Shown: positions 1 to 64,000 of the stretch, piece after piece
Position numbering within the stretch: the stretch's first letter is position 1
How the letters are laid out: the number at the start of each line of letters is the position of its first letter
NCBI GenBank assembly: GCA_000014925.1
Contig: CP000474.1
Span: 4,526,001 to 4,590,000 of the forward strand
DNA length: 64,000 bases
Source of the DNA: Paenarthrobacter aurescens TC1
GTDB lineage: Bacteria > Actinomycetota > Actinomycetes > Actinomycetales > Micrococcaceae
Direction: 5' to 3'
The notes under the pieces: model-generated
What the model saw: the letters and a program-made list of their open reading frames with translations, nothing else
Told to the model about the DNA's origin: nothing
The model's database searches: none
Translations under genes and position numbers: made by a program

Positions 1-431
1 AGCATGAATGTGGTTTTGTTCCAGCCGAGTCCCCAGATCGCAACCTCCGGAAGCATGATAATCGGCTTCTTGACGCCATAACCGACAAGTTGGTCTATGG
101 ATCCTTCAAAGATCGCGACGCCACCACCCAGATTGGCGATCTGCGAAAGAAACGCATTAATCTCATCCGACTGGTCTACGGCTGCCGTGTCGATTGCTGC
201 GCCGACTGCCTGTACATTCGGTTTGCCAATCTTGCCCCTACTGTACTTCTTGTTGCCGTCGGTTATTTTCGGCATGATTGCCCTTGGCAGGATTCCGAAA
301 TCCGATGCGTAGTACGTGCGTTTCGCGCTCTTCATCACCGTCGTCGCTGCCGCGGCTGGCTGTGCCGCAACGACCCCAGCGACCAACGCAAGGCCGCTGG
401 CATTGATCAAGGTCCGTCGATCCAACGTCAT
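1..431 (-). CDS. Secreted pectate-lyase-like beta-helix protein, N-terminal part (runs off the window edge)
   Basis: An open frame of 143 codons runs leftward off the edge, so the C-terminal part is missing. It starts with ATG at 431 behind an AAGGGGA Shine-Dalgarno sequence. Residues 1-30 form an export signal with an RR pair near the start (DRRTLIN, Tat-like), a hydrophobic core and an Ala-rich cleavage zone (QPAAAA). About residues 90-140 resemble the first turn of pectate-lyase-3-type right-handed beta-helix proteins: a DQSDEINAFL helix, a GGGVAIFEG strand, then MLPEVAIWGLGWNKTT, matching the usual 'GGG-x-V-x-P-G ... I-x-G-x-G' pattern. The substrate cannot be told from this fragment; polysaccharide binding or cleavage outside the cell is the family role. 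Confidence 0.6.
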   Translation of the reverse strand, partial: MTLDRRTLINASGLALVAGVVAAQPAAAATTVMKSAKRTYYASDFGILPRAIMPKITDGNKKYSRGKIGKPNVQAVGAAIDTAAVDQSDEINAFLSQIANLGGGVAIFEGSIDQLVGYGVKKPIIMLPEVAIWGLGWNKTTFM

Positions 432-1145
432 ATTCCATCCCCTTGCACGTAGCGTGTTTCAACCGTCCTTCTTCAGGGGATACCTATCGCCATGTATCCC
501 CCGAGAGCAACCGGCATCGCCGGAACTACAGTTCAAGTACTCGCAGATCGCAATTCACTACGCAAAGTGCCTATCATTCTTCTCAAAAGGTCCAGTACTT
601 TCTCGGCGGCCTCGGTTTGGGAGATGTTGATGTCGCGATGGCCAATGATTTCCTGGTCCGTGCCGTGACCGGATGCTGCTCATCGACGGATCAATGCTTG
701 GCCGCCCTGCGCATCAAACCCACAAATAGATACGTTCCCGCCCAGTGAAACGCTTGGCCACGTTGACCAAAGCTTCGGCAAACCCGATACTGCGCCGATC
801 CTGCCCGTCGTGGACGGGACTTATGACGCTGACTCCCATGGTCAAAGATCGGCCGTCACGTGGGTGCATAGCCAGGAGTTTCCTCTTCGGCGCGAGGGCG
901 CGCCTATGTTAGGCGTTTCCAGCTCTTCGGCGCGTTACTGTACTACTTGTTCGGCCCCCGGCGCGGAGAAACAAGCATAGTTCGGAGTGCTAGTTTCAGG
1001 TCACGGGTAGTTCTGGTAGACGGCGATCACTCGTTGGAGTTTCTTGCATACGCGGTAGTGACTCAGGTCGCCCACGGACAGGGGCAGGCGGTTTTGGTGT
1101 CAGCCCCCCGCACTGCGGGCTGATGGACTATTTCCGTGCTTGAGT
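432..1145. other. Gene-poor stretch of about 0.7 kb
   Basis: No convincing gene is seen. A minus-strand frame from ATG 839 to a stop at 714 would encode 41 residues starting MGVSVISPVHDGQDRRS. A further open stretch lies in another frame below it, so this may be the worn remains of one gene. A 12-bp direct repeat (CTCTTCGGCGCG) lies at 883-894 and 923-934, with a 6-bp hairpin at 901-915. The end near 1099-1123 can form an imperfect GC hairpin (AGCCC/GGGCT) that could terminate the minus-strand gene at 1146. Confidence 0.4.
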
Positions 1146-1514
1146 TTAGAAGTCGAACAAGTCTCCCAGGAAGCCTTCCTTCTTCTTGCGCTTGCGGCCG
1201 TACTGATCGCGGTTGTAGCCGTCGCGGCGGTCGTTGTCCCTGCGGTCGTAGTCGCGCCTGTCCCTATCGTCGTACCGGGGCTGCTGGGGCCGGGATTCGA
1301 AGGGGTTGTAGATGGGCGGCGGCGCGATCGGCGGCTGGGGTGGTGCGGCGTGAGGCCGGGCAGGGGCGGGAATGGTTTCTGCCGCGACCCGATCAATGAT
1401 CTTGTCCAGCTCCCCGCGATCCAGCCACACACCCCTGCACTGCGGGCAGTAGTCGATCTCCACACCGCTTCGTTCGCTCATCACCAGGTCAATGGAATCC
1501 ACAGGACACTTCAT
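1146..1514 (-). CDS. Zinc-ribbon (zf-TFIIB type) protein
   Basis: A 122-aa protein of the small TFIIB-like zinc-ribbon family found across bacteria; its molecular role is unknown. The N-terminus starts MKCPVD, with Cys3, and a second zinc knuckle CPQC lies at residues 23-26, followed by the family signature GVWLDRGELDKII. The remaining two thirds are low-complexity: Pro/Ala-rich, then many Arg, Asp and Tyr, ending KRKKKEGFLGDLFDF. The ATG at 1514 is chosen because the family begins at this methionine; a TTG nine codons upstream adds nothing recognisable. The first knuckle reads CPVD rather than CPxC, as in many members. Confidence 0.8.
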   Translation of the reverse strand: MKCPVDSIDLVMSERSGVEIDYCPQCRGVWLDRGELDKIIDRVAAETIPAPARPHAAPPQPPIAPPPIYNPFESRPQQPRYDDRDRRDYDRRDNDRRDGYNRDQYGRKRKKKEGFLGDLFDF

Positions 1515-1551
1515 GTTTGCCCCAACGATCGGCCCGGGCAATTAGTTCGGC

Positions 1552-2178
1552 CTACCTGCCTGCTGAGATCCCGGCGAGCAACTGCTCGAACGGCAGCGAC
1601 TCAAGTGCGTCATTCTTGCGGTGCGGCTGGGGGCCGCTGAGCAGCTGCACAAGTTCACCCGCGGCCCGGTCCACGCGCGCCGAGAGGGGCGAACCGCCGT
1701 CGTCGGTGTTTCCCCAGTCCTGGGGCCCTGCAAAGATGCCGGTAGCCGCGATCCTGGTGCGCAAGTAGCTGAACAGGGGACGCAAGGCGTAGTCGAGGAC
1801 CATCTGATGGCGGTCAGTTCCGCCCGTGGCACCCAGCAGAACGGCTTTGCCCTCCAGCGACTTCGGGTCCAGGACATCGATAAATGACTTGAACAGTCCG
1901 CTGTAGGAGGCGCTGAAGACGGGACTGACGGCGATGATGGCGTCGGAATTCTCGACGCCGGCAATCACGTCCGCGAGGCGCGGTGCGGCATAGCCCGTGA
2001 CGAAGTTATTGGCGATGTCCACGGCGAGGTCCCGCAGTTCGACGATGTCGATCGTCGCTTGGTACCCTGCCGCGCGCAGCTGCCGCTCGGCCGAGGCAGC
2101 CAGCTGGTCGGCCAGCAAGCGGCTCGACGACGGTACGCCGAGTCCGGCGGAAAGGACGGTGATGCGGCGGGTTTCCAT
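1552..2178 (-). CDS. NADPH-dependent FMN reductase (CE1759-like)
   Basis: A 208-aa flavodoxin-fold reductase that would use NAD(P)H to reduce FMN, usually to feed a flavin-dependent monooxygenase. The N-terminal ITVLSAGLGVPSSSRLLADQ has the phosphate-binding loop of the NADPH-dependent FMN reductase family. The central segment SPVFSASYSGLFKSFIDVLD is the typical active-site loop and dimer helix. The ATG at 2178 is preferred over an upstream start because CAGGAG sits just ahead of it. No monooxygenase partner lies next to it here. Confidence 0.82.
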   Translation of the reverse strand: METRRITVLSAGLGVPSSSRLLADQLAASAERQLRAAGYQATIDIVELRDLAVDIANNFVTGYAAPRLADVIAGVENSDAIIAVSPVFSASYSGLFKSFIDVLDPKSLEGKAVLLGATGGTDRHQMVLDYALRPLFSYLRTRIAATGIFAGPQDWGNTDDGGSPLSARVDRAAGELVQLLSGPQPHRKNDALESLPFEQLLAGISAGR

Positions 2179-2269
2179 GGCATTCTCCTGTTGCTCGTTC
2201 ATCCAGCTTACATGCATTTGCATCTAAATCTATGAACAGGGGCATGCTCCGAAGTATTCCCGGGGGCAG

Positions 2270-2587
2270 TCAGGGAGTCCCGAGCTGTCTCAAGAACGCC
2301 ACCGTGGCGGCAGAAATCTGCTCTTTCGCCACCTCGCGGTCCACCGTCGCTTCGCCGTCACCCGGCTGCGGGTCGTAGCTTCCAAAGAACGCATGATTCC
2401 CGCCCTGAACCTCGACGAAGGCAGCATCGAGGGGCAATACTCCCGGGAGGCGTCGATCTTCGCTGGCGTACTTAGCCCGTCTTCAGTGCCGGAGATGGAC
2501 AGAACCTTCAGTCCCGCCCGATCACGCAAGGACTCCAAGGGATAGGAGCAATAGAGGAGCAAGCCGCTCACGTGCTTGGCGGCCCCT
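2270..2587 (-). pseudogene. 3' remnant of an alpha/beta hydrolase gene, frameshifted
   Basis: Directly after the stop codon of the neighbouring esterase an open stretch reads GAAKHVSGLLLYCSYPLE and then SISGTEDGLSTPAKIDAS. This looks like the middle of an alpha/beta hydrolase (PF12695 type) around its acid residue. Near 2440 the frame is lost; two frames over, the protein resumes as LPLDAAFVEVQGGNHAFFG, which carries the expected catalytic-His region, and continues as YDPQPGDGEATVDREVAKEQ to a stop at 2270. The nucleophile half is absent. This is best read as a gene truncated at its 5' end with a one- or two-base indel. Confidence 0.7.
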
Positions 2588-2589
2588 GA

Positions 2590-3666
2590 CTACTGCCGTA
2601 GAGCGTGCGTGGACAGGAAATCGAACGTCCTGTCCCGCGCCTCGCGGGCCTCGTCAAAGTTCAGGTGGAACTGGTACTCGTGCGGCAACTCAGGCTCATG
2701 GGTGGCAGGCCAGAAGAGCTCGGTAACGGGAACCCCGGCATCCTTCAAGCGGTTGCTGTAGGGCACGGATTGCAACCACGTGAGGCCGTCACCATTACCA
2801 CCGCTGATGAACGTTGGCGGGAAGTCCTCGGTCACGAAGTCAATGGTGGACATGGTGGCACCGGCGTAGGTAGCGGACCAATCCTTGGTGCCCGTATAGG
2901 CCCAGAGTGACGTCTTGAAACCCCAGGCTACGATTCCGCTGAGGTCCGCCATGGCCCGGAGGTCGTAGACACCGCAGTGAAGGATGGTGGCCGCGAGATC
3001 CGACTTCTGAAGGGCGGGCTGGATTCCCATCAGATTCGCATACTCAGGGTTCACGGTGAGTGTGGTCATCTGGCTCGCGAGCTGCGCGCCGGCAGAGTCC
3101 CCGGCCAAGACGATGCGGCTGGTGTCCACGTTCAACTCAGTGGCGTTGGCTTTGATGTAGGCAAGTGCGTCGTTGATGTCCCGCACCGCCGTGGGATAAG
3201 TGGCCTCAGGAGCGATCGGATAACTCATGCCAATAGTGGTGTAGCCCTCAGCCGCGAGTATCTGAAGATACGGATTCACGTCGCGTTGGGCCCCGGAAAT
3301 CCAGGCGCCCCCGTGAATCCACACCACAGTGGGTAGCGGCGCGGCAGTCCCTGCAGGACTAAAGACATCGAAAGTTGAACCGGGCTTGTAGGCGACACCC
3401 ATCTCCGTTTGCAACGGCGTGTCCGGAACGTACGGCGTCATCTCGTCGATGGTCGCCTGTGCCCCGCGTTCAAAGACGCTTCGAATCAACATCGCGGAAG
3501 GCCACGGCGTAGCGGAAAGCGCCAGGAGGACTACCAGCACCAGCAGGATCGCCAGGTCCAGCTTCCGCAGCCGTGAGGATCGTTTTCGTGGAGGACGTGA
3601 ACCTGAACCAGTAACCACTGATTCGCCCTGCTTCGTGCTGGCTTGGATCGATTCCAACGGTCCCAT
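2590..3666 (-). CDS. Membrane-anchored alpha/beta hydrolase (esterase/lipase family)
   Basis: A 358-aa protein. A basic N-terminus (PPRKRSSRLRK) precedes one membrane segment at about 36-56, placing the enzyme domain outside or at the membrane. The catalytic domain shows the oxyanion-hole motif HGGAW (118-122) and the nucleophile elbow GDSAG (Ser191), as in the carboxylesterase/BD-FAE group; the C-terminal THEPELPHEYQF probably carries the catalytic His. Substrate unknown; short acyl esters are typical. The ATG at 3666 lies seven bases after GGGGGAG, better than the GTG just before it. The 3' end abuts the hydrolase remnant, so the two may once have been neighbours. Confidence 0.8.
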   Translation of the reverse strand: MGPLESIQASTKQGESVVTGSGSRPPRKRSSRLRKLDLAILLVLVVLLALSATPWPSAMLIRSVFERGAQATIDEMTPYVPDTPLQTEMGVAYKPGSTFDVFSPAGTAAPLPTVVWIHGGAWISGAQRDVNPYLQILAAEGYTTIGMSYPIAPEATYPTAVRDINDALAYIKANATELNVDTSRIVLAGDSAGAQLASQMTTLTVNPEYANLMGIQPALQKSDLAATILHCGVYDLRAMADLSGIVAWGFKTSLWAYTGTKDWSATYAGATMSTIDFVTEDFPPTFISGGNGDGLTWLQSVPYSNRLKDAGVPVTELFWPATHEPELPHEYQFHLNFDEAREARDRTFDFLSTHALRQ

Positions 3667-3793
3667 CACACACTCCCCCGGTCGGTGTACCTGTGGACCA
3701 TGCTAAGGCCGCAGGTTCGTTTCAGACGTCAGCCCCTTCCCAGCGCAGCGCAACCGCACAAAGAATCCACTTAGTTTCGGAATAAGCTTGCAA

Positions 3794-3811
3794 TATGAGT
3801 TCAAACTCATA
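3794..3811. promoter_or_regulatory. Palindromic operator upstream of the CoA-lyase operon
   Basis: A perfect inverted repeat, TATGAGTT-CA-AACTCATA, lies 84 bp before the GntP permease start. Eight-base arms around a two-base centre in an AT-rich stretch are typical for a dimeric GntR- or IclR-type repressor. The cognate regulator is not next to it. Confidence 0.55.
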
Positions 3812-3894
3812 ATATGGGATTAGTGATGTGGCCCGCCTCACGGTGCGCATCAGATTCCAGCCTTCAGTGCGGAAGGCCCAACGATCGGATTCCC

Positions 3895-5337
3895 ATGTCA
3901 GACATTGCTGTTCTGATCAACACAGCTGTCGCAGTTCTAGCGGCTGTCCTGTTGATCGTCCGCTTCCGGGTCAACCCGGTGATTTCCCTGATCCTCGCTT
4001 CCGTTTATCTCGGTCTGGCGGTGGGCCTCGGCGTCGAGAAAACCGTCAAAACCATCACCGGCGGCTTCGGCGAGATCATGGTGGACGTCGGCCTGCTCAT
4101 CGCCTTCGGCGTCCTGATGGGCTCCATCCTCAACCAGAGCGGCGCGATCCGGCGCCTCGTGGAGCACCTTCTCAAGACCTTCGGGCCCAAGCGACTCCCC
4201 TACACCATGGGCTTGGCCATCGGAACGGTCCTGCAGTCGATCTTCCTGGACGTCTTGCTGGTCATCTCAGCACCACTTGCCCGCAAGCTGGCCCCGAAAA
4301 TCGGTAAGCTCGGCACGGCCCGAATGGCTACCGCCATGGCCATCGCGCTGGAGTGCGGCATCGTGTTCACCGTTCCCGGCGTCGCCTCACTAGCCTTGGC
4401 CGGCTTGCTGAACGTCCCGCTTGGCAAAATGCTCCTCTTCGGTTTGCTCCTTGTGATCCCCACGATCATCATCTCGATTGCCATCATGACCTTCCTGTTC
4501 CGCCGCGGATTCTGGAACGAGGCAAAGGACGAGGACCACACGTTCGTTGCCGAGGAAGACAGCGAAGGCGAGGAACCCACAGACGGTGGCGCAGCAACTG
4601 TCCCGCCCACGGCAAACAGTGAGCGTGGCACGGCTGCATCCAGCGCCCAACCCGCCGGCGGAAGCGTCGCCGTCGTCGAACGCGAACGCAAAGAAGCCCC
4701 ACTGATCCTGCTCTTCGCACCGTTGCTGACGTCCCTGCTCCTCATCGGCGCCGGGGCAATCCTTGAAATCCTTGAGATCTCAATGCCCTGGCTGCAGCTC
4801 CTCGGCGAGCCAGTGATCGCCCTCCTTATCGGTCTCATCGGGACCTGCTTGGTGACCCGTGCTGCCATCGGTCAGAAGAAGGTTGAGGAAGCCATCGCTG
4901 TTGGCTTCAAGGAAAGCGGTCAGATCCTCATCCTCACCGGCGTCGGCGGCTCGCTCGCCGCGACAGTTGCGGCAGCTGGCTTGGGTGACATTCTGGGCGG
5001 ATTCTTCTCCGCCAGCACGGTGGCTCCGCTGCTGGTGGTCTGGGCCATCGCAGCAGTGCTGCACATCGCCGTCGGGTCCGTGACATTGTCCGCCATCACG
5101 GCTGCAGGGCTGCTGGCACCCATCGCTCCGGCCATTGGCCTTGATCCGGTACTGCTGGCACTCGCTGCCGGCGCGGGATCGCTCTTCATGGTTCACGTCA
5201 CCAGCAACACGTTCTGGCTCCTGCAGTCACTTTTGGGTCAGAGTGTGAGGGGTGCACTCAAATCGGTCACGGTGGGAGTGTCCGTAGCCTCCGTGGTAGC
5301 GATCCTGCTGATCCTGCCCATGAGCCTGCTGTTCTGA
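3895..5337 (+). CDS. GntP-family organic acid/H+ permease
   Basis: A 480-aa inner-membrane transporter of the gluconate permease family, which imports sugar acids and other hydroxy acids with protons. About twelve hydrophobic segments span the protein; the start MSDIAVLINTAVAVLAAVLL matches the family's usual N-terminus. A long acidic and Ser/Ala-rich cytoplasmic loop at about 205-265 (EDSEGEEPTDGG) is longer than in classical GntP. The ATG at 3895 is chosen on family alignment; an in-frame ATG 27 codons upstream would add a non-hydrophobic tail. First gene of a five-gene operon encoding CoA-dependent cleavage, so it probably carries the starting substrate. Confidence 0.85.
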   Translation: MSDIAVLINTAVAVLAAVLLIVRFRVNPVISLILASVYLGLAVGLGVEKTVKTITGGFGEIMVDVGLLIAFGVLMGSILNQSGAIRRLVEHLLKTFGPKRLPYTMGLAIGTVLQSIFLDVLLVISAPLARKLAPKIGKLGTARMATAMAIALECGIVFTVPGVASLALAGLLNVPLGKMLLFGLLLVIPTIIISIAIMTFLFRRGFWNEAKDEDHTFVAEEDSEGEEPTDGGAATVPPTANSERGTAASSAQPAGGSVAVVERERKEAPLILLFAPLLTSLLLIGAGAILEILEISMPWLQLLGEPVIALLIGLIGTCLVTRAAIGQKKVEEAIAVGFKESGQILILTGVGGSLAATVAAAGLGDILGGFFSASTVAPLLVVWAIAAVLHIAVGSVTLSAITAAGLLAPIAPAIGLDPVLLALAAGAGSLFMVHVTSNTFWLLQSLLGQSVRGALKSVTVGVSVASVVAILLILPMSLLF

Positions 5338-5380
5338 CCGACCCCGCCAACCGTCTACCCACCACGCACGAAAGAAGACC

Positions 5381-6631
5381 ATGACACACCAAACAATCGC
5401 CCCTCTGGACGGCGTCCGGGTCCTGGAACTCGGCAATTACATTGCCGCACCTACGGCCGGCCGGCTACTCGCCGACTTCGGAGCTGAGGTCATCAAGGTG
5501 GAACGGCCGGGAACCGGCGACGAACTACGCAACTGGCGCCTGCACAAAGGCAACACGTCCATGCTGTACCGCACCCTGAACCGCAACAAAAAGTCAGTGG
5601 TCCTTGATCTCCGGACCGAGGCCGGCAAGCAGGCAGTGCTGGAGCTCGTGGCCAAGTGCGACATCCTTTTGGAAAACTTCCGCCCCGGCACCCTGGAAAA
5701 GTGGGGCCTGGGCCCCGAAGTCCTCAACGAAGCGAACCCGGACCTCATCGTTACCCGCATCTCTGCCTTCGGGCAAACGGGCCCGCTGTCCGAGCGGCCC
5801 GGTTTCGCCGCCGTCGCCGAAGCCTACGGAGGGTTTCGGAACCTGGTGGGTGACCCGGACCGCGCGCCGGTTCGCGTGGGCGTCTCGATTGGAGACTCGA
5901 TTGCGGGCTTGTACGCCGCCTTCGGTTCCATGATGAGCCTGTACCAGCGTGAAGCACGACGCCGGGACTCGGCTGGTGCCGTTCCGCTCACCGAGCGCAT
6001 CATCGACGTCGCGCTGAATGAGGCCATGTTCTCCATGATGGAATCCCTGATTCCGGACTACCAGGCCTACGGCGTGGACCGGCAACGTGTGGGTGGCCGG
6101 ATGGAGGGCATCGCTCCTTCCAACGCGTACGTGTGCAAGGACGGTGCGAGCATCGTGGTGGCCGGGAACGGTGACTCGATCTACCAGCGGTACATGCAAA
6201 CCATCGGCCGTCCGGACTTGGCGGAAGACCCTTCCCTGCAGACAAATGCCGGGCGCTGGGCCAAGCGTGAAGAACTGGATCAGGCCATCGGCGAATGGGC
6301 CGCCACGCTTTCAGGCGCCGAAGCCCTTGCATCCCTCGAAGCCGCCGGTGTTCCCGCAGGACCCATCTACACCGCGGCGGACATCAGCACGGACAGCCAG
6401 TACGCCGCCCGCAACATGATCCAGAAGTTCGACGTTTCCACTGGCGAGGAAATCCTTCCCGGCGTCGGATTCCCCGGCATTGTTCCAGTGATCGGGGACC
6501 AGTCCCTGCCCATCCGGAACCTGGGCCCGGACCTGGGCGAAAACACCCAAGAAATCCTTGGCGGGCTTCTGAACATGGATGCCACGCAGATCAATGCGGC
6601 CTCAGGCCGCGAGGAGGCCCTCCGACCATGA
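5381..6631 (+). CDS. Class III CoA-transferase (CaiB/BaiF family)
   Basis: A 416-aa cytoplasmic enzyme that moves CoA between carboxylic acids, here probably activating the acid imported by the GntP permease. Features: N-terminal LDGVRVLELGNYIAAPTAGR and LLADFGAEVIKVE (CoA-binding Rossmann start), NKKSVVLDL, LLENFRPG, and SAFGQTGP. The next motif reads RPGFAAVAEAYGG; many relatives have Asp after the Gly-aromatic pair, and here it is Ala, so the catalytic acid must be sought by alignment. Start ATG follows GAAAGAAG. Its stop overlaps the lyase start by ATGA, implying translational coupling. Confidence 0.87.
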   Translation: MTHQTIAPLDGVRVLELGNYIAAPTAGRLLADFGAEVIKVERPGTGDELRNWRLHKGNTSMLYRTLNRNKKSVVLDLRTEAGKQAVLELVAKCDILLENFRPGTLEKWGLGPEVLNEANPDLIVTRISAFGQTGPLSERPGFAAVAEAYGGFRNLVGDPDRAPVRVGVSIGDSIAGLYAAFGSMMSLYQREARRRDSAGAVPLTERIIDVALNEAMFSMMESLIPDYQAYGVDRQRVGGRMEGIAPSNAYVCKDGASIVVAGNGDSIYQRYMQTIGRPDLAEDPSLQTNAGRWAKREELDQAIGEWAATLSGAEALASLEAAGVPAGPIYTAADISTDSQYAARNMIQKFDVSTGEEILPGVGFPGIVPVIGDQSLPIRNLGPDLGENTQEILGGLLNMDATQINAASGREEALRP

Positions 6632-7605
6632 ACCGCTTTGAAAGCCCCCTTGCTGCCACGCTGGGCAACGCCATCCTCAGGGACGTCACCCTGCGTGACG
6701 GACTCCAACTGACCGGCAAACTCCTGCCAACTGAGCAGAAGATCGAGACAGTCCGTGAGCTGCTGCGTCTGGGCGTGCCAGCCATCGAGCTCGGCTCCAT
6801 GGCCCGCGCGGACTTGGTCCCCACCATGGCGAACACGCTGGAAGTGGTCCAAGCCCTCACCCCCGAGGAACTGGACAAGTGCTGGATCTGGGTAGCCACT
6901 CCCGGTCACGTCGCGAAGGCATCAGCCGCTGGTGCCCGCAACTTCCAGTACTGCCTGTCCGCCTCGGATTCGCACAACAAGGCGAACATCGGGCGCACCA
7001 CTGATGAGAGCCTGGCCGCCTTGCCCGAGGCTATTGAGTACACCCGCGCAGTAAATGGCCAGATCCAGCTGTGCATTGCAACCTCCTTCACGTGCCCGTT
7101 CGAGGGTTACGTTCCGGAGGAGCGCATTCTTTCGATCGCCAACGATCCCCGCACTGAGGGCACCACGGACATCGTCATCTGCGACACCCTTGGACAGGCA
7201 GTGCCAGCGCAGGTATCCCGGCTAATCACCCGGGTCCGGGACGAGTCCCCTGCACGCCGGATCGTGTATCACGGCCACGACACCTGGGGCCTGGGCGTGG
7301 CCAACACTCTTGCCGCCATCCAGGCCGGTGCCGCAATGGTGGACGGTGCCCTCGGTGGACTGGGCGGCTGCCCGTTCGCACCCGGCGCGAGCGGCAACAC
7401 CTCCAGCGAAGACATTCTTTTCGCAACACGTCCCGAGTGGCTGACCCCGGATGTCTTCGGCGAACTTGTAGTGCTTTCGGAAAAACTGTTGGCGGAACTG
7501 GGCGAACCGAACCGCTCCAAGGCTGCCCAAGGCGCGCGTTCCAAGGCTGAGGCCTTTGACTGGGTCATGCCATCCGCCCAGCCTTCCGCCACAGGAGGCA
7601 ACTAG
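6628..7605 (+). CDS. HMG-CoA lyase-like enzyme (CoA-ester-cleaving aldolase)
   Basis: A 325-aa TIM-barrel lyase of the HMGL family. These enzymes use a divalent metal to split a 3-hydroxy-acyl-CoA into acetyl-CoA and a keto product. Visible catalytic parts: LRDGLQ near residue 25 (Arg-Asp), the metal-binding HGHD (about 213-216), and the Cys-loop signature GGLGGCPFAPGASGN near 240-254. All key residues seem present. ATG overlaps the CoA-transferase stop. Pairing with a dedicated CoA-transferase, a 2-hydroxyacid dehydrogenase and a glycerate kinase argues against leucine breakdown and for a substrate whose cleavage releases a 2-oxo acid such as hydroxypyruvate (inference). Confidence 0.87.
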   Translation: MNRFESPLAATLGNAILRDVTLRDGLQLTGKLLPTEQKIETVRELLRLGVPAIELGSMARADLVPTMANTLEVVQALTPEELDKCWIWVATPGHVAKASAAGARNFQYCLSASDSHNKANIGRTTDESLAALPEAIEYTRAVNGQIQLCIATSFTCPFEGYVPEERILSIANDPRTEGTTDIVICDTLGQAVPAQVSRLITRVRDESPARRIVYHGHDTWGLGVANTLAAIQAGAAMVDGALGGLGGCPFAPGASGNTSSEDILFATRPEWLTPDVFGELVVLSEKLLAELGEPNRSKAAQGARSKAEAFDWVMPSAQPSATGGN

Positions 7606-7607
7606 GC

Positions 7608-8597
7608 ATGGGGAACCACTACCTGGTCACCACAGCCATTCCCGAGCCCGGCCTGCAGTTGCTGTCCGACGCCGGTCAGGTGACCGTACTGCCGGACCCA
7701 CCGGACTACGCGACGCTCGCCGCGCTGTGCGCCTCCGGCGATTACGACGTAGTGCTCACCCAGTTGCGCGACGTCATTGACGAACCGCTTCTGGCGAACG
7801 CCCGGGTGAAGGGTGTTTCCAACTACGCAGTGGGCTACAACAATATCGACGTGGACGCCGCCACCCGGCACGGCATCCTGGTGGGCAACACCCCGGGTGT
7901 CCTGACAGATGCGACGGCGGACGTTGCCATGCTGCTGATCCTCGGCACCGCACGCCGCGTGGTGGAATCGGACCGTGTGGTCCGCGATGGGAAATTCCTT
8001 GGGTGGGAACCTGAGTTCATGCTGGGCCGGGACGTTTCCGGTGCTGTGCTTGGCTTGGCCGGATTCGGCAGGATCGCCCGCGCCGTTGCCCGACGCGCCC
8101 TGGGCTTCGGCATGGAAGAGCTCTTCTCACCACGGCCGCCCGGCGACCGGCCGGTTAGCGATGAGGAACTCGGCGAATTCGCGGGCAAGGTCCGGCAGGT
8201 ACCGTGGGATTCTCTGGTGGAGCGCAGCGATTTCCTGTCCCTGCACGTCCCCCTCAACGAGCAGACCCGGCACCTGGTGGACGCAGATGTTTTGGGCCGC
8301 ATGAAGTCCGACGCCATCCTCATAAACACCGCCCGCGGCCCTGTGGTGGACGAGTCGGCGCTGGTTGAAGCCTTGCGCAACGGAGTGATCGGCGGGGCTG
8401 GTTTGGATGTGTTCGAGGACGAGCCTCGACTCGCGGCCGGCCTTGCCGAACTCCCCAACACGGTCCTCCTGCCTCACGTGGGCAGCGCAACCGTGCCGGT
8501 CCGCGCCGAAATGGCCAGGCTCAGCGCCCTCAACGCGATCGCCATCGCCGAAGGCCGCTTGCCGCTCCATCCCGTCAACCCGCTTTCGCGAGCATGA
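7608..8597 (+). CDS. D-2-hydroxyacid dehydrogenase (hydroxypyruvate/glyoxylate reductase type)
   Basis: A 329-aa NAD(P)-dependent enzyme. The nucleotide-binding loop LGLAGFGRIARAVARRAL lies near residue 147; catalytic Arg is in NTARGPVVDE, Glu in LDVFEDEP and His in LLPHVGSAT, the full Arg-Glu-His set of the family. ATG follows CAGGAGG two bases after the lyase stop. In context it most likely reduces the 2-oxo product of the lyase; hydroxypyruvate to D-glycerate fits the glycerate kinase that follows. Its own stop overlaps the kinase start by four bases. Confidence 0.87.
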   Translation: MGNHYLVTTAIPEPGLQLLSDAGQVTVLPDPPDYATLAALCASGDYDVVLTQLRDVIDEPLLANARVKGVSNYAVGYNNIDVDAATRHGILVGNTPGVLTDATADVAMLLILGTARRVVESDRVVRDGKFLGWEPEFMLGRDVSGAVLGLAGFGRIARAVARRALGFGMEELFSPRPPGDRPVSDEELGEFAGKVRQVPWDSLVERSDFLSLHVPLNEQTRHLVDADVLGRMKSDAILINTARGPVVDESALVEALRNGVIGGAGLDVFEDEPRLAAGLAELPNTVLLPHVGSATVPVRAEMARLSALNAIAIAEGRLPLHPVNPLSRA

Positions 8598-9565
8598 CCA
8601 TACTGGTGGCCCCGGACAGTTTCAAGGGAACATACACGGCAGCAGAGGTGGCGGCGGCCATCGCGGCAGGAATTCACGACGGCGGCGGCTCGGCTACGCA
8701 GCTTCCCGTCGCCGACGGCGGCGAGGGGACTTTCGAGGCGCTCTGCCGCAGCCTTCGCGCCTCTCCGGTGAGTGTCGACGTCGTCAATTCCTGGGGTGAG
8801 CCGCTACGGGCCATACTTGGGCTGGCCGCGGACGGAACCGCCGTCGTCGAGGTTGCGCAGGCTAGCGGGTTGTCGGCCGCGCGCACTACTCCGCAGGACG
8901 CGATGTCGGCCAGCACCTATGGCACCGGGCTCCTGCTCTCCGCGGCAGTCAACCTCGGAGCAAAACACATCCTGGTGGCTGCGGGTGGTTCGGCAACCAC
9001 CGACGGAGGTACAGGCGCTGTGCGGGCAATCACCGAAAACGGTGGGCTTGGCGACGCCCGCCTGACCGTTCTTTCGGACGTCACCACTACGTTCCTGGAG
9101 GCCGCGCGGGTCTTCGGGCCGCAGAAGAGCGCGGATCCAGCCACGGTCCTTTTGTTGGAGGAGCGCTTGGAGCGCCTGGCTCCCTTACTTCCGCGCAACC
9201 CTTCCGGCGTCCCCCGCACCGGCGCTGCGGGTGGGCTGTCCGGCGGGCTGTGGGCGCACTTCAACGCCGAACTGGTATCCGGCGCCGACGCCGTGTTGGA
9301 TGCCGCCAACTTCGATTCCTTGCTGGGTACTGCCGAAATCGTGGTGGTGGGTGAGGGGCGTTTAGACTCGCAGACAGGAGAGGGAAAGATCATTTCGGCC
9401 ATCTTGGAGCGTGTGCGTCAATCAGGACGGGAAGTTCCGGTGGTGGCAGTGGTGGGGTCTGTTCACGAGGACCTGGGCAGTTATGCACTGAACTTTGCGG
9501 ACGTCATGGTGGCAACCGACGTTGACGCCATGCGGGCTGCGGGCACGGCAATCGCGTCGCTTTAG
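8594..9565 (+). CDS. Glycerate kinase (GarK/GlxK family)
   Basis: A 323-aa ATP-dependent kinase that phosphorylates D-glycerate, usually at C2, delivering it to lower glycolysis. Family marks are the N-terminal ILVAPDSFKGTYTAAEVA, LPVADGGEGTFEAL, VAAGGSATTDGGTGA and VVGEGRLDSQTGEGK. The protein is some 40-50 residues shorter than typical members, with the gap in the middle, but the ends are intact. Last gene of the operon, coupled by ATGA to the dehydrogenase. Confidence 0.88.
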   Translation: MTILVAPDSFKGTYTAAEVAAAIAAGIHDGGGSATQLPVADGGEGTFEALCRSLRASPVSVDVVNSWGEPLRAILGLAADGTAVVEVAQASGLSAARTTPQDAMSASTYGTGLLLSAAVNLGAKHILVAAGGSATTDGGTGAVRAITENGGLGDARLTVLSDVTTTFLEAARVFGPQKSADPATVLLLEERLERLAPLLPRNPSGVPRTGAAGGLSGGLWAHFNAELVSGADAVLDAANFDSLLGTAEIVVVGEGRLDSQTGEGKIISAILERVRQSGREVPVVAVVGSVHEDLGSYALNFADVMVATDVDAMRAAGTAIASL

Positions 9566-9574
9566 TTCTGGTTG

Positions 9575-10024
9575 TTAGTTTGTCCTTCCGGCCCCGCCCG
9601 CAGCCATAAGTTCCAGGCGCCTGAGGGTCTCGCGGTTTCGTACTGAGATCATGGGATCCCGCAGGGCTTTGGGGACCACTTTTCCCGGGCCGCGCACTGC
9701 GTCTTCGGCAATGGAGACGCGGCATTGGGAGCCTCCAAGGTCCTCCAGCGTGATCAGCACCTTGGCCTCGCCCATGGGCCAGCCCCGGGCAAGCAGCTCC
9801 AGCTTTCGGCCCGCTTCCATGGCGGTGACGCTGGTGCTGTCATCGATAAGGAAAGGCCACGAGCCTACGGAATGGTGCAGCTTTGAGCCCACTTGTGGCC
9901 ATTGGTCGTCCACGGCGCGGATCCTCGAGGCACCCACAACCCAGCCCGGATAGAGCCAGCCGTCTTCGATGACCTTCCAGATGTCAGTGGCGGGGGATTT
10001 GAACAGCTGCGTCACGGTGGACAT
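9575..10024 (-). CDS. SRPBCC-family protein (polyketide cyclase/START-like fold)
   Basis: A 149-aa protein with the helix-grip fold used to hold hydrophobic small molecules. The start MSTVTQLFKSPATDIWKVIE, the PGWVVGASRIRAVDDQWPQVG stretch and the later ITLEDLGGSQCRVSIAEDAV follow the family pattern. SD GAGAGGAAT precedes the ATG. Convergent with the glycerate kinase, which ends ten bases away, so it is not part of that operon. Ligand unknown. Confidence 0.78.
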   Translation of the reverse strand: MSTVTQLFKSPATDIWKVIEDGWLYPGWVVGASRIRAVDDQWPQVGSKLHHSVGSWPFLIDDSTSVTAMEAGRKLELLARGWPMGEAKVLITLEDLGGSQCRVSIAEDAVRGPGKVVPKALRDPMISVRNRETLRRLELMAAGGAGRTN

Positions 10025-10104
10025 GGTATTCCTCTCAGCGTGCTCATCTGGAAGTAACTTAAGACCAAGCTAAGCATGCTTAGTGTTGGCCCGCCACTCT
10101 CGCA

Positions 10105-10398
10105 TCAAGTAGCCGGTTTGCTGGCCTTGCCGTCCAACCAAAGCGTGTCCGACTCGTCCCGGTGCGTCCCATCCGTTCCTACATGCTTACTGTCGATCTT
10201 GGGGCCCTTCTTGATGACATGCACAAGCGCCATACCGTGGCCACGGCCAAGATCGTAATCGGCTTTAAGCCATTCAAGAATGGTCCCCGCCTTCACCGAC
10301 GGGTCCTTGAAGCCCTTGGCGTCCGCGATTTCAACCAGTTGCCGCGGGGTAAGCCCGGTTTTGTCTTCAATGGCGTCAAGGTAGGCCTGGAAGGACAT
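10105..10398 (-). CDS. DUF4287 domain protein
   Basis: A 97-aa soluble protein. The first 70 residues (MSFQAYLDAIEDKTGLTPRQ, then an LVEIADAKGF helix and DYDLGRGHGMALVHVIKKGP) match the DUF4287 family, small actinobacterial proteins of unknown function often found near SRPBCC-fold proteins, as here. SD GAAAGG lies upstream of the ATG. The tail is short and charged. Confidence 0.8.
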   Translation of the reverse strand: MSFQAYLDAIEDKTGLTPRQLVEIADAKGFKDPSVKAGTILEWLKADYDLGRGHGMALVHVIKKGPKIDSKHVGTDGTHRDESDTLWLDGKASKPAT

Positions 10399-10507
10399 CA
10401 GTGTTGCCTTTCGCTTTTTCTTTCATGGACGGATCTAATAATTGGTGACTCTACGTGATGGGGCCGACATCAAAACGCTTCGGGTACCGGCTGCTTGCCT
10501 GCGCCCC

Positions 10508-10513
10508 TACACT
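10508..10513 (+). promoter_or_regulatory. -10 element TACACT of a leaderless transcript
   Basis: TACACT lies six bases before the ATG at 10520 and no Shine-Dalgarno sequence is present. This is the spacing expected if transcription starts at the start codon. Confidence 0.6.
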
Positions 10514-10519
10514 GATCGC

Positions 10520-11407
10520 ATGGTGTGCCGAGGGTGGCGTTCTTTCGCGGTAGGCATGGCCGTCGTTCTCGCCCTGCCGCTCCTTGCTGGGTGTAATTCA
10601 CCTGACTCAGAACCGCAACCCACCACCGGAAATGCAGGCCCCATCACTGTTGAGATCAATCAGTCCAGGGACCAATACGGCAAGCAAGCCATCCAGATTC
10701 AGCTCACCAACACTACGGATTCGCCACTGACCGTGACCGGGGCCCTACTGCGCTCCACGCTGTTTGAAGGCGACATCACCTGGGAGCCCACGGAGGGCAG
10801 CCTTGAGTTGCCACCCCGCCAGCCCAAGAGCCTTCCTGCGGCCTTGCCGACTGCGGCATGTGGGACGTCATCTACAGATTCGAGCCGAGAAGCGGAGGCC
10901 CGGATCAGCTACTCAGAACCGGGCAAGGAACTCGCGGAGGAGTACGCCAGCGCTTCCGATCCCTTCGGCGTCCTGACCAGGAACGCCAGCGAGCTGTGCA
11001 CCGCAACGGAAGCAACCGCCGTCGCCACCATAGTTTTGGACCCGGAACTGGAAGTGGCCGCAGACGGTCGCACCGCCGTCGTGCGCCTTGTCATCACGCC
11101 ACGCACGGGAGGGGCGGCTCAAAGCCTGACCATTGAATCGATCGACGGAACCACGTTACTGGCGGAATCCCCCACTGCCCCTTGGCCCAGGAACGTCGCG
11201 GTGGGCATGGTGAAGCAGGAACTGCCGCTGACCATCCGACCAGCCCGCTGTGATCCTCATGCTGTGGCTGAAGACAAGGTGGGAACCCTCCTGCCGTTGA
11301 GGATCACTGTGGGCGAACGGCAAGGCGTGCTGAAGATTGCGGCGTCGAATGAGTTGCGAGGCAAGATCTACGACTTCGTCACCTCAGCCTGCGCCGGGGC
11401 GGGCTAA
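10520..11407 (+). CDS. Putative lipoprotein of unknown function
   Basis: A 295-aa exported protein. The N-terminus (MVCRGWRSFAVGMAVVLALP) is a lipoprotein signal with lipobox LLAGC (Cys25). The mature part contains two beta-rich halves: ITVEINQSRDQYGKQAIQIQ at the start and AVVRLVITPRTGGAAQSLTIE in the second half. I do not recognise a named family. The ATG at 10520 is chosen because the signal peptide starts there and a leaderless -10 lies just ahead. Confidence 0.7.
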   Translation: MVCRGWRSFAVGMAVVLALPLLAGCNSPDSEPQPTTGNAGPITVEINQSRDQYGKQAIQIQLTNTTDSPLTVTGALLRSTLFEGDITWEPTEGSLELPPRQPKSLPAALPTAACGTSSTDSSREAEARISYSEPGKELAEEYASASDPFGVLTRNASELCTATEATAVATIVLDPELEVAADGRTAVVRLVITPRTGGAAQSLTIESIDGTTLLAESPTAPWPRNVAVGMVKQELPLTIRPARCDPHAVAEDKVGTLLPLRITVGERQGVLKIAASNELRGKIYDFVTSACAGAG

Positions 11408-11413
11408 GCGGGC

Positions 11414-12313
11414 CTAACCAAGGGTAGCCAAGGCTTGAGGAGCGCTCTCCACAGTGACCTTGACGTTGGCTTCCACGCTCTTCACCTCGCCGTCCATTTG
11501 GTACGGCAGCGGCTTGAGCGTGGTGAATTCGTAGCTGCTCACGCTCGGCTGATCGCCCAGCCCCTGCGTAGTGGCTTTGAGGGCCGTCAAAAGAACGCGC
11601 CACTTGGGCATGTGCGGAAAGACGATGACTTCAAACTTTCCGTCAGACGGGTGGTCCTCTGCTTCACTGAGCGTGGCGTACTTAGCCATCTCATTGATAT
11701 TGGCGAAGACAAGGCTGTCGAACTTGCGGCGCTTCCCATCAGACTGGCGAATGGCGAAGGGCTGGAACTCGGAGAAGGACTTGATGACCGTCACCATCTC
11801 CTTCAGCGCGCCCTTGCTGCCCTTTTCAAGCTCAGTGGCCACCACCGGGGTGAGGCCAAATCCGATATAAGAATGTGCGTATTCAAGGGGCTCATTCTCT
11901 TTTTGGCCCGTATGAATGCGGAGAAGGTCAATGTTGTGAACCCGGCCCTCGGCAATGGCCTCTTCAAGGGGCTTGGTGCCGATAATCCGGCTATGGTCAT
12001 TGGCATTGCCCGCGGCCAGTACTGCTGCGACGGCCCGCGGGTTGTCGGCCTGCATCACACCGTTGACAACCTCGTTGTAGCCGCCATCTCCGCTGACGGA
12101 AACCACAAGAACATCGCCGCCCTTTGAGGCCGCTTCCCGCGCCAAGTCCACCGCGTGCCCGGCGTGCTCCGTGGGCTGGAGGGTGATTTCGGGCTGGTAC
12201 GTGAGCAGCTCCTTGAGCTTGCCATGCAACTGCTGCGCCAGCTCAGGCGCGTCCCCGGTGCTGTTGGGATTGAAGATGATGACAATCGACTCGAAAGTCC
12301 GTGCAGAATCCAT
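11414..12313 (-). CDS. Diacylglycerol kinase-family lipid kinase
   Basis: A 299-aa protein with the DAGK catalytic fold: IVIIFNPNSTGDAPE at the N-terminus is the nucleotide-binding start, and VVSVSGDGGYNEVVNGVM carries the GDG-x-x-NEV motif common to lipid and NAD-like kinases. VLAAGNANDHSR stands where relatives read PLGTGND. It would phosphorylate a lipid such as diacylglycerol at the inner membrane surface. SD CTAGGAGGAG is strong. Convergent with the lipoprotein gene (6-bp gap). Confidence 0.82.
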   Translation of the reverse strand: MDSARTFESIVIIFNPNSTGDAPELAQQLHGKLKELLTYQPEITLQPTEHAGHAVDLAREAASKGGDVLVVSVSGDGGYNEVVNGVMQADNPRAVAAVLAAGNANDHSRIIGTKPLEEAIAEGRVHNIDLLRIHTGQKENEPLEYAHSYIGFGLTPVVATELEKGSKGALKEMVTVIKSFSEFQPFAIRQSDGKRRKFDSLVFANINEMAKYATLSEAEDHPSDGKFEVIVFPHMPKWRVLLTALKATTQGLGDQPSVSSYEFTTLKPLPYQMDGEVKSVEANVKVTVESAPQALATLG

Positions 12314-12345
12314 ACGTGCTCCTCCTAGGTGCGCCCTTTTAACCT

Positions 12346-13101
12346 CTACCCAATTCGCTGGGCGTCAATCAGGTGCCGGGTGGAGTGAGCGATGAAGGGG
12401 CGGCCAGCTCTCATCTGTTCATCCAACTCCTTGAGTCTGTCACGATAGCCCTCCACGGAGAAGTCGGGCACCCACCACACACACTTGCGCAGGATCCACA
12501 CCACAGCGCCGACGTCGAAAAACTCCATCCGGCACCGGGCCGTGCGGAGGTCAGTTATGGTCAGGCCGGCAGCTTCCGCTGCCGCTGACTCGGCCTGCGG
12601 GTCGCGGCCCTTCCGTTGTTGCGGCAGCGGACCGAGGAAGTGCTCAATGAGTTCAAACGCCGACGCCGGGCCAACATGTTGGGCGAAATAGTGGCCGCCG
12701 GGGGCCAACACTCGGTGGATCTCATCCCAGTCCGGGCGAACGGGGTGCCGGGCTGTGACCAACTCGAATGACTCGTCAGGGAACGGCAACGGTGCGTCCG
12801 CGGTCACCTCAACCACCTCAACCCCGCGTGGACCGAGCCTTTCAACAGCGCGCCGTGCGTTGGGCGGCCATCCCTCAGTGGCAGACATACGTTCGGGAAA
12901 TTTGCCGGCCTCCGAGAGGACCTCTCCCCCACCGGTATCAAGATCAAGGGCGCTCCGGACTGTGGCAAGTCGACCGGCCAGCAATTTTGCGAATCCCCAA
13001 GGCGGCCTTTCTTCGGTGGCCCTCCCATCCAGCCAGTGGAATCCCCAGCCTGTCACGTCGGCTTCGGCAGCCTCGTTCACCAAGGTTTCGAAGTCCCTCA
13101 T
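12346..13101 (-). CDS. SAM-dependent methyltransferase
   Basis: A 251-aa class I methyltransferase. SALDLDTGGGEVLSE is motif I (D-x-x-x-GGG), FPDESFELVTARH is motif II, and EIHRVLAPGGHYFAQHVG is motif III. The rRNA guanine methyltransferase family (RlmA-like) has similar layouts, but no zinc-binding Cys set is seen, so the substrate is open. Its start ATG overlaps by one base the TGA of the small DUF1801 remnant upstream, so the two are probably co-translated. Confidence 0.8.
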   Translation of the reverse strand: MRDFETLVNEAAEADVTGWGFHWLDGRATEERPPWGFAKLLAGRLATVRSALDLDTGGGEVLSEAGKFPERMSATEGWPPNARRAVERLGPRGVEVVEVTADAPLPFPDESFELVTARHPVRPDWDEIHRVLAPGGHYFAQHVGPASAFELIEHFLGPLPQQRKGRDPQAESAAAEAAGLTITDLRTARCRMEFFDVGAVVWILRKCVWWVPDFSVEGYRDRLKELDEQMRAGRPFIAHSTRHLIDAQRIG

Positions 13102-13271
13102 CAGTGCCTCATCTTTTTCTCTGCTGCGAGTGGTGCAGCAACTTTGCCTATCAGGCTGGACGGAATCGGCTTGGCCAGTGGAAACTTCAGCGTCCCCTCC
13201 TGGAGGACCTGCTGAGTTGGCTCAGGCTGCGCTGAGATATAAGCATCCACGGTGGGATGTTTCTCAGACAT
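13101..13271 (-). CDS. DUF1801 protein with large internal deletion (56 aa)
   Basis: The short frame begins MSEKHPTVDAYISAQPEPTQ, the usual N-terminus of DUF1801 (YdhG-like) proteins, and continues directly into EGTLKFPLAKPIPSSLIGKV, their usual C-terminus. The central half of the roughly 115-residue domain is missing, yet the frame is kept. AGGGAGAA gives a good ribosome site and the stop overlaps the methyltransferase start, so it is still likely translated. It may now act only as a translational leader for the methyltransferase. The family assignment rests on pattern recognition. Confidence 0.65.
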   Translation of the reverse strand: MSEKHPTVDAYISAQPEPTQQVLQEGTLKFPLAKPIPSSLIGKVAAPLAAEKKMRH

Positions 13272-13295
13272 TGCATTCTCCCTACGGTTGTAGAT

Positions 13296-14087
13296 TCAGC
13301 TCTCGCCGGGGAACCGGCCACCAATCAGCCTTGTCATGTGCTCAGCTGTCGCCAGAAGGGGTTCAACCCAGGCCTCGCACGTCTCCAATGGCATTCTCAG
13401 CGTCGGTCCACTGATGGTCACGGCCCCCACCAAGCCCGCGGCGGAGTCGAAAACCGGTGCGGACAGGCCGGACGCGCCGTCTTCCCGCTCACCCACCGTG
13501 ATGGCGAAACCATCCGCGTGGGTCTTCTTGACGGCTGCCTCAAGTTCCTCGGAGCTGGTGATGGTGTAGTCAGTGATGGATTCCAAGGGGTCCCGCAGGA
13601 CAGCTTCCATCAGCTCCGGGGACCAAGCGAGCAGTACCCTGCCCGCTGAACCTGCGTGGAGCGGCACGATCTTGCCCAGATGCATCTCGCGACGCAGCGC
13701 GTGATGGGTATCGGCCATGGCGACGCACACCCGGTAGTGCTGCTCGGCTTTGAAGAAGCAGGCCGTTTCGCCCGTGGTATCCCTCAGGGTCTTGAGCAAA
13801 GGACTCAGGATGTCCACAACCTCCATGCCCCGGGTTGCAGGAGCCGCCCAGTACGCCATCCGCATGCCGATGCGGTAGGCGTCGCCCTCGCGGTCAAGGA
13901 AACCCTGCGATGTCAGATTCGTGACCAGCCGCTGCACTGTGGACGTGGGCATGCCGGTGAACTCTCGGATATCAGCCAACTGCAGCACCGGCTTGGACAA
14001 GGAAAAGGCATCCAAGATGGAGGTGATCTTGCCCAGGACAAGCAAAGGGTTGCCGTTGGCCTTCGCGGAAGCATCGGATACTGACAT
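13296..14087 (-). CDS. IclR-family transcriptional regulator
   Basis: A 263-aa protein. The N-terminal winged helix (LQLADIREFTGMPTSTVQRL followed by VTNLTSQGFLDREGDAYRIG) binds DNA. The C-terminal effector domain (RRMHLGKIVPLHAGSAGRVL-type stretch, then GFAITVGEREDGASGLSAPV) binds a small organic acid in known members. The frame stays open far upstream but family length and sequence place the start at 14087. Divergent from the ABC gene at 14146. Possible regulator of the 3.9-9.6 kb operon, since IclR proteins often control hydroxy-acid catabolism, but nothing here proves it. Confidence 0.85.
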   Translation of the reverse strand: MSVSDASAKANGNPLLVLGKITSILDAFSLSKPVLQLADIREFTGMPTSTVQRLVTNLTSQGFLDREGDAYRIGMRMAYWAAPATRGMEVVDILSPLLKTLRDTTGETACFFKAEQHYRVCVAMADTHHALRREMHLGKIVPLHAGSAGRVLLAWSPELMEAVLRDPLESITDYTITSSEELEAAVKKTHADGFAITVGEREDGASGLSAPVFDSAAGLVGAVTISGPTLRMPLETCEAWVEPLLATAEHMTRLIGGRFPGES

Positions 14088-14133
14088 AGGACTCACGCTA
14101 AACGCTGCAGTGGGGTGGCGCCAATCCCGCCGG

Positions 14134-14139
14134 TAGGGT
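14134..14139 (+). promoter_or_regulatory. -10 element TAGGGT of a leaderless transcript
   Basis: TAGGGT lies six bases ahead of the ATG at 14146; no Shine-Dalgarno sequence is visible. Confidence 0.5.
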
Positions 14140-14145
14140 TGCACC

Positions 14146-14823
14146 ATGGGGACAGTTCTGGAGGCCGAAGGCCTGTTGGTTGGGTATGCCGGGGCTCCGG
14201 TCTGCGGCGAAGTTTCTGCGTCGGTGGACGCGGGTGAAGTCTTGGGAATTGTGGGCGTGAACGGAGCAGGAAAGTCCACGGTAGCCCGGACCATCGCTGG
14301 ACGGCAGGCCTCTCTGGCAGGAGACGTGAAGGTCCATGGTCTCCTCATCGATCCGGACGCCGTACCGTTCCGCCGGCAGGTCTCCGCTGTCTTCGATGAT
14401 GATCTCTTCTTTCCGTCCCTCACTGTTCGGGAACATTTGCTCCTCATCGCCCGTGGGCACTCCCTGGAGGACCCAGAGGCGCGCGTCGAAGAAGAGCTAG
14501 AGTTCTTCGGGCTCCTGGGCAGGGCCCATGCGATCCCCGATGCTTTGTCTTCCGGCCAGCGCCGCAGGTTGCTGCTTGCCGCCGGACTGATCCGCCCGTC
14601 GTCGCTCCTGATTCTGGACGAGCCCGAACAGCGGCTCGACCAGCGGATGCGGGTAGCCATGGGCGAACGCATAGCGGACCACGCCAAGGACGGCGGCGCA
14701 GTAGTGCTGGTCACCCATGATCCCCAGCTGCTGCTGGCTACGGCCACCACGTGTTTGGTCATTGACGAGGAAGTTCTGGAGTTCGATCCAGAGCAGGGGG
14801 CTTCGATCATTGCCGGGTCCTGA
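14146..14823 (+). CDS. ABC transporter ATP-binding protein
   Basis: A 225-aa ATPase subunit. Walker A is GVNGAGKSTVART (about 38-50), the signature reads LSSGQRRRLLLAAGL (LSSGQ instead of LSGGQ), Walker B is SLLILDEPEQRLD, and the switch His is in VVLVTHDPQ. It pairs with the membrane protein that starts one base after its stop. Substrate unknown; the pair resembles actinobacterial export or self-regulating systems rather than an importer, as no binding protein is present. Confidence 0.85.
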   Translation: MGTVLEAEGLLVGYAGAPVCGEVSASVDAGEVLGIVGVNGAGKSTVARTIAGRQASLAGDVKVHGLLIDPDAVPFRRQVSAVFDDDLFFPSLTVREHLLLIARGHSLEDPEARVEEELEFFGLLGRAHAIPDALSSGQRRRLLLAAGLIRPSSLLILDEPEQRLDQRMRVAMGERIADHAKDGGAVVLVTHDPQLLLATATTCLVIDEEVLEFDPEQGASIIAGS

Positions 14824-14824
14824 C

Positions 14825-16357
14825 ATGCTCACCCGTGAATTTTCCCCGCAGCACCGGGAATTGGCCTCCGAGGTTGTCCGGTTCACCCGCCGGAGCGCCA
14901 AAAGGTACAAACGCAGCCGGACCTCGTGGGGAGACCTCTTTGTTGATGCCTACAGTTGGGCGCTCGGCATTGGTGTATCCCTGACCGTTGCGGCCTCGTT
15001 CGTCCTGGCGTTGCGCAACGAGATTGCTCAACGGGCATCAACGGCCAACAGCATCATCCGCGCACAATGGCTCGTCCTGCCGGAAGCGGTGTTGTGGACA
15101 TCCGTGACGTTCGCGGTCCTCCTGGTCATCGGCAACCTTGCACGGAAGCTTGGACCGATGACCGTGAACGGAGCAGAGAGCACCTGGTGGCTGACGCTTC
15201 CCGTTGACCGCCGCCCCATGGTCCTGCCACCCTTCGCTCGCAAGGTGGCGCTGACGGCGGCCGGCTCTGGCGTTATCTACCTGCCCTTCAGCATGGTGAC
15301 CGCTGTTGACCGCGCACCCATGGAACACGTCTTCGCTTCGCTCACCTTCGGCGCAGCCGGAGCTATAGCGGTAGCCATGGCAGGGATCCAGCAACTTGCT
15401 TTACTGGGTCCACGACTTGGCAAGGCAATTGCGACGGCTGCGCTTCTTACATGCTCTGTCCTTCCAGCGATGCCATCCTCCCCGTGGCCGGCAGCGCTGG
15501 TGGGCGTCGCCGCCGTCGCACTCTTTGCCGTAGTTGCGCCGCGAGCCGGTCACGTCAAGGGTGACGAGCTGGTTCGCGGCGGCGCCGTGGCCGGTCACGC
15601 GGGCGCGTCACTTTTCATGATGGACTCCAATGAGGTGCTGCGTGCGCTTGGTGGCAACCGCAGAAGGGTCGACGGCGGCAGGGCAGCCAGCTTCTACGCC
15701 CAGCCTGCGCGCGGCCCGCTGTGGGCGCTGATCCGCGCTGATGTGGTGGCCTTCCTCAGGCTCAATCCCCCGCTGACGCCGCCCATTCTTTGGCTCGCTG
15801 CCTGCAACGCAATACTTCTCGTGGAAGGCGGACTGCCCGAGTTCGCACAGTTGGCCGTCATAGTGATCGCCGGATGCGCCACGGCTTCGGGCTTGGGGAG
15901 CGTAGCCCGCAAGACGGCGCTGGTTCCTGAGCTCGACGCGCTGCTGCCGCTGCATCCGGCGCTGGTAAGGACAAGCCGGACACTCATGCCTTGCTTGGCA
16001 ATGGCTGCGTGGATGGCCGTGCTTAGCGGGCTTTTGGTTCTCCTGGGCGCGGCGAATCCTTGGCTGATAGGAGTCGGTGCCCTGGCGGGTGTCGGCATGG
16101 GCGCTGGGACGCTCCGCGCGGCCACCAGGACCCCGCCGGATTGGACCGCACCTCCGGTGGAAACGCCGTTCGGCCCGGTTCCGCGGGCCCAGCTGGGCTC
16201 CCTGATGCGCGGGCTGGACGTCACCGTCCTGGCCATGGTTCCGCTGCTGCTGGCGCTGTACCTCGGCTATGTGCCGGCGTCCCTGGTCATCATTCAGGCG
16301 GTCCTCAGTGCCGGAATCTTCCTGGTGGTGGTGCTGACACGCCCCAAGCGAATCTAG
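14825..16357 (+). CDS. DUF6297-like polytopic membrane protein, partner of the ABC ATPase
   Basis: A 510-aa membrane protein with a basic soluble N-terminus (about 50 residues, RRSAKRYKRSRTSW) and about ten to twelve hydrophobic segments thereafter, such as LGIGVSLTVAASFVLAL. It matches the DUF6297 type of actinobacterial permease-like proteins that follow an ABC ATPase. A soluble loop at about 255-310 splits the membrane part. ATG lies one base past the ATPase stop, so expression is coupled. Role inferred as the membrane part of a transporter. Confidence 0.75.
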   Translation: MLTREFSPQHRELASEVVRFTRRSAKRYKRSRTSWGDLFVDAYSWALGIGVSLTVAASFVLALRNEIAQRASTANSIIRAQWLVLPEAVLWTSVTFAVLLVIGNLARKLGPMTVNGAESTWWLTLPVDRRPMVLPPFARKVALTAAGSGVIYLPFSMVTAVDRAPMEHVFASLTFGAAGAIAVAMAGIQQLALLGPRLGKAIATAALLTCSVLPAMPSSPWPAALVGVAAVALFAVVAPRAGHVKGDELVRGGAVAGHAGASLFMMDSNEVLRALGGNRRRVDGGRAASFYAQPARGPLWALIRADVVAFLRLNPPLTPPILWLAACNAILLVEGGLPEFAQLAVIVIAGCATASGLGSVARKTALVPELDALLPLHPALVRTSRTLMPCLAMAAWMAVLSGLLVLLGAANPWLIGVGALAGVGMGAGTLRAATRTPPDWTAPPVETPFGPVPRAQLGSLMRGLDVTVLAMVPLLLALYLGYVPASLVIIQAVLSAGIFLVVVLTRPKRI

Positions 16358-16363
16358 CCGTGG

Positions 16364-17215
16364 TTAGAGGAGGACCGTGCCTTCGATGCAGGTAGCCGAC
16401 GCTCCACCAACCCAGATCTCGCCCGCTTCAGCCTTGACGTGAATACGCCCGGCCCTGCCCAGGACGGTACCTTGAGCGGCAAGATACTCATCAGGCGCCC
16501 GGCCGCTGCCAATCAGCCACTGGGCCGCGCCGGCATTGAAGCTGCCCGTCACCGGGTCCTCCACCATGGCATCGCCCGGAATGAACGTACGGACTTCAAA
16601 GTCCACGGCGGCACCCGGCTCATGTGGGCCAATCACCCCCACCTTGAGGTCACCCATGGCAACGAGGTCCGGCTCGATGGCCAAGACTTGTTCCGCTGAA
16701 CCCAGAAGCACGCCGATCCACGTGGGTCCGTTGACCAGCCACGACGCATCCAGCAGGGCATCCTCGGGCAGCCGCAGGCCGGCAACGAGTTGCGCCCGGA
16801 CATCGTCGTCCACAGGGCCGAAGCGCGTCAGCGGCGGCGCAGCGAAAGCCAAGCGGCCGGCGTCGTGCTTTACCCGCACCAAACCCGCGCCGCACTCCTG
16901 AACCAGGACGCCATCAGTCTTAGGCACTCCCCCGGCCTGCAGCCACGTGTGCGCGGAGCCCAGCGTGGGGTGTCCGGCGAAGGGGAACTCCTCGCTGCCC
17001 GTGAAGATCCGAACCTTATAATCCGCTTCGGGGTGGGTGGGAGGGAGCAGGAACGTGGTCTCGGAGAGGTTGGTCCAGTTGGCGAAGTGCTGCATCGTTT
17101 CCGTGCTGAGGCCTTCAGCATCGACGACCACCGCGAGCGGATTGCCGAGGTACGGGACCTCGGAGAAGACGTCCACTTGGTGGAAGGGCCGGATGCGCGG
17201 GGGTTCTGAAGTCAC
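16364..17215 (-). CDS. PhzF-family isomerase/epimerase-like protein
   Basis: A 283-aa protein of the PhzF phenazine-biosynthesis fold (diaminopimelate-epimerase-like). Marks: PFHQVDVFSEVPYLGNPLAVVV at the N-terminus, NLSETTFLLPP with the catalytic-type Glu, RIFTGSEEFPFAGHPTLGSA, and DPVTGSFNAGAAQWLIGSGR near the C-terminus. No phenazine genes are nearby, so the true reaction is unknown. Start GTG at 17215 has no Shine-Dalgarno sequence but TAGCCT lies six bases upstream, so the mRNA is probably leaderless. Confidence 0.86.
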   Translation of the reverse strand: MTSEPPRIRPFHQVDVFSEVPYLGNPLAVVVDAEGLSTETMQHFANWTNLSETTFLLPPTHPEADYKVRIFTGSEEFPFAGHPTLGSAHTWLQAGGVPKTDGVLVQECGAGLVRVKHDAGRLAFAAPPLTRFGPVDDDVRAQLVAGLRLPEDALLDASWLVNGPTWIGVLLGSAEQVLAIEPDLVAMGDLKVGVIGPHEPGAAVDFEVRTFIPGDAMVEDPVTGSFNAGAAQWLIGSGRAPDEYLAAQGTVLGRAGRIHVKAEAGEIWVGGASATCIEGTVLL

Positions 17216-17221
17216 CGCAGA

Positions 17222-17227
17222 AGGCTA
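17222..17227 (-). promoter_or_regulatory. -10 element TAGCCT of a leaderless transcript (PhzF gene)
   Basis: Read on the minus strand, TAGCCT is separated by six bases from the GTG start at 17215. Confidence 0.5.
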
Positions 17228-17273
17228 TCACCGGGTGCTGGCAGGCCCGCTCCGCGTCTGCGAAACTACCCGT

Positions 17274-17696
17274 ATGGCAGAGAACAAGACCCAGCCCACG
17301 GACGTCTCCGTGGAAGAATTCCTGGCCGCGGTGGAGCACCCCAAGCGGCGCGAGGACGGCTTTGAGCTGCTGGACATGATGCGCAACATCACCGGCAAGG
17401 AAGCCGTCATGTGGGGCCCGTCCATCGTTGGTTTCGGCAGCTATCACTACAAGTACCACAGCGGTCGCGAAGGTGACGCCGCCGCCGTCGGCTTCTCACC
17501 GCGCAAGGCCAGCCTGGTGCTGTACGGGCTCATCGAGGGTCCGGACGCGGACCGCCTGCTCCCGGAATTGGGCAAGCACAAGACCAGTGCCGCGTGCCTG
17601 TACGTGAACAAGCTGGACGACGTGGACCGCGAGATCCTGGCCGAGATGATCCGCGCTGGCTACAAGCACGTTACGGAGGAGTTTCACACCCCATAG
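17274..17696 (+). CDS. DUF1801 domain protein (intact)
   Basis: A 140-aa protein of the DUF1801 family. After a short acidic lead (MAENKTQPTDVSVEEFLAAV), the domain shows KRREDGFELLDMM, MWGPSIVGFGSYHYKYHSG, FSPRKASLVLYG and the C-terminal KTSAACLYVNKLDDVD. Function unknown; the fold may bind small ligands. No Shine-Dalgarno sequence is seen. Divergent from PhzF, ends at a strong terminator shared with rplI. Confidence 0.8.
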   Translation: MAENKTQPTDVSVEEFLAAVEHPKRREDGFELLDMMRNITGKEAVMWGPSIVGFGSYHYKYHSGREGDAAAVGFSPRKASLVLYGLIEGPDADRLLPELGKHKTSAACLYVNKLDDVDREILAEMIRAGYKHVTEEFHTP

Positions 17697-17720
17697 ATCT
17701 CGCGCCCAGATGGCAGCAAA

Positions 17721-17757
17721 AAGACCCCCACCACCGGAATCCGGTAGCGGGGGTCTT
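17721..17757. terminator. Bidirectional terminator between the DUF1801 gene and rplI
   Basis: Arms AAGACCCCC and GGGGGTCTT enclose a second small hairpin (ACCGGA-A-TCCGGT). It lies between convergent genes and can stop transcripts from both sides. Confidence 0.85.
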
Positions 17758-17773
17758 CAGGTGCAGTCAGAGA

Positions 17774-18226
17774 CTACTTTGCTGCAACGACCTCGAGGTC
17801 GATAACAGCGGAAACATCCTCGTGCAGGCGAACGTTGGCCGTGTACGAACCGACAGACTTGATGTGGTTCGGCAGTTCAACGTTGCGCTTGTCGATGGCG
17901 CCGAGGCCAGCAGCCTCAACAGCAGCAGCGACATCAGCAGGCTTGACGGTGCCGAAGAGACGACCGGACTCGCCGGCCTTCACCTCGAGCTTGACCTTCT
18001 TGGAGGACAGAGCCTGGGCCTGGGCCTGGGCAGCTTCAACAGAAGCGTGCGCACGAGCGGCGCGGGCAGCCTTGATGGACTCAACCTGCTTCTCGCCACC
18101 CTTGGTCCAGGTCAGAGCGAAGCCGCGGGGCAGCAGGAAGTTACGTGCGTAACCGTCCTTAACCTCCACAACGTCGCCAGCAGCACCGAGACCGGTTACT
18201 TCGTGGGTCAGAATGAGCTTTGCCAT
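17774..18226 (-). CDS. rplI: 50S ribosomal protein L9
   Basis: A 150-aa protein of the large ribosomal subunit; it binds 23S rRNA near the L1 stalk and limits frameshifting. The N-terminal [20 protein letters not shown] and [16 protein letters not shown] are the family signature; the long central helix ([20 protein letters not shown]) and the C-terminal domain are complete. Last gene of the rpsF-ssb-rpsR-rplI operon; the dnaB gene that follows in some relatives is absent, replaced by a terminator. Confidence 0.97.
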
Positions 18227-18244
18227 GTTAGTTAATCCCTTCCC

Positions 18245-18484
18245 TTAGCCGCGGCCAGCGCCGGAGTAAGGCAGCAGAGCAACTTCGCGGGCGTTCTTGA
18301 TTGCCTGGGCGATCTTGCGCTGTTCCTGAACGGTAACGCCAGTGACGCGACGAGCGCGGATCTTTCCGCGGTCGGAGATGAACTTGCGCAGCAATGCTAC
18401 GTCCTTGTAGTCGATGACAGTGATGTCAGCGGCCTTCAAGGGGTTGGACTTTGGTTTGGGCTTACGGAGTTCAGCCTTAGCCAT
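18245..18484 (-). CDS. rpsR: 30S ribosomal protein S18
   Basis: A 79-aa small-subunit protein that sits next to S6 on the platform. Family signature: [20 protein letters not shown] followed by [20 protein letters not shown]. Eighteen bases separate it from rplI, all in one operon. No zinc-binding Cys is visible. Confidence 0.96.
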
Positions 18485-18612
18485 CGTGGAGCTCCTTTTC
18501 TATGGAGCCCGTGGATATTGATCCACGGGATGGTGGTGTTCGACGGCGGTTGTCACCATGGTGCCTTTCGGCAGTTCCGGTGAGCGTCCGGCGTCGGACG
18601 TTTATTTGGTGT

Positions 18613-19194
18613 TTAGAAGGGAGGTTCGGAATCCGGGCCGTTGCCCCAACCGCCAGCATTGCTGACACCGGGCGTAGCCCAAGGGTCATCCTGCTGCTGT
18701 GCGGGCTGGTTGCCGCCCCAGGTTCCACCGGAGTTGCCGCCACCCTGGTTTCCACCAGGAGCGCCACCTCCAAAGCCACCGGAATTACCGGCGTTACCGC
18801 CACCGAAGCCACCCTGGCCACCGCCGGAGCGCTGGGTACGGTTGACCTTGGCGTTTGCGTAACGCAGGCTGGGGCCGATTTCGTCGACCTCAAGCTCAAT
18901 AACGGTGCGCTTTTCGCCTTCTTTTGTTTCGTAAGAACGGCTCTTCAAACGGCCGGAAACGATGACGCGCATGCCCTTTGTGAGGGACTCGGCCACGTTC
19001 TCAGCTGCTTCGCGCCATACCGATGCGCGGAGGAACAGGGTTTCCCCGTCCTTCCACTCATTGGACTGGCGGTCAAAGGTCCGGGGAGTAGAAGCGATGG
19101 TGAAGTTCGCTACTGCTGAGCCAGACGGGGTGAACCGCAGCTCGGGGTCATTGGTGAGATTACCGATGACCGTAATAGTGGTTTCGCCTGCCAT
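18613..19194 (-). CDS. ssb: Single-stranded DNA-binding protein
   Basis: A 193-aa protein. Residues 1-110 form the OB fold ([35 protein letters not shown]), which tetramerises and coats single-stranded DNA. A Gly/Asn-rich linker with GGFGGG-type repeats follows, then the acidic tip ending SEPPF, which docks replication and repair partners. Between rpsF and rpsR as is usual in actinobacteria. Confidence 0.96.
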
Positions 19195-19244
19195 CTACTG
19201 CCTCCTTGTTCGTTCCTGCGGGGTAAAGACCTGAAAGGGGCTGA

Positions 19245-19550
19245 TTACTCAGCAACGACCTTCTGGTCTTCAGGGCGGATGATCTTGGTGCGCATGATCG
19301 TCTCGTTGAGAGACAGCTGGCGATCAAGTTCCTTGGCGGTAGCCGGTGCTGCGGTGAAGTTCACCACGGCGTAGATACCTTCGGACTTCTTCTTGATGTC
19401 GTACGCCAGACGGCGACGGCCCCAGATGTCTACCTTTTCGATGGTTCCACCATCGGTGGTGATGACATTGAGGAACTTCTGAAGCGACGACTCTACGGTA
19501 CGCTCTTCGACCTCGGGGTCGATGATTACCATCAATTCGTAAGGACGCAT
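19245..19550 (-). CDS. rpsF: 30S ribosomal protein S6
   Basis: A 101-aa small-subunit protein, first gene of the operon. [20 protein letters not shown] and the [20 protein letters not shown] stretch are typical. The ATG at 19550 is chosen over one four codons upstream, which would lie inside the AAAGGAGG spacing region; the SD sits about ten bases ahead of the chosen start. Confidence 0.96.
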
Positions 19551-19782
19551 ATGTGAACCCACCTCCTTTGGGCTAAGCGGTTACGGTATTTCCGTAACAG
19601 GAGGTTCATTTGCGATGCTGCGTTGGCGCTCCCCGGCCGAAAACACGGCAAGAGGGCGTAACACAGACTTCAATATCTTAGTGCATCTCCTGCACTCAAA
19701 GCTATTCGGCGGGATCCGTGGGAGGAACCAGCCAGATTACGTATGTGGATAACCTGGTGGGGCAGCACGGAATACTGGGGCT

Positions 19783-20121
19783 ATGACCATTCTGAAGACC
19801 ACCATTCTCTTCGTTTTGGCAGCCGTCGCAGAGATCGGCGGAGCTTGGCTGATCTGGCAGGCCGTGCGCGAAGGCAAAGCGTGGTGGTGGGCAGGACTCG
19901 GCGTGGTGGCGCTGGGAATCTACGGTTTCTTCGCGGCCTTCCAACCCGACGCGCACTTTGGCCGGGTCCTCGCGGCTTACGGCGGCGTGTTCATTGCCGG
20001 ATCACTCGGCTGGGGAATGCTGATGGACGGCTTCCGGCCGGATCGCTGGGACGTGATCGGCGCCGCCATCTGCATCGTGGGCGTAGGCGTCATCATGTTC
20101 GCGCCGCGGCCGGGCGGCTGA
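19783..20121 (+). CDS. YnfA/UPF0060-family small membrane protein
   Basis: A 112-aa protein with four predicted membrane helices: [20 protein letters not shown], then [35 protein letters not shown] and [17 protein letters not shown]. It matches UPF0060 (YnfA), related to small multidrug-resistance proteins. Transport is suspected but not settled for the family. Monocistronic, ends at a terminator. Confidence 0.9.
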
Positions 20122-20178
20122 GTGCTGGCGGCTGAGGGCTGGCCGCCCCGGGCCGGGCGGCTAGTACCCAGGAACGAC

Positions 20179-20213
20179 AAAACCCCCGGAAGATCAACTT
20201 CCGGGGGTTTCTT
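20179..20213 (+). terminator. Intrinsic terminator
   Basis: AACCCCCGGAAG and CTTCCGGGGGTT form a long GC stem with a four-base loop, followed by TCTTTG. It lies after the YnfA-type gene and just past the 3' end of the oppositely oriented tRNA gene, so it may serve both. Confidence 0.85.
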
Positions 20214-20215
20214 TG

Positions 20216-20298
20216 TGCGCGGAGGGGGACTTGAACCCCCACCCCCTTTCGAGGACTAGCACCTCAAGCTAGCGCGTCTGCCATTCCGCCACCCGCGC
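20216..20298 (-). tRNA. tRNA-Leu (anticodon GAG)
   Basis: The minus strand folds into a class II tRNA: acceptor GCGCGGG pairing with TCCGCGC, anticodon stem CTAGC/GCTAG around the loop TTGAGGT (anticodon GAG), a long variable arm, and T-loop GGTTCAAGTC. CCA is not encoded. It reads CUC and CUU leucine codons. Confidence 0.95.
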
Positions 20299-20416
20299 AA
20301 GGTGATCAGGAGAACATGTTTCCATTTTCTCCTTGACAGCGTCAAAGACACTAACACGAAGAATGGCAATCCGTGGATTCCTGAGGCCGTGAAAGCCTCC
20401 CGCTAGGGCTGGGGCC

Positions 20417-20563
20417 ATGGGTGCAACACCCTTGAATGCCCTGGTTCTGACGGTCGTCTTCTCGGCGATCGCCCTCTATTTTCTGTACTTCGTGGTTCGT
20501 GCAGGCGTCCGGGACGGCATCCTGCAGGCCGACAAGAAACGCCATGAGCAAGCCAAACAATAA
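20417..20563 (+). CDS. Small membrane protein (48 aa)
   Basis: A 48-residue frame starting MGATPLNALVLTVVFSAIAL: one hydrophobic span (about 8-27) and a basic, Gln-rich tail ending KKRHEQAKQ. The codon pattern is coding-like and the frame ends just before a perfect terminator hairpin, which supports a real gene. GGGGCC lies directly upstream of the ATG, too close for a good SD. No named family recognised; may aid a membrane complex. Confidence 0.6.
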   Translation: MGATPLNALVLTVVFSAIALYFLYFVVRAGVRDGILQADKKRHEQAKQ

Positions 20564-20571
20564 AGCGAAAC

Positions 20572-20608
20572 GGGACAGCCGCCGTCGAGCAATGACGGCG
20601 GCTGTCCC
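20572..20608. terminator. Bidirectional terminator with a 15-bp perfect stem
   Basis: GGGACAGCCGCCGTC and its exact complement surround a seven-base loop (GAGCAAT), between the 48-aa gene and the convergent permease gene. Confidence 0.88.
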
Positions 20609-20630
20609 GCTGCAGAAAAGGCGACGGCGG

Positions 20631-22037
20631 TCAGGAACCGATCTTGGCGCGCTCGGCTTCCCCGCCAAGCACCGGAGTGGCGGGCGTGTTGCCTTTATTG
20701 CGGTAGCGAAGCACGCCGATGCCCACTACAACCGCGGCCAACGCCAGCGACAGGAACAGCGATTCGCGGGTGGATTCGATGATGACCATGCCGATGATGA
20801 GTGCCACGATGGCGCCGATGGCAATCCATGTGAGGTACGGGAAGAACCACATCTTGAGGTCGAGCTCCTTGGCGGCTGCACCCATTCGCTTGCGCAGTAT
20901 GAGCTGGGACGTCGCGATGACCAACCACACGAAGAGCGCGATGGCACCCGAGGTATTCACGAGGAACAGGAACACCGAGTCCGGGGCAATGTAGTTCGCG
21001 CCAACGGTGAGGAACCCCACCACGGTGGAAGCGAGCACGGCCGCGGCCGGAACCCCACGCTTGGAGATCTTCATCCAGGACTTGGGAGCGTCGCCGCGCT
21101 GCGAGAGCGAGAACAGCATGCGGCTGGCGGTGTACAAGCCCGAGTTGAGGCAGGAGAGCACCGAGGTGAGGACAACAATGTCCATGATGGTGCCGGCACC
21201 CGGGATTCCGTAGAGCTCGATGACAGCAACATAGGGGCTCTTGGCCACGGAGGCGTCGTTCCAAGGCAGCAGGGTCACCACGATGGCAATGGAGCCGATG
21301 TAGAAAATCAGGATGCGCCACACAGTGGACTTCACGGCCTTCTTGACGGCGTCCACCGGGTTCTCGGACTCGCCGGCGGCAATGGTGGCTATTTCGGCGC
21401 CAAAGAAGGAGAAGACCACCACGAGGATGCCCGCAAGAACTGCGCCGGGACCGTTTGGCATGAAGCCACCCTGATCCAGCAGGTTGGCGACGCCGGGTGC
21501 CGAAACGCCCGGCATGAAGCCAAGGATGGCAACGATTCCGGCCAGCAGGAAGATGACGATTGCGGCCACCTTGATGGATGCGAACCAGAACTCGAACTCA
21601 CCGTAGGACTTCACGGAGCCGAGGTTGGTCAGCGTCAGGAGCACCATGAGCACAAGGGCCCAGATCCACTGGTCGACGCCGGGAACCCAGCGGTGCATGA
21701 TGGCGGCACCGGCCGTAGCTTCGATGCCAAGGACGATGATCCAGAACCAGGCATAGAGCCAGCCGATGCTGAATCCGGCCCAGCGGCCAAGGGCTTTGTC
21801 GGCGTAGGTGGAGAAGGATCCGGTTTCGGGGTTGGCCGCAGCCATCTCACCAAGCATGCGCATGACGAGGATGACCACGAGGCCTGCAGCCAGGTAAGCC
21901 ACGAGGATGCCCGGGCCGGCCTGCTGAATGGCAGCGCCGGAGCCTACGAACAGGCCAGCTCCAATGACGCCGGCGATGGCGATCATGGAGAGGTGACGTG
22001 GCTTCAGGGACTTGGAAAGCTGTTGGTCAGCGTGCAT
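20631..22037 (-). CDS. Amino-acid permease, APC family (GABA/proline type)
   Basis: A 468-aa inner-membrane transporter with twelve hydrophobic spans. The signature LSMIAIAGVIGAGLFVGSGA near residue 17 is the substrate-binding unwound first helix of the amino-acid/polyamine/choline family. GEMAAANPETGSFSTYADKA, typical for GABA, proline or aromatic permeases, follows. It would take up an amino acid with protons. The exact substrate (GABA is the best guess) cannot be read from sequence. Upstream inverted repeats at 22145-22223 may regulate it. Confidence 0.85.
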   Translation of the reverse strand: MHADQQLSKSLKPRHLSMIAIAGVIGAGLFVGSGAAIQQAGPGILVAYLAAGLVVILVMRMLGEMAAANPETGSFSTYADKALGRWAGFSIGWLYAWFWIIVLGIEATAGAAIMHRWVPGVDQWIWALVLMVLLTLTNLGSVKSYGEFEFWFASIKVAAIVIFLLAGIVAILGFMPGVSAPGVANLLDQGGFMPNGPGAVLAGILVVVFSFFGAEIATIAAGESENPVDAVKKAVKSTVWRILIFYIGSIAIVVTLLPWNDASVAKSPYVAVIELYGIPGAGTIMDIVVLTSVLSCLNSGLYTASRMLFSLSQRGDAPKSWMKISKRGVPAAAVLASTVVGFLTVGANYIAPDSVFLFLVNTSGAIALFVWLVIATSQLILRKRMGAAAKELDLKMWFFPYLTWIAIGAIVALIIGMVIIESTRESLFLSLALAAVVVGIGVLRYRNKGNTPATPVLGGEAERAKIGS

Positions 22038-22144
22038 GGATCGGCGCCGTCCTTTAGGTTTGGGGTTGGCCGCAGTGGTGTGCCACTGGCCACATGACTA
22101 GTTCACGCTAGCCTGCGACACCGCACCGAATCCTGTGCACCCGA

Positions 22145-22223
22145 ACATTTTGCACTCCCTCAAACAGGGGCCGTGCACAAAATGTAACCCTCAAGGCATC
22201 TAAAGTTTCTTATAGGAAACTTT
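22145..22223. promoter_or_regulatory. Two inverted repeats upstream of the amino-acid permease
   Basis: ACATTTTGCAC (22145-22155) is mirrored, with a two-base bulge, by GTGCACAAAATGT (22173-22185). AAAGTTTC (22202-22209) is mirrored by GAAACTTT (22216-22223) around TTATAG. This lies in the AT-rich 220-bp gap between the aminopeptidase stop and the permease start. Candidate operators. Confidence 0.4.
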
Positions 22224-22259
22224 TGTCATGCCCCTGAAATGAGTGTTTGACGCTTCAGC

Positions 22260-23567
22260 CTAGACGGCAGTACGGAAAAAAAGCTCCGCAACAGTCGAAA
22301 GGCTCTTCGGATCCTCTACACCGCACAACTCCCGCGCAGAGTGCATGGACAGCAGCGGAATCCCCACATCCACCGTCCGGATGCCCAAGCGTGTAGCTGT
22401 GAGGGGTCCGATGGTGGAACCACACGGGAGATCGTTGTTGGAGACGTACTCCTGGTACGGAACGTCAGACTCATCACAGAGCCTTGCCCAGACGGCGGCG
22501 CCCGTCGCGTCTGTGGCGTAGCGCTGGTTTGCGTTGATCTTCAGCAGCGGACCGCCGTTCAACACCGGTTTGTTTGCGGGGTCATGCTTCTCCGCGTAGT
22601 TCGGGTGGACAGCGTGGCCGGCGTCCGCAGAAACGCAGAACGACGCCGCCAAAGCCTGCCGCCGCTGGCTCACCGTAGCGCCCAGGCCGTCGGAGATGCG
22701 GACCAGGATGTCCTCAAGGATGGGGCCGCAGGCGCCGGACCGGGAGTTGGAGCCGATCTCTTCATGGTCGAAGGCAGCAAGGACGGCGATCGGGCCCCCT
22801 GCCGGAGCATCGGCTGCGTGCGCTACCAACGCCACCAAACCAGCGTGTGTGGAGGAGAGGTTATCCATGCGCCCGGAAGCGAAGAACTCACTCTTGGCCC
22901 CGAAAACCGCCGGTGCCTGCGTGTCTGCCACCACGACGTCGTACCCGCCGATATCGGCAGCGTCCACAGTGGCGCCCTCAACGCGATCGGCAAGCAGTGC
23001 CAGAAGATCTTCACCGGTTGGGTCGCCCTGGCCGAAGACGGGGTTCATGTGTTGCTGCTTGGAAAGGTGGAGTCCGTTGTCGTTGACGCCGCGGTCCAAG
23101 TGAATGGCAAGCTGCGGGAAACGGAGGAGGGGTCCGGTGGCCGTGAGGTGCTGGGTTCCATCGCGCAGTACCAAGCGACCCGCCAGCTGCAGTTCGCGGT
23201 CCAGCCAGGAGTTGAGCAGCGGCCCACCGTAGACCTCCACACCGGCCTGCAGCCAACCGAACTTACCGGTGGTGGGCTTCGGCTTGAGCTTGAACGACGG
23301 CGAATCGGTGTGCGCACCAAGGATGTTGAAACCAGTGGTGGGGCCGGCGTTTTCGGGAGTCACCCAGGCAATGAGCGCACCGTCGCGGATCACGTAGAAC
23401 TTGCCTGCTCCGCCGTCCCACGGCTGCAGTTCATCCAATCCCGTGAAGCCCGCGGCGTCGAGTCGGCGCGCGGCTTCGTGCACAGCGTGGAAGCTCGACG
23501 GCGACGCCGATACGTACTCGCCCAGGTCCTTGATGTGGTCAACTGCTGCGGAGGCATTCGAAGGCAT
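22260..23567 (-). CDS. M18-family metallo-aminopeptidase
   Basis: A 435-aa cytosolic zinc peptidase that removes N-terminal acidic or neutral residues from peptides. Metal-binding and catalytic motifs: LGAHTDSPSFKLKP (His and Asp), AAFDHEEIGSNSRSGA (Glu pair), CVSADAGHAVHPNYAEKHDP (Asp) and the C-terminal IPLLSMHSARELCG (His). Full length for the family. The gene stands alone between the permease and the dioxygenase-like gene. Confidence 0.92.
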   Translation of the reverse strand: MPSNASAAVDHIKDLGEYVSASPSSFHAVHEAARRLDAAGFTGLDELQPWDGGAGKFYVIRDGALIAWVTPENAGPTTGFNILGAHTDSPSFKLKPKPTTGKFGWLQAGVEVYGGPLLNSWLDRELQLAGRLVLRDGTQHLTATGPLLRFPQLAIHLDRGVNDNGLHLSKQQHMNPVFGQGDPTGEDLLALLADRVEGATVDAADIGGYDVVVADTQAPAVFGAKSEFFASGRMDNLSSTHAGLVALVAHAADAPAGGPIAVLAAFDHEEIGSNSRSGACGPILEDILVRISDGLGATVSQRRQALAASFCVSADAGHAVHPNYAEKHDPANKPVLNGGPLLKINANQRYATDATGAAVWARLCDESDVPYQEYVSNNDLPCGSTIGPLTATRLGIRTVDVGIPLLSMHSARELCGVEDPKSLSTVAELFFRTAV

Positions 23568-23604
23568 GCCCCCGAGTCTAGCCCCGCTTTCGTTGCCGGC
23601 CGGG

Positions 23605-24498
23605 CTAGACGGTGACGTTCAGTGCGGCCGTGTAACCGCCCGCGACCGAACCGGACATAGTCGCCAGCTGGTATATGCCTCCATCGTCACCAAAGACGTT
23701 GTCCGAGGTCAGGGTGGTATTCGGGAAGTTCTTGGCGCTGGATTCATAACCGGCCGTCGCATAGACCTCCTTGCAAGCCTTCTCAGTAAGTGCGATCTGC
23801 GAGACCGTCAGCACCTGTCCGGCTGCAGTCGTATTGCTCATGGATTCGAATACCTCAAAGTGAATATGTGGCCAGCGGCCGTTGTACGCTCCCGGGTAGA
23901 TGGTGCTGAAAGTCAGTTGGCCGTTGGCATCTGCTTCCTGCACGCCTCGGAGGTAGTTCTCGTTCTCCAAGCCCGAATCGTAGAGCGAATACTTCCCGTC
24001 TTTGTCGCAGTGCCAGGCGTACACGGCGGCACCGGCCAGAGGAGCGCAACCGTTCGCGTTGTCCAGAAGCGTCAGGGTAACTGTCAGCGGCACGCCCTCA
24101 GCCTTGGTGGTGGAGGTGCCAAAACTGGACCTGATGTCGCGACGGACTACTCCCGAAGCCTCGAGCACGTTGGGGCCGTTGGAACCGTCGCCCGGGTAAG
24201 GCCCCAGCGTCTCCTCCGGGATCTCCACTCCGCATTCTGCGAACGCCCGGGTCACCGTGCTCGTGGCCGACGCGGAAGGTGACGCAGCCGCCGTCGTGGT
24301 TTCCGTCGCCGTGGCAGTAGCGCTGGCGGTGGCAGTGCTCGACGGCGACGCGCTGCCGCCTCCCGTTCCCGGCGTGCAGGCTGCGAGGGCTGCTGCCGTT
24401 CCAGCGCCGAAGAGGAGCCCCAAGCTGCGGCGCCGGCTCAGGAGCGTGGAGAGATCGAATTCAAGGCCGCGGTCGTGGTCGGGGTGAGGAGTTGTCAT
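23605..24498 (-). CDS. Tat-exported lipoprotein with intradiol ring-cleavage dioxygenase domain
   Basis: A 297-aa protein. The twin-arginine start (SRRRSLGLLFGAGTAAALAA) ends in a lipobox Cys (AAC), so it is exported folded and lipid-anchored. A Ser/Ala/Thr-rich linker follows. The domain shows IPEETLGPYPGDGSNGPNVL, then a lone YAWHCDKDGKYS (Tyr, His) and PGAYNGRWPHIHFEVFE (Tyr, His, His), the Tyr/His set that binds Fe(III) in catechol 1,2- and protocatechuate 3,4-dioxygenases. Its place outside the cell is unusual for ring cleavage; the true substrate is unknown. Confidence 0.85.
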   Translation of the reverse strand: MTTPHPDHDRGLEFDLSTLLSRRRSLGLLFGAGTAAALAACTPGTGGGSASPSSTATASATATATETTTAAASPSASATSTVTRAFAECGVEIPEETLGPYPGDGSNGPNVLEASGVVRRDIRSSFGTSTTKAEGVPLTVTLTLLDNANGCAPLAGAAVYAWHCDKDGKYSLYDSGLENENYLRGVQEADANGQLTFSTIYPGAYNGRWPHIHFEVFESMSNTTAAGQVLTVSQIALTEKACKEVYATAGYESSAKNFPNTTLTSDNVFGDDGGIYQLATMSGSVAGGYTAALNVTV

Positions 24499-24560
24499 GC
24501 CTCCATGAAACGCGCCGCGCCTGTGCGTTGTACATGGTGAAACTGTGCCGCGGCTATGTC

Positions 24561-25253
24561 TCAGTAGTCCGGGTTGCTGGGCACCACGAGTCCGGTTTCG
24601 TAGGCGTAGACCACAACCTGCACCCGGTCCCGCAGTTGCAGCTTGCTCAGGATCCGGCGGACGTGGGTCTTCACCGTGGCCTCGGAAAGGAAGAACTTGT
24701 GGGCGATCTCAGCGTTGGAGAGGCCCTCCGCGATGGTGGTGAGGATTTCGGTTTCCCGCGGGGTGAGTTCGTCCAAGAGCGGGTCGCGGTGCGATGTGGG
24801 CGAGTGACCGGGCACGACGCCACCGCGTACATACGTTTCAAGCAGCCGTTGCGTGACTCTCGGGGCCACCACGGCATCGCCACTGGCCACCAAGCGCACC
24901 GCGTGAACCAGCTCAGAGGGGGCAACGTCCTTGAGCAGGAACGCGGACGCCCCCGCCTGCAGCCCGCTGAAGGCGTACTCATCGAGGTCGAACGTGGTCA
25001 GGATGATGACCCGCGCGTCGGAGCCTGAATCCGTGATCTGCTTGGTTGCCTCGATGCCGTCCATGCCGGGCATGCGGACGTCCATCAGAACGACGTCAGG
25101 TTGCAGGGCTTCTACTTGGCGAACAGCCTCGATGCCGTCCGAAGCCTCGCCCACCACATGGACGTCCTCTTCACCTTCAAGAATGAGCCGGAAGCCCATC
25201 CGCAGCAGTGGCTGATCGTCCACCAGCAGCACTTTGATGACTTCTTCGATCAT
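24561..25253 (-). CDS. LuxR/NarL-type response regulator
   Basis: A 230-aa regulator. The receiver (KVLLVDDQPLLRMGFRLILE) has the phospho-acceptor Asp in VVLMDVRMPGMDG. The C-terminal LuxR helix-turn-helix is LTPRETEILTTIAEGLSNAE followed by VKTHVRRILSKLQLRDRVQV. ATG at 25253 follows GGGGGA and overlaps the kinase stop by four bases. Partner of the next gene; likely target is its own operon with the ABC transporter. Confidence 0.92.
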   Translation of the reverse strand: MIEEVIKVLLVDDQPLLRMGFRLILEGEEDVHVVGEASDGIEAVRQVEALQPDVVLMDVRMPGMDGIEATKQITDSGSDARVIILTTFDLDEYAFSGLQAGASAFLLKDVAPSELVHAVRLVASGDAVVAPRVTQRLLETYVRGGVVPGHSPTSHRDPLLDELTPRETEILTTIAEGLSNAEIAHKFFLSEATVKTHVRRILSKLQLRDRVQVVVYAYETGLVVPSNPDY

Positions 25254-26539
25254 GATTCCCCCTTTTCGCCGTTCCAGCGGAGCTCGGCATGGACTGCCCA
25301 ACCTCCCCGTTTTCCTGGTCCGGCAGTAACGATTCCAGCATAGATTCCGGCACGTTCATTCATTCCAGCGATTCCCTGCCCGGTCCCCAGGCTGCCCACG
25401 GATTCGCTGCCGCCCTCACGGGTACCGCGGCCGTCGTCGAGCACGTCAATGGTGACCAAATCACCATCGCGAGCCACCTGGACATCAACGCGGCTGAGCG
25501 AGCGCCCGTACCGCAGGACGTTGGTCAACGACTCCTGCACGATCCGATAGACAGTGAGTTCGAAAGCCGGGTCAGCCGGGAGGCCCGGCCCCGTGTGGGC
25601 GTAGTGCAGCGGCAGTCCGGCTGTCCGGAAGCCGTCCAAGAGTTTCGCCAGGTTCTGCCCGGATTCAAGGGGTGTCAGTGGTGCCGGTCGCCCGGAATCA
25701 TCCCGCAGAACGCCGAGTACGCGGCGCATGTCGGCCAGCGCGGCCCTTCCCGTCCGGGATAGTTCTCCGAGCACGTCACCGGCGCGCTCCGGATCTTTCT
25801 TGACCACCACGGCGGCACCGTCCGAAAGGCTGATCATCACTGTCAGCGAGTGCGCCACGACGTCGTGCATTTCCCGGGCAATTCGGTTGCGCTCGGTGAC
25901 CTTGCCAAGCTGGGTGGTTCGCGCGGCCCACGCCGCAATCTCGGCTTCATGTTCCCTGCGCTGGCGCACCGAAATGCCGATGCCTGTGGCCAAAAGGTTG
26001 GACAGCATGATGGTCACCGCAGTGGCGATGTTGTTGATGAGGTGGAAGTTCTCCGGAACGTCCTGCAGGTTGTCCATCTCGCTGGGACTCGTCCACATGA
26101 ACAGGTAGAGCAGGCTCAGAGGCAAGCTGGCTACCGCGAAAACCACCAGCGCCAACGCACGCTTCCGGAGTGACGCCACGGCATAGAGCGCGAACCATAG
26201 ACCTGCGGAAACATTCGATCCCCAAGGGTTCAGGATGGTGGCCGCTATTTCCAGAAGGGAGACAGCGAGAACCACCTGAAGCGGAAACGGGCGCCTGAAG
26301 AACAACGCGATGGCGATCAACAGCAGTATCGCCACCACGAGCCATTTGCCGTCGACGACCGACGGAATGATGGTGGGCAGCGCCAACAAAAGGTAGCAAA
26401 GGACCACCACTGCATCCATCGCGCGGGGCCGTTTGAAGAAGTAACGCCGTATTCGGCCCCTGCGGCGCTGGGCAATTTCAGCGAAGGACGCGTCGGCCGT
26501 GGTGGCCGACGCGTCCTTCATCTGTGGAGCTTCAGTCAT
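25250..26539 (-). CDS. Sensor histidine kinase (NarL-system type)
   Basis: A 429-aa membrane kinase. After a 40-residue cytosolic start, about five membrane segments (DAVVVLCYLLLALPTIIPSV onward) form the sensor with hardly any outside loop. The DHp His is in RIAREMHDVVAHSLTVMISL; the ATPase lobe has LTNVLRYGRSLSRVDV (N box) and DVLDDGRGTREGG (G1). The small extracellular part suggests sensing in or through the membrane, perhaps via the ABC transporter encoded just upstream. A 15-bp hairpin lies in its first codons. Confidence 0.9.
   Translation of the reverse strand: MTEAPQMKDASATTADASFAEIAQRRRGRIRRYFFKRPRAMDAVVVLCYLLLALPTIIPSVVDGKWLVVAILLLIAIALFFRRPFPLQVVLAVSLLEIAATILNPWGSNVSAGLWFALYAVASLRKRALALVVFAVASLPLSLLYLFMWTSPSEMDNLQDVPENFHLINNIATAVTIMLSNLLATGIGISVRQRREHEAEIAAWAARTTQLGKVTERNRIAREMHDVVAHSLTVMISLSDGAAVVVKKDPERAGDVLGELSRTGRAALADMRRVLGVLRDDSGRPAPLTPLESGQNLAKLLDGFRTAGLPLHYAHTGPGLPADPAFELTVYRIVQESLTNVLRYGRSLSRVDVQVARDGDLVTIDVLDDGRGTREGGSESVGSLGTGQGIAGMNERAGIYAGIVTAGPGKRGGWAVHAELRWNGEKGES
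26484..26518 (-). promoter_or_regulatory. Strong hairpin in the first codons of the sensor kinase
   Basis: AAGGACGCGTCGGCC and its exact complement flank a five-base loop inside codons 8-19 of the kinase. It lies just after the permease gene of the same operon, so it may attenuate kinase/regulator expression relative to the transporter. Confidence 0.4.
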
Positions 26540-26565
26540 GAATTGAGCCTAGACGGCAACCCGTC

Positions 26566-27417
26566 CTAGACGTCCCGCTTCTTGAGCAGGATCATGGCCA
26601 GGGCCACCGGCACAACCACCCAGGCGCCAAGAACCAGCGCGGCCTGCCACGCTTCCAGCGTGTCCGGGACATGCTCGACGGCGGTCATGGGCGTGATGGT
26701 GCTCGTGGGGAGGTACTTGTTGGCTTCCTTGAAGAAGTCGCCGGGGATGAGCTGGAAGGCAATAGGCGCAACGAACAGGAGTCCCACCAGGCTCATGATG
26801 CCGCCGGCCGAGTTACGGACGATGGTTCCGAGGGCCATGCCGATTGCTGCCACGGCTGCCACGTAGAGGCTGTTGACCAGAAGGAGCTTGATGGACTGTG
26901 AGCTGCCAAGGTCCAGCTTGAGGTCGTAGTTATCAACGATGGGAAGCGACACCAGGCCCGCGATGTAAATGGACACCGCTGTCAGGAGGAAGGCGCTGAC
27001 CATGACCACAATGAGCTTCGCCAGGAAAGGCGAGAGCCGCTTGGGGACGGCGGCAAAGGTGGAGCGTGCCATGCCGGTGGTGAACTCGGAGCTCATGAGC
27101 AGGACGCCCAAGGAACCGAGGATGAGCTGGGCGAACGAGATACCCGAGGTGGGGATGCTGACGGCGAGGTCCCCGCCCTGGGCGGCCATGGCTGCTGCGA
27201 CTTCGGGATCCGCCGCGGCCTGCTCCGCAAACTGGCCTGTTCCCCACGCTGAGAGGGCTGCGAAGCCCACCATGACCAGTGCCGTGGAGGCAAGGAGGAT
27301 CAGCGTGGACATCAGAGTACGGAACTTGATGAATTCCGAGTTGAGTACGCGATGGAATGCCGGTCCGGGACCGACGGAGTTGCGGATGGACTTGCGGTCC
27401 AATGTGGTGGTGCTCAT
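26566..27417 (-). CDS. ABC-2 type transporter permease
   Basis: A 283-aa membrane protein with six hydrophobic spans, starting with a cytosolic lead (FHRVLNSEFIKFRTLMSTLI) typical of ABC-2 permeases. A loop of about 45 residues after the first span contains FAEQAAADPEVAAAMAAQGG. Partner of the ATPase that ends two bases before it. With the downstream two-component genes, the layout resembles export systems for membrane-active compounds. Confidence 0.87.
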   Translation of the reverse strand: MSTTTLDRKSIRNSVGPGPAFHRVLNSEFIKFRTLMSTLILLASTALVMVGFAALSAWGTGQFAEQAAADPEVAAAMAAQGGDLAVSIPTSGISFAQLILGSLGVLLMSSEFTTGMARSTFAAVPKRLSPFLAKLIVVMVSAFLLTAVSIYIAGLVSLPIVDNYDLKLDLGSSQSIKLLLVNSLYVAAVAAIGMALGTIVRNSAGGIMSLVGLLFVAPIAFQLIPGDFFKEANKYLPTSTITPMTAVEHVPDTLEAWQAALVLGAWVVVPVALAMILLKKRDV

Positions 27418-27419
27418 GT

Positions 27420-28364
27420 CTATTTCCCTCCGGCCTGAGCGGGAACCGAGGCCCCGGCGGTGATGTGCGAGTGGTATTCGACCTCGTCCTTGGTCAGTTC
27501 CATGTAGGCCTCTTCCAGGCTTGCCTGGAGCGGTGTCAGCTCGTAGACCATCACTTGGTTGTCCAGGGCCGTACGGGCGATGCCGCGGGGATCAAGCCCT
27601 GAAACTTCCAGCAGTTCGCGTTCGTGGACCTCCACGGAAACGCCAGTGCCGGCCAGGAGCTGCATGAGGCGTTCCGGCTGATCGGTGCGGACCCTGGTCC
27701 GGGCGTTGCCCTTGCCCGTAATGATTTCGGCGATAGGTGCGTCGGCGATGATCCTGCCGCGGCCGATGACAATCAGGTGGTCTGCCGTCAGTGCCATTTC
27801 GCTCATGAGGTGGCTGGACAGGAAGACTGTGCGGCCTTCGGAGGCCAAGTACTTGACGAGGTTGCGGACCCAGACCACGCCTTCAGGATCGAGGCCGTTC
27901 ACCGGCTCATCCAGGATGATGGTCTGCGGGTCACCCAGCAGCGCTGCTGCGATGCCAAGGCGCTGGCCCATTCCGAGTGAGAATCCCTTGACCTTCTTCT
28001 TGGCGACATCACCCAGGCCCGTCATCTCAATGACTTCACGGACGCGGCTCTTGGGGATGCTGTGGGTCGCTGCCATGGCAAGAAGGTGGTTGTAAGCCGT
28101 GCGGCTCGTGTGGACAGCCTTGGCGTCCAGGAGGGCGCCAATTTCACGCAGCGGCGCCTTGTGCTGGGCGAACGGCTCACCGTTCACGGTCACAGAGCCC
28201 GCCGTAGGAGAGTCAAGCCCCATGATCATGCGCATGGTTGTGGACTTTCCGGCACCGTTTGGGCCCAGGAAGCCCGTCACCCGTCCGGCCTGGACAGTGA
28301 AACTGACGCCGCCGACGGCGGTCTTCTCGCCGTAGACCTTGGTCAGGCCTTTTGCTTCGATCAT
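27420..28364 (-). CDS. ABC transporter ATP-binding protein (drug/antibiotic export type)
   Basis: A 314-aa ATPase. Walker A GFLGPNGAGKSTTMRMI, signature FSLGMGQRLGIAAALLGDP, Walker B TIILDEPVNGLDPEGV, and switch His in VFLSSHLMSEM. A C-terminal extension of about 90 residues follows, as in DrrA/BcrA-like exporters. ATG at 28364 follows GGAGGGAAC; a longer frame upstream lacks family similarity. First gene of the ABC-permease-kinase-regulator operon. Confidence 0.88.
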   Translation of the reverse strand: MIEAKGLTKVYGEKTAVGGVSFTVQAGRVTGFLGPNGAGKSTTMRMIMGLDSPTAGSVTVNGEPFAQHKAPLREIGALLDAKAVHTSRTAYNHLLAMAATHSIPKSRVREVIEMTGLGDVAKKKVKGFSLGMGQRLGIAAALLGDPQTIILDEPVNGLDPEGVVWVRNLVKYLASEGRTVFLSSHLMSEMALTADHLIVIGRGRIIADAPIAEIITGKGNARTRVRTDQPERLMQLLAGTGVSVEVHERELLEVSGLDPRGIARTALDNQVMVYELTPLQASLEEAYMELTKDEVEYHSHITAGASVPAQAGGK

Positions 28365-28529
28365 GGAAGCGTTCCCTCCTCGGAGCACATGTGTGTGCAA
28401 GTGAGTTTTGAATGTACCTACAACGCTACTCACGGAGGGGACGTAAATCGCCTGTCTCAGGGATGATTCAGGGTTCAGTCAGGGTAGTCCTCGCGGATGA
28501 CCTGCTGCGTTGAAACCCGGGCTTTTCGC

Positions 28530-30032
28530 TCAGTCGACGGGCAACGGCGAGTAAACGGTGAGCTCGCGCGGTTTCACAGTGAACGTGGCACGGCGGACCC
28601 CGGGCTTCGGCTCCCCGTCAACGGCCAGGACCAGCGGTTGGCCAAGAGCCTCCACCGTGATGGTGGTGGCCTCGGTCAGGTGGGTGACTTTGGAGGCGGC
28701 GACGGTGCCGGTAACCACCGCCCACAGCAGCCGCGCCCGGGCGAATGGCTCGTCCGCAGTGATCATGCGCAGATCGAAAACACCGTCGTCCAGCACCGGC
28801 CGGCGAAGTGGTGCGTGGTCGCTGGGATAGAACCTGCCCCGGCCCATGTAGAGGATCCAGAGTTTGTGCTTTACCCCGTCCACCAGCAGCGTGGTGGGGG
28901 AGTTCACGCCGAAGGTGCGCAGCGATGCCACCACGCTGGCCAGCGGTTTACCCATGGCAGGTTGCAGTCTCTCCCGACGTCGAACCAGGTTTGGATAGAC
29001 GCCGACACTCGCCGTATTCAGCATGCCCAGCTCTGTGGTTTCCGGCATTTCAGGTAGTCCCCGTTGCACCACCACGTGCCCCAGGTCGACGGACGCTGCG
29101 TGTCCTTTGGTCACGGCATCGATCGCGTCGTCAATCGAACCGGTGCCAAGGTCGCGGGCGAAGTGATTGAGCGTTCCGCCTGGAAGCACCAAGAGCGGGA
29201 GTGAATGCTCGACGGCGGCAGCCGCCGCAGTGCCAACCGTTCCGTCACCGCCCCAGACGCCGAGTGCAACGGTGCCTGGCCGGGTTGCCACTGCATCGAT
29301 CTCAGCAGCTACGTCTTCACCTTCGGAAATTTCGCGTATATAAGCCTTTGGGAATATAACCTTCAATAACTCTGCAGTCTCGGGGGAGTAGGACCCGCCC
29401 AGGACGTTGACCGCAATACCCAGCCCCTCGCCGTCGGAAATTGCGGGAGCTTCCGCAGGCGTCCGGCGCGGCGTCGGTTCGGGTGGTCGGGCCGGCCACC
29501 ACTTGCGGGTCAGCAGTGCCGCTCCCGCACCGAGAGCGGAACCGAAGACCACATCGGAGGGCCAATGGGCCCCCGTGTGCACGCGCGAGTAGGCAACCCC
29601 CGCAGCAAGCGGTGCCAGTGCGGCGCCAAGTGCGGGCGAGACCATGCCGACACCCACCGCGAACGCCACCGCAGACGCTGAGTGGCCTGACGGCATGGAG
29701 GAACTCGTCGGCTGCGGATTCACGAAGCGGAACAGTGGCAGGTGCTCAGGGAGTGGCCGCCTGCGCGGGAGTGCCGTTTTGAAGACCAGGTTTGTGACCC
29801 CGGAGGCAACGCCCAGGGCGAGGAGTCCGTGGAGGGCTGCCCTCCGGGGCTTCCCTGGGAACGTGGCCATAATCCCCGCTATGCCGAACCACAGTTTGCC
29901 TTTGGTTGCCGCGGCAGAGAGTTCTCGGAAAAACACGTCGTGATCACCCTGGGGTTGCCGGGACACAGCCCGGACCAGGAAATGGTCGAATCTTGCAATC
30001 CGTTTGGGGCCTTTGCCCAAGAAGCCTCGCAT
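28530..30032 (-). CDS. Fused PAP2 phosphatase and diacylglycerol kinase
   Basis: A 500-aa two-domain enzyme. Residues 1-200 are a PAP2 phosphatase with KTALPRRRPLPE, SMPSGHSASA and SRVHTGAHWPSDVVFG, the three phosphatase motifs. Residues 210-500 are a lipid kinase (AINVLGGSYSPETAELL, GVWGGDGTVGTAAAAA, LPGGTLNHFARDLG). The fusion could remove one phosphate group and add another to lipids at the inner membrane, perhaps in phospholipid recycling. Such fusions are known in actinobacteria. Only the first 120 residues are moderately hydrophobic. Confidence 0.88.
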   Translation of the reverse strand: MRGFLGKGPKRIARFDHFLVRAVSRQPQGDHDVFFRELSAAATKGKLWFGIAGIMATFPGKPRRAALHGLLALGVASGVTNLVFKTALPRRRPLPEHLPLFRFVNPQPTSSSMPSGHSASAVAFAVGVGMVSPALGAALAPLAAGVAYSRVHTGAHWPSDVVFGSALGAGAALLTRKWWPARPPEPTPRRTPAEAPAISDGEGLGIAVNVLGGSYSPETAELLKVIFPKAYIREISEGEDVAAEIDAVATRPGTVALGVWGGDGTVGTAAAAAVEHSLPLLVLPGGTLNHFARDLGTGSIDDAIDAVTKGHAASVDLGHVVVQRGLPEMPETTELGMLNTASVGVYPNLVRRRERLQPAMGKPLASVVASLRTFGVNSPTTLLVDGVKHKLWILYMGRGRFYPSDHAPLRRPVLDDGVFDLRMITADEPFARARLLWAVVTGTVAASKVTHLTEATTITVEALGQPLVLAVDGEPKPGVRRATFTVKPRELTVYSPLPVD

Positions 30033-30075
30033 CCCTTCACACTAACCCTTGCCGGTGCCGCCCAGCTGCCGTGGC

Positions 30076-30081
30076 TACGAT
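30076..30081 (+). promoter_or_regulatory. -10 element TACGAT of a leaderless transcript
   Basis: TACGAT is six bases ahead of the ATG at 30088; the gene has no Shine-Dalgarno sequence. Confidence 0.6.
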
Positions 30082-30087
30082 GAATGG

Positions 30088-30792
30088 ATGATTCGTGTAC
30101 TCCGTCCTCGTCAACGACCCGCCTGGCAGTTGGTCACGCCCGGAGTGCTCCTGCTGTGCGCTTTCGCAGTGCCGGGCATACTGCTGATGGCCGGGCAAGG
30201 CGAGCCGGCGTTCAACGGCGTGGACGTTACCTGGCAGGCCTACGCCTTCAGCCTGCACTCACCCTTCTGGGATGGCGTGAACGTTGTCCTCAACTGGGCC
30301 GGGTATGCGGGGATGCTGGTCTTCCACGTAGTGCTCGCGATCTCGCTCCTCATATGGCAACGACCTATGGCCGCGGTGTTCGCCGCCTCAAGCGGCATCG
30401 CCGTACTGGCACTGACGCAGCTCGCCAAAGCTGTGGTGGGTAGGGACAGGCCGGAAGGTGCCAAAGTGCTCACTGATACCGGCTCATACCCCTCGGGGCA
30501 TGTATCAACCACCACGGCGTTCCTGATGGTGCTCGCCATCCTCATCGGTCGATCATGGATGGCTCTGTTGGCCGTCTCCGGAATCATCGCGATGATGATC
30601 AGCCGAACCTATCTGTCGGCCCATTGGTTGAGTGACGTCCTGGGCGGCGCCTGTCTGGCTGCCGGCATTGTCCTGCTGATGTGGTGGCGTTTACGCGATA
30701 TATGCATCAAGGAGAATGAGCGCGCGGACGGACGGACTATTTGGGCGGCAAAGGCTTCGCAACGCCGGCAAGCAACAGAGCAAGCAAAATAG
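30088..30792 (+). CDS. PAP2-family membrane phosphatase
   Basis: A 234-aa membrane phosphatase with about six hydrophobic segments. Motifs: KAVVGRDRPEGAK, SYPSGHVSTTTAFL and SRTYLSAHWLSDVLGG, with the catalytic His residues. Likely substrate is a lipid phosphate or undecaprenyl pyrophosphate. Divergent from the PAP2/lipid-kinase fusion (55-bp gap), so two lipid phosphatases share a control region. Its last 56 bases overlap the convergent MFS gene. Confidence 0.87.
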   Translation: MIRVLRPRQRPAWQLVTPGVLLLCAFAVPGILLMAGQGEPAFNGVDVTWQAYAFSLHSPFWDGVNVVLNWAGYAGMLVFHVVLAISLLIWQRPMAAVFAASSGIAVLALTQLAKAVVGRDRPEGAKVLTDTGSYPSGHVSTTTAFLMVLAILIGRSWMALLAVSGIIAMMISRTYLSAHWLSDVLGGACLAAGIVLLMWWRLRDICIKENERADGRTIWAAKASQRRQATEQAK

Positions 30793-31924
30793 GCGCGCCA
30801 ATGGCCAGCAAGGCCAGATGGATTCCGGTGTGGTCGCCGAGGTAGCCCAAGAGGGGCGGGCCGGCTAGGAACGCTATGTAACCGATGGTGGAAACCACAG
30901 ACACCCGAGCCGCTGCATGCTTGGGGTCATCCGCTGCGGCCGACATTCCCATGGGGAAGGCCAACGCCGCGCCGATGCCCCACAGCGCCGCACCAACGCC
31001 GGCCAGGATCACATTGCCGGCGAAGACGAACAATGCGAGGCCCACGGCGGCCGCGGCCATGCTTGCCCGGAGGACGTTCACTCGTCCAAACTTGTCGATT
31101 GCCTTGCCACCCAGGAACCGCATCACGGTCATGGCCAGGACAAAGAGCGCGAACAGCAATGCGCCAGTGGACTCCGAGGCGCCAAGCCCGTCCACTGCAG
31201 CCTTCGCGATCCAGTCGTTGCCCGCACCTTCGGTAAGGGTGGCACCCAGCACCACGACGCCGATGAGCAGCGTCCTGCCGTCCCTCCAAGCCGTGGGGCC
31301 CTTCTCAGCCGCCGCGCCGCCGTCGTGAATTTCTTCGACCTCGTGCGGCAGGAAGTACTTGGGGACCGTCAGCGCCAAGGTGACGGCGATGGCCGCGATG
31401 ACCAACAGGTGCTCAGGCAAGCCGACACCCAGTTGGGAGAGGCCGGCACCGATCAGCGCGCCCAGGAACGCGCCACCGCTGAAGGCAGCATGGAACTGCG
31501 GCATGATGGTGCGCTTGAGCCGGTGTTCGACGTCCGCGCCTTCAATGTTCTGCGCCACGTCCCACAGGCCGATACCGATGCCGAAGAAGAAGAGGGCAAC
31601 GGCTGTGCCCGGAACGGACGCGGCCATCAGTGAGAAGGCAATGGCCGCGCCGGCAGCCCCCGCCACGATGCCGGCCACCCGGACCGTATTGGCTGTACCG
31701 ATCCTGCCCACCACCCATCCGGCTGATGGAAGCGCCAGCAAGGACCCGACGGCGGTGCAGAGCAACAGAGTGCCCATCTGGCCGGACGTCAGGCTGAGTG
31801 CCTCGGTCACGGCGGGGATGCGGGCAGCCCAGCTGGCGAAGACCAAGCCGTTCATGCCGAAGATCAGGAACGTCGCCACCGCAGCGGCGTTGACGTTGGT
31901 GGTGCTTCTGGTGTTGGTGGTCAT
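30737..31924 (-). CDS. MFS transporter
   Basis: A 395-aa transporter with twelve hydrophobic spans. The start TNVNAAAVATFLIFGMNGLV and the helix 2-3 loop PSAGWVVGRIGTANTVRVAG, then GGKAIDKFGRVNVLRAS in the second half, follow the major facilitator pattern (YbjJ-like). Substrate unknown. ATG at 31924 overlaps the DeoR gene stop (ATGA), so repressor and transporter form one unit, implying that the regulator senses the transported sugar or its phosphate. Confidence 0.85.
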   Translation of the reverse strand: MTTNTRSTTNVNAAAVATFLIFGMNGLVFASWAARIPAVTEALSLTSGQMGTLLLCTAVGSLLALPSAGWVVGRIGTANTVRVAGIVAGAAGAAIAFSLMAASVPGTAVALFFFGIGIGLWDVAQNIEGADVEHRLKRTIMPQFHAAFSGGAFLGALIGAGLSQLGVGLPEHLLVIAAIAVTLALTVPKYFLPHEVEEIHDGGAAAEKGPTAWRDGRTLLIGVVVLGATLTEGAGNDWIAKAAVDGLGASESTGALLFALFVLAMTVMRFLGGKAIDKFGRVNVLRASMAAAAVGLALFVFAGNVILAGVGAALWGIGAALAFPMGMSAAADDPKHAAARVSVVSTIGYIAFLAGPPLLGYLGDHTGIHLALLAIGAPILLALLLAGVAKPLPPK

Positions 31925-32688
31925 GCAATCACAACTTCCACGGAGAGTTTGTTGAGCCGGGCAAGATCTTCGGGGGATGGTTCCTGGTCTGTCACGATCA
32001 CGGCAACGGTGTCCATGGCTGCAACCAGTGCTACTGCGCTGGCATTCCACTTGCTTTTTGAGGCAGCCACAATCACCCTCGCCGCCGATTCCAGACCTGC
32101 GCGCTTAACGGCGGCGTCCTCTAGGTCGTGCGCCAGAAGGCCGTCCTTGAGGTTGAGGGCGCAGGGGGTTACGACGGCGGTGTCGAACCTCAGTGAGCGA
32201 ACGTTGGATTCGGTCATGGGTCCCCTGAACGACTGTTCCCCGGGGGTGAGGCGACCCCCGGGGAGTATGAGCTCCGGTGCGTGGCCATCCTTGTTGCGCG
32301 TCAGCGCCTCCACCCCGTGCAAGGACATGGGCATCACCGTGAGTGCCCGGTGGCTCAGGCGGCGTGCGATCTCCGTGGCCGTGGAACCGCTATCCAGCCA
32401 CACGTGCTCGCGGTCCTTGATCAGTGGATCTACGGCTTGGGCTATACGGACCTTTGCCTCGTGGTCCTCAAGTTCGCGCTGTCCGTAGCCGGGATTGTCT
32501 CCCCGTGCCAGCAAGCTGCGGGCACCACCATGGACGCGCTTGAGCACCCCGTTGGCTGCGAGGATTTCGAGGTCTCGACGGATGGTGGCCCCGGAGGCTC
32601 CCGTAGCTTGGACGAGCTCGTCCACTGTGGCTTCTTCGCGTGTGCGCAGCAGCTCGCCAATGAGCCGGTGGCGGTCAGCAGTTCCCAT
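31921..32688 (-). CDS. DeoR-family transcriptional repressor
   Basis: A 255-aa protein. The N-terminal helix-turn-helix reads RHRLIGELLRTREEATVDEL followed by GASGATIRRDLEILAANGVL. The C-terminal sugar-phosphate-binding domain shows VWLDSGSTATEIARRL, LPGGRLTPGEQSFRG and VIVAASKSKWNASA. Controls are probably its own MFS partner and itself, through the inverted repeat 21-55 bp upstream of its start. Confidence 0.9.
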   Translation of the reverse strand: MGTADRHRLIGELLRTREEATVDELVQATGASGATIRRDLEILAANGVLKRVHGGARSLLARGDNPGYGQRELEDHEAKVRIAQAVDPLIKDREHVWLDSGSTATEIARRLSHRALTVMPMSLHGVEALTRNKDGHAPELILPGGRLTPGEQSFRGPMTESNVRSLRFDTAVVTPCALNLKDGLLAHDLEDAAVKRAGLESAARVIVAASKSKWNASAVALVAAMDTVAVIVTDQEPSPEDLARLNKLSVEVVIA

Positions 32689-32708
32689 GCTTCAACCGTA
32701 GCAAGGAT

Positions 32709-32743
32709 TGCTCATTTAATCACCATGAGTGATCATTTGAGCA
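32709..32743. promoter_or_regulatory. Inverted-repeat operator upstream of the DeoR gene
   Basis: TGCTCAnnnnATCA and TGATnnnnTGAGCA face each other around CCATGAG. Ten of fourteen bases per arm match, and the element sits just upstream of the repressor start, as expected for autoregulation. Confidence 0.5.
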
Positions 32744-32747
32744 TCCA

Positions 32748-32838
32748 ACGCTCTCTCACATCCCATGGCTTAAAGGGAAACGCTCTTGCAGCAACTGCAA
32801 GAGCGTCGGCCAGAAAGGGCTGTTATGTGAGAGAGCGT
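32748..32838. terminator. Nested 91-bp inverted repeat after the ABC-F gene
   Basis: An inner hairpin (ACGCTCTTGCA, loop GCAAC, exact complement; 32780-32806) is enclosed by 14-bp outer arms ACGCTCTCTCACAT (32748-32761) and its exact complement (32825-32838), with 18 bases on each side in between. It begins six bases past the ABC-F stop codon, so termination is the likely role. Confidence 0.6.
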
Positions 32839-32843
32839 CGGAA

Positions 32844-34526
32844 CTACCGGGCGCGCTCCACCCGCTTCTCGTCCCACACGGGTTCCTCGGATTCGTAGAC
32901 CTTGCCGTCGGAGCCGAAAATCAGGAACCGGTCAAAGGACTTGGCGAACCACCGGTCGTGTGTGACAGCCAGGACAGTGCCCTCGAAAGCATCGATTGCT
33001 CGTTCCAAAGCCTCGCCCGAGTGCAGGTCCAAGTTGTCCGTGGGCTCGTCGAGCAGCAACAGGGTGGCACCGGAAAGCTGCAGCAGCAGGATCTGGAAAC
33101 GAGCCTGCTGGCCGCCGGACAAGGACTCATACTTCTGCTCGGACTGACCGGCCAAGCCGTACGAATCCAAGGCTCCAGCGGCAGCCTCACGAGGAAGGCC
33201 GGACCGGTGTTCGTCGCCGCGGTGCAGGATCTCCAACAAGGTACGGCCCAGAAGGTCAGGGCGCACATGCGTTTGCGCGAAGAATCCGGGCCTGATGCGG
33301 GCGCCGAGCTTAACGGCCCCTTCGTGCGGCACTTCAGCGATCACGACGTCGGACACTGGCAGGTGCTCGCGTTCGGGGTCGGTGCCGCCGGTGGCAAGGA
33401 GGCGCAGGAAGTGGCTCTTACCGGAGCCGTTGGATCCCAGAACGCCAACGCGGTCGCCGAACCAGATCTCCGTGGAGAACGGCTTCATCAGTCCGGTCAG
33501 TTCGAGCTTCTCGGCTACAACGGCGCGCTTGGCAGTTCGCCCACCTTTGAGGCGCATCTTGACGTTCTGCTCGATCGGCAGGGCCTCGGGCGGCCCAACT
33601 TCCAGGAACTTGGCAAGGCGGGTCTGCGCTGCCTGGTACCTGTTGGCCATGTCGGAACGGAAGGCTGCCTTGTTCTTGTACATGTTGACGAGTTCCTTGA
33701 GCTTTACGTGCTCCTCGTCCCAGCGCTTGCGGAGTTCCTCGAACCTGGCGTTGCGGTCGGCGCGTGCCTCCACGTATGAGCCGAAGCCTCCGCCGTGGAT
33801 CCATGCCCCGGCACCGTTGATGCCGGGTTCAAGCGTAACGATGCGGCCGGCCGCGTTGTTGAGCAGCTCGCGGTCGTGGCTGATGAACAGCACGGTCTTC
33901 TTGGACTCGTTGAGCTTCCCCTCGAGCCAGCGCTTGCCGGGCACGTCAAGGTAGTTGTCCGGCTCGTCGAGGAGCAGGAGCTCATCCGGACCGGCAAACA
34001 GGGCCTCGAGCACCAGGCGCTTCTGCTCGCCACCGGACAACGTCGAGGCGCGGCGGAACTGTGCCTTGTCGAAGGAAATTCCGAGTGCTGCCATGCAGAC
34101 TTCGTCCCAGACGGTTTCGACGTCGTACCCGCCGGCATCTCCCCAGTCCACAATTGCCTGGGCGTACTTCATCTGGGTGGGCTCATCGTCGTGCTCCATC
34201 ATGGCGAGCTCGGCGTCCTCCACGGCCTTGGCAGCGGCGGCGAGGCCGGCCTGTGCCGTGGAAACCAGGAGGTCGCGGACGGTTGATTCGTCGCGGACCT
34301 GGCCGACGAACTGGCGCATGATGCCCATGTTTCCGGAACGGCCCACAACGCCTTCGTCCGGCGTGAGATCCCCGGAGATGATTTTGAACAGGGTGGTCTT
34401 GCCCGTGCCATTGGGGCCGATGAGCGCCGTCTTGGTGCCATCGGGGACCTTGAAAGTCACCCCGTTGAGCAGCTGGGTGCCGTCGGAGAGGAAGTAGTCT
34501 ATGCCGGAAACGTCAATATGGGCCAC
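32844..34526 (-). CDS. ABC-F family ribosome-associated ATPase
   Basis: A 560-aa soluble protein with two ABC domains and no membrane part. Walker A copies: IGPNGTGKTTLFKI (about 34-47) and LGSNGSGKSHFLRL; signatures LSGGEQKRLVLEAL and LSGGQQARFQILLL; Walker B LLLLDEPDNYLDV and LLLLDEPTDNLDL. The charged linker between domains (WDEEHVKLKELVNMYKNKAA) is the arm that reaches into the ribosome. Members act in translation or antibiotic protection. GTG start behind GGGAGG. Confidence 0.92.
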   Translation of the reverse strand: MAHIDVSGIDYFLSDGTQLLNGVTFKVPDGTKTALIGPNGTGKTTLFKIISGDLTPDEGVVGRSGNMGIMRQFVGQVRDESTVRDLLVSTAQAGLAAAAKAVEDAELAMMEHDDEPTQMKYAQAIVDWGDAGGYDVETVWDEVCMAALGISFDKAQFRRASTLSGGEQKRLVLEALFAGPDELLLLDEPDNYLDVPGKRWLEGKLNESKKTVLFISHDRELLNNAAGRIVTLEPGINGAGAWIHGGGFGSYVEARADRNARFEELRKRWDEEHVKLKELVNMYKNKAAFRSDMANRYQAAQTRLAKFLEVGPPEALPIEQNVKMRLKGGRTAKRAVVAEKLELTGLMKPFSTEIWFGDRVGVLGSNGSGKSHFLRLLATGGTDPEREHLPVSDVVIAEVPHEGAVKLGARIRPGFFAQTHVRPDLLGRTLLEILHRGDEHRSGLPREAAAGALDSYGLAGQSEQKYESLSGGQQARFQILLLQLSGATLLLLDEPTDNLDLHSGEALERAIDAFEGTVLAVTHDRWFAKSFDRFLIFGSDGKVYESEEPVWDEKRVERAR

Positions 34527-34677
34527 GTTTCAATCCTCCCACGGCGGCGGATTGGCGCTCGACGGCGGCACTAGGCGTGGGTGCGCCGGCTGACTTCGCG
34601 CGCGGTTGGCGGAGCATTGTTTTCCACGTCCCCCCGCCTTACCGTGAAAGGACGGTCAGCCGAAGTGCAGGTGCGGC

Positions 34678-36237
34678 ATGCGGGTTTCTCGATGGTCATC
34701 GCGCGGCTTAGTGTCGTGTGTCCTTGCCGCCGCCGTTCTGGGAGGTTCCACTACTCCGGCTCCGGACAATGCCGTCATCGCAGGGTCAGCCTACGGGGAG
34801 TTGGACGCCTTCCTGCAAGACCAGCTCGGCATCCTAGGGATTCCCGGCGCCGCTGTGGTGGTTGTCCAGCACGGTGTGCAGGTGCATTCTGCTGCGTTTG
34901 GCCGTGCTGACGATTCGGGAAGGCCCATGACGGTCCGCACGCCCGTGCTCTTGGCTTCCACCAGTAAGTCACTGACGACAATCGCCGTGATGCAGCAAGT
35001 TGAGGCTGGTCGGCTGGAATTGGATGAACCTGTGCGGACGTACTTGCCGTGGTTTGCGTTGAAGGACAGCCGCGCATCCGGAATTTCCGTCCGCCACTTG
35101 CTCCACCAAAGCAGCGGTATGTCATCAGCAGACACGGCGTTTGAAGGCAGCGACGCGCAAGGCCCGGAAGCCCTTGAAGATGGTGTGCGTGCTTTGTCAG
35201 GCTCGCCTCTGGCCAGGTCACCCGGGGAAGCTTTCGGGTATGCCAACGCGAACTACAACATTCTTGGTCTCCTGGTGCAGACAGTCTCGGGCCAACCTTT
35301 CGGCGATTACATGAGGCAGCACATCTTTGGACCCTTGAACATGACCCACAGCCATCCGACGCAAGCGGCTGCCCGCGCAGACAACGTGGCTGCCGGGTAT
35401 TCCTTGTGGTTCGGCTCATTTTGGCGGCAGACGGATGTTCCTGCGCCCTCCACCGGTATGCCGTCCACCACTATGTACTCCTCCGCCGAGGACTTGGGTC
35501 ACGAGCTAACAGCACTGCTGGGGCAAGGGCGGTACGGCGACGCCCGCATCCTCCAGCCGCACAGCGTGAACGCGATGTTCGAGCCTGGCGTGCAGGTAGA
35601 CGGCTCCAAGGGGTACGGCATGGGATGGTTCACCCGCCCACTTATGGAGTCCGCGGATTCAGCCAAGCAACCACAGGATTCAGAGTTGCCGCTACTGCTG
35701 GAACACCAGGGCGAATGGGGCAACTCGCACACCTACTTGGCAATGATTCCCGATTCCGGTATCGGTATCGCGTTGGTCATCAACGCCAATGACACGTCCG
35801 CGCCCTCGCGGCTCAAAGCCATTGATGGCAATGTCCTGCGGATTCTCCACGGGCAGTCACCCGTACCCACGATGGTGCAAGAAGACTGGCTGCAGCGCTA
35901 CAGCTGGGCGGTCGCGCTGGGACTGCTTCTCGCGGAGCTGCTCAGTTTGTGGCTTTCACTCTCTGTCCTGCTTCGGGACCGCGGAAGGTCCCGGACGTGG
36001 AAGCCACCCACCCTGGCAGTCAGCGCCCTCCTCCTTGATGCGTTCGCGCTATGGCTGTGCTTCCTTTACGCACCCGCGAGGTTCGACACCAATGTGGCCG
36101 TTATCATCCGCCAGTTTCCCGACGTCGGGATTTCCTTGGTACCTGTCCTGGTTTTGGCTGTCCTTTGGCCTATCCCACGAACGGCCTTGCTTCTCTGGAG
36201 GGCGCGGACGCCTTCCAAAGTCAGCCAGCCGCGGTAA
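34678..36237 (+). CDS. Exported serine hydrolase (beta-lactamase/class C PBP family) with C-terminal membrane helices
   Basis: A 519-aa protein. A weak signal peptide covers residues 1-38. The hydrolase domain holds the SxxK motif (STSK, Ser94-Lys97), the Tyr-Ala-Asn motif in FGYANANYNILG and the HQG box in LLEHQGEWGNSHTYLA. After residue 405 three or four hydrophobic spans follow (SWAVALGLLLAELLSLWLSL etc.), anchoring the enzyme with its active site outside. EstB- or FmtA-like; peptides, D-amino-acyl esters or beta-lactams are possible substrates. Its 3' end overlaps the convergent PBP gene by 17 bases. Confidence 0.82.
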   Translation: MRVSRWSSRGLVSCVLAAAVLGGSTTPAPDNAVIAGSAYGELDAFLQDQLGILGIPGAAVVVVQHGVQVHSAAFGRADDSGRPMTVRTPVLLASTSKSLTTIAVMQQVEAGRLELDEPVRTYLPWFALKDSRASGISVRHLLHQSSGMSSADTAFEGSDAQGPEALEDGVRALSGSPLARSPGEAFGYANANYNILGLLVQTVSGQPFGDYMRQHIFGPLNMTHSHPTQAAARADNVAAGYSLWFGSFWRQTDVPAPSTGMPSTTMYSSAEDLGHELTALLGQGRYGDARILQPHSVNAMFEPGVQVDGSKGYGMGWFTRPLMESADSAKQPQDSELPLLLEHQGEWGNSHTYLAMIPDSGIGIALVINANDTSAPSRLKAIDGNVLRILHGQSPVPTMVQEDWLQRYSWAVALGLLLAELLSLWLSLSVLLRDRGRSRTWKPPTLAVSALLLDAFALWLCFLYAPARFDTNVAVIIRQFPDVGISLVPVLVLAVLWPIPRTALLLWRARTPSKVSQPR

Positions 36238-38227
36238 GGAATGACTTCAGCAGGGGCCCGCTGGTGGTGGCGCCCAGGCCGCCTTCTTCCACGAACACGG
36301 CAACTGCCAGGTCCCCGTGCGTCGCGACGATCCACGCGTGCGTCTTAGGTGGGTTGTCGTTGCCGAACTCTGCGGTACCGGTCTTCGCTCCTACCGGCGT
36401 CCCGGGCACTTCGGCCAGGAATCCTGCGTGGCCGGAGGTCACGACAGCCCGCATCATGTCGGACAGGGCAGCAGCTTCTTCCTTGGTGATCGGCTTGGTG
36501 GACGCCGGTGATACGGGAACGGCACTTACTGAAGCGGACGACGGCGACGCGGTGCCGCCTTCTGTGGGCTTGGCGCCGGCGCTGGGGTCCTGGTCCGTCT
36601 CCGGGTTCTGGGCGGCGTCGGCGTTCAGCACGAGCTGCGGAGAAACAGGAGCGCCGTTAGCAACGGAAGCTGCCATGACTGCGGCCGAAAGCGGGGAAAA
36701 GAGCACCTTGCCCTGGCCAATCATGGAAGCGGCGTGCTCGGTGCCTTCCGCGGCTCCGGGAACCGAACCCAGGAACGCGTCAGCACCCAGCTTGGGTGCT
36801 TCAACCGCTACGCCCAGAGCCTGGGCCGCGGATTCGAGTTGGTCTTGGCTGACGGAGTCGCGGGCGTTGATGAAGGCGGTGTTGCAGGAGTGCGCAAATG
36901 CGTCGCGCAAGGCCACCGAACCAAGTGAGCTCTCCGGGTAGCCCTCGGCATTCTTGAACGTCCGGCCGTCAACCGTGAGCGTGGATGGGCATTCAACCTT
37001 GGAATCAGGGGTTGCGCCGTTCCGGAACATCGCCAGGGAATCAACGATCTTGAACGTGGAGCCCGGTGCGTACTGGCCCAGCAGTGCCGTGTTGTAGCCG
37101 TTGCTTCCGGGTCCGGACGCTGCAGCAAGGACAGCTCCGGTTGATGGTTTAAGGGCAACAATGGCCGACGCCGGCCCAACACCGGCCAAGGTCTCTTCGG
37201 CCAACTGCTGGAGTTTCAGGTCAAGCGTGGTCTTGAGCGTAGTGCCAGGGGCTGGGAGCGACGAGAAGAACACTTTGGTGCCGGGCGTCTCGCCTTGAGA
37301 CTTCACCTCAGGCGTGGCAACTACTTCCACGCCGTCTTTGCCGCGCAGCAAAGAGTCGTACTTCTGCTGCAGGCCGCCGGTACCCGTGGTGTCTCCAGCA
37401 CGCAGCGCACCGTTGGAGTTCTCAATTTGTTCGGCGCTGGCTTGGCCAACACTGCCCAGCAATGCCCGCGCAAAAGTGCGGGTTGGTGCCAAAGCCATGG
37501 AGTCGAGGATGCTCGAACCGCCGGGAATGGCCTCAATTTTCGCTTCAGTGATCTCCGCCGTGTACGCGCGGAGGACGAGGCCTTCCACGAAAGCCTGCGG
37601 ACCTGACGCAGCAACCTGCTTGGCGTACTCTTCTGCGTCCAGCCCGAGGAGTGCAGCCATGGCACGTGCTGAGGCGTCGGCTTGCTCTGCCGGGACCTTG
37701 GTTTTGTCGATGCCAACACGGAAGACGGGACGGTCCTCAACGATCGGGGCATCTCCTGCACCCAGGATCTGGCCGCGCTGGGCGGGAACTGTCTTGACGG
37801 AAAGGGTCTCACCCTCAGAGAGTTCCGGAGCAAGGAGGGCCGGTGTCCATTGGACAGCCCATTTGTCGCCGGACTTCTTCAGCGTGGCCTCGGAGCTGTA
37901 CTCCCACTTGGCCGAGCCGATGTTCCAGCTGTAGTTCAGGGGGAAAGTTGCGGTGTCGCCGTCGAGTTTGACGTCACCGGATGCCACCGACGGCTTGGCC
38001 TCGAGTCCCTCAAAAACCGCCTTGAGCTGATCGTTGGCCGCGGCAGCGTCCTTACCCTCAACGGCGAGCGAGCCGACGTCGAGCGCTGACAATGAGGAGG
38101 CGAGCTGCTTGGCTGCTCCCTCGGCACCGGCGCGGCCGTCATCACAGGCAGTCAGCGAACCAGCCATCACCAGCGATACGAGACCAAGGACAAGACCGTG
38201 TTTTCTCAATTTCCCCATTTGCGACAT
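36221..38227 (-). CDS. Penicillin-binding lipoprotein with transpeptidase domain (Rv2864c-like)
   Basis: A 668-aa cell-wall enzyme. Signal with lipobox LTAC (Cys28). Next an NTF2-like MecA-N domain (about 40-160), a PBP dimerisation domain (VPAQRGQILGAGDAPIVEDR), then the transpeptidase: SxxK in APGSTFKIVDSL, SCN in FAHSCNTAFINA, and KTG in GAKTGTAEFG. A Pro/Ser/Thr insert lies before the last motif. It would cross-link peptidoglycan. ATG at 38227 gives the full signal peptide; another ATG three codons in is possible. The layout matches the mycobacterial penicillin-binding lipoprotein. Confidence 0.9.
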   Translation of the reverse strand: MSQMGKLRKHGLVLGLVSLVMAGSLTACDDGRAGAEGAAKQLASSLSALDVGSLAVEGKDAAAANDQLKAVFEGLEAKPSVASGDVKLDGDTATFPLNYSWNIGSAKWEYSSEATLKKSGDKWAVQWTPALLAPELSEGETLSVKTVPAQRGQILGAGDAPIVEDRPVFRVGIDKTKVPAEQADASARAMAALLGLDAEEYAKQVAASGPQAFVEGLVLRAYTAEITEAKIEAIPGGSSILDSMALAPTRTFARALLGSVGQASAEQIENSNGALRAGDTTGTGGLQQKYDSLLRGKDGVEVVATPEVKSQGETPGTKVFFSSLPAPGTTLKTTLDLKLQQLAEETLAGVGPASAIVALKPSTGAVLAAASGPGSNGYNTALLGQYAPGSTFKIVDSLAMFRNGATPDSKVECPSTLTVDGRTFKNAEGYPESSLGSVALRDAFAHSCNTAFINARDSVSQDQLESAAQALGVAVEAPKLGADAFLGSVPGAAEGTEHAASMIGQGKVLFSPLSAAVMAASVANGAPVSPQLVLNADAAQNPETDQDPSAGAKPTEGGTASPSSASVSAVPVSPASTKPITKEEAAALSDMMRAVVTSGHAGFLAEVPGTPVGAKTGTAEFGNDNPPKTHAWIVATHGDLAVAVFVEEGGLGATTSGPLLKSFLTAAG

Positions 38228-38331
38228 TATGCCCGGTTCCACTGACAGTTTCTTGTGGTGCCCGTTAAACGGACAGCCGCCGCCGGCCACCCAGGCTGGA
38301 GTTGGCGAGCGACGGCGATCTTCACGTCAGG

Positions 38332-41300
38332 TTACGAAGCACAAGTGAACTTGGCATCACCCCACACACCATGTGCCCCGTTGATGGATCCGGAGGGGTC
38401 CACCACCAATTCCGCATAGGCGGCGCCGGTGAGGTCAACGACCACGGCCTCCGGCGCGAATCCCGGAGTGTACGTGCGCGACTGGTACTTGTTCACGCCG
38501 TCGGTGTTGACCTTGAAGATGATGTTGCCGCCGAAACCGCTCTCAAGGCCCACTTGGGAGGTGAACGAGGTGCATTTGCCGCCCAAGTAATAGGTGATCT
38601 TGGACGCCGCGTGCACACCCAGACCTTTGCTGAACACAGGCTGCTGACCGGTTGCGGGGTCCGTGTAGTTGATGGCCAACGGCTTGTCCGGGGACGACGC
38701 CGAGTCCTTGTTCGCCACGTTCTTGCCAATCACGCCGTAGCCGTTCAAAGCCTGCACCCACGGCGTTTCCGAGGCATATACGGAGCCAACCGGTACGTCC
38801 GGCAGCGGCTGCGATGTCACTTTCCAGTCGAAGAACTTCACTCGGGTGTCGGTGGGCAGGGTGACGGATGCCAACTCTTTGGTGGGGTTGAGCCGGACCG
38901 TGTTGGAGAACGCCTGGTACTTGTATTGCGTGTACTCCGGCGAGGGCCCGTTGGCGTTGTTGCGGCCCTGCTCTGACACTGCGAGCACCGCGCCGTTAAG
39001 AACCGACGGCTGCAGCCAGTTGGGGAAGAAGATGGACTGATTTTCCATGCTTCCGTCGGCATATGTCAGTGTCAGGGTGGGGCTGGTGCCATTGCCTACT
39101 GCAGCGGATCCAAGGACTGCCAAGTGCGTTCCCTTGCCCTTGACGGCAATGGTTTGCGCGGACAACGCCACCGAGTTGGGGACATCGGGTCCGACGGCCG
39201 GCCACGTGTAGTCAACCTGCGTCGGTTTTCCGGCGTCCACTGTCACCGTGCTGCCCGGCCGGACTCCGCCGGCAGGAACCGTGGCGGCGGCCAGCTGCTC
39301 GGCAGCGAAGGTGGCCCCGCCGCCGTCGAAGTTTCCAAGCGCCTTACCTGCCACCGTGGTGACCGAAACGGTGTTGTACGCCGCGGCCAGAGAACCAAAG
39401 GCTACGTAGATCTGGTTGCCGCCGGTCACCGATTGGTTCGCGTCCGAAGCAACGTACGACGCCGAGACCCGCACAGTCTGTTGGCCCGCCTTTGCGCTGG
39501 AGCCGGGTTTGATGACGAACGTTGCGGTGGTGGCCGCACCGCCGTCGACCTTCGCCGCGGTTGCGCCGGAGGAAGACACCACAGTCCAGCCCTCAGGCAG
39601 GATCGGGGTCAGGACGACGTTGCTCTTGGCTTTGGTTCCGGTGTTCACGAACGCCGCCGTGACCGTGGTTTCCTGATCCTGGAAAACCTGCTGGCCGGTT
39701 GTCACGCGAACCTCAGCTGCAACGTCCTCCTGGCTCTTGCCGCCCAATGGACCGGCTTGCTGTAGCTGGACAGTGGCGGACTGGTTGGAGGCGATGGAGC
39801 CCGTCTTCACCCAGATGGTGCCGTTGTTGGCCTCATCGAAGTACCAGCCGGTGGTTGCTGCGGCGTAGGCTGCCTGCGTGGAGTGCTGGGCCAGCTTGGT
39901 GCCGCCAATCTTCACGTCCTTGGGCGCTGCGCCGGCGTGGACTTTCAATTCATAGGGACGTGCCGCCGCCTTGCCGGTGTACTCACCCTTCCGCTCACCG
40001 ATGGACACCTTGACGCTGCTGTTGCCTGTGCCTGGGGCATCCACGGAGAAGAGCTGGCTGGAGGACTTGCCATCCTTGAATTCGCGGGTCACCTTGTCGT
40101 CCTCGTACAAAGTAAAGGTGTCCTGGCCCTTGGCGTAGACGTCCAAGGTGATCATGGAATCTTCCGGAACCAACGAGGCGTTGCGGGCCACGATGCCTTG
40201 CGGGATCACCGCACCGGCACGAACGAACACCGGCAGCTTGTCCAGCGGTGCGTTGTAACCGTTGAGGATCTGGCCGCCCTGGTAGAGCTTGCCGGTCCAG
40301 TAATCCACCCACTGCTGGCCTGCGGGGAGGAAGATGCCATTGCGGACATCGGTCTGGGTGAAGACCGGGGCCACAAGGAAATCGGAACCGAGCATGAACT
40401 GGTTGTTCGCCTCGGCACCGTAGGACCATTCCTGGTCAGGGAACTCAAGGGCCATGGAACGCATCATGGAAACCCCGCTTGTGGATGACTCCTGAGCCAG
40501 CGTGTAAATGAAGGGCATGAGCTGCTGGCGGAGCTGGAGGTACTGGCGGTTGATGGCAGTCGCCTCGTCGCCGTAGAGCCACGGGCGCTTGTCCGTCGCA
40601 GCCCAGCCGGACATGGAGTAGAGCGCCGGGGCGAAAGCCTTCCACTGGAGGTCGCGAACGTACGACTCAGCAGAGCCGCCGAAGATGCCGTCAACGTCAC
40701 CGGTGGTGAACGCCAAACCTGAGTTGCCGGCGCCGGTGAGGGCCGAGACCTGCCAGCGGACGGCGTCGAGGTTTCCTGAATGGTCGCCCGTCCACTGCAT
40801 GCCACAGCGCTGGGAGCCGGCCCAGCCTTCAACCATCAGCGAGGTGCCGCGGGCATTTGAGTACTGTTCGATGCCTCCGTGCGCCGCTTCGCAACCGGTG
40901 AGCGCTTGGCGGTAGCCCTGGCCCACCCACGCGACGTCCAGCTTGCGGAGCCGGACACCGGCCTCGCCCACTTCGTATTCCTGGTTGGTCAACGAGCGCT
41001 GCGTCCACAGGCCAACTTTGAGGTCGGTTTCTTCCTCGATGTTGCTCACGGTTTCCGGAAGTTGCTGGTACTCGCAGCCGTAGCCGTCATTGACCAGCAT
41101 CCAGCCGGCGGGCATGTCGTTCTCAACGAACTTCCGCGCGGTCTTGATGGCGTCGGGGGTCTTCTGCTTGGCGCCGTCGGGATCGCCGTAACCGGAGGAG
41201 GAGTAGCCCGGGTTGGAGCGGTTGTAGCAGTCAGCATCGCCGTACTCCAAAGCGTAGACCGGGGGCATCATCGGCTTGCCGGTCAGCGTGGTGTAGGCGC

Positions 41301-42180
41301 CCAGGGACTGCTTGTAGTCACCCACGAAGTAGTAGGCGTCAAAACGCTTTTCCTCATGCGTAGTGGTGGGCTGGCCAGCGAAGTTGTAGGAGCCGCGGGC
41401 GAACGTGTCGCGGAGGACTCCGTAGCCCTTGGAGGACATGTAGTAGGGCACAGCGTTGGGGTAGCCGTCGTCGTCCCAGTCGAAGTTCTTGGCGATGTTG
41501 ATCAGAGCGCCGGTGTGGACGGAGCGGCCGTTCTGCATGCCGCCACCGATGAACTGTTCGCCGTCCTGCTGGGCGAGGTGCTGTGTGGCCGAGTTGGCGC
41601 CGAAGGTGATGGGCGCGGACTCCTCCAGAACCAGCGAGCCGTCAGCCCTGAGGACGCGGAGTTGGGTTGTGGCCTTGCTGATCTCGACGCTGATCTTTGC
41701 GGTCTTCAAAACCAGCCAATCGCCATCCGTTACGGTGGGCGTGCTGCCGGGGAATTTGTCCTTGCCCACCACGATGTTGGCAGTCCTGGCAGGGTCGCCT
41801 TGGTCGGTGTTGGCCGGGTCGGTGAACTTTCCGCTGGGGTCAGCTTCCAAACGGAAGTTGCCGTCGTCCAGGAACGTGACCCTGATGGCGCCCTTTTCAG
41901 CGGAAAGGTCGACGACGTTTCCGGACTGGGTGAACCCGTTCACCGCTCCGAGGGGTACTCCGGCGGCATCGACTGGGACTTCGGGGGTGACGGTTTTGAT
42001 GGATGCCGGGTCGCCGGGAGCGGCATTGGCGGCTGTGGCAAAGGTGAGGGCGGGGATGGTTCCTGCGAGGAGTAGCGAGGCCAAGCCGAGGGAGGCGGCC
42101 TTCCTGGCTAACGAGCCTTTTCTGGAGTAGCCGGCGCTGTTGGGAGCAGCGCCGGATAAGCCCAAGGAGGGTGCGAACAT
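38332..42180 (-). CDS. Large secreted GH31 glycoside hydrolase with NPCBM domain
   Basis: A 1282-aa exported enzyme. Signal peptide about 1-53 with cleavage at ANA. Residues 85-300 are the GH31 N-terminal beta domain; the barrel follows, with probable nucleophile Asp415 in RKLDVAWVG and acid/base Asp466 in MQWTGDHSGN. Beta-sandwich domains follow (TFVIKPGSSAKAGQQ region is an NEW3-type domain), and the C-terminus (GSVYASETPWVQALNGYGVI, then KGLGVHAASKITYYLGGKC) is an NPCBM sugar-binding domain. The DVAWVG motif and NPCBM suggest the alpha-galactosidase or alpha-N-acetylgalactosaminidase side of GH31, not classical alpha-glucosidase (inference). Confidence 0.85.
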   Translation of the reverse strand: MFAPSLGLSGAAPNSAGYSRKGSLARKAASLGLASLLLAGTIPALTFATAANAAPGDPASIKTVTPEVPVDAAGVPLGAVNGFTQSGNVVDLSAEKGAIRVTFLDDGNFRLEADPSGKFTDPANTDQGDPARTANIVVGKDKFPGSTPTVTDGDWLVLKTAKISVEISKATTQLRVLRADGSLVLEESAPITFGANSATQHLAQQDGEQFIGGGMQNGRSVHTGALINIAKNFDWDDDGYPNAVPYYMSSKGYGVLRDTFARGSYNFAGQPTTTHEEKRFDAYYFVGDYKQSLGAYTTLTGKPMMPPVYALEYGDADCYNRSNPGYSSSGYGDPDGAKQKTPDAIKTARKFVENDMPAGWMLVNDGYGCEYQQLPETVSNIEEETDLKVGLWTQRSLTNQEYEVGEAGVRLRKLDVAWVGQGYRQALTGCEAAHGGIEQYSNARGTSLMVEGWAGSQRCGMQWTGDHSGNLDAVRWQVSALTGAGNSGLAFTTGDVDGIFGGSAESYVRDLQWKAFAPALYSMSGWAATDKRPWLYGDEATAINRQYLQLRQQLMPFIYTLAQESSTSGVSMMRSMALEFPDQEWSYGAEANNQFMLGSDFLVAPVFTQTDVRNGIFLPAGQQWVDYWTGKLYQGGQILNGYNAPLDKLPVFVRAGAVIPQGIVARNASLVPEDSMITLDVYAKGQDTFTLYEDDKVTREFKDGKSSSQLFSVDAPGTGNSSVKVSIGERKGEYTGKAAARPYELKVHAGAAPKDVKIGGTKLAQHSTQAAYAAATTGWYFDEANNGTIWVKTGSIASNQSATVQLQQAGPLGGKSQEDVAAEVRVTTGQQVFQDQETTVTAAFVNTGTKAKSNVVLTPILPEGWTVVSSSGATAAKVDGGAATTATFVIKPGSSAKAGQQTVRVSASYVASDANQSVTGGNQIYVAFGSLAAAYNTVSVTTVAGKALGNFDGGGATFAAEQLAAATVPAGGVRPGSTVTVDAGKPTQVDYTWPAVGPDVPNSVALSAQTIAVKGKGTHLAVLGSAAVGNGTSPTLTLTYADGSMENQSIFFPNWLQPSVLNGAVLAVSEQGRNNANGPSPEYTQYKYQAFSNTVRLNPTKELASVTLPTDTRVKFFDWKVTSQPLPDVPVGSVYASETPWVQALNGYGVIGKNVANKDSASSPDKPLAINYTDPATGQQPVFSKGLGVHAASKITYYLGGKCTSFTSQVGLESGFGGNIIFKVNTDGVNKYQSRTYTPGFAPEAVVVDLTGAAYAELVVDPSGSINGAHGVWGDAKFTCAS

Positions 42181-42304
42181 GTGGGGCCAACTTTCGACGA
42201 GTGACTTTTTGTGATCTAACTCATAGCGAAACGTGCACTAATCGTCACTGCAAAAAGGGCAAAGGTCAACCGTTTCACCAAAATTGCCTATCCACCTAGG
42301 GGAG

Positions 42305-42961
42305 TCAGTGGCCGCGGATAATCCTGCGCTGCGTAGCGACGGCAATGGCTGCCGTACGGTTGTCCACCCCGAGCTTGGAGTAGATATGCACCAGGTGAGT
42401 CTTCACGGTGGCCTCGGATATGAAGAGTTGCTTGGCCATGGCGCGGTTGCTCATTCCCGTCGCCAAGAGCTCCAATAGTTGGACTTCCCGGCCGCTCAAC
42501 GCCGGTGAGGGGTTCCGGATGCGTCCCATGAGGCGCGCAGCGACCTCGGGCGCCAGCGCGGTTTGCCCGGCCGCGGCGGACAGGACAGCCTGCCGAATCT
42601 GCTCCGGCGGCGCGTCCTTCAGCATGTAGCCGCTGGCGCCAGCCTCCACTGCGGCGAGGATATCGGCGTCGGTGTCGTAAGTCGTCAGAATCAACACGGG
42701 TGGCGGGGGATTACCGCCCTCGCCGGCCTTGATCTTCTCCGTGGCCGTCACACCGTCCATGCCGCTGCCCATTTGCAGATCCATGAGCACCAGGTCCACG
42801 GGCTCGCCCAAGGTATGCAGCTTGCTGAGTTCCACCAGCGCGGCATCACCCTCAGATGCCTCGGCAACCACGGTCACGCCTGGAAAGTCGGCGAGCATCG
42901 CACGGAGTCCGGCCCGGACCACGGGATGGTCGTCCACTAACAGCACCCGAATATCACTCAC
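42305..42961 (-). CDS. LuxR/NarL-type response regulator
   Basis: A 218-aa regulator: receiver start IRVLLVDDHPVVRAGLRAML, phospho-Asp in LVLMDLQMGSGMDG, and C-terminal helix-turn-helix LSGREVQLLELLATGMSNRA with ATVKTHLVHIYSKLGVDNRT. Overlaps its kinase by ATGA. Likely controls the divergent ABC transporter at 44434-46236. Confidence 0.92.
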   Translation of the reverse strand: MSDIRVLLVDDHPVVRAGLRAMLADFPGVTVVAEASEGDAALVELSKLHTLGEPVDLVLMDLQMGSGMDGVTATEKIKAGEGGNPPPPVLILTTYDTDADILAAVEAGASGYMLKDAPPEQIRQAVLSAAAGQTALAPEVAARLMGRIRNPSPALSGREVQLLELLATGMSNRAMAKQLFISEATVKTHLVHIYSKLGVDNRTAAIAVATQRRIIRGH

Positions 42962-44238
42962 ACAGCACCTTCATCCACCGGCAACGGCATCCGGACCGCA
43001 ACCACTGTCCCTTCGCCCGGAGCCGACTCGATTTCCAGGCTGCCATCCAGCGCGGCAAGCCGCTCACGCAAGCTCTGAAGCCCGACGCCGGTGCCGTCGC
43101 CACGCGCTGTACCTGCCGCCGTCGACGGTTCGAAACCTATGCCGTCGTCGAAAACATCCAACGTCACCTCCGCGCCCAGAAAGGACAGCGTCACGACGGC
43201 GGCCCGAGCGTGGGCATGCGCCCACACGTTCGCGAGGGAAGCCTGGGCCGCCCGGAGCAAGGTGGTCTGGTACGTATTCGGCAGCTCTACGGGCGCACCC
43301 ACCAGTTCGAAGCGGCAGCGCAACGCGGAACCCCGGGCAGCAGCTTCCGTCTCCGTTTTTTCACAGAGTCGTCGGAGCGTGTCCACGAGTCCCGATTGCT
43401 CAAGATCCGGTGAACGCAAGCCGCGAACAAAGCTCCGCGCTTCGGCAAGGTTGGCCGATGCTGTGTCCTGAACGATTTTCAAGCTCTCCCTCGCCGTCTC
43501 CACATCGCTGCTCTCCAAGGCTTTCTCCGCGGACCTGCCCATCAGCACAATGCTTGAGAAGCCTTGAGCCAAGGTGTCGTGGATTTCCCGGGCGAGCCGT
43601 TCACGTTCAGCCAGCATTCCGGCGTCGTGCTGGGTTCGGGCAAGCTCGGCGCGTGTCCTGCGCAGCTCGTCGGCAACTGTGCGTTGGTTTTCGGCTTCCA
43701 GGAACAGTGCCCGGTAAGCCAGCCCTGTAACCACCGCAAAGACGGCCCCGAACACCGGTCCCAGGATCATCGAAAGCTGCAGGCCGCCGTCGGACGATCC
43801 CCGGCTGTGGAACCACAGCGTGCCCACCAAAAGGGCAGTACTCACAGCAATCGCGGGTAACGCGAGTCCACGGGGGAGCAGGTGCAATTGCAGGAAGAAG
43901 AGCGGGAACGCCACCCATGCGAAGTCGCTGCTGACCAGGAGGAGGAGCAACCATAAGAGCATCACCGCGGCAAGCCACCAGCGTGCGTACTTTGAGGGGT
44001 TGAACCGCGAGGGGTCGCTTGAATGGCGCTTCTCCAGAACGGTTCCGGCGAGATAGACGGCAGCCAGCAGGGCGGAAAGCCCCAAACCGGCGGTCAGTGC
44101 CACCGGCGAGGGCGTCCCGGCGGTTCCCACGCCAGTCAGCAAACGAACGATTGCCACCAGCAGCAGGACCGCGAAACCGACATGCAGGCTCACGCGCAGC
44201 ACGCGGAGGATTGTGGCGGCGCCAGCGGGAGACTGCAT
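42958..44238 (-). CDS. Sensor histidine kinase (NarL-system type)
   Basis: A 426-aa membrane kinase with six hydrophobic spans in the first 200 residues (VSLHVGFAVLLLVAIVRLLT onward). The DHp His is in RLAREIHDTLAQGFSSIVLM; ATPase lobe ASLANVWAHAHARAAVVTLS (N box) and DVFDDGIGFEPS (G1), ending with a G2-like GLQSLRERLAALDG. The ATG at 44238 is chosen: TACGCT lies seven bases upstream, fitting a leaderless mRNA, whereas the next start upstream is a TTG. Confidence 0.9.
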   Translation of the reverse strand: MQSPAGAATILRVLRVSLHVGFAVLLLVAIVRLLTGVGTAGTPSPVALTAGLGLSALLAAVYLAGTVLEKRHSSDPSRFNPSKYARWWLAAVMLLWLLLLLVSSDFAWVAFPLFFLQLHLLPRGLALPAIAVSTALLVGTLWFHSRGSSDGGLQLSMILGPVFGAVFAVVTGLAYRALFLEAENQRTVADELRRTRAELARTQHDAGMLAERERLAREIHDTLAQGFSSIVLMGRSAEKALESSDVETARESLKIVQDTASANLAEARSFVRGLRSPDLEQSGLVDTLRRLCEKTETEAAARGSALRCRFELVGAPVELPNTYQTTLLRAAQASLANVWAHAHARAAVVTLSFLGAEVTLDVFDDGIGFEPSTAAGTARGDGTGVGLQSLRERLAALDGSLEIESAPGEGTVVAVRMPLPVDEGAV

Positions 44239-44245
44239 GCTTCCC

Positions 44246-44251
44246 AGCGTA
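44246..44251 (-). promoter_or_regulatory. -10 element TACGCT of a leaderless transcript (sensor kinase)
   Basis: Read on the minus strand, TACGCT is followed by a seven-base gap and the ATG at 44238. Confidence 0.5.
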
Positions 44252-44433
44252 TCCCCGGCGTTGTGCAAACCGCCCCGGATTCAACGCTCCAGGGCGGGAA
44301 TCAACCATTTGGATGATCGCCGGTTCAACCCCTCGACGCCAGGTAATCCACCCGGCTCCCGATGCTCCTTGGAGCCATCCCCGGAAGAGTTGATAGTGCC
44401 GGGACCAAGCCCGCATTGAATCGAAGGAATCCG

Positions 44434-45513
44434 ATGTTTCTCGCCATCCGCGACATCCGTTTTGCCAAGGGCCGTTTTGCGCTCATGGGCGGCGTCGTTG
44501 CACTGATCACTCTGCTGCTCGTCATGCTTTCCGGGCTGACTGCGGGCTTGGGCAACCAGTCGACGTCGGCCATTGCGGCGCTGCCCGCTCAACAGATTGT
44601 CTTTGGCGCCCCCGCCGGAAGTGAGGCCACGGCGTCGTACACAGAGTCCGAGGTTTCCACGGCACAGCTTGAGACCTGGCGGGAACAGCCGGGCGTGACT
44701 TCGGCGCAGGCACTCGGAATCAGCCAGACGCGCTTCCAGTCTTTGGGTGGGGGTGGCACTCCGAGCGGCACGGCGAATGCTGCAGTCTTTGGCGGCTCCT
44801 TGGCACCGTCTGCTGTGGAGGACGGAACCGTCATCGTGGGCGAAACTCTGGCCAAGGAGCTATCGCTGGAGGCCGGTAGCCTCGTCCGGGTTGGCGGGAC
44901 GGACCTCAAGGTCTCGAACGTTGTGGAGGACCAGTGGTACTCCCACACCGGAGTGGTGTGGACGACACTCGACACCTGGCGGACCATCGCACACGCGGCA
45001 CCCGGCACTGCCACTGTCCTCGCTGTAAAGCACGACGCCGGATCCACCGTTGACCTCGACGCAGCCAATACGGCGGCTGGCACGGTCAGCACCGATCCCG
45101 AGGGCTCTTTTCAGGCGCTGGGCTCGTACAAGAGTGAGAACGGATCACTCATGCTCATGCAGGCATTTCTTTACGGCATCTCAGCCTTGGTGATCGTCGC
45201 CTTCTTGACCGTCTGGACTGTGCAGCGCACACGTGACATCGCCGTGCTCAAAGCTTTGGGGGCACCGTCCGGCTACGTAGTGCGGGATGCCCTCGCCCAG
45301 GCGGCCCTGGTATTGCTGGTTGGCGCCTCAGTTGGCGGCCTTGTTGGTCTGGCGGGCGGTATCTTCGCGGCGCAGGCTGCACCTTTCCTGATCACGCCTA
45401 TGACCACGCTGGCACCCATTGCAGGGATCATCCTCCTTGGCTTGGCTGGCGCGGTCCTGGCGGTCAGAAACGTGACCAAGGTGGATCCTCTGCTGGCCCT
45501 CGGCGGCAACTAA
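44434..45513 (+). CDS. MacB/FtsX-like ABC transporter permease
   Basis: A 359-aa protein with one N-terminal span (FALMGGVVALITLLLVMLSG), a large extracellular region of about 210 residues, and three C-terminal spans (LYGISALVIVAFLTVWTVQR etc.), the FtsX/MacB layout. RTRDIAVLKALGAPSGYVVR is the conserved coupling loop. ATG follows GAAGGAAT. Forms one operon with the ATPase 24 bases downstream. Role inferred as export or mechanotransmission; control by the divergent two-component system is likely. Confidence 0.87.
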   Translation: MFLAIRDIRFAKGRFALMGGVVALITLLLVMLSGLTAGLGNQSTSAIAALPAQQIVFGAPAGSEATASYTESEVSTAQLETWREQPGVTSAQALGISQTRFQSLGGGGTPSGTANAAVFGGSLAPSAVEDGTVIVGETLAKELSLEAGSLVRVGGTDLKVSNVVEDQWYSHTGVVWTTLDTWRTIAHAAPGTATVLAVKHDAGSTVDLDAANTAAGTVSTDPEGSFQALGSYKSENGSLMLMQAFLYGISALVIVAFLTVWTVQRTRDIAVLKALGAPSGYVVRDALAQAALVLLVGASVGGLVGLAGGIFAAQAAPFLITPMTTLAPIAGIILLGLAGAVLAVRNVTKVDPLLALGGN

Positions 45514-45537
45514 TACATTCCCAGAAAGGCATATACC

Positions 45538-46236
45538 ATGACAACGCTGAACCTCGCCAACGTCTCCCTCGAATACCCCGACGGAGGCACTACGCTCAAG
45601 GCCCTCGATGCCGTCAACCTCAGCGTGCGCAGGGGTGAGTTTCTTTCATTGGTTGGTCCCTCCGGGTCCGGTAAGTCATCGCTGCTCGCCGTCGCCGCGA
45701 CTCTGGTGAAACCCACTGCCGGGCTGGTCGTCATCGATGGGCAAGACGTCGCCTCGCTCAAGGAGGCCGAACGCACAGCCCTTCGCCGGGACAAGGTGGG
45801 CATCATCTTCCAGCAACCTAACCTGCTGCCGGCCCTGACCGCCGTCGAGCAGTTGCTGATTCGCGAGCATCTGCGGGGCAAGCGGGTGCACGAAGAGCGG
45901 GGGAAGGCGGCGGAGATGCTGGACGTCGTCGGACTTTCCGGCGTGGCGCACAAGAGGCCCCACCAGTTGTCCGGCGGCCAACGTCAGAGGGTGAACATTG
46001 CGAGGGCTCTCATGGGCAGCCCCACAGTTCTTCTGGTTGATGAACCCACAGCCGCGCTCGACCACGAACGGAGCGAGTCGATCGTCCGGCTTCTGCGTCA
46101 GGTAACCGATGAGTTCCAGACGGCCACCGTGATGGTCACGCACGACACCGAGTTCCTACCGCTCACCGATGCAGTCGCCACAATGCGGGACGGACGAATC
46201 AGCCGCGCCCTGGTCCCGTCCGCGCAATCCAACTAA
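45538..46236 (+). CDS. ABC transporter ATP-binding protein (MacB/LolD type)
   Basis: A 232-aa ATPase. Walker A LVGPSGSGKSSLLAVAA, Q-loop IIFQQPNLLPALTA, signature QLSGGQRQRVNIARALMG, Walker B VLLVDEPTAALDHERS and switch His in VMVTHDTEFLP. Typical of the MacB class that pairs with FtsX-like permeases. The last four bases overlap the convergent HxlR gene. Confidence 0.92.
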   Translation: MTTLNLANVSLEYPDGGTTLKALDAVNLSVRRGEFLSLVGPSGSGKSSLLAVAATLVKPTAGLVVIDGQDVASLKEAERTALRRDKVGIIFQQPNLLPALTAVEQLLIREHLRGKRVHEERGKAAEMLDVVGLSGVAHKRPHQLSGGQRQRVNIARALMGSPTVLLVDEPTAALDHERSESIVRLLRQVTDEFQTATVMVTHDTEFLPLTDAVATMRDGRISRALVPSAQSN

Positions 46237-46628
46237 GGGGAGCCGAGGAGAGCTTCGTCCTGGGCTTCGTCATAGGCGTCGCGGGCTTCCAGGATGGTGG
46301 GCACGTGACTCTCGGCCCAGTGGCGCAACATGGTCAGCGGCTGCAGCAACGACTCACCCATCGCCGTGAGTTCATAGTCCACCCGCGGCGGCACCTGGGC
46401 ATGGACGGTCCGAGTGATCAGCCCATCGCGCTCCAGGGCACGCAGGGTTTGCGTCAGCACCTTGGGAGTCACCACGCTCACCATTTTGCGTAGCTCCGAG
46501 AACCGCACCGGCCCGTTGCCCAGCACCTGAATCACCAAGGAAGCCCACTTGTCGCCGATGCGCTGAAAGATCACGCGCGACGGGCAATTGGGGTCCAGGA
46601 TGTTGGCGGGCAAGTCTTTGGTATCCAT
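46233..46628 (-). CDS. HxlR-family transcriptional regulator
   Basis: A 131-aa winged-helix repressor. PSRVIFQRIGDKWASLVIQV, the RFSELRKMVSVVTPKVLTQT recognition part and RVDYELTAMGESLLQPL are typical. A single Cys stands in DPNCPSR, at the position used for redox or quinone sensing in QorR/YodB-like members. Divergent from an NAD(P)-binding reductase, the usual target of this family; repeats at 46632-46688 are likely binding sites. Confidence 0.9.
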   Translation of the reverse strand: MDTKDLPANILDPNCPSRVIFQRIGDKWASLVIQVLGNGPVRFSELRKMVSVVTPKVLTQTLRALERDGLITRTVHAQVPPRVDYELTAMGESLLQPLTMLRHWAESHVPTILEARDAYDEAQDEALLGSP

Positions 46629-46631
46629 GAG

Positions 46632-46688
46632 TATCAGTATCCCTGAGGTAACTAGGTTCCTTTGAAGCTATCAGTATCCGGTGGATAC
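46632..46688. promoter_or_regulatory. Repeated HxlR operator candidates
   Basis: TATCAGTATCC occurs at 46632-46642 and again at 46669-46679. The second overlaps the palindrome GTATCC-GGT-GGATAC (46674-46688). Both lie in the 100-bp gap between the divergent regulator and reductase genes. Confidence 0.55.
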
Positions 46689-46728
46689 CTTTGGGGTTAT
46701 TGCAAGGATACCAACCTCAAGGAGAGCT

Positions 46729-47334
46729 ATGAAAATCGCAGTGTACGGCGCAACGGGCATGGTCGGCAGCCAGATCGTCAACGAATCCATCACCCGCGGC
46801 CACCAGGTTACGGCCATCTCCCGCAAGGGCGCAGAGGTTCCCGGAGCCGCTGCCCAGGCAGCCGATCTGGCTGACGCCCAGGCCTTCGCCTCCATCGCGA
46901 AGAATCACGACGTCGTCGTGCTGGCTACGGGCCCCAGCCGCACCGGCGGCGATCATGGCGAATGGCTTGATGCGATGGCTTCCGCCTACAGCAATGCCGA
47001 AGGAACCCGGCTCATGATCGTCGGCGGGGCCGGCACCTTGGAGATTGACGGCGTCCGGCTGCTTGACTCCCCCGACTTCCCCGAGGCCTACAAGGCTGAG
47101 GCCACTACTGCCGCCAAGGCTTTCGAAGCTGTGAAGCAGACGCCGGAGACCATTGACTGGACGGTTTTGGCTCCCGCTCCCGTCATTCAGCCGGGTGAGC
47201 GCACCGGTGAATACACCCTTGCCAAGGATTCACCGGCCGGCAACAGCATCTCCACTCAGGACTACGCAGTGGTCATGCTGGACGAAATCGAGAGCCCGGC
47301 TCACCGCCGCGCCCGCTTCACCGCCGCTAACTAA
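46729..47334 (+). CDS. NAD(P)H-binding SDR-family oxidoreductase
   Basis: A 201-aa atypical short-chain reductase of the NmrA/YwnB-like group. MKIAVYGATGMVGSQIVNES is the GxxGxxG dinucleotide loop; VVVLATGPSRTGG and MIVGGAGTLEIDG follow. No classical catalytic Tyr-x-x-x-Lys is visible, as usual in this group. ATG follows AAGGAGAG. Paired with the divergent HxlR regulator; quinone or electrophile defence is the common role of such pairs. Confidence 0.86.
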   Translation: MKIAVYGATGMVGSQIVNESITRGHQVTAISRKGAEVPGAAAQAADLADAQAFASIAKNHDVVVLATGPSRTGGDHGEWLDAMASAYSNAEGTRLMIVGGAGTLEIDGVRLLDSPDFPEAYKAEATTAAKAFEAVKQTPETIDWTVLAPAPVIQPGERTGEYTLAKDSPAGNSISTQDYAVVMLDEIESPAHRRARFTAAN

Positions 47335-47339
47335 ACGAG

Positions 47340-48785
47340 CTAAAGCCCAACGCCCAGCCCGGGTACCCGCATCTTGAATATGTCTTTGAGAGCATATCTT
47401 GCAGCGTGGTACCCGGGCATTCCCGCGACACCGGGTCCTGGCGGCGTTGACGAGGAACACAGGTAGACGCCCGGCATGGGAGTCCGCCAAGGCACGTTGG
47501 AAACTACCGGCCGTTGCACCAGACCGCGGAGGTCCAGCAGGCCGGCACTGAAGTCGCCACCAACGTAGTTCTCGTTGTACGCGGACAGTTCCGCCGCCGT
47601 CGTGGTTTTTGAGGCCACCACAACATCCCGGAAGCCTGGCGCGTACCGCTCAATGCGTGCGGTGACAGCTTCCGCCATGTCCACGGTGGAGTTGGCAGGT
47701 ACGTGGCAATAGGACCACAGGACGTGGCGGCCTTCCGGCGCCCGGCTCGAATCCACCAGCGATGGCTGGGACACCAGGACATAAGGCTCGGTTGGATGTT
47801 TGCCCATGTCCACGAGGTTCTCGGACTCTGCCATCGCCAGCCTGGAACCGCCAACATGGACCGTCCCGGCCTTTGCCAATCCGGGATCACGCCATGGAAC
47901 AGGTCCGGACAGGATGAAGTCCACTTTGCACGCTGCATTCCCAAAGCGGAATGCTTCGAGAGCCCGGCGGTAGCGGTCGGGAACTTCCGAGCCACCCAGG
48001 CGTGCCAGGGTTGGCGGGGCAACATCCAGCAAGATGGCTTTCGCGGGCCGGACCTGATCCAGCGAATTCACTTGTTCGCCCACGTGGATAGTGCCGCCGT
48101 GCGCTGTGAGGTCGTCAGCCATGGCCTTTGCAATGGACATCGAACCACCAACAGGCACAACCCAACCGCCTGCGTGCGCCAGGACGCTGAGCAGTAGTCC
48201 GGCACCCGTTGAACTGAGGGACGGCTGCGAGCCGAGTGCATGCGACATCACGCCCGTCAGCAGCGCAGGGGCGGCTTCTTCGCGGAATCGGCGCATCCAT
48301 AGCGGGGTCCCCTGGTCCAGCGTGGCCAGCCCGAACCTGACTGCCGCCACGGGATCCTTTGGAATGCGCAGGAGTTGGTTGGAGGTAAAGTCCACCACCC
48401 CGTCCACGCGCTCCAGCAAGGGTTGAAGCAGCCGTCGGTAAGCCGGACCGTCGACGCCTAGTTCCTGCACCGTCCGATCCAGGGATTGGTAGGCCAGGGC
48501 GGCCCCGCCGATGTCCAACGGTGTGCCGTGCTGGATCTCCGGCAGCCGCAGATCCACGCGCTTCGATAACTCAAAAGCGCGGAAGAAGGGGGATGCCACA
48601 GCCATGGGATGCACTGCCGAACAGACGTCGTAAAGGTATCCAGGCTCGATCAACTCGCTGGTCCGCGATCCTCCGCCGATCGCATCAGCTGCCTCGTACA
48701 GATGGACACTCAGGCCCGCGCGGGCCATAACCACTGCGGCGGACAGGCCGTTGGGGCCGGCGCCGACGACGGCGACATCAACCAT
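47340..48785 (-). CDS. FAD-dependent oxidoreductase (phytoene-desaturase-like)
   Basis: A 481-aa flavoprotein. Rossmann loop VAVVGAGPNGLSAAVVMARA is followed by YEAADAIGGGSRT. The body has the CrtI-like RYAPGFRDVVVASKTTTAA and, near the C-terminus, GVYLCSSSTPPGPGVAGMPG, the second FAD-contact region. It probably desaturates or oxidises a lipid-like substrate; the carotenoid class is only a fold match, and no carotenoid genes are near. Its first eight bases overlap the glycosyltransferase gene, so the two are one operon. Confidence 0.85.
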   Translation of the reverse strand: MVDVAVVGAGPNGLSAAVVMARAGLSVHLYEAADAIGGGSRTSELIEPGYLYDVCSAVHPMAVASPFFRAFELSKRVDLRLPEIQHGTPLDIGGAALAYQSLDRTVQELGVDGPAYRRLLQPLLERVDGVVDFTSNQLLRIPKDPVAAVRFGLATLDQGTPLWMRRFREEAAPALLTGVMSHALGSQPSLSSTGAGLLLSVLAHAGGWVVPVGGSMSIAKAMADDLTAHGGTIHVGEQVNSLDQVRPAKAILLDVAPPTLARLGGSEVPDRYRRALEAFRFGNAACKVDFILSGPVPWRDPGLAKAGTVHVGGSRLAMAESENLVDMGKHPTEPYVLVSQPSLVDSSRAPEGRHVLWSYCHVPANSTVDMAEAVTARIERYAPGFRDVVVASKTTTAAELSAYNENYVGGDFSAGLLDLRGLVQRPVVSNVPWRTPMPGVYLCSSSTPPGPGVAGMPGYHAARYALKDIFKMRVPGLGVGL

Positions 48786-50295
48786 CGCTGTTTACCTCCG
48801 TACGCTGCGGTGCTTTGGGATCGGTAGTCTCTACCGTAGCCCGGGGCCGCCATGGCAGCACTGACCGGGAGGGGCGGAACACATCGAGCCGCAGCCAGTC
48901 CCGGGCATCGTCGAATGGTCCCCCATGCGGGTCGTCCTGGCCGTGGGCGCGGAGTGGATCCTGGGCAGGATCCCAGATATCGATGACCACCCTCACCATG
49001 AGATACGCCGTGGCGACCATGTGCAGTCCTACGGCCAGGACGTAGTAGGACATGTCGATGTTGTGCTGGACGGAACCGCCACTGGTTGTTTGGCCCAGAT
49101 ACATCCAGACGGCCGCCCAGTGCAGCCCCTCGGCCGCTTGCCAGATGAGGAAGTCCCGCCAGCGGGGTCGGGCCAGGGCGAGGAGGGGTATGAGCCAGAT
49201 GACGAACTGGGGCGAGTACACCTTGTTGGTCAGGATGAATGCGGCAACTATCAGGAACATCAGTTGCGCCAGTCGGGGTCGCCGTGGGGCGCAGAGGGCC
49301 AAAGCACCAATCAGAACGCATGCGAGGACGAACAGGGATAGGGCCAGGGTATTGATGGTGGCTGCGTCCATCTGCACCCAACGAACCCGGTCTGCCACAA
49401 GGTTGTAAGCGAACCAGGGTGAGCTGTACCCGGCAGGGCGGTCCTGACTGAATTCGAAGAAGTATCGCCAGCCGGAGGGGTTCATCACTGCAACGGGCAG
49501 GTTCACAGCCAGCCAGGACGCAATGGCTGCACCGGCCGTGATGAAGAAAACGCGCAGCTTGACGGTGCGCAGGGCCAATACCAGCACAGCACCAAGTATG
49601 AGAACCGGGTAAAGCTTGGTGGCGGCACCCAGTCCGATGCACACGCCGGCCAGGATGAGCTTGTCCCGGGAGAAGAAGTACATTCCCAGGGCCAGCAGTC
49701 CCACAACCCACATGTCCCAGTTGATGAATCCGGCCAGGATGATCCCGGGGGCTACGGCCACCATGGCGGCGTCCCACGGCCGGCGCCTGTTAATCCTTGC
49801 GGTCAGGAGGACCGTGACGATCCATACCGCAACGATCAGTGTTGCGTTGACGTCGAAGTAGCCCAGGATGCGTTCGTTTCCTACACCTTGGCCGGGAACC
49901 AGCAAAGCGGTGACCCCCGCGATGATGCCTATGAGAACCGGGTACTCGAACAGGCTGCCCTGGGTGAAGAAGGGAAATATGCCCTCGCCCAAGCCGCGGT
50001 TCCGGAAGAGTTCCGGGAAGTCGGAATAGCAGGTTGCATAGAACTGGCCGGGGGTCTCCCACCCACGGACCCGGCAGAAGTCCTTTGCAAGCACTGCGAG
50101 CAACGCAGCGAAAACTGTGAGGATGATCAGGACCCGTTCCACAGTGAACGGACCGGATGCGATCCTTCCGGGCGAGGAATGTTTGCCAAGGGGCCCGCCC
50201 ACGAGCTCCGTGAAGTGACGAAGCAGGGCGTCACTGCGGCTTGGAACCACTAAGCGGGCACGTTTTTGCAGCCGTTGAGGCTTCGTCTCCTGCAT
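48778..50295 (-). CDS. GT87-type polyprenyl-dependent mannosyltransferase
   Basis: A 505-aa membrane protein with about eleven to thirteen spans. FCRVRGWETPGQFYATCYSD gives the first outside loop, with the expected Asp at its end. IASGWLAVNLPVA-type helices, FFEFSQDRPAGYSSPWFAYN and TNKVYSPQFVIWLIPLLALA are the GT87/DUF2029 pattern. It would add mannose from a lipid carrier outside the membrane. The tail of about 75 residues is soluble and charged. No SD; TAAGCT lies seven bases ahead of the ATG, so leaderless. Confidence 0.84.
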   Translation of the reverse strand: MQETKPQRLQKRARLVVPSRSDALLRHFTELVGGPLGKHSSPGRIASGPFTVERVLIILTVFAALLAVLAKDFCRVRGWETPGQFYATCYSDFPELFRNRGLGEGIFPFFTQGSLFEYPVLIGIIAGVTALLVPGQGVGNERILGYFDVNATLIVAVWIVTVLLTARINRRRPWDAAMVAVAPGIILAGFINWDMWVVGLLALGMYFFSRDKLILAGVCIGLGAATKLYPVLILGAVLVLALRTVKLRVFFITAGAAIASWLAVNLPVAVMNPSGWRYFFEFSQDRPAGYSSPWFAYNLVADRVRWVQMDAATINTLALSLFVLACVLIGALALCAPRRPRLAQLMFLIVAAFILTNKVYSPQFVIWLIPLLALARPRWRDFLIWQAAEGLHWAAVWMYLGQTTSGGSVQHNIDMSYYVLAVGLHMVATAYLMVRVVIDIWDPAQDPLRAHGQDDPHGGPFDDARDWLRLDVFRPSRSVLPWRPRATVETTDPKAPQRTEVNSDG

Positions 50296-50302
50296 GGGAT
50301 CG

Positions 50303-50308
50303 AGCTTA
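50303..50308 (-). promoter_or_regulatory. -10 element TAAGCT of a leaderless transcript (GT87 gene)
   Basis: Read on the minus strand, TAAGCT is followed by seven bases and the ATG at 50295. Confidence 0.5.
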
Positions 50309-50339
50309 CAGTCCTGCGAGGTTCACCAGCTTAAAGGGG

Positions 50340-50369
50340 AGGAGCCCACGCGTAGCCGCGTGGGCTCCT
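50340..50369. terminator. Terminator hairpin after the 46-aa micro-ORF
   Basis: AGGAGCCCACGCG and its exact complement make a 13-bp stem with a four-base loop. It follows the micro-ORF ending at 50426 and precedes the GT87 promoter. Confidence 0.8.
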
Positions 50370-50425
50370 TGAGGTTCAGCATGAATGTGTGGCACCTGAA
50401 CTCCTTCGGGGCTGGCTGAAGGGCA

Positions 50426-50566
50426 TCAGCGGATGAGTCCCATCTGGTGCAGGACAACGTAGACGTCTTCACGGCGCTGGTCGAGCAGCTGGCCGTTGAA
50501 CAGGGTGCGGTCCTTGGGAGCATTGACACTCTTGAAGAAGCGCATGTCTTCGGGGCGTTTTCGCAT
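50426..50566 (-). CDS. Micro-ORF, 46-aa charged peptide
   Basis: The frame MRKRPEDMRFFKSVNAPKDR continues to a stop after VLHQMGLIR. GAAAGGAGGTGAACC before the ATG is a near-perfect ribosome site, and a strong terminator follows 57 bases past the stop. The peptide is basic and charged, not membrane-like, with no signal peptide. No family recognised. Good expression signals on so short a frame suggest a small functional protein or a precursor peptide. Confidence 0.65.
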   Translation of the reverse strand: MRKRPEDMRFFKSVNAPKDRTLFNGQLLDQRREDVYVVLHQMGLIR

Positions 50567-50884
50567 GGTTCACCTCCTTTCACGGAAGAATTGAACGGAA
50601 TTTAGGCACAGCAATTAGAGCCGAATGAATTCGTAAGAAATCAAGGCCTAAAAGGGCGTAAATAGCCGAGGCTAATAGGGGTTTCGCGGACCGAATCAAA
50701 AGAGATTAGTCGTGCAATAGCGCGTGCTTCCAGCAGCCGACCCAACAAGAAGCTGGTTCCGAACTATGGGGAAACTGCGCACCCGCGGCATACTGCGTGG
50801 GTCCGCGCCTACAACTGACTACTCAGCCATCCAGACACAGGATGGCCGTCAGGAATACCGCCGGCAACAAGCCGGTCCGGTAGT
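50567..50884. other. AT-rich intergenic stretch between two micro-ORFs
   Basis: About 320 bases with no supported gene. The part 50583-50720 is clearly richer in A and T than the surrounding genes and could hold a promoter or leader for the 46-aa ORF. A plus-strand frame from 50767 lacks a ribosome site and coding character. Confidence 0.4.
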
Positions 50885-50980
50885 TCAGGAGTGGGTCAGA
50901 GAGCAAAAATGGCGTCGATCATCAGCAGAGGCCGGGGTAGCAGTGACGGTCAACTTCCGTCCGCTAGTCAAAGTAATCAT
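50885..50980 (-). CDS. Micro-ORF, 31-aa peptide
   Basis: The frame reads MITLTSGRKLTVTATPASAD and ends CSLTHS. AAAAGGAGGTTGGGAAA before the ATG is a strong ribosome site, which argues for this start over a longer frame from 51178. It holds one Cys near the end and many Thr/Ser. No family recognised. It may be a regulatory leader or a small protein; same strand as the 46-aa ORF 318 bases further on. Confidence 0.5.
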   Translation of the reverse strand: MITLTSGRKLTVTATPASADDRRHFCSLTHS

Positions 50981-51165
50981 TTTCCCAACCTCCTTTTCTG
51001 GCTGATAAGCAGCCTGCTGTGGCATTGTCCCGGCTGACTGAACCGGGGAATGCGCGCCTGGTTCCCGGCGGGTCGCTCTGGGAACAAGATATAAGCTACC
51101 CCACGAACGGGGAGTTTGACCAGCGAAATTAGCTAATTCGCCAAAAGTTTTTCTAAATTCGTGTT

Positions 51166-51747
51166 TTAGAGTCCCCAACGCACAATTGCCGGCGTCCGCT
51201 TATCCCAACCAAGGGTGCAGACCTTCGCAGTTCCCAGAATGAAGTGCCGGCCTTCGCGTGCATCCATTTCCAGCCACCGCGCTGTCAGGATTCGGGAGAA
51301 ATGACCGTGGGCCACTACCAGGACATTGTCCATTCCGGATTCCAGAACGCGTCCAATGATCTTGTCGGCCCGGGCCGCAACCTCATCCAAGGTCTCCCCG
51401 TTGGGTACGCCATCTGTCCAGATGAGGTAGTCCGGGTTGTCTTTGCGAATCAGGTCCGAGCTGATGCCTTCGTAATCCCCGTAGTTCCATTCCACAGCCA
51501 GTGGCTCATGGACGGCCTCAGGGTAGCCTGCGAGTTCTGCCGTGCGGCGGGCGCGCCGCAGGGGTGAGGTCAGGACCAGGTCGAAGTCGATGCTTTCCAG
51601 GACCTTGCGGGCTTCAACAGCCTGCTGCTCGCCCTCAACAGTGAGGGGGAGGTCGGTCAGGCCGGTGTACTGACCGCTCTTGGACCACTCGGTCTCGCCG
51701 TGGCGAAGGATCCAGAGTTGCGGACGCGGTGAAGTCGCAGCGTTCAT
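51166..51747 (-). CDS. Histidine phosphatase-family protein
   Basis: A 193-aa phosphatase of the phosphoglycerate-mutase-like group. The catalytic LWILRHGETEWSKSGQYTGL lies at the N-terminus; LTSPLRRARRTAEL and VLVVAHGHFSRILTARWLEM (second His) complete the site, with acid Glu in VEWNYGDYEG. Substrate unknown. ATG overlaps the stop of the CCA enzyme gene by four bases, so the two are co-translated. Confidence 0.9.
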   Translation of the reverse strand: MNAATSPRPQLWILRHGETEWSKSGQYTGLTDLPLTVEGEQQAVEARKVLESIDFDLVLTSPLRRARRTAELAGYPEAVHEPLAVEWNYGDYEGISSDLIRKDNPDYLIWTDGVPNGETLDEVAARADKIIGRVLESGMDNVLVVAHGHFSRILTARWLEMDAREGRHFILGTAKVCTLGWDKRTPAIVRWGL

Positions 51748-53210
51748 GAGGGCTCCTCAGTTTCGGTCAAAGGCTCGACGGCGGACTCGGGTTGCGCTTC
51801 CCACCATGCGAAGAGTTTCTGCTCGGCTTCCTCGGGGGACAGCGGACCGTGTTCCATTCTCTCTTCCAGAAGGAACTTGTAAGCCCGTCCCACCACGGGA
51901 CCCGGTTTGAGTCCCAGGAGCCTCATGATCTGAGCGCCATCCAAATCAGGCCGGACAGCCGCCAGTGATTCCTGTTCCATAAGCGCCGAGATACGTTGCT
52001 CAAGGTCATCGTAGGCGAAGGACAGGCGGTCGGCCTTGCGCTGGTTACGCGTAGTGACGTCGGATCGGGTGAGCCGGTGAAGGCGTTCCAGGAGGGGACC
52101 GGCGTCGGTGACGTAGCGGCGGACCGCGGAGTCGCTCCAGCCGGCATCGCCGTAGCCGTAGAAGCGCATGTGCAATTCCACCAGGCGTGAAACGGCTTTG
52201 ATTGAGTCGTTGTCGAACCGCAGTGCTTTCATGCGCTTGGCGGTCAGCTTCGCACCCACAACGTCGTGGTGGCGGAAGCTCACCGCGCCGCCCGGTTCAA
52301 AACGACGCGTAGCCGGTTTGCCGACGTCGTGCATTAGCGCTGCGAACCGCAACACAAAATCGGGGCCGGGCACAGGGCCGTCAGGTCCTGTTTCCAGTGC
52401 AGCGGCCTGCTCAAGGACCTGAAGGGAGTGCTGGTAAACGTCTTTGTGCCGGTGGTGCTCGTCGGCTTCCAGGCGCAGGGCGGAGACCTCGGGGAGCACG
52501 AACTCAGCAAGGCCCGTGTCCACCAGGAGGTCGATGCCCACGCGGGGGTGGGTTCCGTTAATAAGCTTGACCAGCTCTTCACGGACGCGCTCGGCCGAAA
52601 TGATTTTGATGCGGTCTGCCATTTGGGACATGGCCAGCCGGACGTCGTCGTGAACCGACACGCCGAGCTGCGATGCGAAACGGGCCGCACGCATCATGCG
52701 CAGGGGATCGTCGGAGAAAGAGGCCTCCGGGGCGCCTGGTGTGGCGAGCTCTGACGCGTGAAGGTCGCGAACACCGCCGAAGGGATCCACCAGTTCCAGG
52801 CTCGGCAGGCGCAGCGCCATGGCGTTGATGGTGAAGTCGCGGCGGAGAAGGTCGTCGGTCAGGGAGCTGCCGAAAGCCACCACGGGCTTGCGCGAATCGG
52901 GGTCGTAAGCCTCCGCGCGGTACGTGGTGATTTCAATCTGGAAACCGCTCTTCTTCATCCCGATAGTGCCGAAAGCGCGGCCGATTTCCCAGAAATTGTC
53001 CGCCCACTTCTTGATGACGGAAATGGTCTGGTCCGGCGTGGCGTCGGTGGTGAAGTCGAGGTCCGGGGAGGTTCTGCCCAGGAAAAGGTCGCGCACGGGT
53101 CCACCCACCAAGGACAGCTCGAAGCCGGCGTCGACAAAGCGCTGCCCGAGGTCGAGCACCACCGGATCGATGGTGAAGTTAACAGAAGAGCTGTCCAATA
53201 CGTGCGCCAT
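51744..53210 (-). CDS. cca: CCA tRNA nucleotidyltransferase
   Basis: A 488-aa enzyme that adds or repairs the CCA end of tRNAs, needed here because the visible tRNA gene does not encode CCA. N-terminal nucleotidyltransferase head: LVGGPVRDLFLGRTSPDLDF with the metal Asp pair, then LLRRDFTINAMALRLPSLEL, then DDPLRMMRAARFASQLG. A C-terminal HD domain (DEHHRHKDVYQHSLQVLEQA, LMHDVGKPATR) follows, giving possible phosphatase activity as in actinobacterial members. Confidence 0.93.
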   Translation of the reverse strand: MAHVLDSSSVNFTIDPVVLDLGQRFVDAGFELSLVGGPVRDLFLGRTSPDLDFTTDATPDQTISVIKKWADNFWEIGRAFGTIGMKKSGFQIEITTYRAEAYDPDSRKPVVAFGSSLTDDLLRRDFTINAMALRLPSLELVDPFGGVRDLHASELATPGAPEASFSDDPLRMMRAARFASQLGVSVHDDVRLAMSQMADRIKIISAERVREELVKLINGTHPRVGIDLLVDTGLAEFVLPEVSALRLEADEHHRHKDVYQHSLQVLEQAAALETGPDGPVPGPDFVLRFAALMHDVGKPATRRFEPGGAVSFRHHDVVGAKLTAKRMKALRFDNDSIKAVSRLVELHMRFYGYGDAGWSDSAVRRYVTDAGPLLERLHRLTRSDVTTRNQRKADRLSFAYDDLEQRISALMEQESLAAVRPDLDGAQIMRLLGLKPGPVVGRAYKFLLEERMEHGPLSPEEAEQKLFAWWEAQPESAVEPLTETEEPS

Positions 53211-53345
53211 AGTTCCTTAAGCTTGGCAGATTTTTGCGCAGCAGTGGGCCACTGTTCCATGCGAAATCAGGCATGTGTCCGCGGAGCATCTCCTGCAGTA
53301 CATCTTGTGGCCATGTCCCGGTCATCACTCCGGGGCAAGAGTCGT

Positions 53346-53351
53346 TAGAGT
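53346..53351 (+). promoter_or_regulatory. -10 element TAGAGT of a leaderless transcript
   Basis: TAGAGT stands seven bases ahead of the ATG at 53359 and no Shine-Dalgarno sequence is present. Confidence 0.55.
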
Positions 53352-53358
53352 GGACCTC

Positions 53359-53910
53359 ATGGCCAACCCGATCCCGAGCGCTCCTGGCAGGAGGACAAAC
53401 GCACCGTTGCCGTCGGCAATCGGCGCGCACGTCGCGCCTGCCCAGCAGCACCCGGTGCAGGCCTCGCTTCCCACTGTTGAGGAAGTGTCAGCCGGTGGCG
53501 TGGTAGTAGACACGTCCGACGGCGAACTCCGGGTTGCGATTATCGCCCGCCTCAATAGGGGTGGCCGGCTTGAGTGGTGCCTCCCGAAGGGCCACCCGGA
53601 AGGCCGCGAGAACAACGAGGAAGCTGCTGTTCGTGAGATTGCCGAGGAAACCGGCATCGAGGGCAACATTCTGGCGCCCCTTGGCAGCATCGACTACTGG
53701 TTCACCGTGAGCGGCCACCGCGTCCACAAGACCGTGCACCATTTCCTGCTCCGGGCAACGGGCGGCGAGCTCACCATCGAGAACGATCCGGACCAGGAAG
53801 CCGTGGACGCCGCGTGGGTTCCCATCCAGGAACTGGCCCGAAAATTGTCCTTCCCGAATGAACGCCGCATCGCCGATTTGGCACGGGAAGTGCTTCCCGA
53901 ACATCTCTGA
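53359..53910 (+). CDS. Nudix hydrolase
   Basis: A 183-aa pyrophosphohydrolase. The Nudix box runs GHPEGRENNEEAAVREIAEE then TGI, all metal-binding residues present, after LEWCLPKGHP. A Pro/Ala-rich N-terminus of about 45 residues precedes EVSAGGVVVDTSDGELRVAI. Substrate unknown (nucleotide or dinucleoside). It sits between the CCA enzyme (divergent) and murJ, as in many actinobacteria. Confidence 0.9.
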   Translation: MANPIPSAPGRRTNAPLPSAIGAHVAPAQQHPVQASLPTVEEVSAGGVVVDTSDGELRVAIIARLNRGGRLEWCLPKGHPEGRENNEEAAVREIAEETGIEGNILAPLGSIDYWFTVSGHRVHKTVHHFLLRATGGELTIENDPDQEAVDAAWVPIQELARKLSFPNERRIADLAREVLPEHL

Positions 53911-53936
53911 CCCGGGTACATGGGACGATAAAGGCG

Positions 53937-55952
53937 ATGTCTGAAGCCAAAACAACCCAGTCCGTTCAGTCCGGAGAAGCACGTTCCAGCGCCATCATGG
54001 CCGCAGGAACGCTCGTTTCCCGGTTCCTTGGCTTCGCCAAAACGTGGATGCTCGGCGCCGCCCTCGGCCTGGGCTCCACGATCAATGACACGTTCATTAA
54101 CGCGAACAACCTGCCGAACCTGATCTTCCTCCTGGTTGCCGGCGGCGTGTTCAACGCCGTTCTGGTCCCACAGATCATTAAGGCCAGCAAGGCCCCCGAC
54201 CGAGGCGCGGACTACATCAGCCGCCTGCTGACACTGGCAGTCCTGGTGCTTCTGGCGTTGACGGCGCTGGTAACGCTGGCGGCACCCTTGGTCATCGACC
54301 TCACCACGCAAGGCTACTCCGAGCAACAGAAGGCCTTGGCGGTCACCTTCGCTTTCTGGTGCCTGCCGCAGATCTTCTTCTACGGGCTCTATGCCCTCCT
54401 CACGCAGGTGTTGAACGCCCACGGAGCGTTCGGCCCCGCCATGTGGGCCCCGATCCTCAACAACCTGGTGGCCATCGCCGGTCTGGGGATGTTCATCTGG
54501 ATCTTGGGCGAGAACATTCACAACCCCCACACCTTGGACAACTGGGGGCCCACCCAGACGTTCCTGATTGCCGGTTTCTCCACTTTCGGTGTGGTCGCGC
54601 AGACTGCCATTCTCCTAATCCCCGTCTTCCGCCTGCGCCTCGGCCTTCGTCCGCGCTTCGGCTGGCGCGGCGTTGGACTCGGCCAGGCAGCCAAGCTGAG
54701 CGTCTGGACGCTGGCGACCGCCGCCGTCGGACAACTCGCGTTCCTGTACGTCATGAGGATCGCCACCATTCCCGGTGCCGAGCGCCTCCGTCTGAGCAAC
54801 GCGGGGAATACAGTGGCCGCTGCGGTCCTGCCCGGCAACGCCGTCCTGGAGGTCGCGAGCCAGCTCTACCTGTTGCCCCACTCGATCATTGCATTGTCCT
54901 TGGCTACCGTCCTCTTCAACCGCATGACACGCGCGTCGCAGGACGGCAACAAAGCCGAGCTGCGGGACGCCCTTTCCCACGGCCTCCGCACTATGGCTGT
55001 TGCCACCGTTTTCGGTGCCTTGGCGCTGTTCGCGCTGGCCGGTCCGCTGGGAATGTTCTTCTCCGGTGGCGAACCGCAGGACGGCGTCATGCTGGCGCAG
55101 ACGCTCACCATCCTCGCGCTGAGCACACCCTTCCTGAGTGCAAACTTCATGATGTCCCGCGTGTTCTACGCCAACGAGGACGCCCGCACGCCCCTGTACG
55201 TCCAGTTGTGGTTGGCCGTGATCTACGTGGTGGGCGCATTCTTCATCCAGTTCCTTCCCGTGGGCCAGATCATCTACGCGATCGCAATCCTCTACACACT
55301 GGGCAACATTCTGTCCGTGGTGATCAGCGTGGTGTTCCTGCGCCGGTTGCTGGGTCACCTCGACGGGCCGCGCATCGCTAACTCGTACATCCGCATGGGC
55401 TACGCAGGCCTGGGTTCTGCGCTTGCCGGTGCAGGGGCTTTGTGGCTTCTGGGGAGCTACCGTGCCGACGGGTTCGCATGGAGCAGCCGCCCGGCCGCCT
55501 TGGTGACCGTCGTCGTCGTCGGGCCTGTCATGCTGCTCGCATACCTGGTCCTCCTGCGCGTCTTCCACGTCACCGAACTTCGCGACCTCCTGCGTCCGCT
55601 CATGGGCCGTCTGGGTCGCGGTGTCCCCGCGCCCGTTGGCGCCCCTGCGGAACCCACGACGCCGGCACGCGCTACGGTCTCGGACGATACCGGTTTGATT
55701 CCGCGCATCTCGGGCGAGTTCGACGCTGCTTCCTTCAGGGCCGGGCCGGCTCTTGCCCCTCAGCGTTCTCCCGAACCCGCCACCGGCGGCTCACCGGACG
55801 AGGCCAAGACCTACCTTCCGGAAGAAGACGCGCCAAGCACGGCCCGCGGCGGCAGGTTCCGTCCACAGGTCCCGCTGCCGGGTCGACGCACCTACCAAGG
55901 CGACGCCGGACAGAATCCTTACTTCCCCACACGCGGAAGCCACAGGAAGTGA
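53937..55952 (+). CDS. murJ: Lipid II flippase MurJ
   Basis: A 671-aa membrane protein of the MOP superfamily that flips lipid II outward for peptidoglycan synthesis. ARSSAIMAAGTLVSRFLGFA is the signature first helix; TINDTFINANNLPNLIFLLV and RVFYANEDARTPLYVQLWLA follow. About fourteen spans end near residue 550. A soluble Pro-rich tail (120 residues, with a DEAKTYLPEE Thr) remains; in mycobacteria this position instead leads into a fused pseudokinase. Here that part is the next gene. Confidence 0.92.
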   Translation: MSEAKTTQSVQSGEARSSAIMAAGTLVSRFLGFAKTWMLGAALGLGSTINDTFINANNLPNLIFLLVAGGVFNAVLVPQIIKASKAPDRGADYISRLLTLAVLVLLALTALVTLAAPLVIDLTTQGYSEQQKALAVTFAFWCLPQIFFYGLYALLTQVLNAHGAFGPAMWAPILNNLVAIAGLGMFIWILGENIHNPHTLDNWGPTQTFLIAGFSTFGVVAQTAILLIPVFRLRLGLRPRFGWRGVGLGQAAKLSVWTLATAAVGQLAFLYVMRIATIPGAERLRLSNAGNTVAAAVLPGNAVLEVASQLYLLPHSIIALSLATVLFNRMTRASQDGNKAELRDALSHGLRTMAVATVFGALALFALAGPLGMFFSGGEPQDGVMLAQTLTILALSTPFLSANFMMSRVFYANEDARTPLYVQLWLAVIYVVGAFFIQFLPVGQIIYAIAILYTLGNILSVVISVVFLRRLLGHLDGPRIANSYIRMGYAGLGSALAGAGALWLLGSYRADGFAWSSRPAALVTVVVVGPVMLLAYLVLLRVFHVTELRDLLRPLMGRLGRGVPAPVGAPAEPTTPARATVSDDTGLIPRISGEFDAASFRAGPALAPQRSPEPATGGSPDEAKTYLPEEDAPSTARGGRFRPQVPLPGRRTYQGDAGQNPYFPTRGSHRK

Positions 55953-56091
55953 GCCGGTGCCGCCAACACGGGCGGCGGGCCTCAATCCGTTAGGCTAGAA
56001 ACGAATATAGGTAGTTGCAAAAGAGGTTCAACCGGTTCACCGGGGGAGCCATGTGCTGGACCGCAGCTCCCGGACAGCCTAGGAGGAACAC

Positions 56092-57753
56092 GTGTCCCAC
56101 CCGATCGACGTCGGATCAGTACTTGGCGGCCGCTACAAGGTCACGGCCAATGTATTGACCTCGCATGACCAAGATCAGGTGCTCGACGGCGTGGACCAGG
56201 TCCTCAACCGTCCCGTGAGCATCCTTGTTGCCGGTCCCGGAAATGCCGAGCAGGTGGCCCAGAGCGCCCGTGAAGTGGCCACCGGGGAGAGGCCGGGCCA
56301 TGTTCAGATCCTGGACTTGGGAATCAGCGAAAACACCACGTACCTGATCACCAACCACAGTACCGCTGCGGATCTGCTGGACCTCGTGGTCGCCACCAAC
56401 CCGCCTTACATCGAGCCTTTCTTCACGGAGACGCTCGGAAGCGAGATTTTTGGCCGGCCGCGCACCTATGAGCCCGAGACGTACGACGGTCTTTACGAGG
56501 ATGATGAGCACGACGCCGAGTACATCCAGTACGACGAAAACGGCTACCCCATCCCGTACGAGTCCGACGGCGAGCAGTCTGAACCTGCCGCGCCCGCACG
56601 CACTGCGCCGCACGTACCGCCCATGCCCTCGTCCAGCCCTTCTTCGCAAAAGAGCGGGATCGCGGGCAAGCTGGCTGCTGCCGCTGCCGGCGCCGGAGCA
56701 GCGGGGGTCGCTGCCGCTGCCGCTCTGAAGCACGCGGGTTCCAAAAACCACGACGCCGGTGCTGCCGCCGCTGATACTGCAGGTCCAGGTTCTGCCGGCG
56801 CTGGTTCTGCCGGCACAACGGGCGGAGCGTCGCCTGCTGTTGCATCGCAGCCGCCGACCCAGGCCGTTTCATCGCCGCCGGTTTCGTCGCACACTGCCAA
56901 CCGCGAGCCGGCTGCGGAACCAAAGGTTTCCCTGTGGTCCCAGGAGGACTACGGATTTAGCGGCTCAGGCGCAGATGCTGGTGGTTCCGGTGCTACAAAC
57001 CGTGGCAGCGACTCCGGCTACGATCGGGCGGCCAGCAGCTTCCCGGCGTCGTCAGCTGTTACGGACGATTACGCGGACGAGGAAGTTTACGAAGACGAGG
57101 CTCCGGAGAAGGAACCGCGTTCACTGCGCTGGCTCGTCGGTGGCCTCCTTGCCGCCGTTTTGGTGGTGGGACTCGTCCTGGCGGTGACCAATCTCGGCAG
57201 CCTCTTGCCCAGCGGCGCACCGGCCGCCACGCAAAGCACGCCTGCCCCGCAATCCTCGGCTCCGGAAACTGAGGAGCCCGCGCCCACGCAAGCTCCGGCA
57301 CCTGCCACGCCGCCGGAAATCGAAGAGATCAGCCGCCTCGGCGACTTCCCCTTCGCTGCCACCTATGACAAGGACCTTGCCCGGGCCTTTGACGGTAACG
57401 CTGCAAGCTACTGGTCGGACATGGAATTCGCCTCCGCAAACTGGGGTGGACTTTTCGAAGATATGCCGCTTGTGGTCAAGCTCAAGGAACCCACCGAGGT
57501 CAAGTCCGTTGTGCTCAACCAGCTGGGTGGTTCCGGCGGTAGTATCAGCGTCTACACCAACGATCGTCCTGCGATGGACGGCGCAAAACTGGTGGGAACC
57601 AACAGCTTCACATCCCCGGAACTGACCATGCCGCTTGCAGCACCGACGCAGACCCAGTACGTCATCGTGGTCATCAGCGCGCTCCCCAAGCTGGCTGCAC
57701 CGAAGACCCGATTCGGCTTCGGACTGCGTCTCGCTGAGGTCACGGTGCAGTAG
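56092..57753 (+). CDS. MviN-partner pseudokinase with extracellular sugar-binding-like domain
   Basis: A 553-aa membrane protein. Residues 1-120 (VGSVLGGRYKVTANVLTSHD, GHVQILDLGISENTTYLITN) look like a kinase N-lobe without catalytic motifs. Next come an acidic part (EDDEHDAEYIQYDENGYPIP) and a long Ala/Ser/Pro linker. One span (WLVGGLLAAVLVVGLVLAVT, about 345-365) follows. The outside C-terminal domain (AFDGNAASYWSDMEFASANW, then VKSVVLNQLGGSGGSISVYT) is discoidin-like. This equals the C-terminal half of mycobacterial MviN, encoded separately. GTG start behind AGGAGG. Confidence 0.82.
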   Translation: MSHPIDVGSVLGGRYKVTANVLTSHDQDQVLDGVDQVLNRPVSILVAGPGNAEQVAQSAREVATGERPGHVQILDLGISENTTYLITNHSTAADLLDLVVATNPPYIEPFFTETLGSEIFGRPRTYEPETYDGLYEDDEHDAEYIQYDENGYPIPYESDGEQSEPAAPARTAPHVPPMPSSSPSSQKSGIAGKLAAAAAGAGAAGVAAAAALKHAGSKNHDAGAAAADTAGPGSAGAGSAGTTGGASPAVASQPPTQAVSSPPVSSHTANREPAAEPKVSLWSQEDYGFSGSGADAGGSGATNRGSDSGYDRAASSFPASSAVTDDYADEEVYEDEAPEKEPRSLRWLVGGLLAAVLVVGLVLAVTNLGSLLPSGAPAATQSTPAPQSSAPETEEPAPTQAPAPATPPEIEEISRLGDFPFAATYDKDLARAFDGNAASYWSDMEFASANWGGLFEDMPLVVKLKEPTEVKSVVLNQLGGSGGSISVYTNDRPAMDGAKLVGTNSFTSPELTMPLAAPTQTQYVIVVISALPKLAAPKTRFGFGLRLAEVTVQ

Positions 57754-57765
57754 CCACACACCATC

Positions 57766-57817
57766 AGATAGCAGTTGGGGCCGTTTTGACTCGTCAGAAC
57801 GGCCCCTACTGCTGTCT
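57766..57817. terminator. Long hairpin terminator before trxB
   Basis: GGGGCCGTT/AACGGCCCC is extended outward by AGCAGT/ACTGCT and further weak pairs, lying just after the pseudokinase stop codon. No T-run follows. Confidence 0.75.
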
Positions 57818-57899
57818 GCGTTGGCGTCACCGCTTAGATTCGGCATGCTTGCAGACGGTACCCTGAATGATGGTGGCTTTTAGGGTCCCCAACTCCAAC

Positions 57900-57925
57900 G
57901 GAATATTTGGAACGCAACAGGGGTT
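57900..57925 (+). promoter_or_regulatory. SigR/SigH-type promoter of trxBA
   Basis: GGAAT and GTT are separated by exactly 18 bases, the consensus of the thiol-stress ECF sigma factor SigR (Streptomyces) or SigH (mycobacteria), 58 bases ahead of trxB. trxBA is a known target of those factors. Confidence 0.75.
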
Positions 57926-57982
57926 GAGTCAGGTGGCTGCCCCGAAAGCCGCAGCATCGACTAAGGAAGAGGTTCACGCCAA

Positions 57983-58939
57983 GTGAGCATTGCAGAAAAC
58001 AGCGCATCGCAGGTGCGTGACGTCATCATCGTTGGTTCAGGCCCTGCCGGCTATACAGCCGCCGTTTACACCGCCCGCGCCAACATGAAGCCTCTGCTCA
58101 TTGCCGGTTCCGTCACTGCTGGTGGCGAACTGATGAACACCACTGACGTGGAAAACTACCCGGGATTCCCGGAAGGCATCATGGGCCCGGACCTCATGGA
58201 GAACTTCGAGAAGCAGGCGGCCCGCTTCGGCACCGAGATCCAGTTTGAGGACGTTACCGAGCTGGACCTCGACGGCGACATCAAGACCGTGACCATCGGA
58301 ACGGGGGAGACCTTCCAGGCGAAGGCCATCATCCTGTCCACAGGTTCGGCCTACCGCGAGCTCGGCTTGGCCAACGAGAAGCGCCTCTCAGGCCACGGCG
58401 TTAGCTGGTGTGCAACCTGCGACGGTTTCTTCTTCAAGGATCAGGACATTGCCGTCATCGGTGGTGGCGACTCCGCCATGGAGGAAGCACTGTTCCTCAC
58501 CAAGTTTGCGAAGTCCGTCACGGTAGTCCACCGTCGCGATACCCTCAAGGCTTCCAAGATCATGGGTGACCGTGCCCAGGCCCACGAGAAGATCAAGTTC
58601 GTCTGGAACACGGCCGTTGAAGATGTTCTCGGTGGGGACAAGGTGACTGGTCTCAAGCTGAAGAACCTCGTGGACGGAACCGAGTCAGAACTCGCTGTCA
58701 CCGGCGTGTTCGTGGCCATCGGCAACGACCCCCGCACGGACCTCATCAAGGGCAAGGTTGATCTGACCCCTGAAGGAACCATTGCCGTGGAAGGCCGTAG
58801 CTCCCGGACCAACATCAAGGGTGTCTTCGCCGCGGGCGACGTCATTGATCCCACGTACCGCCAAGCCATTACGGCCTCGGGTTCCGGTTGTGTGGCTGCC
58901 CTTGACGTTGAGCACTACCTCGCAGACCTGCACTCCTAA
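57983..58939 (+). CDS. trxB: Thioredoxin reductase
   Basis: A 318-aa NADPH-dependent flavoenzyme that keeps thioredoxin reduced. FAD loop VIIVGSGPAGYTAAVYTARA, the redox pair in SWCATCDGFFF (CATC), NADPH loop VIGGGDSAMEEALFL, and the C-terminal FAD contact GVFAAGDVIDPTYRQAITAS. GTG start behind AAGGAAGAGG. Forms an operon with trxA, 34 bases apart. Confidence 0.96.
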   Translation: MSIAENSASQVRDVIIVGSGPAGYTAAVYTARANMKPLLIAGSVTAGGELMNTTDVENYPGFPEGIMGPDLMENFEKQAARFGTEIQFEDVTELDLDGDIKTVTIGTGETFQAKAIILSTGSAYRELGLANEKRLSGHGVSWCATCDGFFFKDQDIAVIGGGDSAMEEALFLTKFAKSVTVVHRRDTLKASKIMGDRAQAHEKIKFVWNTAVEDVLGGDKVTGLKLKNLVDGTESELAVTGVFVAIGNDPRTDLIKGKVDLTPEGTIAVEGRSSRTNIKGVFAAGDVIDPTYRQAITASGSGCVAALDVEHYLADLHS

Positions 58940-58973
58940 GCTGCATCCAAGCAACCATACGAAGGGAAAAGTT

Positions 58974-59300
58974 ATGAGCAACGCAAAAGACGTAACTGAC
59001 GCAAGCTTCAGTACGGATGTCCTGGCTTCCGAGAAGCCGGTCATCGTGGACTTCTGGGCAGAGTGGTGCGGCCCCTGCCGCAAGCTCGGCCCCATCCTCG
59101 ACGAGATCTCCGTCGAGTACAGCGAAAAGGTTGACGTTGTGAAGCTCAACGTCGACGACAACCCCGCCATCGCCGCCGAGTACGGCATCACGTCCATCCC
59201 GGCCGTGTACCTGTTCAGCGGGGGAGAAGTGAAGAGCACCGTCATCGGCGCCAAGCCGAAGCAGTTCTTCGAGAAGGAATTCGCGGACGTCCTGTCCTAA
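58974..59300 (+). CDS. trxA: Thioredoxin
   Basis: A 108-aa disulfide reductase. Active site IVDFWAEWCGPCRKLGPIL with the WCGPC pair, cis-Pro in ITSIPAVYLFSGGE. ATG follows GAAGGGAAA. It passes electrons from TrxB to target disulfides. Confidence 0.97.
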   Translation: MSNAKDVTDASFSTDVLASEKPVIVDFWAEWCGPCRKLGPILDEISVEYSEKVDVVKLNVDDNPAIAAEYGITSIPAVYLFSGGEVKSTVIGAKPKQFFEKEFADVLS

Positions 59301-59323
59301 GTTTTCCAGACCAAGTTACATCG

Positions 59324-59373
59324 AAAAGCCGGCGGCTGCTGCTCCTCAGGGAGCGGGAGTCGCCGGTTTTTTG
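59324..59373 (+). terminator. Rho-independent terminator of trxBA
   Basis: AAAAGCCGGCG and TCGCCGGTTTTTTG enclose a second hairpin (GCTCC/GGAGC), ending in a T-run; 23 bases past the trxA stop. Confidence 0.9.
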
Positions 59374-60060
59374 TTTCGTTCAATGATTTCAAACAGATTC
59401 GGTCTCATTAGTTCCGTACTCTTCCTGAGCGTCCCCCGGCTTCCTCCTGAGCTTACAGTGCCGTTCTCCCTACCTGGGGTAGGGAGAAATCATCGTTCCT
59501 TCAGGCGCTTCCCCGTTCTGCCAGACCGGGGCACCCCTGAGGGCATTTCTTCGTTGCTCGTCAAGCTGTCCTTCAAGCTCTCTTCCCGCTTGTTGTCCTG
59601 GCCACTGGCTAAAGTGGCGCTAGCTCGCCGGTCCGGTTCCCTGTCGGACTGACTTCTTGCCCGTCCGGTGTCCCTTCCAGTTCCTCGCCCGTCCGGTTCC
59701 TTTGGGGGGAGGGCCGTGAGCCCTCCGAAACCGAGGGCCGCGTTGCTGCATCTCCGCTTTCACATCGGGATGCACGCTGGCGATGTAAGTTGTATGGCTG
59801 CCCGCCGCAAGCTACGGGCCTCACGCTGCAAACAGAAGCCGCAGTCTGCTGAGGTAACCGCAGTTAGAGTGAATATCTTGCTGCCCCTGCGTCCTTCCAC
59901 GTCTCGCCGCCTAGCTAACCATCCCACTCCCTATTAACGTTGGGGAGGACCTTGGCCGTGCTGATGTAGGTAGTTCCTTGCCCGGTCGGAGGCCTTGTCC
60001 AAAAAAGAACCTCTTCCTGCTTTCAATTGCTTGTGTTTGGCTTCGAAGGTGGTGGGTGCC

Positions 60061-60076
60061 GGGTTCACGTGAAACA
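60061..60076. other. parS-like site 1
   Basis: The site has the core TTCACGTGAAACA and matches 14 of 16 bases of the ParB-binding consensus TGTTTCACGTGAAACA. Confidence 0.75.
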
Positions 60077-60244
60077 CTGCTCTCTAGTCCTAGCATTCAC
60101 TTTCCCAGTCACTTAGGTGGCTGGACCAGCGTTTAACATCTGAAGCGCGCGGAAAATCACCAAATACCGACTGCGGATTCAGTACCTGGGGCAGTTGACC
60201 CTCAGCTGACTATTTGACGGTTCTTCGGAATCATCACTAGTCAG

Positions 60245-60320
60245 TGCTTCCAATGCTTCCAATGCTTCCAATGCTTCCAATGCTTCCAATGCTTCCAATG
60301 CTTCCAATGCTTCCAATGCT
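60245..60320. repeat. 9-bp tandem repeat (minisatellite), eight copies
   Basis: TGCTTCCAA is repeated eight times without change, then TGCT. The unit is three codons long, but no gene spans it. Confidence 0.97.
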
Positions 60321-61014
60321 GAAAAGGCTACATATTCGGGCCGGAAACAGCCCGCTCTTCAGCGTAAGGGGGGCGTTAGGAAACGTGCGCCGGAACAGGT
60401 ACTGGTTGCCAGGATGCGTAGTAGGTCTCGATAGAAATCTGACTAGAACCAATTCTTATGCTGGAACCATCACTCGGTACTCGCATCAGATATTGTTACC
60501 GTTCTAGAACTGCGCGTTTCGATGGAGGTTACCCACCAGGTTCCGATCGTTCCGGCCGGTACACTCTCCACCTCATTGAGACCCATTTTCCTCTTGCTAT
60601 GGTCTTTTGGGGTCCTGGAAGGCCTTCTAGGACCCGGATCCATGCAGCAGCCGAGCGCTCTCGTTCTCCGCAGAACGCCCTAATCTTCCTGTGCAGGGCA
60701 ATAGCAGCGTGCCCATGCTGAACTCGCTCAAGCACAAGTTCTTTCACCCTGAGAGGGTGTCTGCGCTCATGAGGACTCATCTACTTGTAGACGGTTTCAG
60801 TAACCTCCGTGTCGGTCGCCAGCCGGTGAAACCACTCCTGCCAGGGCGAAAGAAGCAGACAAGGTGAATACCGTCTCGCTAGTTACAATCAGAGTCGTTA
60901 TCCGCGCATCGTCGTCCAAAGCTTGGTGATTCCGCGCGGGATTCGCCCTAGTGCGCAGTTCTATCGGGCTAGCTCAGCCAACAGGTTCGCTTTGTCCGCC
61001 GGTTCCATGGCCTA

Positions 61015-61030
61015 CGTTTCACGTGAAACA
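61015..61030. other. parS site 2
   Basis: CGTTTCACGTGAAACA matches the ParB consensus in 15 of 16 bases. Confidence 0.88.
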
Positions 61031-61213
61031 CCATTCAGACCCTCTCAGCCCTGAGCTACGACGTTCACGCGATTTGGGTCCGCAATTGCAGTACCGACTC
61101 ACACATGAATAGTCCGAAACCAAGTGTCCGGGATCCGGGGCCGCCACCGCCACGTTCCGATTCCCACATGACTCACGCGATGCCCGAGCATCATCACCGG
61201 CCCGACTGGCACA

Positions 61214-61229
61214 TGTTTCACGTGAAACA
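61214..61229. other. parS site 3 (perfect)
   Basis: TGTTTCACGTGAAACA, exact 16-bp palindrome. Confidence 0.95.
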
Positions 61230-61702
61230 CGCTTCCATACCTCATCCTGAATCTTGCACGGGCCTAAACGCCCTCGGGCGGACTACGAAGAACTGAACCT
61301 GAAGAGTCGGCGTGGCCCTGATTGAAGGGCACCCAGTGGCTTCTCTGCTGTGCGAAGGACTACGCCGTAGTGATCGGCCGCATGCGCGTGAACCAAGATG
61401 CAGGCCCCGCCAGGAGATAGCTGTAGGGGTGCGCCCGTTACCACGTCAGGAACCCGCGCTGAAGACGCTCGGGCCCGCAGGTTCGTACGGATGCAGCCGC
61501 ATCGCTACCCGGAACACGGGCGAGCCGGCGCATGAACGCACGGGCGCTCAACCACGCGACCAAGCCTGTGGATCGACAAGAGACGAGTCAGAGCGCGGGC
61601 GACCTCCTTCCAATGTCTGCCTTTTCACGGGGCGAGTGGCAATCGTGCGCCCAATGGGTCCAAGACCAAGTCCCCAGGCTAGGGGGAGTAGCGGAATGAA
61701 CA

Positions 61703-61718
61703 TGTTTCACGTGAAACA
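61703..61718. other. parS site 4 (perfect)
   Basis: TGTTTCACGTGAAACA, exact 16-bp palindrome; flanking base context (CA before) is shared with site 3. Confidence 0.95.
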
Positions 61719-62422
61719 GGATGAGCTCATGAAAGGACCCACCAACCGAGGTTTAGGCCTCAAACCAGACCATCCCCTTCAGTGCAGCTCCTTCCCCCAT
61801 CCTTGGGGGCACTCCATGACTGCAGCGCGTAGGTCACCAGGCTCTTGGCGCACGACGTCCGGCCAGCCATAACGACATGCCCCGCACAAATGCCGGCATG
61901 GGAACGACGAGGCCGTCGTCGTGCGTGAGTGCCCTGCTTGCGAACTACGACGCCGTTGACGTAGGTAGGAGAAGCCGGCGGCACCATCCTGCAAGGAGCG
62001 CTTGGGGAGACGGTGGCTACAGTTCGCAGACCCATCCGGCGGTTCCTCCAATGCGCCCCCGCACTAGCCACGACTGCTTGTCTTGTCCTTGTCTCGCCAC
62101 CTGGGTACCAAGCGCAGGGGGAGAACGTCTGCGCCGACGTATGAGGTGAAGGGGATGTCAGCGGCGCTGACCTGATACATCCGATGAATATCCCTTGATA
62201 GTGGAAGCAACTGTGTACACCGGGAGTGTGATGCGCACGCGTCCGGCCAATGAAGACGATCATAGGGGCTTAGTGCGTCGCACTGAAGTCCAATCTTCTG
62301 TCCGACTATCCATACCCTCATCAAGCACCAACAATCGCGCTTGCGAATTTTCCCACATGGTGCCGATCTAAACTGCCGTGATCAGGGGCGACTAGAGAGC
62401 AAAGAGTCGGCCTACGCCGACA

Positions 62423-62467
62423 CCATCCACAGACTTGTGCACAGTGTTATCCACAGGCTTATCCACT
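62423..62467 (+). other. DnaA-box cluster 1
   Basis: Four boxes in one direction: CCATCCACA (62423), TTGTGCACA (62435), TTATCCACA (62447, perfect) and TTATCCACT (62459). Their starts are exactly 12 bases apart, a regular spacing that suggests cooperative DnaA binding. Confidence 0.8.
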
Positions 62468-62767
62468 GCTCATGAGATTGCCCACATACCCTCCCTTGGC
62501 GGCGACGGAAGCCCATGCAGACTTTCACTTCACTGAAGTCAGGATGCTTCTCGATCCTTGTTGTGGAACAAGGGCTTGGCCACATTGAATTGCCGCCAAA
62601 TCAATGAAAATTGGGCAATATGCGCATACTCACAGTAGGCAGTGGGGGGGTGGATATCCTGGCTTCAGCCAATGTCGGGCTCTGGTTCCATTGGAGGCAC
62701 GTTAACCCGACTTGGGACGTCGGCAGAACTGATTCCATGGGATCGGGCAGGCTTCGGATCAACAGAC

Positions 62768-62823
62768 TTATCCCCAGTGTTTTCCACAGGGATATCCACC
62801 GCCTTATCCACGGTTTAACCACT
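62768..62823 (+). other. DnaA-box cluster 2
   Basis: Five boxes in the same direction: TTATCCCCA (62768), TTTTCCACA (62780), ATATCCACC (62792), TTATCCACG (62804) and TTAACCACT (62815). Starts are 12, 12, 12 and 11 bases apart, the same step as in cluster 1. None is perfect; each differs by one or two bases. Confidence 0.78.
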
Positions 62824-62880
62824 GCTTAAATGGGCGCCTGCGAAGCTCCGTCAAACGGGAGGCAGCGTGCCCCGTTGCTC

Positions 62881-62896
62881 TGTTTCACGTGAAACA
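62881..62896. other. parS site 5 (perfect)
   Basis: TGTTTCACGTGAAACA, exact 16-bp palindrome, 58 bases after DnaA-box cluster 2. Confidence 0.95.
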
Positions 62897-64000
62897 CTGG
62901 ACAGCGGCCACGCCGAAACCACATGCCACCGGCGAACTTGAGCGAGACACACGTCAGGAAAACGGCTCCTCACAGAGTGACCACGGGAGTTCTAGGTCAT
63001 GGAGAGTTTGGTAGCCACAATGTGGGACCTAGCAACATCCGACCAATTGACAACGGCACAACTGCTCTGGGCACGGCCGTGGTCCCCAGCCCACCTATGG
63101 TCGACCGCTGCATAGCACTTCCGGACCAGGCGACCACACGCTGAGAGATGGACTGCACCACCTCATCTCTGCAGAGGACCAGCCGTCGGCGTGAGCGTAC
63201 CGGTTGTAGTTCGTCGCAGTCGCTCAACTAGCGTGGCAACTTGAGGACGCCCAGGGTGTCATCACTGTGGCCCAGCGCCCTCGAGAAGGGACATTCATGA
63301 CTTCATGAAATGCCGTCATGGCCCGCGTTAGCCCGATGTGGAAGGCACCGCAGCGCGGGGCTCAGGAGCAACGGAGAATCATGTTCGAGATACATGCAAC
63401 ATTCGTTAGCCCTCGATGATGCATCGACTACCTCTGTCCCAACCCCCAGCAACTCACAGAGGCCATAGATGGACCGCATTAGCGAAGTCCTGATGCCGCC
63501 GCGCTGTACAGGACACGATTAGACACAACGCTCGATGGCCACCGTGACCATGGAATGACAAGATGTGGTCTCAGTTGCAGCACAATTCAAACCACCGGTT
63601 CGTCGTGAGTCCTCACAGGCACCGGCACGACGAGAACTTCGGATGCATTCGCTGACGCATCCGACGATATTGTCTTACCTCGGCGAGGACTAGAAGGGTT
63701 TAGCAGGACACCTTGGCAGCCTGGCCCCAGGGGGAGCGAAGGCTAGAAGCCTGCGTAGTAGCTCAGGGAGCCGTACATTCCGGCCATCCATGCGTATCTA
63801 TTCGAGACGCCCAAACAGCTGCCGCCCAGCAAGCAGTGGTCAGTGACAGGGGCCCATGCCGACTATCCGAGGCATCGCCCATCGGCTCAAGGGCAATCCA
63901 GCTGGTGATCGGTCAATCGCGGGATTTCCGGGCGGTTCGTGCCCTGGAACATCTGTGGCAGCCTAAGCACTCCGGCATTGAACCAAGCCTCCCTGGTAAA

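Follow-up and report, generated by a model that had tools for sequence, protein, structure and literature searches.

Why a bacterial chromosome should keep several kilobases free of genes close to its origin is the question raised by the DNA between trxA and parB in Paenarthrobacter aurescens TC1. From the window analysed here, a 64,000-nucleotide stretch of this chromosome, the original prediction described a 4.6-kb gene-free locus with ParB and DnaA sites and a minisatellite and suggested that it may be a dedicated centromere that also binds DnaA and has been selected to stay non-coding. Our comparison of genomes supports that reading at the sequence level, with binding inferred from motifs: the gap looks like a chromosomal centromere and, by motif, is a candidate ParB-loading region.

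Results

The gene-free character of the locus was borne out, and its size had to be revised. The trxA-parB gap spans 6,247 bp, from window position 59301 to the equivalent of 65547 (C1:4585301-4591547), and parB, reached 1,547 bp beyond the window end, makes the whole locus 6.2 kb. The placement between trxA and parB/parA had been guessed by synteny; parB is indeed the right border, and the identity of parB and parA is supported by their domains. The gap lies approximately 10 kb from dnaA-dnaN and would therefore be copied almost at once after the origin fires. The features within the window are collected in Table 1.

Table 1. Features in and beside the trxA-parB gap (window positions)
Feature	Position	Strand	Details
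trxA	58974..59300	+	Left border, convergent with parB; Pfam Thioredoxin 1e-28; match in 61/61 genus genomes
Gene-free interval, part inside the window	59301..64000	.	Extends to window-equivalent 65547, the parB start; coding-model scan, Pfam, Rfam
Degenerate parS	60061..60076	.	1 mismatch within the 14-bp core, 2 over all 16 positions
Minisatellite	60245..60320	+	TGCTTCCAA x 8.4 copies
parS	61015..61030	.	14-bp core perfect, 1 mismatch in 16
parS, perfect	61214..61229	.
parS, perfect	61703..61718	.
DnaA array A	62423..62467	+	Box-like units 12 bp apart at 62423, 62435, 62447 (perfect TTATCCACA) and 62459; box group in this place in 60/60 intact intervals
Phased A-tract patch	62583..62658	+	Lies in the slot separating array A from B; curvature predicted
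DnaA array B	62756..62824	+	Box-like units 12 bp apart at 62756, 62768, 62780, 62792, 62804 and 62816
Core parS	62881..62896	.	79-102 bp right of the array B central box in 8 genomes, including this strain

Scoring with a coding model, one of the checks proposed beforehand, placed 0 of 80 150-bp windows over the whole gap above the coding threshold, compared with 59% of 866 other windows. The non-coding run measures 7.2 kb, including about 0.8 kb of low-scoring parB itself, and the next longest run is 1.1 kb; the 400 kb surrounding dnaA contain just two other comparable stretches that encode no protein, both of them rRNA operons. A Pfam search of ten of the gap's longer ORFs, leaving out two of 87 and 93 aa, gave no match above the cut-off, and hidden genes are rejected on this result together with the coding model and the gaps of relatives, all of which were negative. 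RNA genes are likewise rejected for the part inside the window, since Rfam, also named among the checks, returned four chance-level matches and no family at gathering score in 58900-64000. Promoter and terminator counts in the gap are near the shuffle means; the one conspicuous case is a terminator-like 15-pair stem that follows parB.

Comparing the interval in relatives, in line with what the prediction had proposed, showed the gap in the same place in all 60 sampled genus genomes that have both genes on one contig. Perfect parS number 5-11 in every one of these intact gaps, each of which also has two DnaA-box groups; 57 of the gaps are 3.9-7.0 kb long and score as gene-free, and the remaining three have inserted genes. 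The prediction had been exposed to two adverse findings, homologous proteins in the gap or its absence from relatives through misassembly, and neither was made: the ten ORFs lack a Pfam match, the gaps of relatives score as non-coding, and the interval is present in relatives. That the locus reflects misassembly or unannotated genes is scarcely credible, given its recurrence in all 60 genomes and a coding score in 6 of 1,932 windows of the 57 cargo-free gaps (shuffle threshold, 0.5%); we found no point supporting this explanation. The spacer itself has diverged, with an identity between this strain and six relatives of 0.43-0.45 compared to 0.41-0.44 for shuffled partners, and what survives in it are the box arrays, the parS sites and the trxA edge.

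As predicted, candidate ParB and DnaA sites occur together. The gap holds seven perfect 14-bp parS cores and two with one mismatch, out of genome totals of 8 and 3; counted as 16-mers inside the window, three sites are perfect, one has one mismatch and one has two (shuffle mean, 0.17). Consensus parS palindromes clustered near the origin beside parAB, an arrangement present here directly next to parB, are what characterizes a chromosomal ParABS centromere. Single DnaA boxes over the window are not significant (7, with 5.3 expected), and the signal lies in their tandem spacing: of the 8 pairs 12 bp apart with up to 3 mismatches in 5.2 Mb, 5 are in the gap. By motif, the two box groups lying among parS sites are what is seen in a DnaA-binding centromere of the Caulobacter type. 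The minisatellite is real, but it does not belong to the conserved layout: some tandem array is present in 30 of the 60 intervals, the TGCTTCCAA unit is found in none of the other 59, and we reject it as a functional part, it being probably unrelated to what the locus does.

Over the 60 intervals, boxes with at most one mismatch number 325 on the forward strand and 12 on the reverse (shuffles, 22.8 and 16.6), and 141 boxes have a partner 11-13 bp further on, where shuffles give 0. Near-perfect 12-bp box pairs total 148 in 61 genomes, made up of 104 in the gap, 2 past trxA in one genome (G014) and 42 near oriC, with none elsewhere in this complete list. The consensus of array B over 57 genomes is TTATCCACAaAGTTATCCACAGcGATATCCACCG. 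The arrays vary in quality: near-perfect pairs are lacking from 4 of 60 gaps, and 10 of 57 genomes have at least one group with only a single box at one mismatch, next to more degenerate neighbors.

The layout that persists despite spacer divergence is array A, helically phased A-tracts, parS (in 48 of 57 genomes) and array B. In the other genomes, the core parS lies just after B in 8 and is absent in G039. The distance from parS to array B has an SD of 6.7 bp in the 48 genomes, compared to 89.5 for uniform placement and 304-441 for other neighboring parS. In a second collection of 32 loci, 6 of which possibly overlap the first set, 31 have a perfect parS that precedes array B by 98-133 bp. 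The steps in this distance may reflect the 12-bp register of the boxes and not helix phasing.

A-tract autocorrelation between the arrays peaks at 10, 20-21 and 31 bp, and in this strain no other part of the interval shows 10.5-bp A-tract phasing as strong as that of the patch there. The interval-wide maximum falls between the arrays in 26 of 57 genomes, with 1.4 expected, in a post hoc test suggested by the clustered position of the AT maximum in the same sequences. When the windows of each interval are ranked, the slot misses the top 3% in 13 of 57 genomes and the top 10% in 7, and one gap without arrays (G115) also has a strong phased A-tract patch.

Among 84,980 species, the strict array B pattern matches only Arthrobacter and Pseudarthrobacter. 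In one sister genus (g7), parS lies between the arrays in 0 of 3, and in another (g19), it is near A and not B in 3 of 3. The composite element occurs in 0 of 20 order-level loci, and most Micrococcales examined thus manage without it.

Discussion

On balance, we favor the reading that the gap is a ParB-loading centromere with a built-in candidate DnaA complex that would tie segregation, or DnaA control, to replication. ParB would load on the 7-9 parS sites spread over 6 kb, in DNA that we infer is kept gene-free, probably so that transcription spares ParB spreading and condensin loading. The center would be the composite element of array A, predicted curved DNA, parS and array B, with the parS just beyond B in this strain. 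DnaA could oligomerize on the two co-oriented arrays, which the bend would bring together in a loop near ParB on neighboring parS. Loaded in this way, and following the model proposed for Caulobacter, it could gate or trigger both the spreading of ParB and the initial movement driven by ParA. DnaA bound at the arrays may also damp re-initiation.

We also put forward, tentatively, a stronger version for Arthrobacter chromosomes, in which the arrays, the bent DNA of phased A-tracts and parS would be one geometric switch of a dedicated composite centromere. DnaA occupancy would directly control whether ParB clamps load or escape, and segregation would start in this way. The surrounding 4-7 kb would then be selected for length and gene-freeness and not for sequence, as a bacterial counterpart of centromeric chromatin.

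An unlikely but serious alternative is a datA-like cluster of DnaA boxes that only titrates or inactivates DnaA-ATP after initiation, with no crosstalk between parS and arrays; its placement in the centromere would follow from the gap being origin-proximal and gene-free. The locus does have DnaA-box groups outside oriC around a predicted bend, as in elements of the datA/DARS type, the predicted bend being weak in part of the genomes. The resemblance of the two arrays around predicted bent DNA to datA, the position near the origin and the 106 near-perfect box pairs here against 42 in the oriC region all agree with titration, as do the arrays of sister genus g7 with no parS between them. The tight parS-to-B spacing, seen in both collections, would be unexpected if the two kinds of site were unrelated.

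It is improbable that the element itself serves as an origin of replication or as an outlying portion of a multipartite oriC, where DnaA would open the DNA or the arrays would loop to dnaA-dnaN. Clustered DnaA boxes are present, two arrays with 12-bp spacing that outnumber the near-perfect pairs at oriC, and for the secondary replicons of Deinococcus, a single cis element is reported to serve as both ori and parS-like site. What an origin should also have, an adjacent AT-rich unwinding element, is missing: the best 50-bp AT content in the core averages 0.585 (0.52-0.64) against 0.66-0.74 at dnaA-dnaN, and such an element between the arrays was rejected because the 40-bp AT maximum exceeds shuffles in only 28 of 57 genomes, though its position is clustered. 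Boxes and an AT-rich patch are kept at dnaA-dnaN in 9 of 11 genomes, the other two records starting before dnaA. No switch of GC skew occurs at the arrays, yet the skew is negative at dnaA-dnaN too, with no clear switch there either, and cumulative skew is uninformative.

Very improbable, finally, is an ordinary parS-rich ParB-loading region whose arrays serve another binding partner or are relics in decay; other genera and families do have parS-rich gaps without arrays, but relics would decay like the spacer, whereas these arrays survive in it, nearly all on one strand.

Few systems have been worked out in which the start of replication is coupled to segregation, a question still open in bacteria; those in the literature consulted are Caulobacter, Vibrio chromosome II and Deinococcus secondary replicons. 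The arrangement described here is compact, conserved and found in a culturable soil genus, and its geometry is testable: the consequences of a half-helical-turn shift between parS and array, or of removing an array, should be predictable. The locus is also a clean case of bacterial DNA in which length, absence of genes and arrangement of sites are conserved and sequence is not, something that alignment-based annotation overlooks.

DnaA-box clusters outside oriC are familiar from datA and DARS in Escherichia coli and from Streptomyces, and in datA, IHF bends the DNA between the box groups. To our knowledge, none of these clusters lies in a centromere or has parS. The locus shares with datA the box groups outside oriC with a predicted bend between them, but here the bend would come from phased A-tracts and not from IHF, and the arrays lie in the centromere among parS sites.

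We found no description of the Arthrobacter locus among the literature matches listed, which is no proof of absence with subscription papers outside the scope, and the accessible part of one Arthrobacter genome paper does not mention oriC, parB, parS or dnaA. Corynebacterium glutamicum likewise has a parS cluster as an actinobacterial ParB/SMC hub, but its ten parS, nine of them intergenic, are spread over 35 kb on one side of oriC and 73 kb from it, and the available text mentions no DnaA element (PMC7083940). In the accessible text on Vibrio cholerae chromosome II, centromere and initiator binding also share one locus, rctA/parS2, although the initiator is RctB and the chromosome a secondary one (PMC6399470). 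In Deinococcus radiodurans, DnaA and the cognate ParB are reported on the same cis element, cisII or cisMP, beside parAB, as they would be here by motif; these are secondary replicons with iterons as parS-like sites and non-canonical DnaA boxes, AT-rich and working as ori (PMC7671480). In Caulobacter crescentus, DnaA is reported to bind the parS region 8 kb from ori (Mera et al. 2014, via excerpts in PMC6399470 and PMC6667618), comparable to candidate initiator sites about 10 kb from dnaA-dnaN here. Caulobacter belongs to another, unrelated phylum, and paired tandem arrays, fixed parS spacing, phased A-tracts and 4-7 kb of gene-free DNA set the present locus apart. Initiator-binding centromeres and DnaA-box elements are thus already known from Caulobacter, Vibrio, Deinococcus and datA, and the trxA-parB gap would be a variant of them.

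Gene-free interval between trxA and parB

The trxA-parB gap of Paenarthrobacter aurescens TC1 is non-coding. It spans 6,247 bp, with both neighbouring genes directed inward, in an assembly of 5,226,648 bases on three contigs (4,597,686, 328,237 and 300,725 bases). Beyond parB lie parA and then rsmG, jag, yidC and rnpA, with dnaA at position 1 of contig CP000474.1 (C1:1); these last five genes were named from ORF translations, and Pfam domains agree with the trxA, trxB, parB, parA and dnaA assignments. The window corresponds to C1:4526001-4590000.

Features of the trxA-parB interval in window coordinates
Feature	Position	Orientation	Remarks
trxA	stop at 59300	points into gap	left border; Pfam domain fits
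Gap	59301 to equivalent 65547
DnaA-box array A	62423..62467		12-bp spacing
DnaA-box array B	62756..62824		12-bp spacing
parB	equivalent 65548-66795	minus strand, points into gap	right border, past window end; Pfam domain fits

Under a 3-periodic fourth-order coding model trained on long ORFs, none of the 80 gap windows exceeded the threshold (99% of shuffles), while 59% of the 866 windows elsewhere did. The uninterrupted non-coding run was 7.2 kb, of which about 0.8 kb is parB, a gene with a poor coding score, and the runner-up in that stretch was 1.1 kb. At a looser threshold, applied to 400 kb around dnaA, threshold crossings divided the gap into one run of 2.9 kb and another of 2.2 kb, and the comparable runs, at +150 to +163 kb, were coincident with two rRNA operons. 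These operons form a tandem pair (L148 and L149, C1 about 150.5-163.3 kb), roughly 150 kb away from dnaA. Pfam gave nothing above cut-off for ten ORFs of the gap and no match for three ORFs of 316-329 aa from relatives' gaps; in the 57 cargo-free gaps of the genus sample, 6 of 1,932 300-bp windows were classed as coding (0.5% shuffle threshold).

Conservation and turnover within the genus

Both trxA and parB were present in all 61 genomes of the genus sample (TC1 plus 60 members of a larger group), and since they were on separate contigs in G014, 60 intervals were compared. Gap length was 3,924-6,960 bp in 57 of these, and three gaps carried cargo with two ORFs each examined by Pfam: transposase domains in G022 (9.4 kb), an integrase and a transposase-like protein in G047 (16.4 kb), and a GntR-aminotransferase protein plus an ORF without a match in G032 (13.2 kb). 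The gap may thus be a tolerated landing site for inserted cargo. The core, consisting of array A, phased A-tracts, parS and array B, persists despite the cargo in all three (L031 of G022, L041 of G032 and L056 of G047).

Between TC1 and the 59 other gaps, blastn found only short islands corresponding to the arrays, parS and the 3' edge of trxA. Spacer identity was 0.48-0.80 for the eight closest pairs sampled and 0.43-0.45 between TC1 and six relatives (shuffled partners, 0.41-0.44), and identity at trxA fourfold sites was 0.65-0.92 in ten pairs, which indicates that spacer substitutions are near saturation. Despite this, the gap was lost in none of the 60 genomes, and we infer that its gene-free length is under selection.

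parS sites and DnaA boxes

Seven of the eight perfect 14-bp parS cores of the TC1 genome are inside the gap, as are two of the three one-mismatch cores (the third is at C1:4011991). The sole perfect parS outside it, at C1:4593773-4593786 (about 10774 in L005), lies within parA, toward the 5' end of its reading frame. DnaA-box pairs with 12-bp spacing and at most 3 mismatches number eight in the genome, five in the gap and one each at dnaA-dnaN, rpmH-dnaA and C1:17731.

All 60 intervals contain perfect parS sites (5-11, median 8) and two DnaA-box groups, at least one group having a single box at one mismatch in 10 of 57. In G047, a 121-bp unit with an embedded parS is repeated 3.1 times (L056, oriented interval 470-847), a tandem amplification of a centromere site. 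Boxes with at most one mismatch were strongly oriented across the 60 intervals, with 325 on the plus strand and 12 on the minus strand (shuffles, 22.8 and 16.6); perfect boxes numbered 133 and 0, and 141 boxes had a partner 11-13 bp on (shuffles, 0).

Near-perfect pairs (12 bp apart, at most one mismatch) totalled 148 in the 61 genomes, a sum that was verified. The gap held 104, spread over 56 of the 60 genomes (G008, G010, G041 and G045 have none at this cut-off), and two more were 2.6-3.0 kb past trxA in G014. Another 42 were near oriC, defined as at most 13 kb from the gap or near a contig start, which is the dnaA-dnaN region (located directly in 9 of 11 genomes), and whole-genome scans of all 61 found none away from the gap and the oriC region. 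In the sampled genus, the putative centromere therefore exceeds the oriC vicinity by 106 to 42 of 148 pairs (in TC1, window 62435-62824 versus C1:1464 and C1:4597592).

Geometry of the core

With arrays located by their own profiles and all distances measured from the central box of B, 48 of 57 genomes have a parS between the two arrays, 111-144 bp ahead of that box (31 at 120-123 bp, 11 at 131-134 bp). The standard deviation of this distance is 6.7 bp, compared to 89.5 bp expected for uniform placement between A and B, and neighbouring parS sites vary far more (304 bp for the next on the left, 441 bp for the next on the right). In eight genomes, including TC1, parS instead follows B by 79-102 bp, near 80, 90 and 101; G039 has none nearby. 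Distances that step by about 11 bp hint at helical phasing, but the 12-bp box register may be part of the cause. A strict array-B pattern that allowed no mismatch, and so misses variants including TC1's own array, matched 32 loci among 84,980 species genomes, every one titled Arthrobacter or Pseudarthrobacter. All 32 have a perfect parS, 98-133 bp before the pattern in 31, although this collection is not fully independent of the genus sample, as 6 of the 32 match one of its contigs in length.

In 46 of 57 genomes, the A/T-richest 40 bp between the arrays begins 160-240 bp ahead of B. Short A-tracts at this place recur at 10, 20-21 and 31 bp (counts of 103, 100 and 60; troughs, 8-22). Autocorrelation in control spacer was flat save for a lag-9 bump, ascribed to parS itself. 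In a post hoc test, prompted by these same sequences, the A-B slot held the interval's strongest 10.5-bp phasing in 26 of 57 genomes, against 1.4 expected, and in 20 of 43 clusters, against 1.1 expected. Other periods (6.5-8.5 and 11.5-15.5) had their maximum there in 3-8 of 43 clusters, still above chance, which we put down to the A/T-rich patch. The phased patch is also found in all three cargo genomes; in 13 of 57, the slot did not rank among the top 3% of windows. Among six sister-genus loci, G106 alone had its maximum in the slot, and the G115 gap, without arrays, has a strong phased patch too. Phased A-tracts curve DNA, and the A-B slot is predicted to be curved.

Distribution beyond the genus

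From a family sample of 90 genomes, 20 of the 85 non-genus members were fetched. Two box groups were present in 3 of 3 loci of each of two sister genera, with parS between them in none of the three in g7 and near A in g19. The other 14 loci lacked box groups; they had parS and no more than stray boxes, and trxA was followed by a gene in some but not in others. At the order level, 59 genomes were searched for trxA, with a match in 48; all 20 loci fetched from other families had parB and none had box groups. On this distribution, the parS-rich gap looks older than the DnaA core, and the core appears to have been gained in the Arthrobacter lineage. Many of these outside loci have a long reading frame after trxA, and the two checked, one from the same family as TC1 and one from another family (L082:637-1824 and L114:416-1552), encode amidases with peptidoglycan-binding domains. 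This N-acetylmuramoyl-L-alanine amidase gene is missing at that position in the Arthrobacter lineage.

Discussion

The core is not supported as oriC, as it is missing an AT-rich unwinding patch and dnaA-dnaN retains both boxes and such a patch. In a study of Kocuria, oriC is assigned to dnaA-dnaN, with an unwinding element (PMC12500396). GC skew showed no sign change at the arrays and no clear one at dnaA-dnaN.

We read the core as coupling segregation to replication initiation, with binding of the two proteins deduced from their motifs. The fixed spacing between parS and the array is most simply explained if DnaA and ParB complexes meet on the core DNA. Titration of DnaA is proposed as a second or alternative effect of the core. 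A coupling role would have precedents. For several species, ParA or ParB is reported to influence or contact DnaA (PMC7022226). DnaA binds parS in Caulobacter and supports segregation without replication, the centromere of Vibrio cholerae chromosome II is bound by RctB (both in the review PMC6399470), and the cis elements bound by ParB in Deinococcus are also bound by DnaA (PMC7671480). An initiator protein, DnaA or RctB, at a centromere or cis element is thus already known from these three systems.
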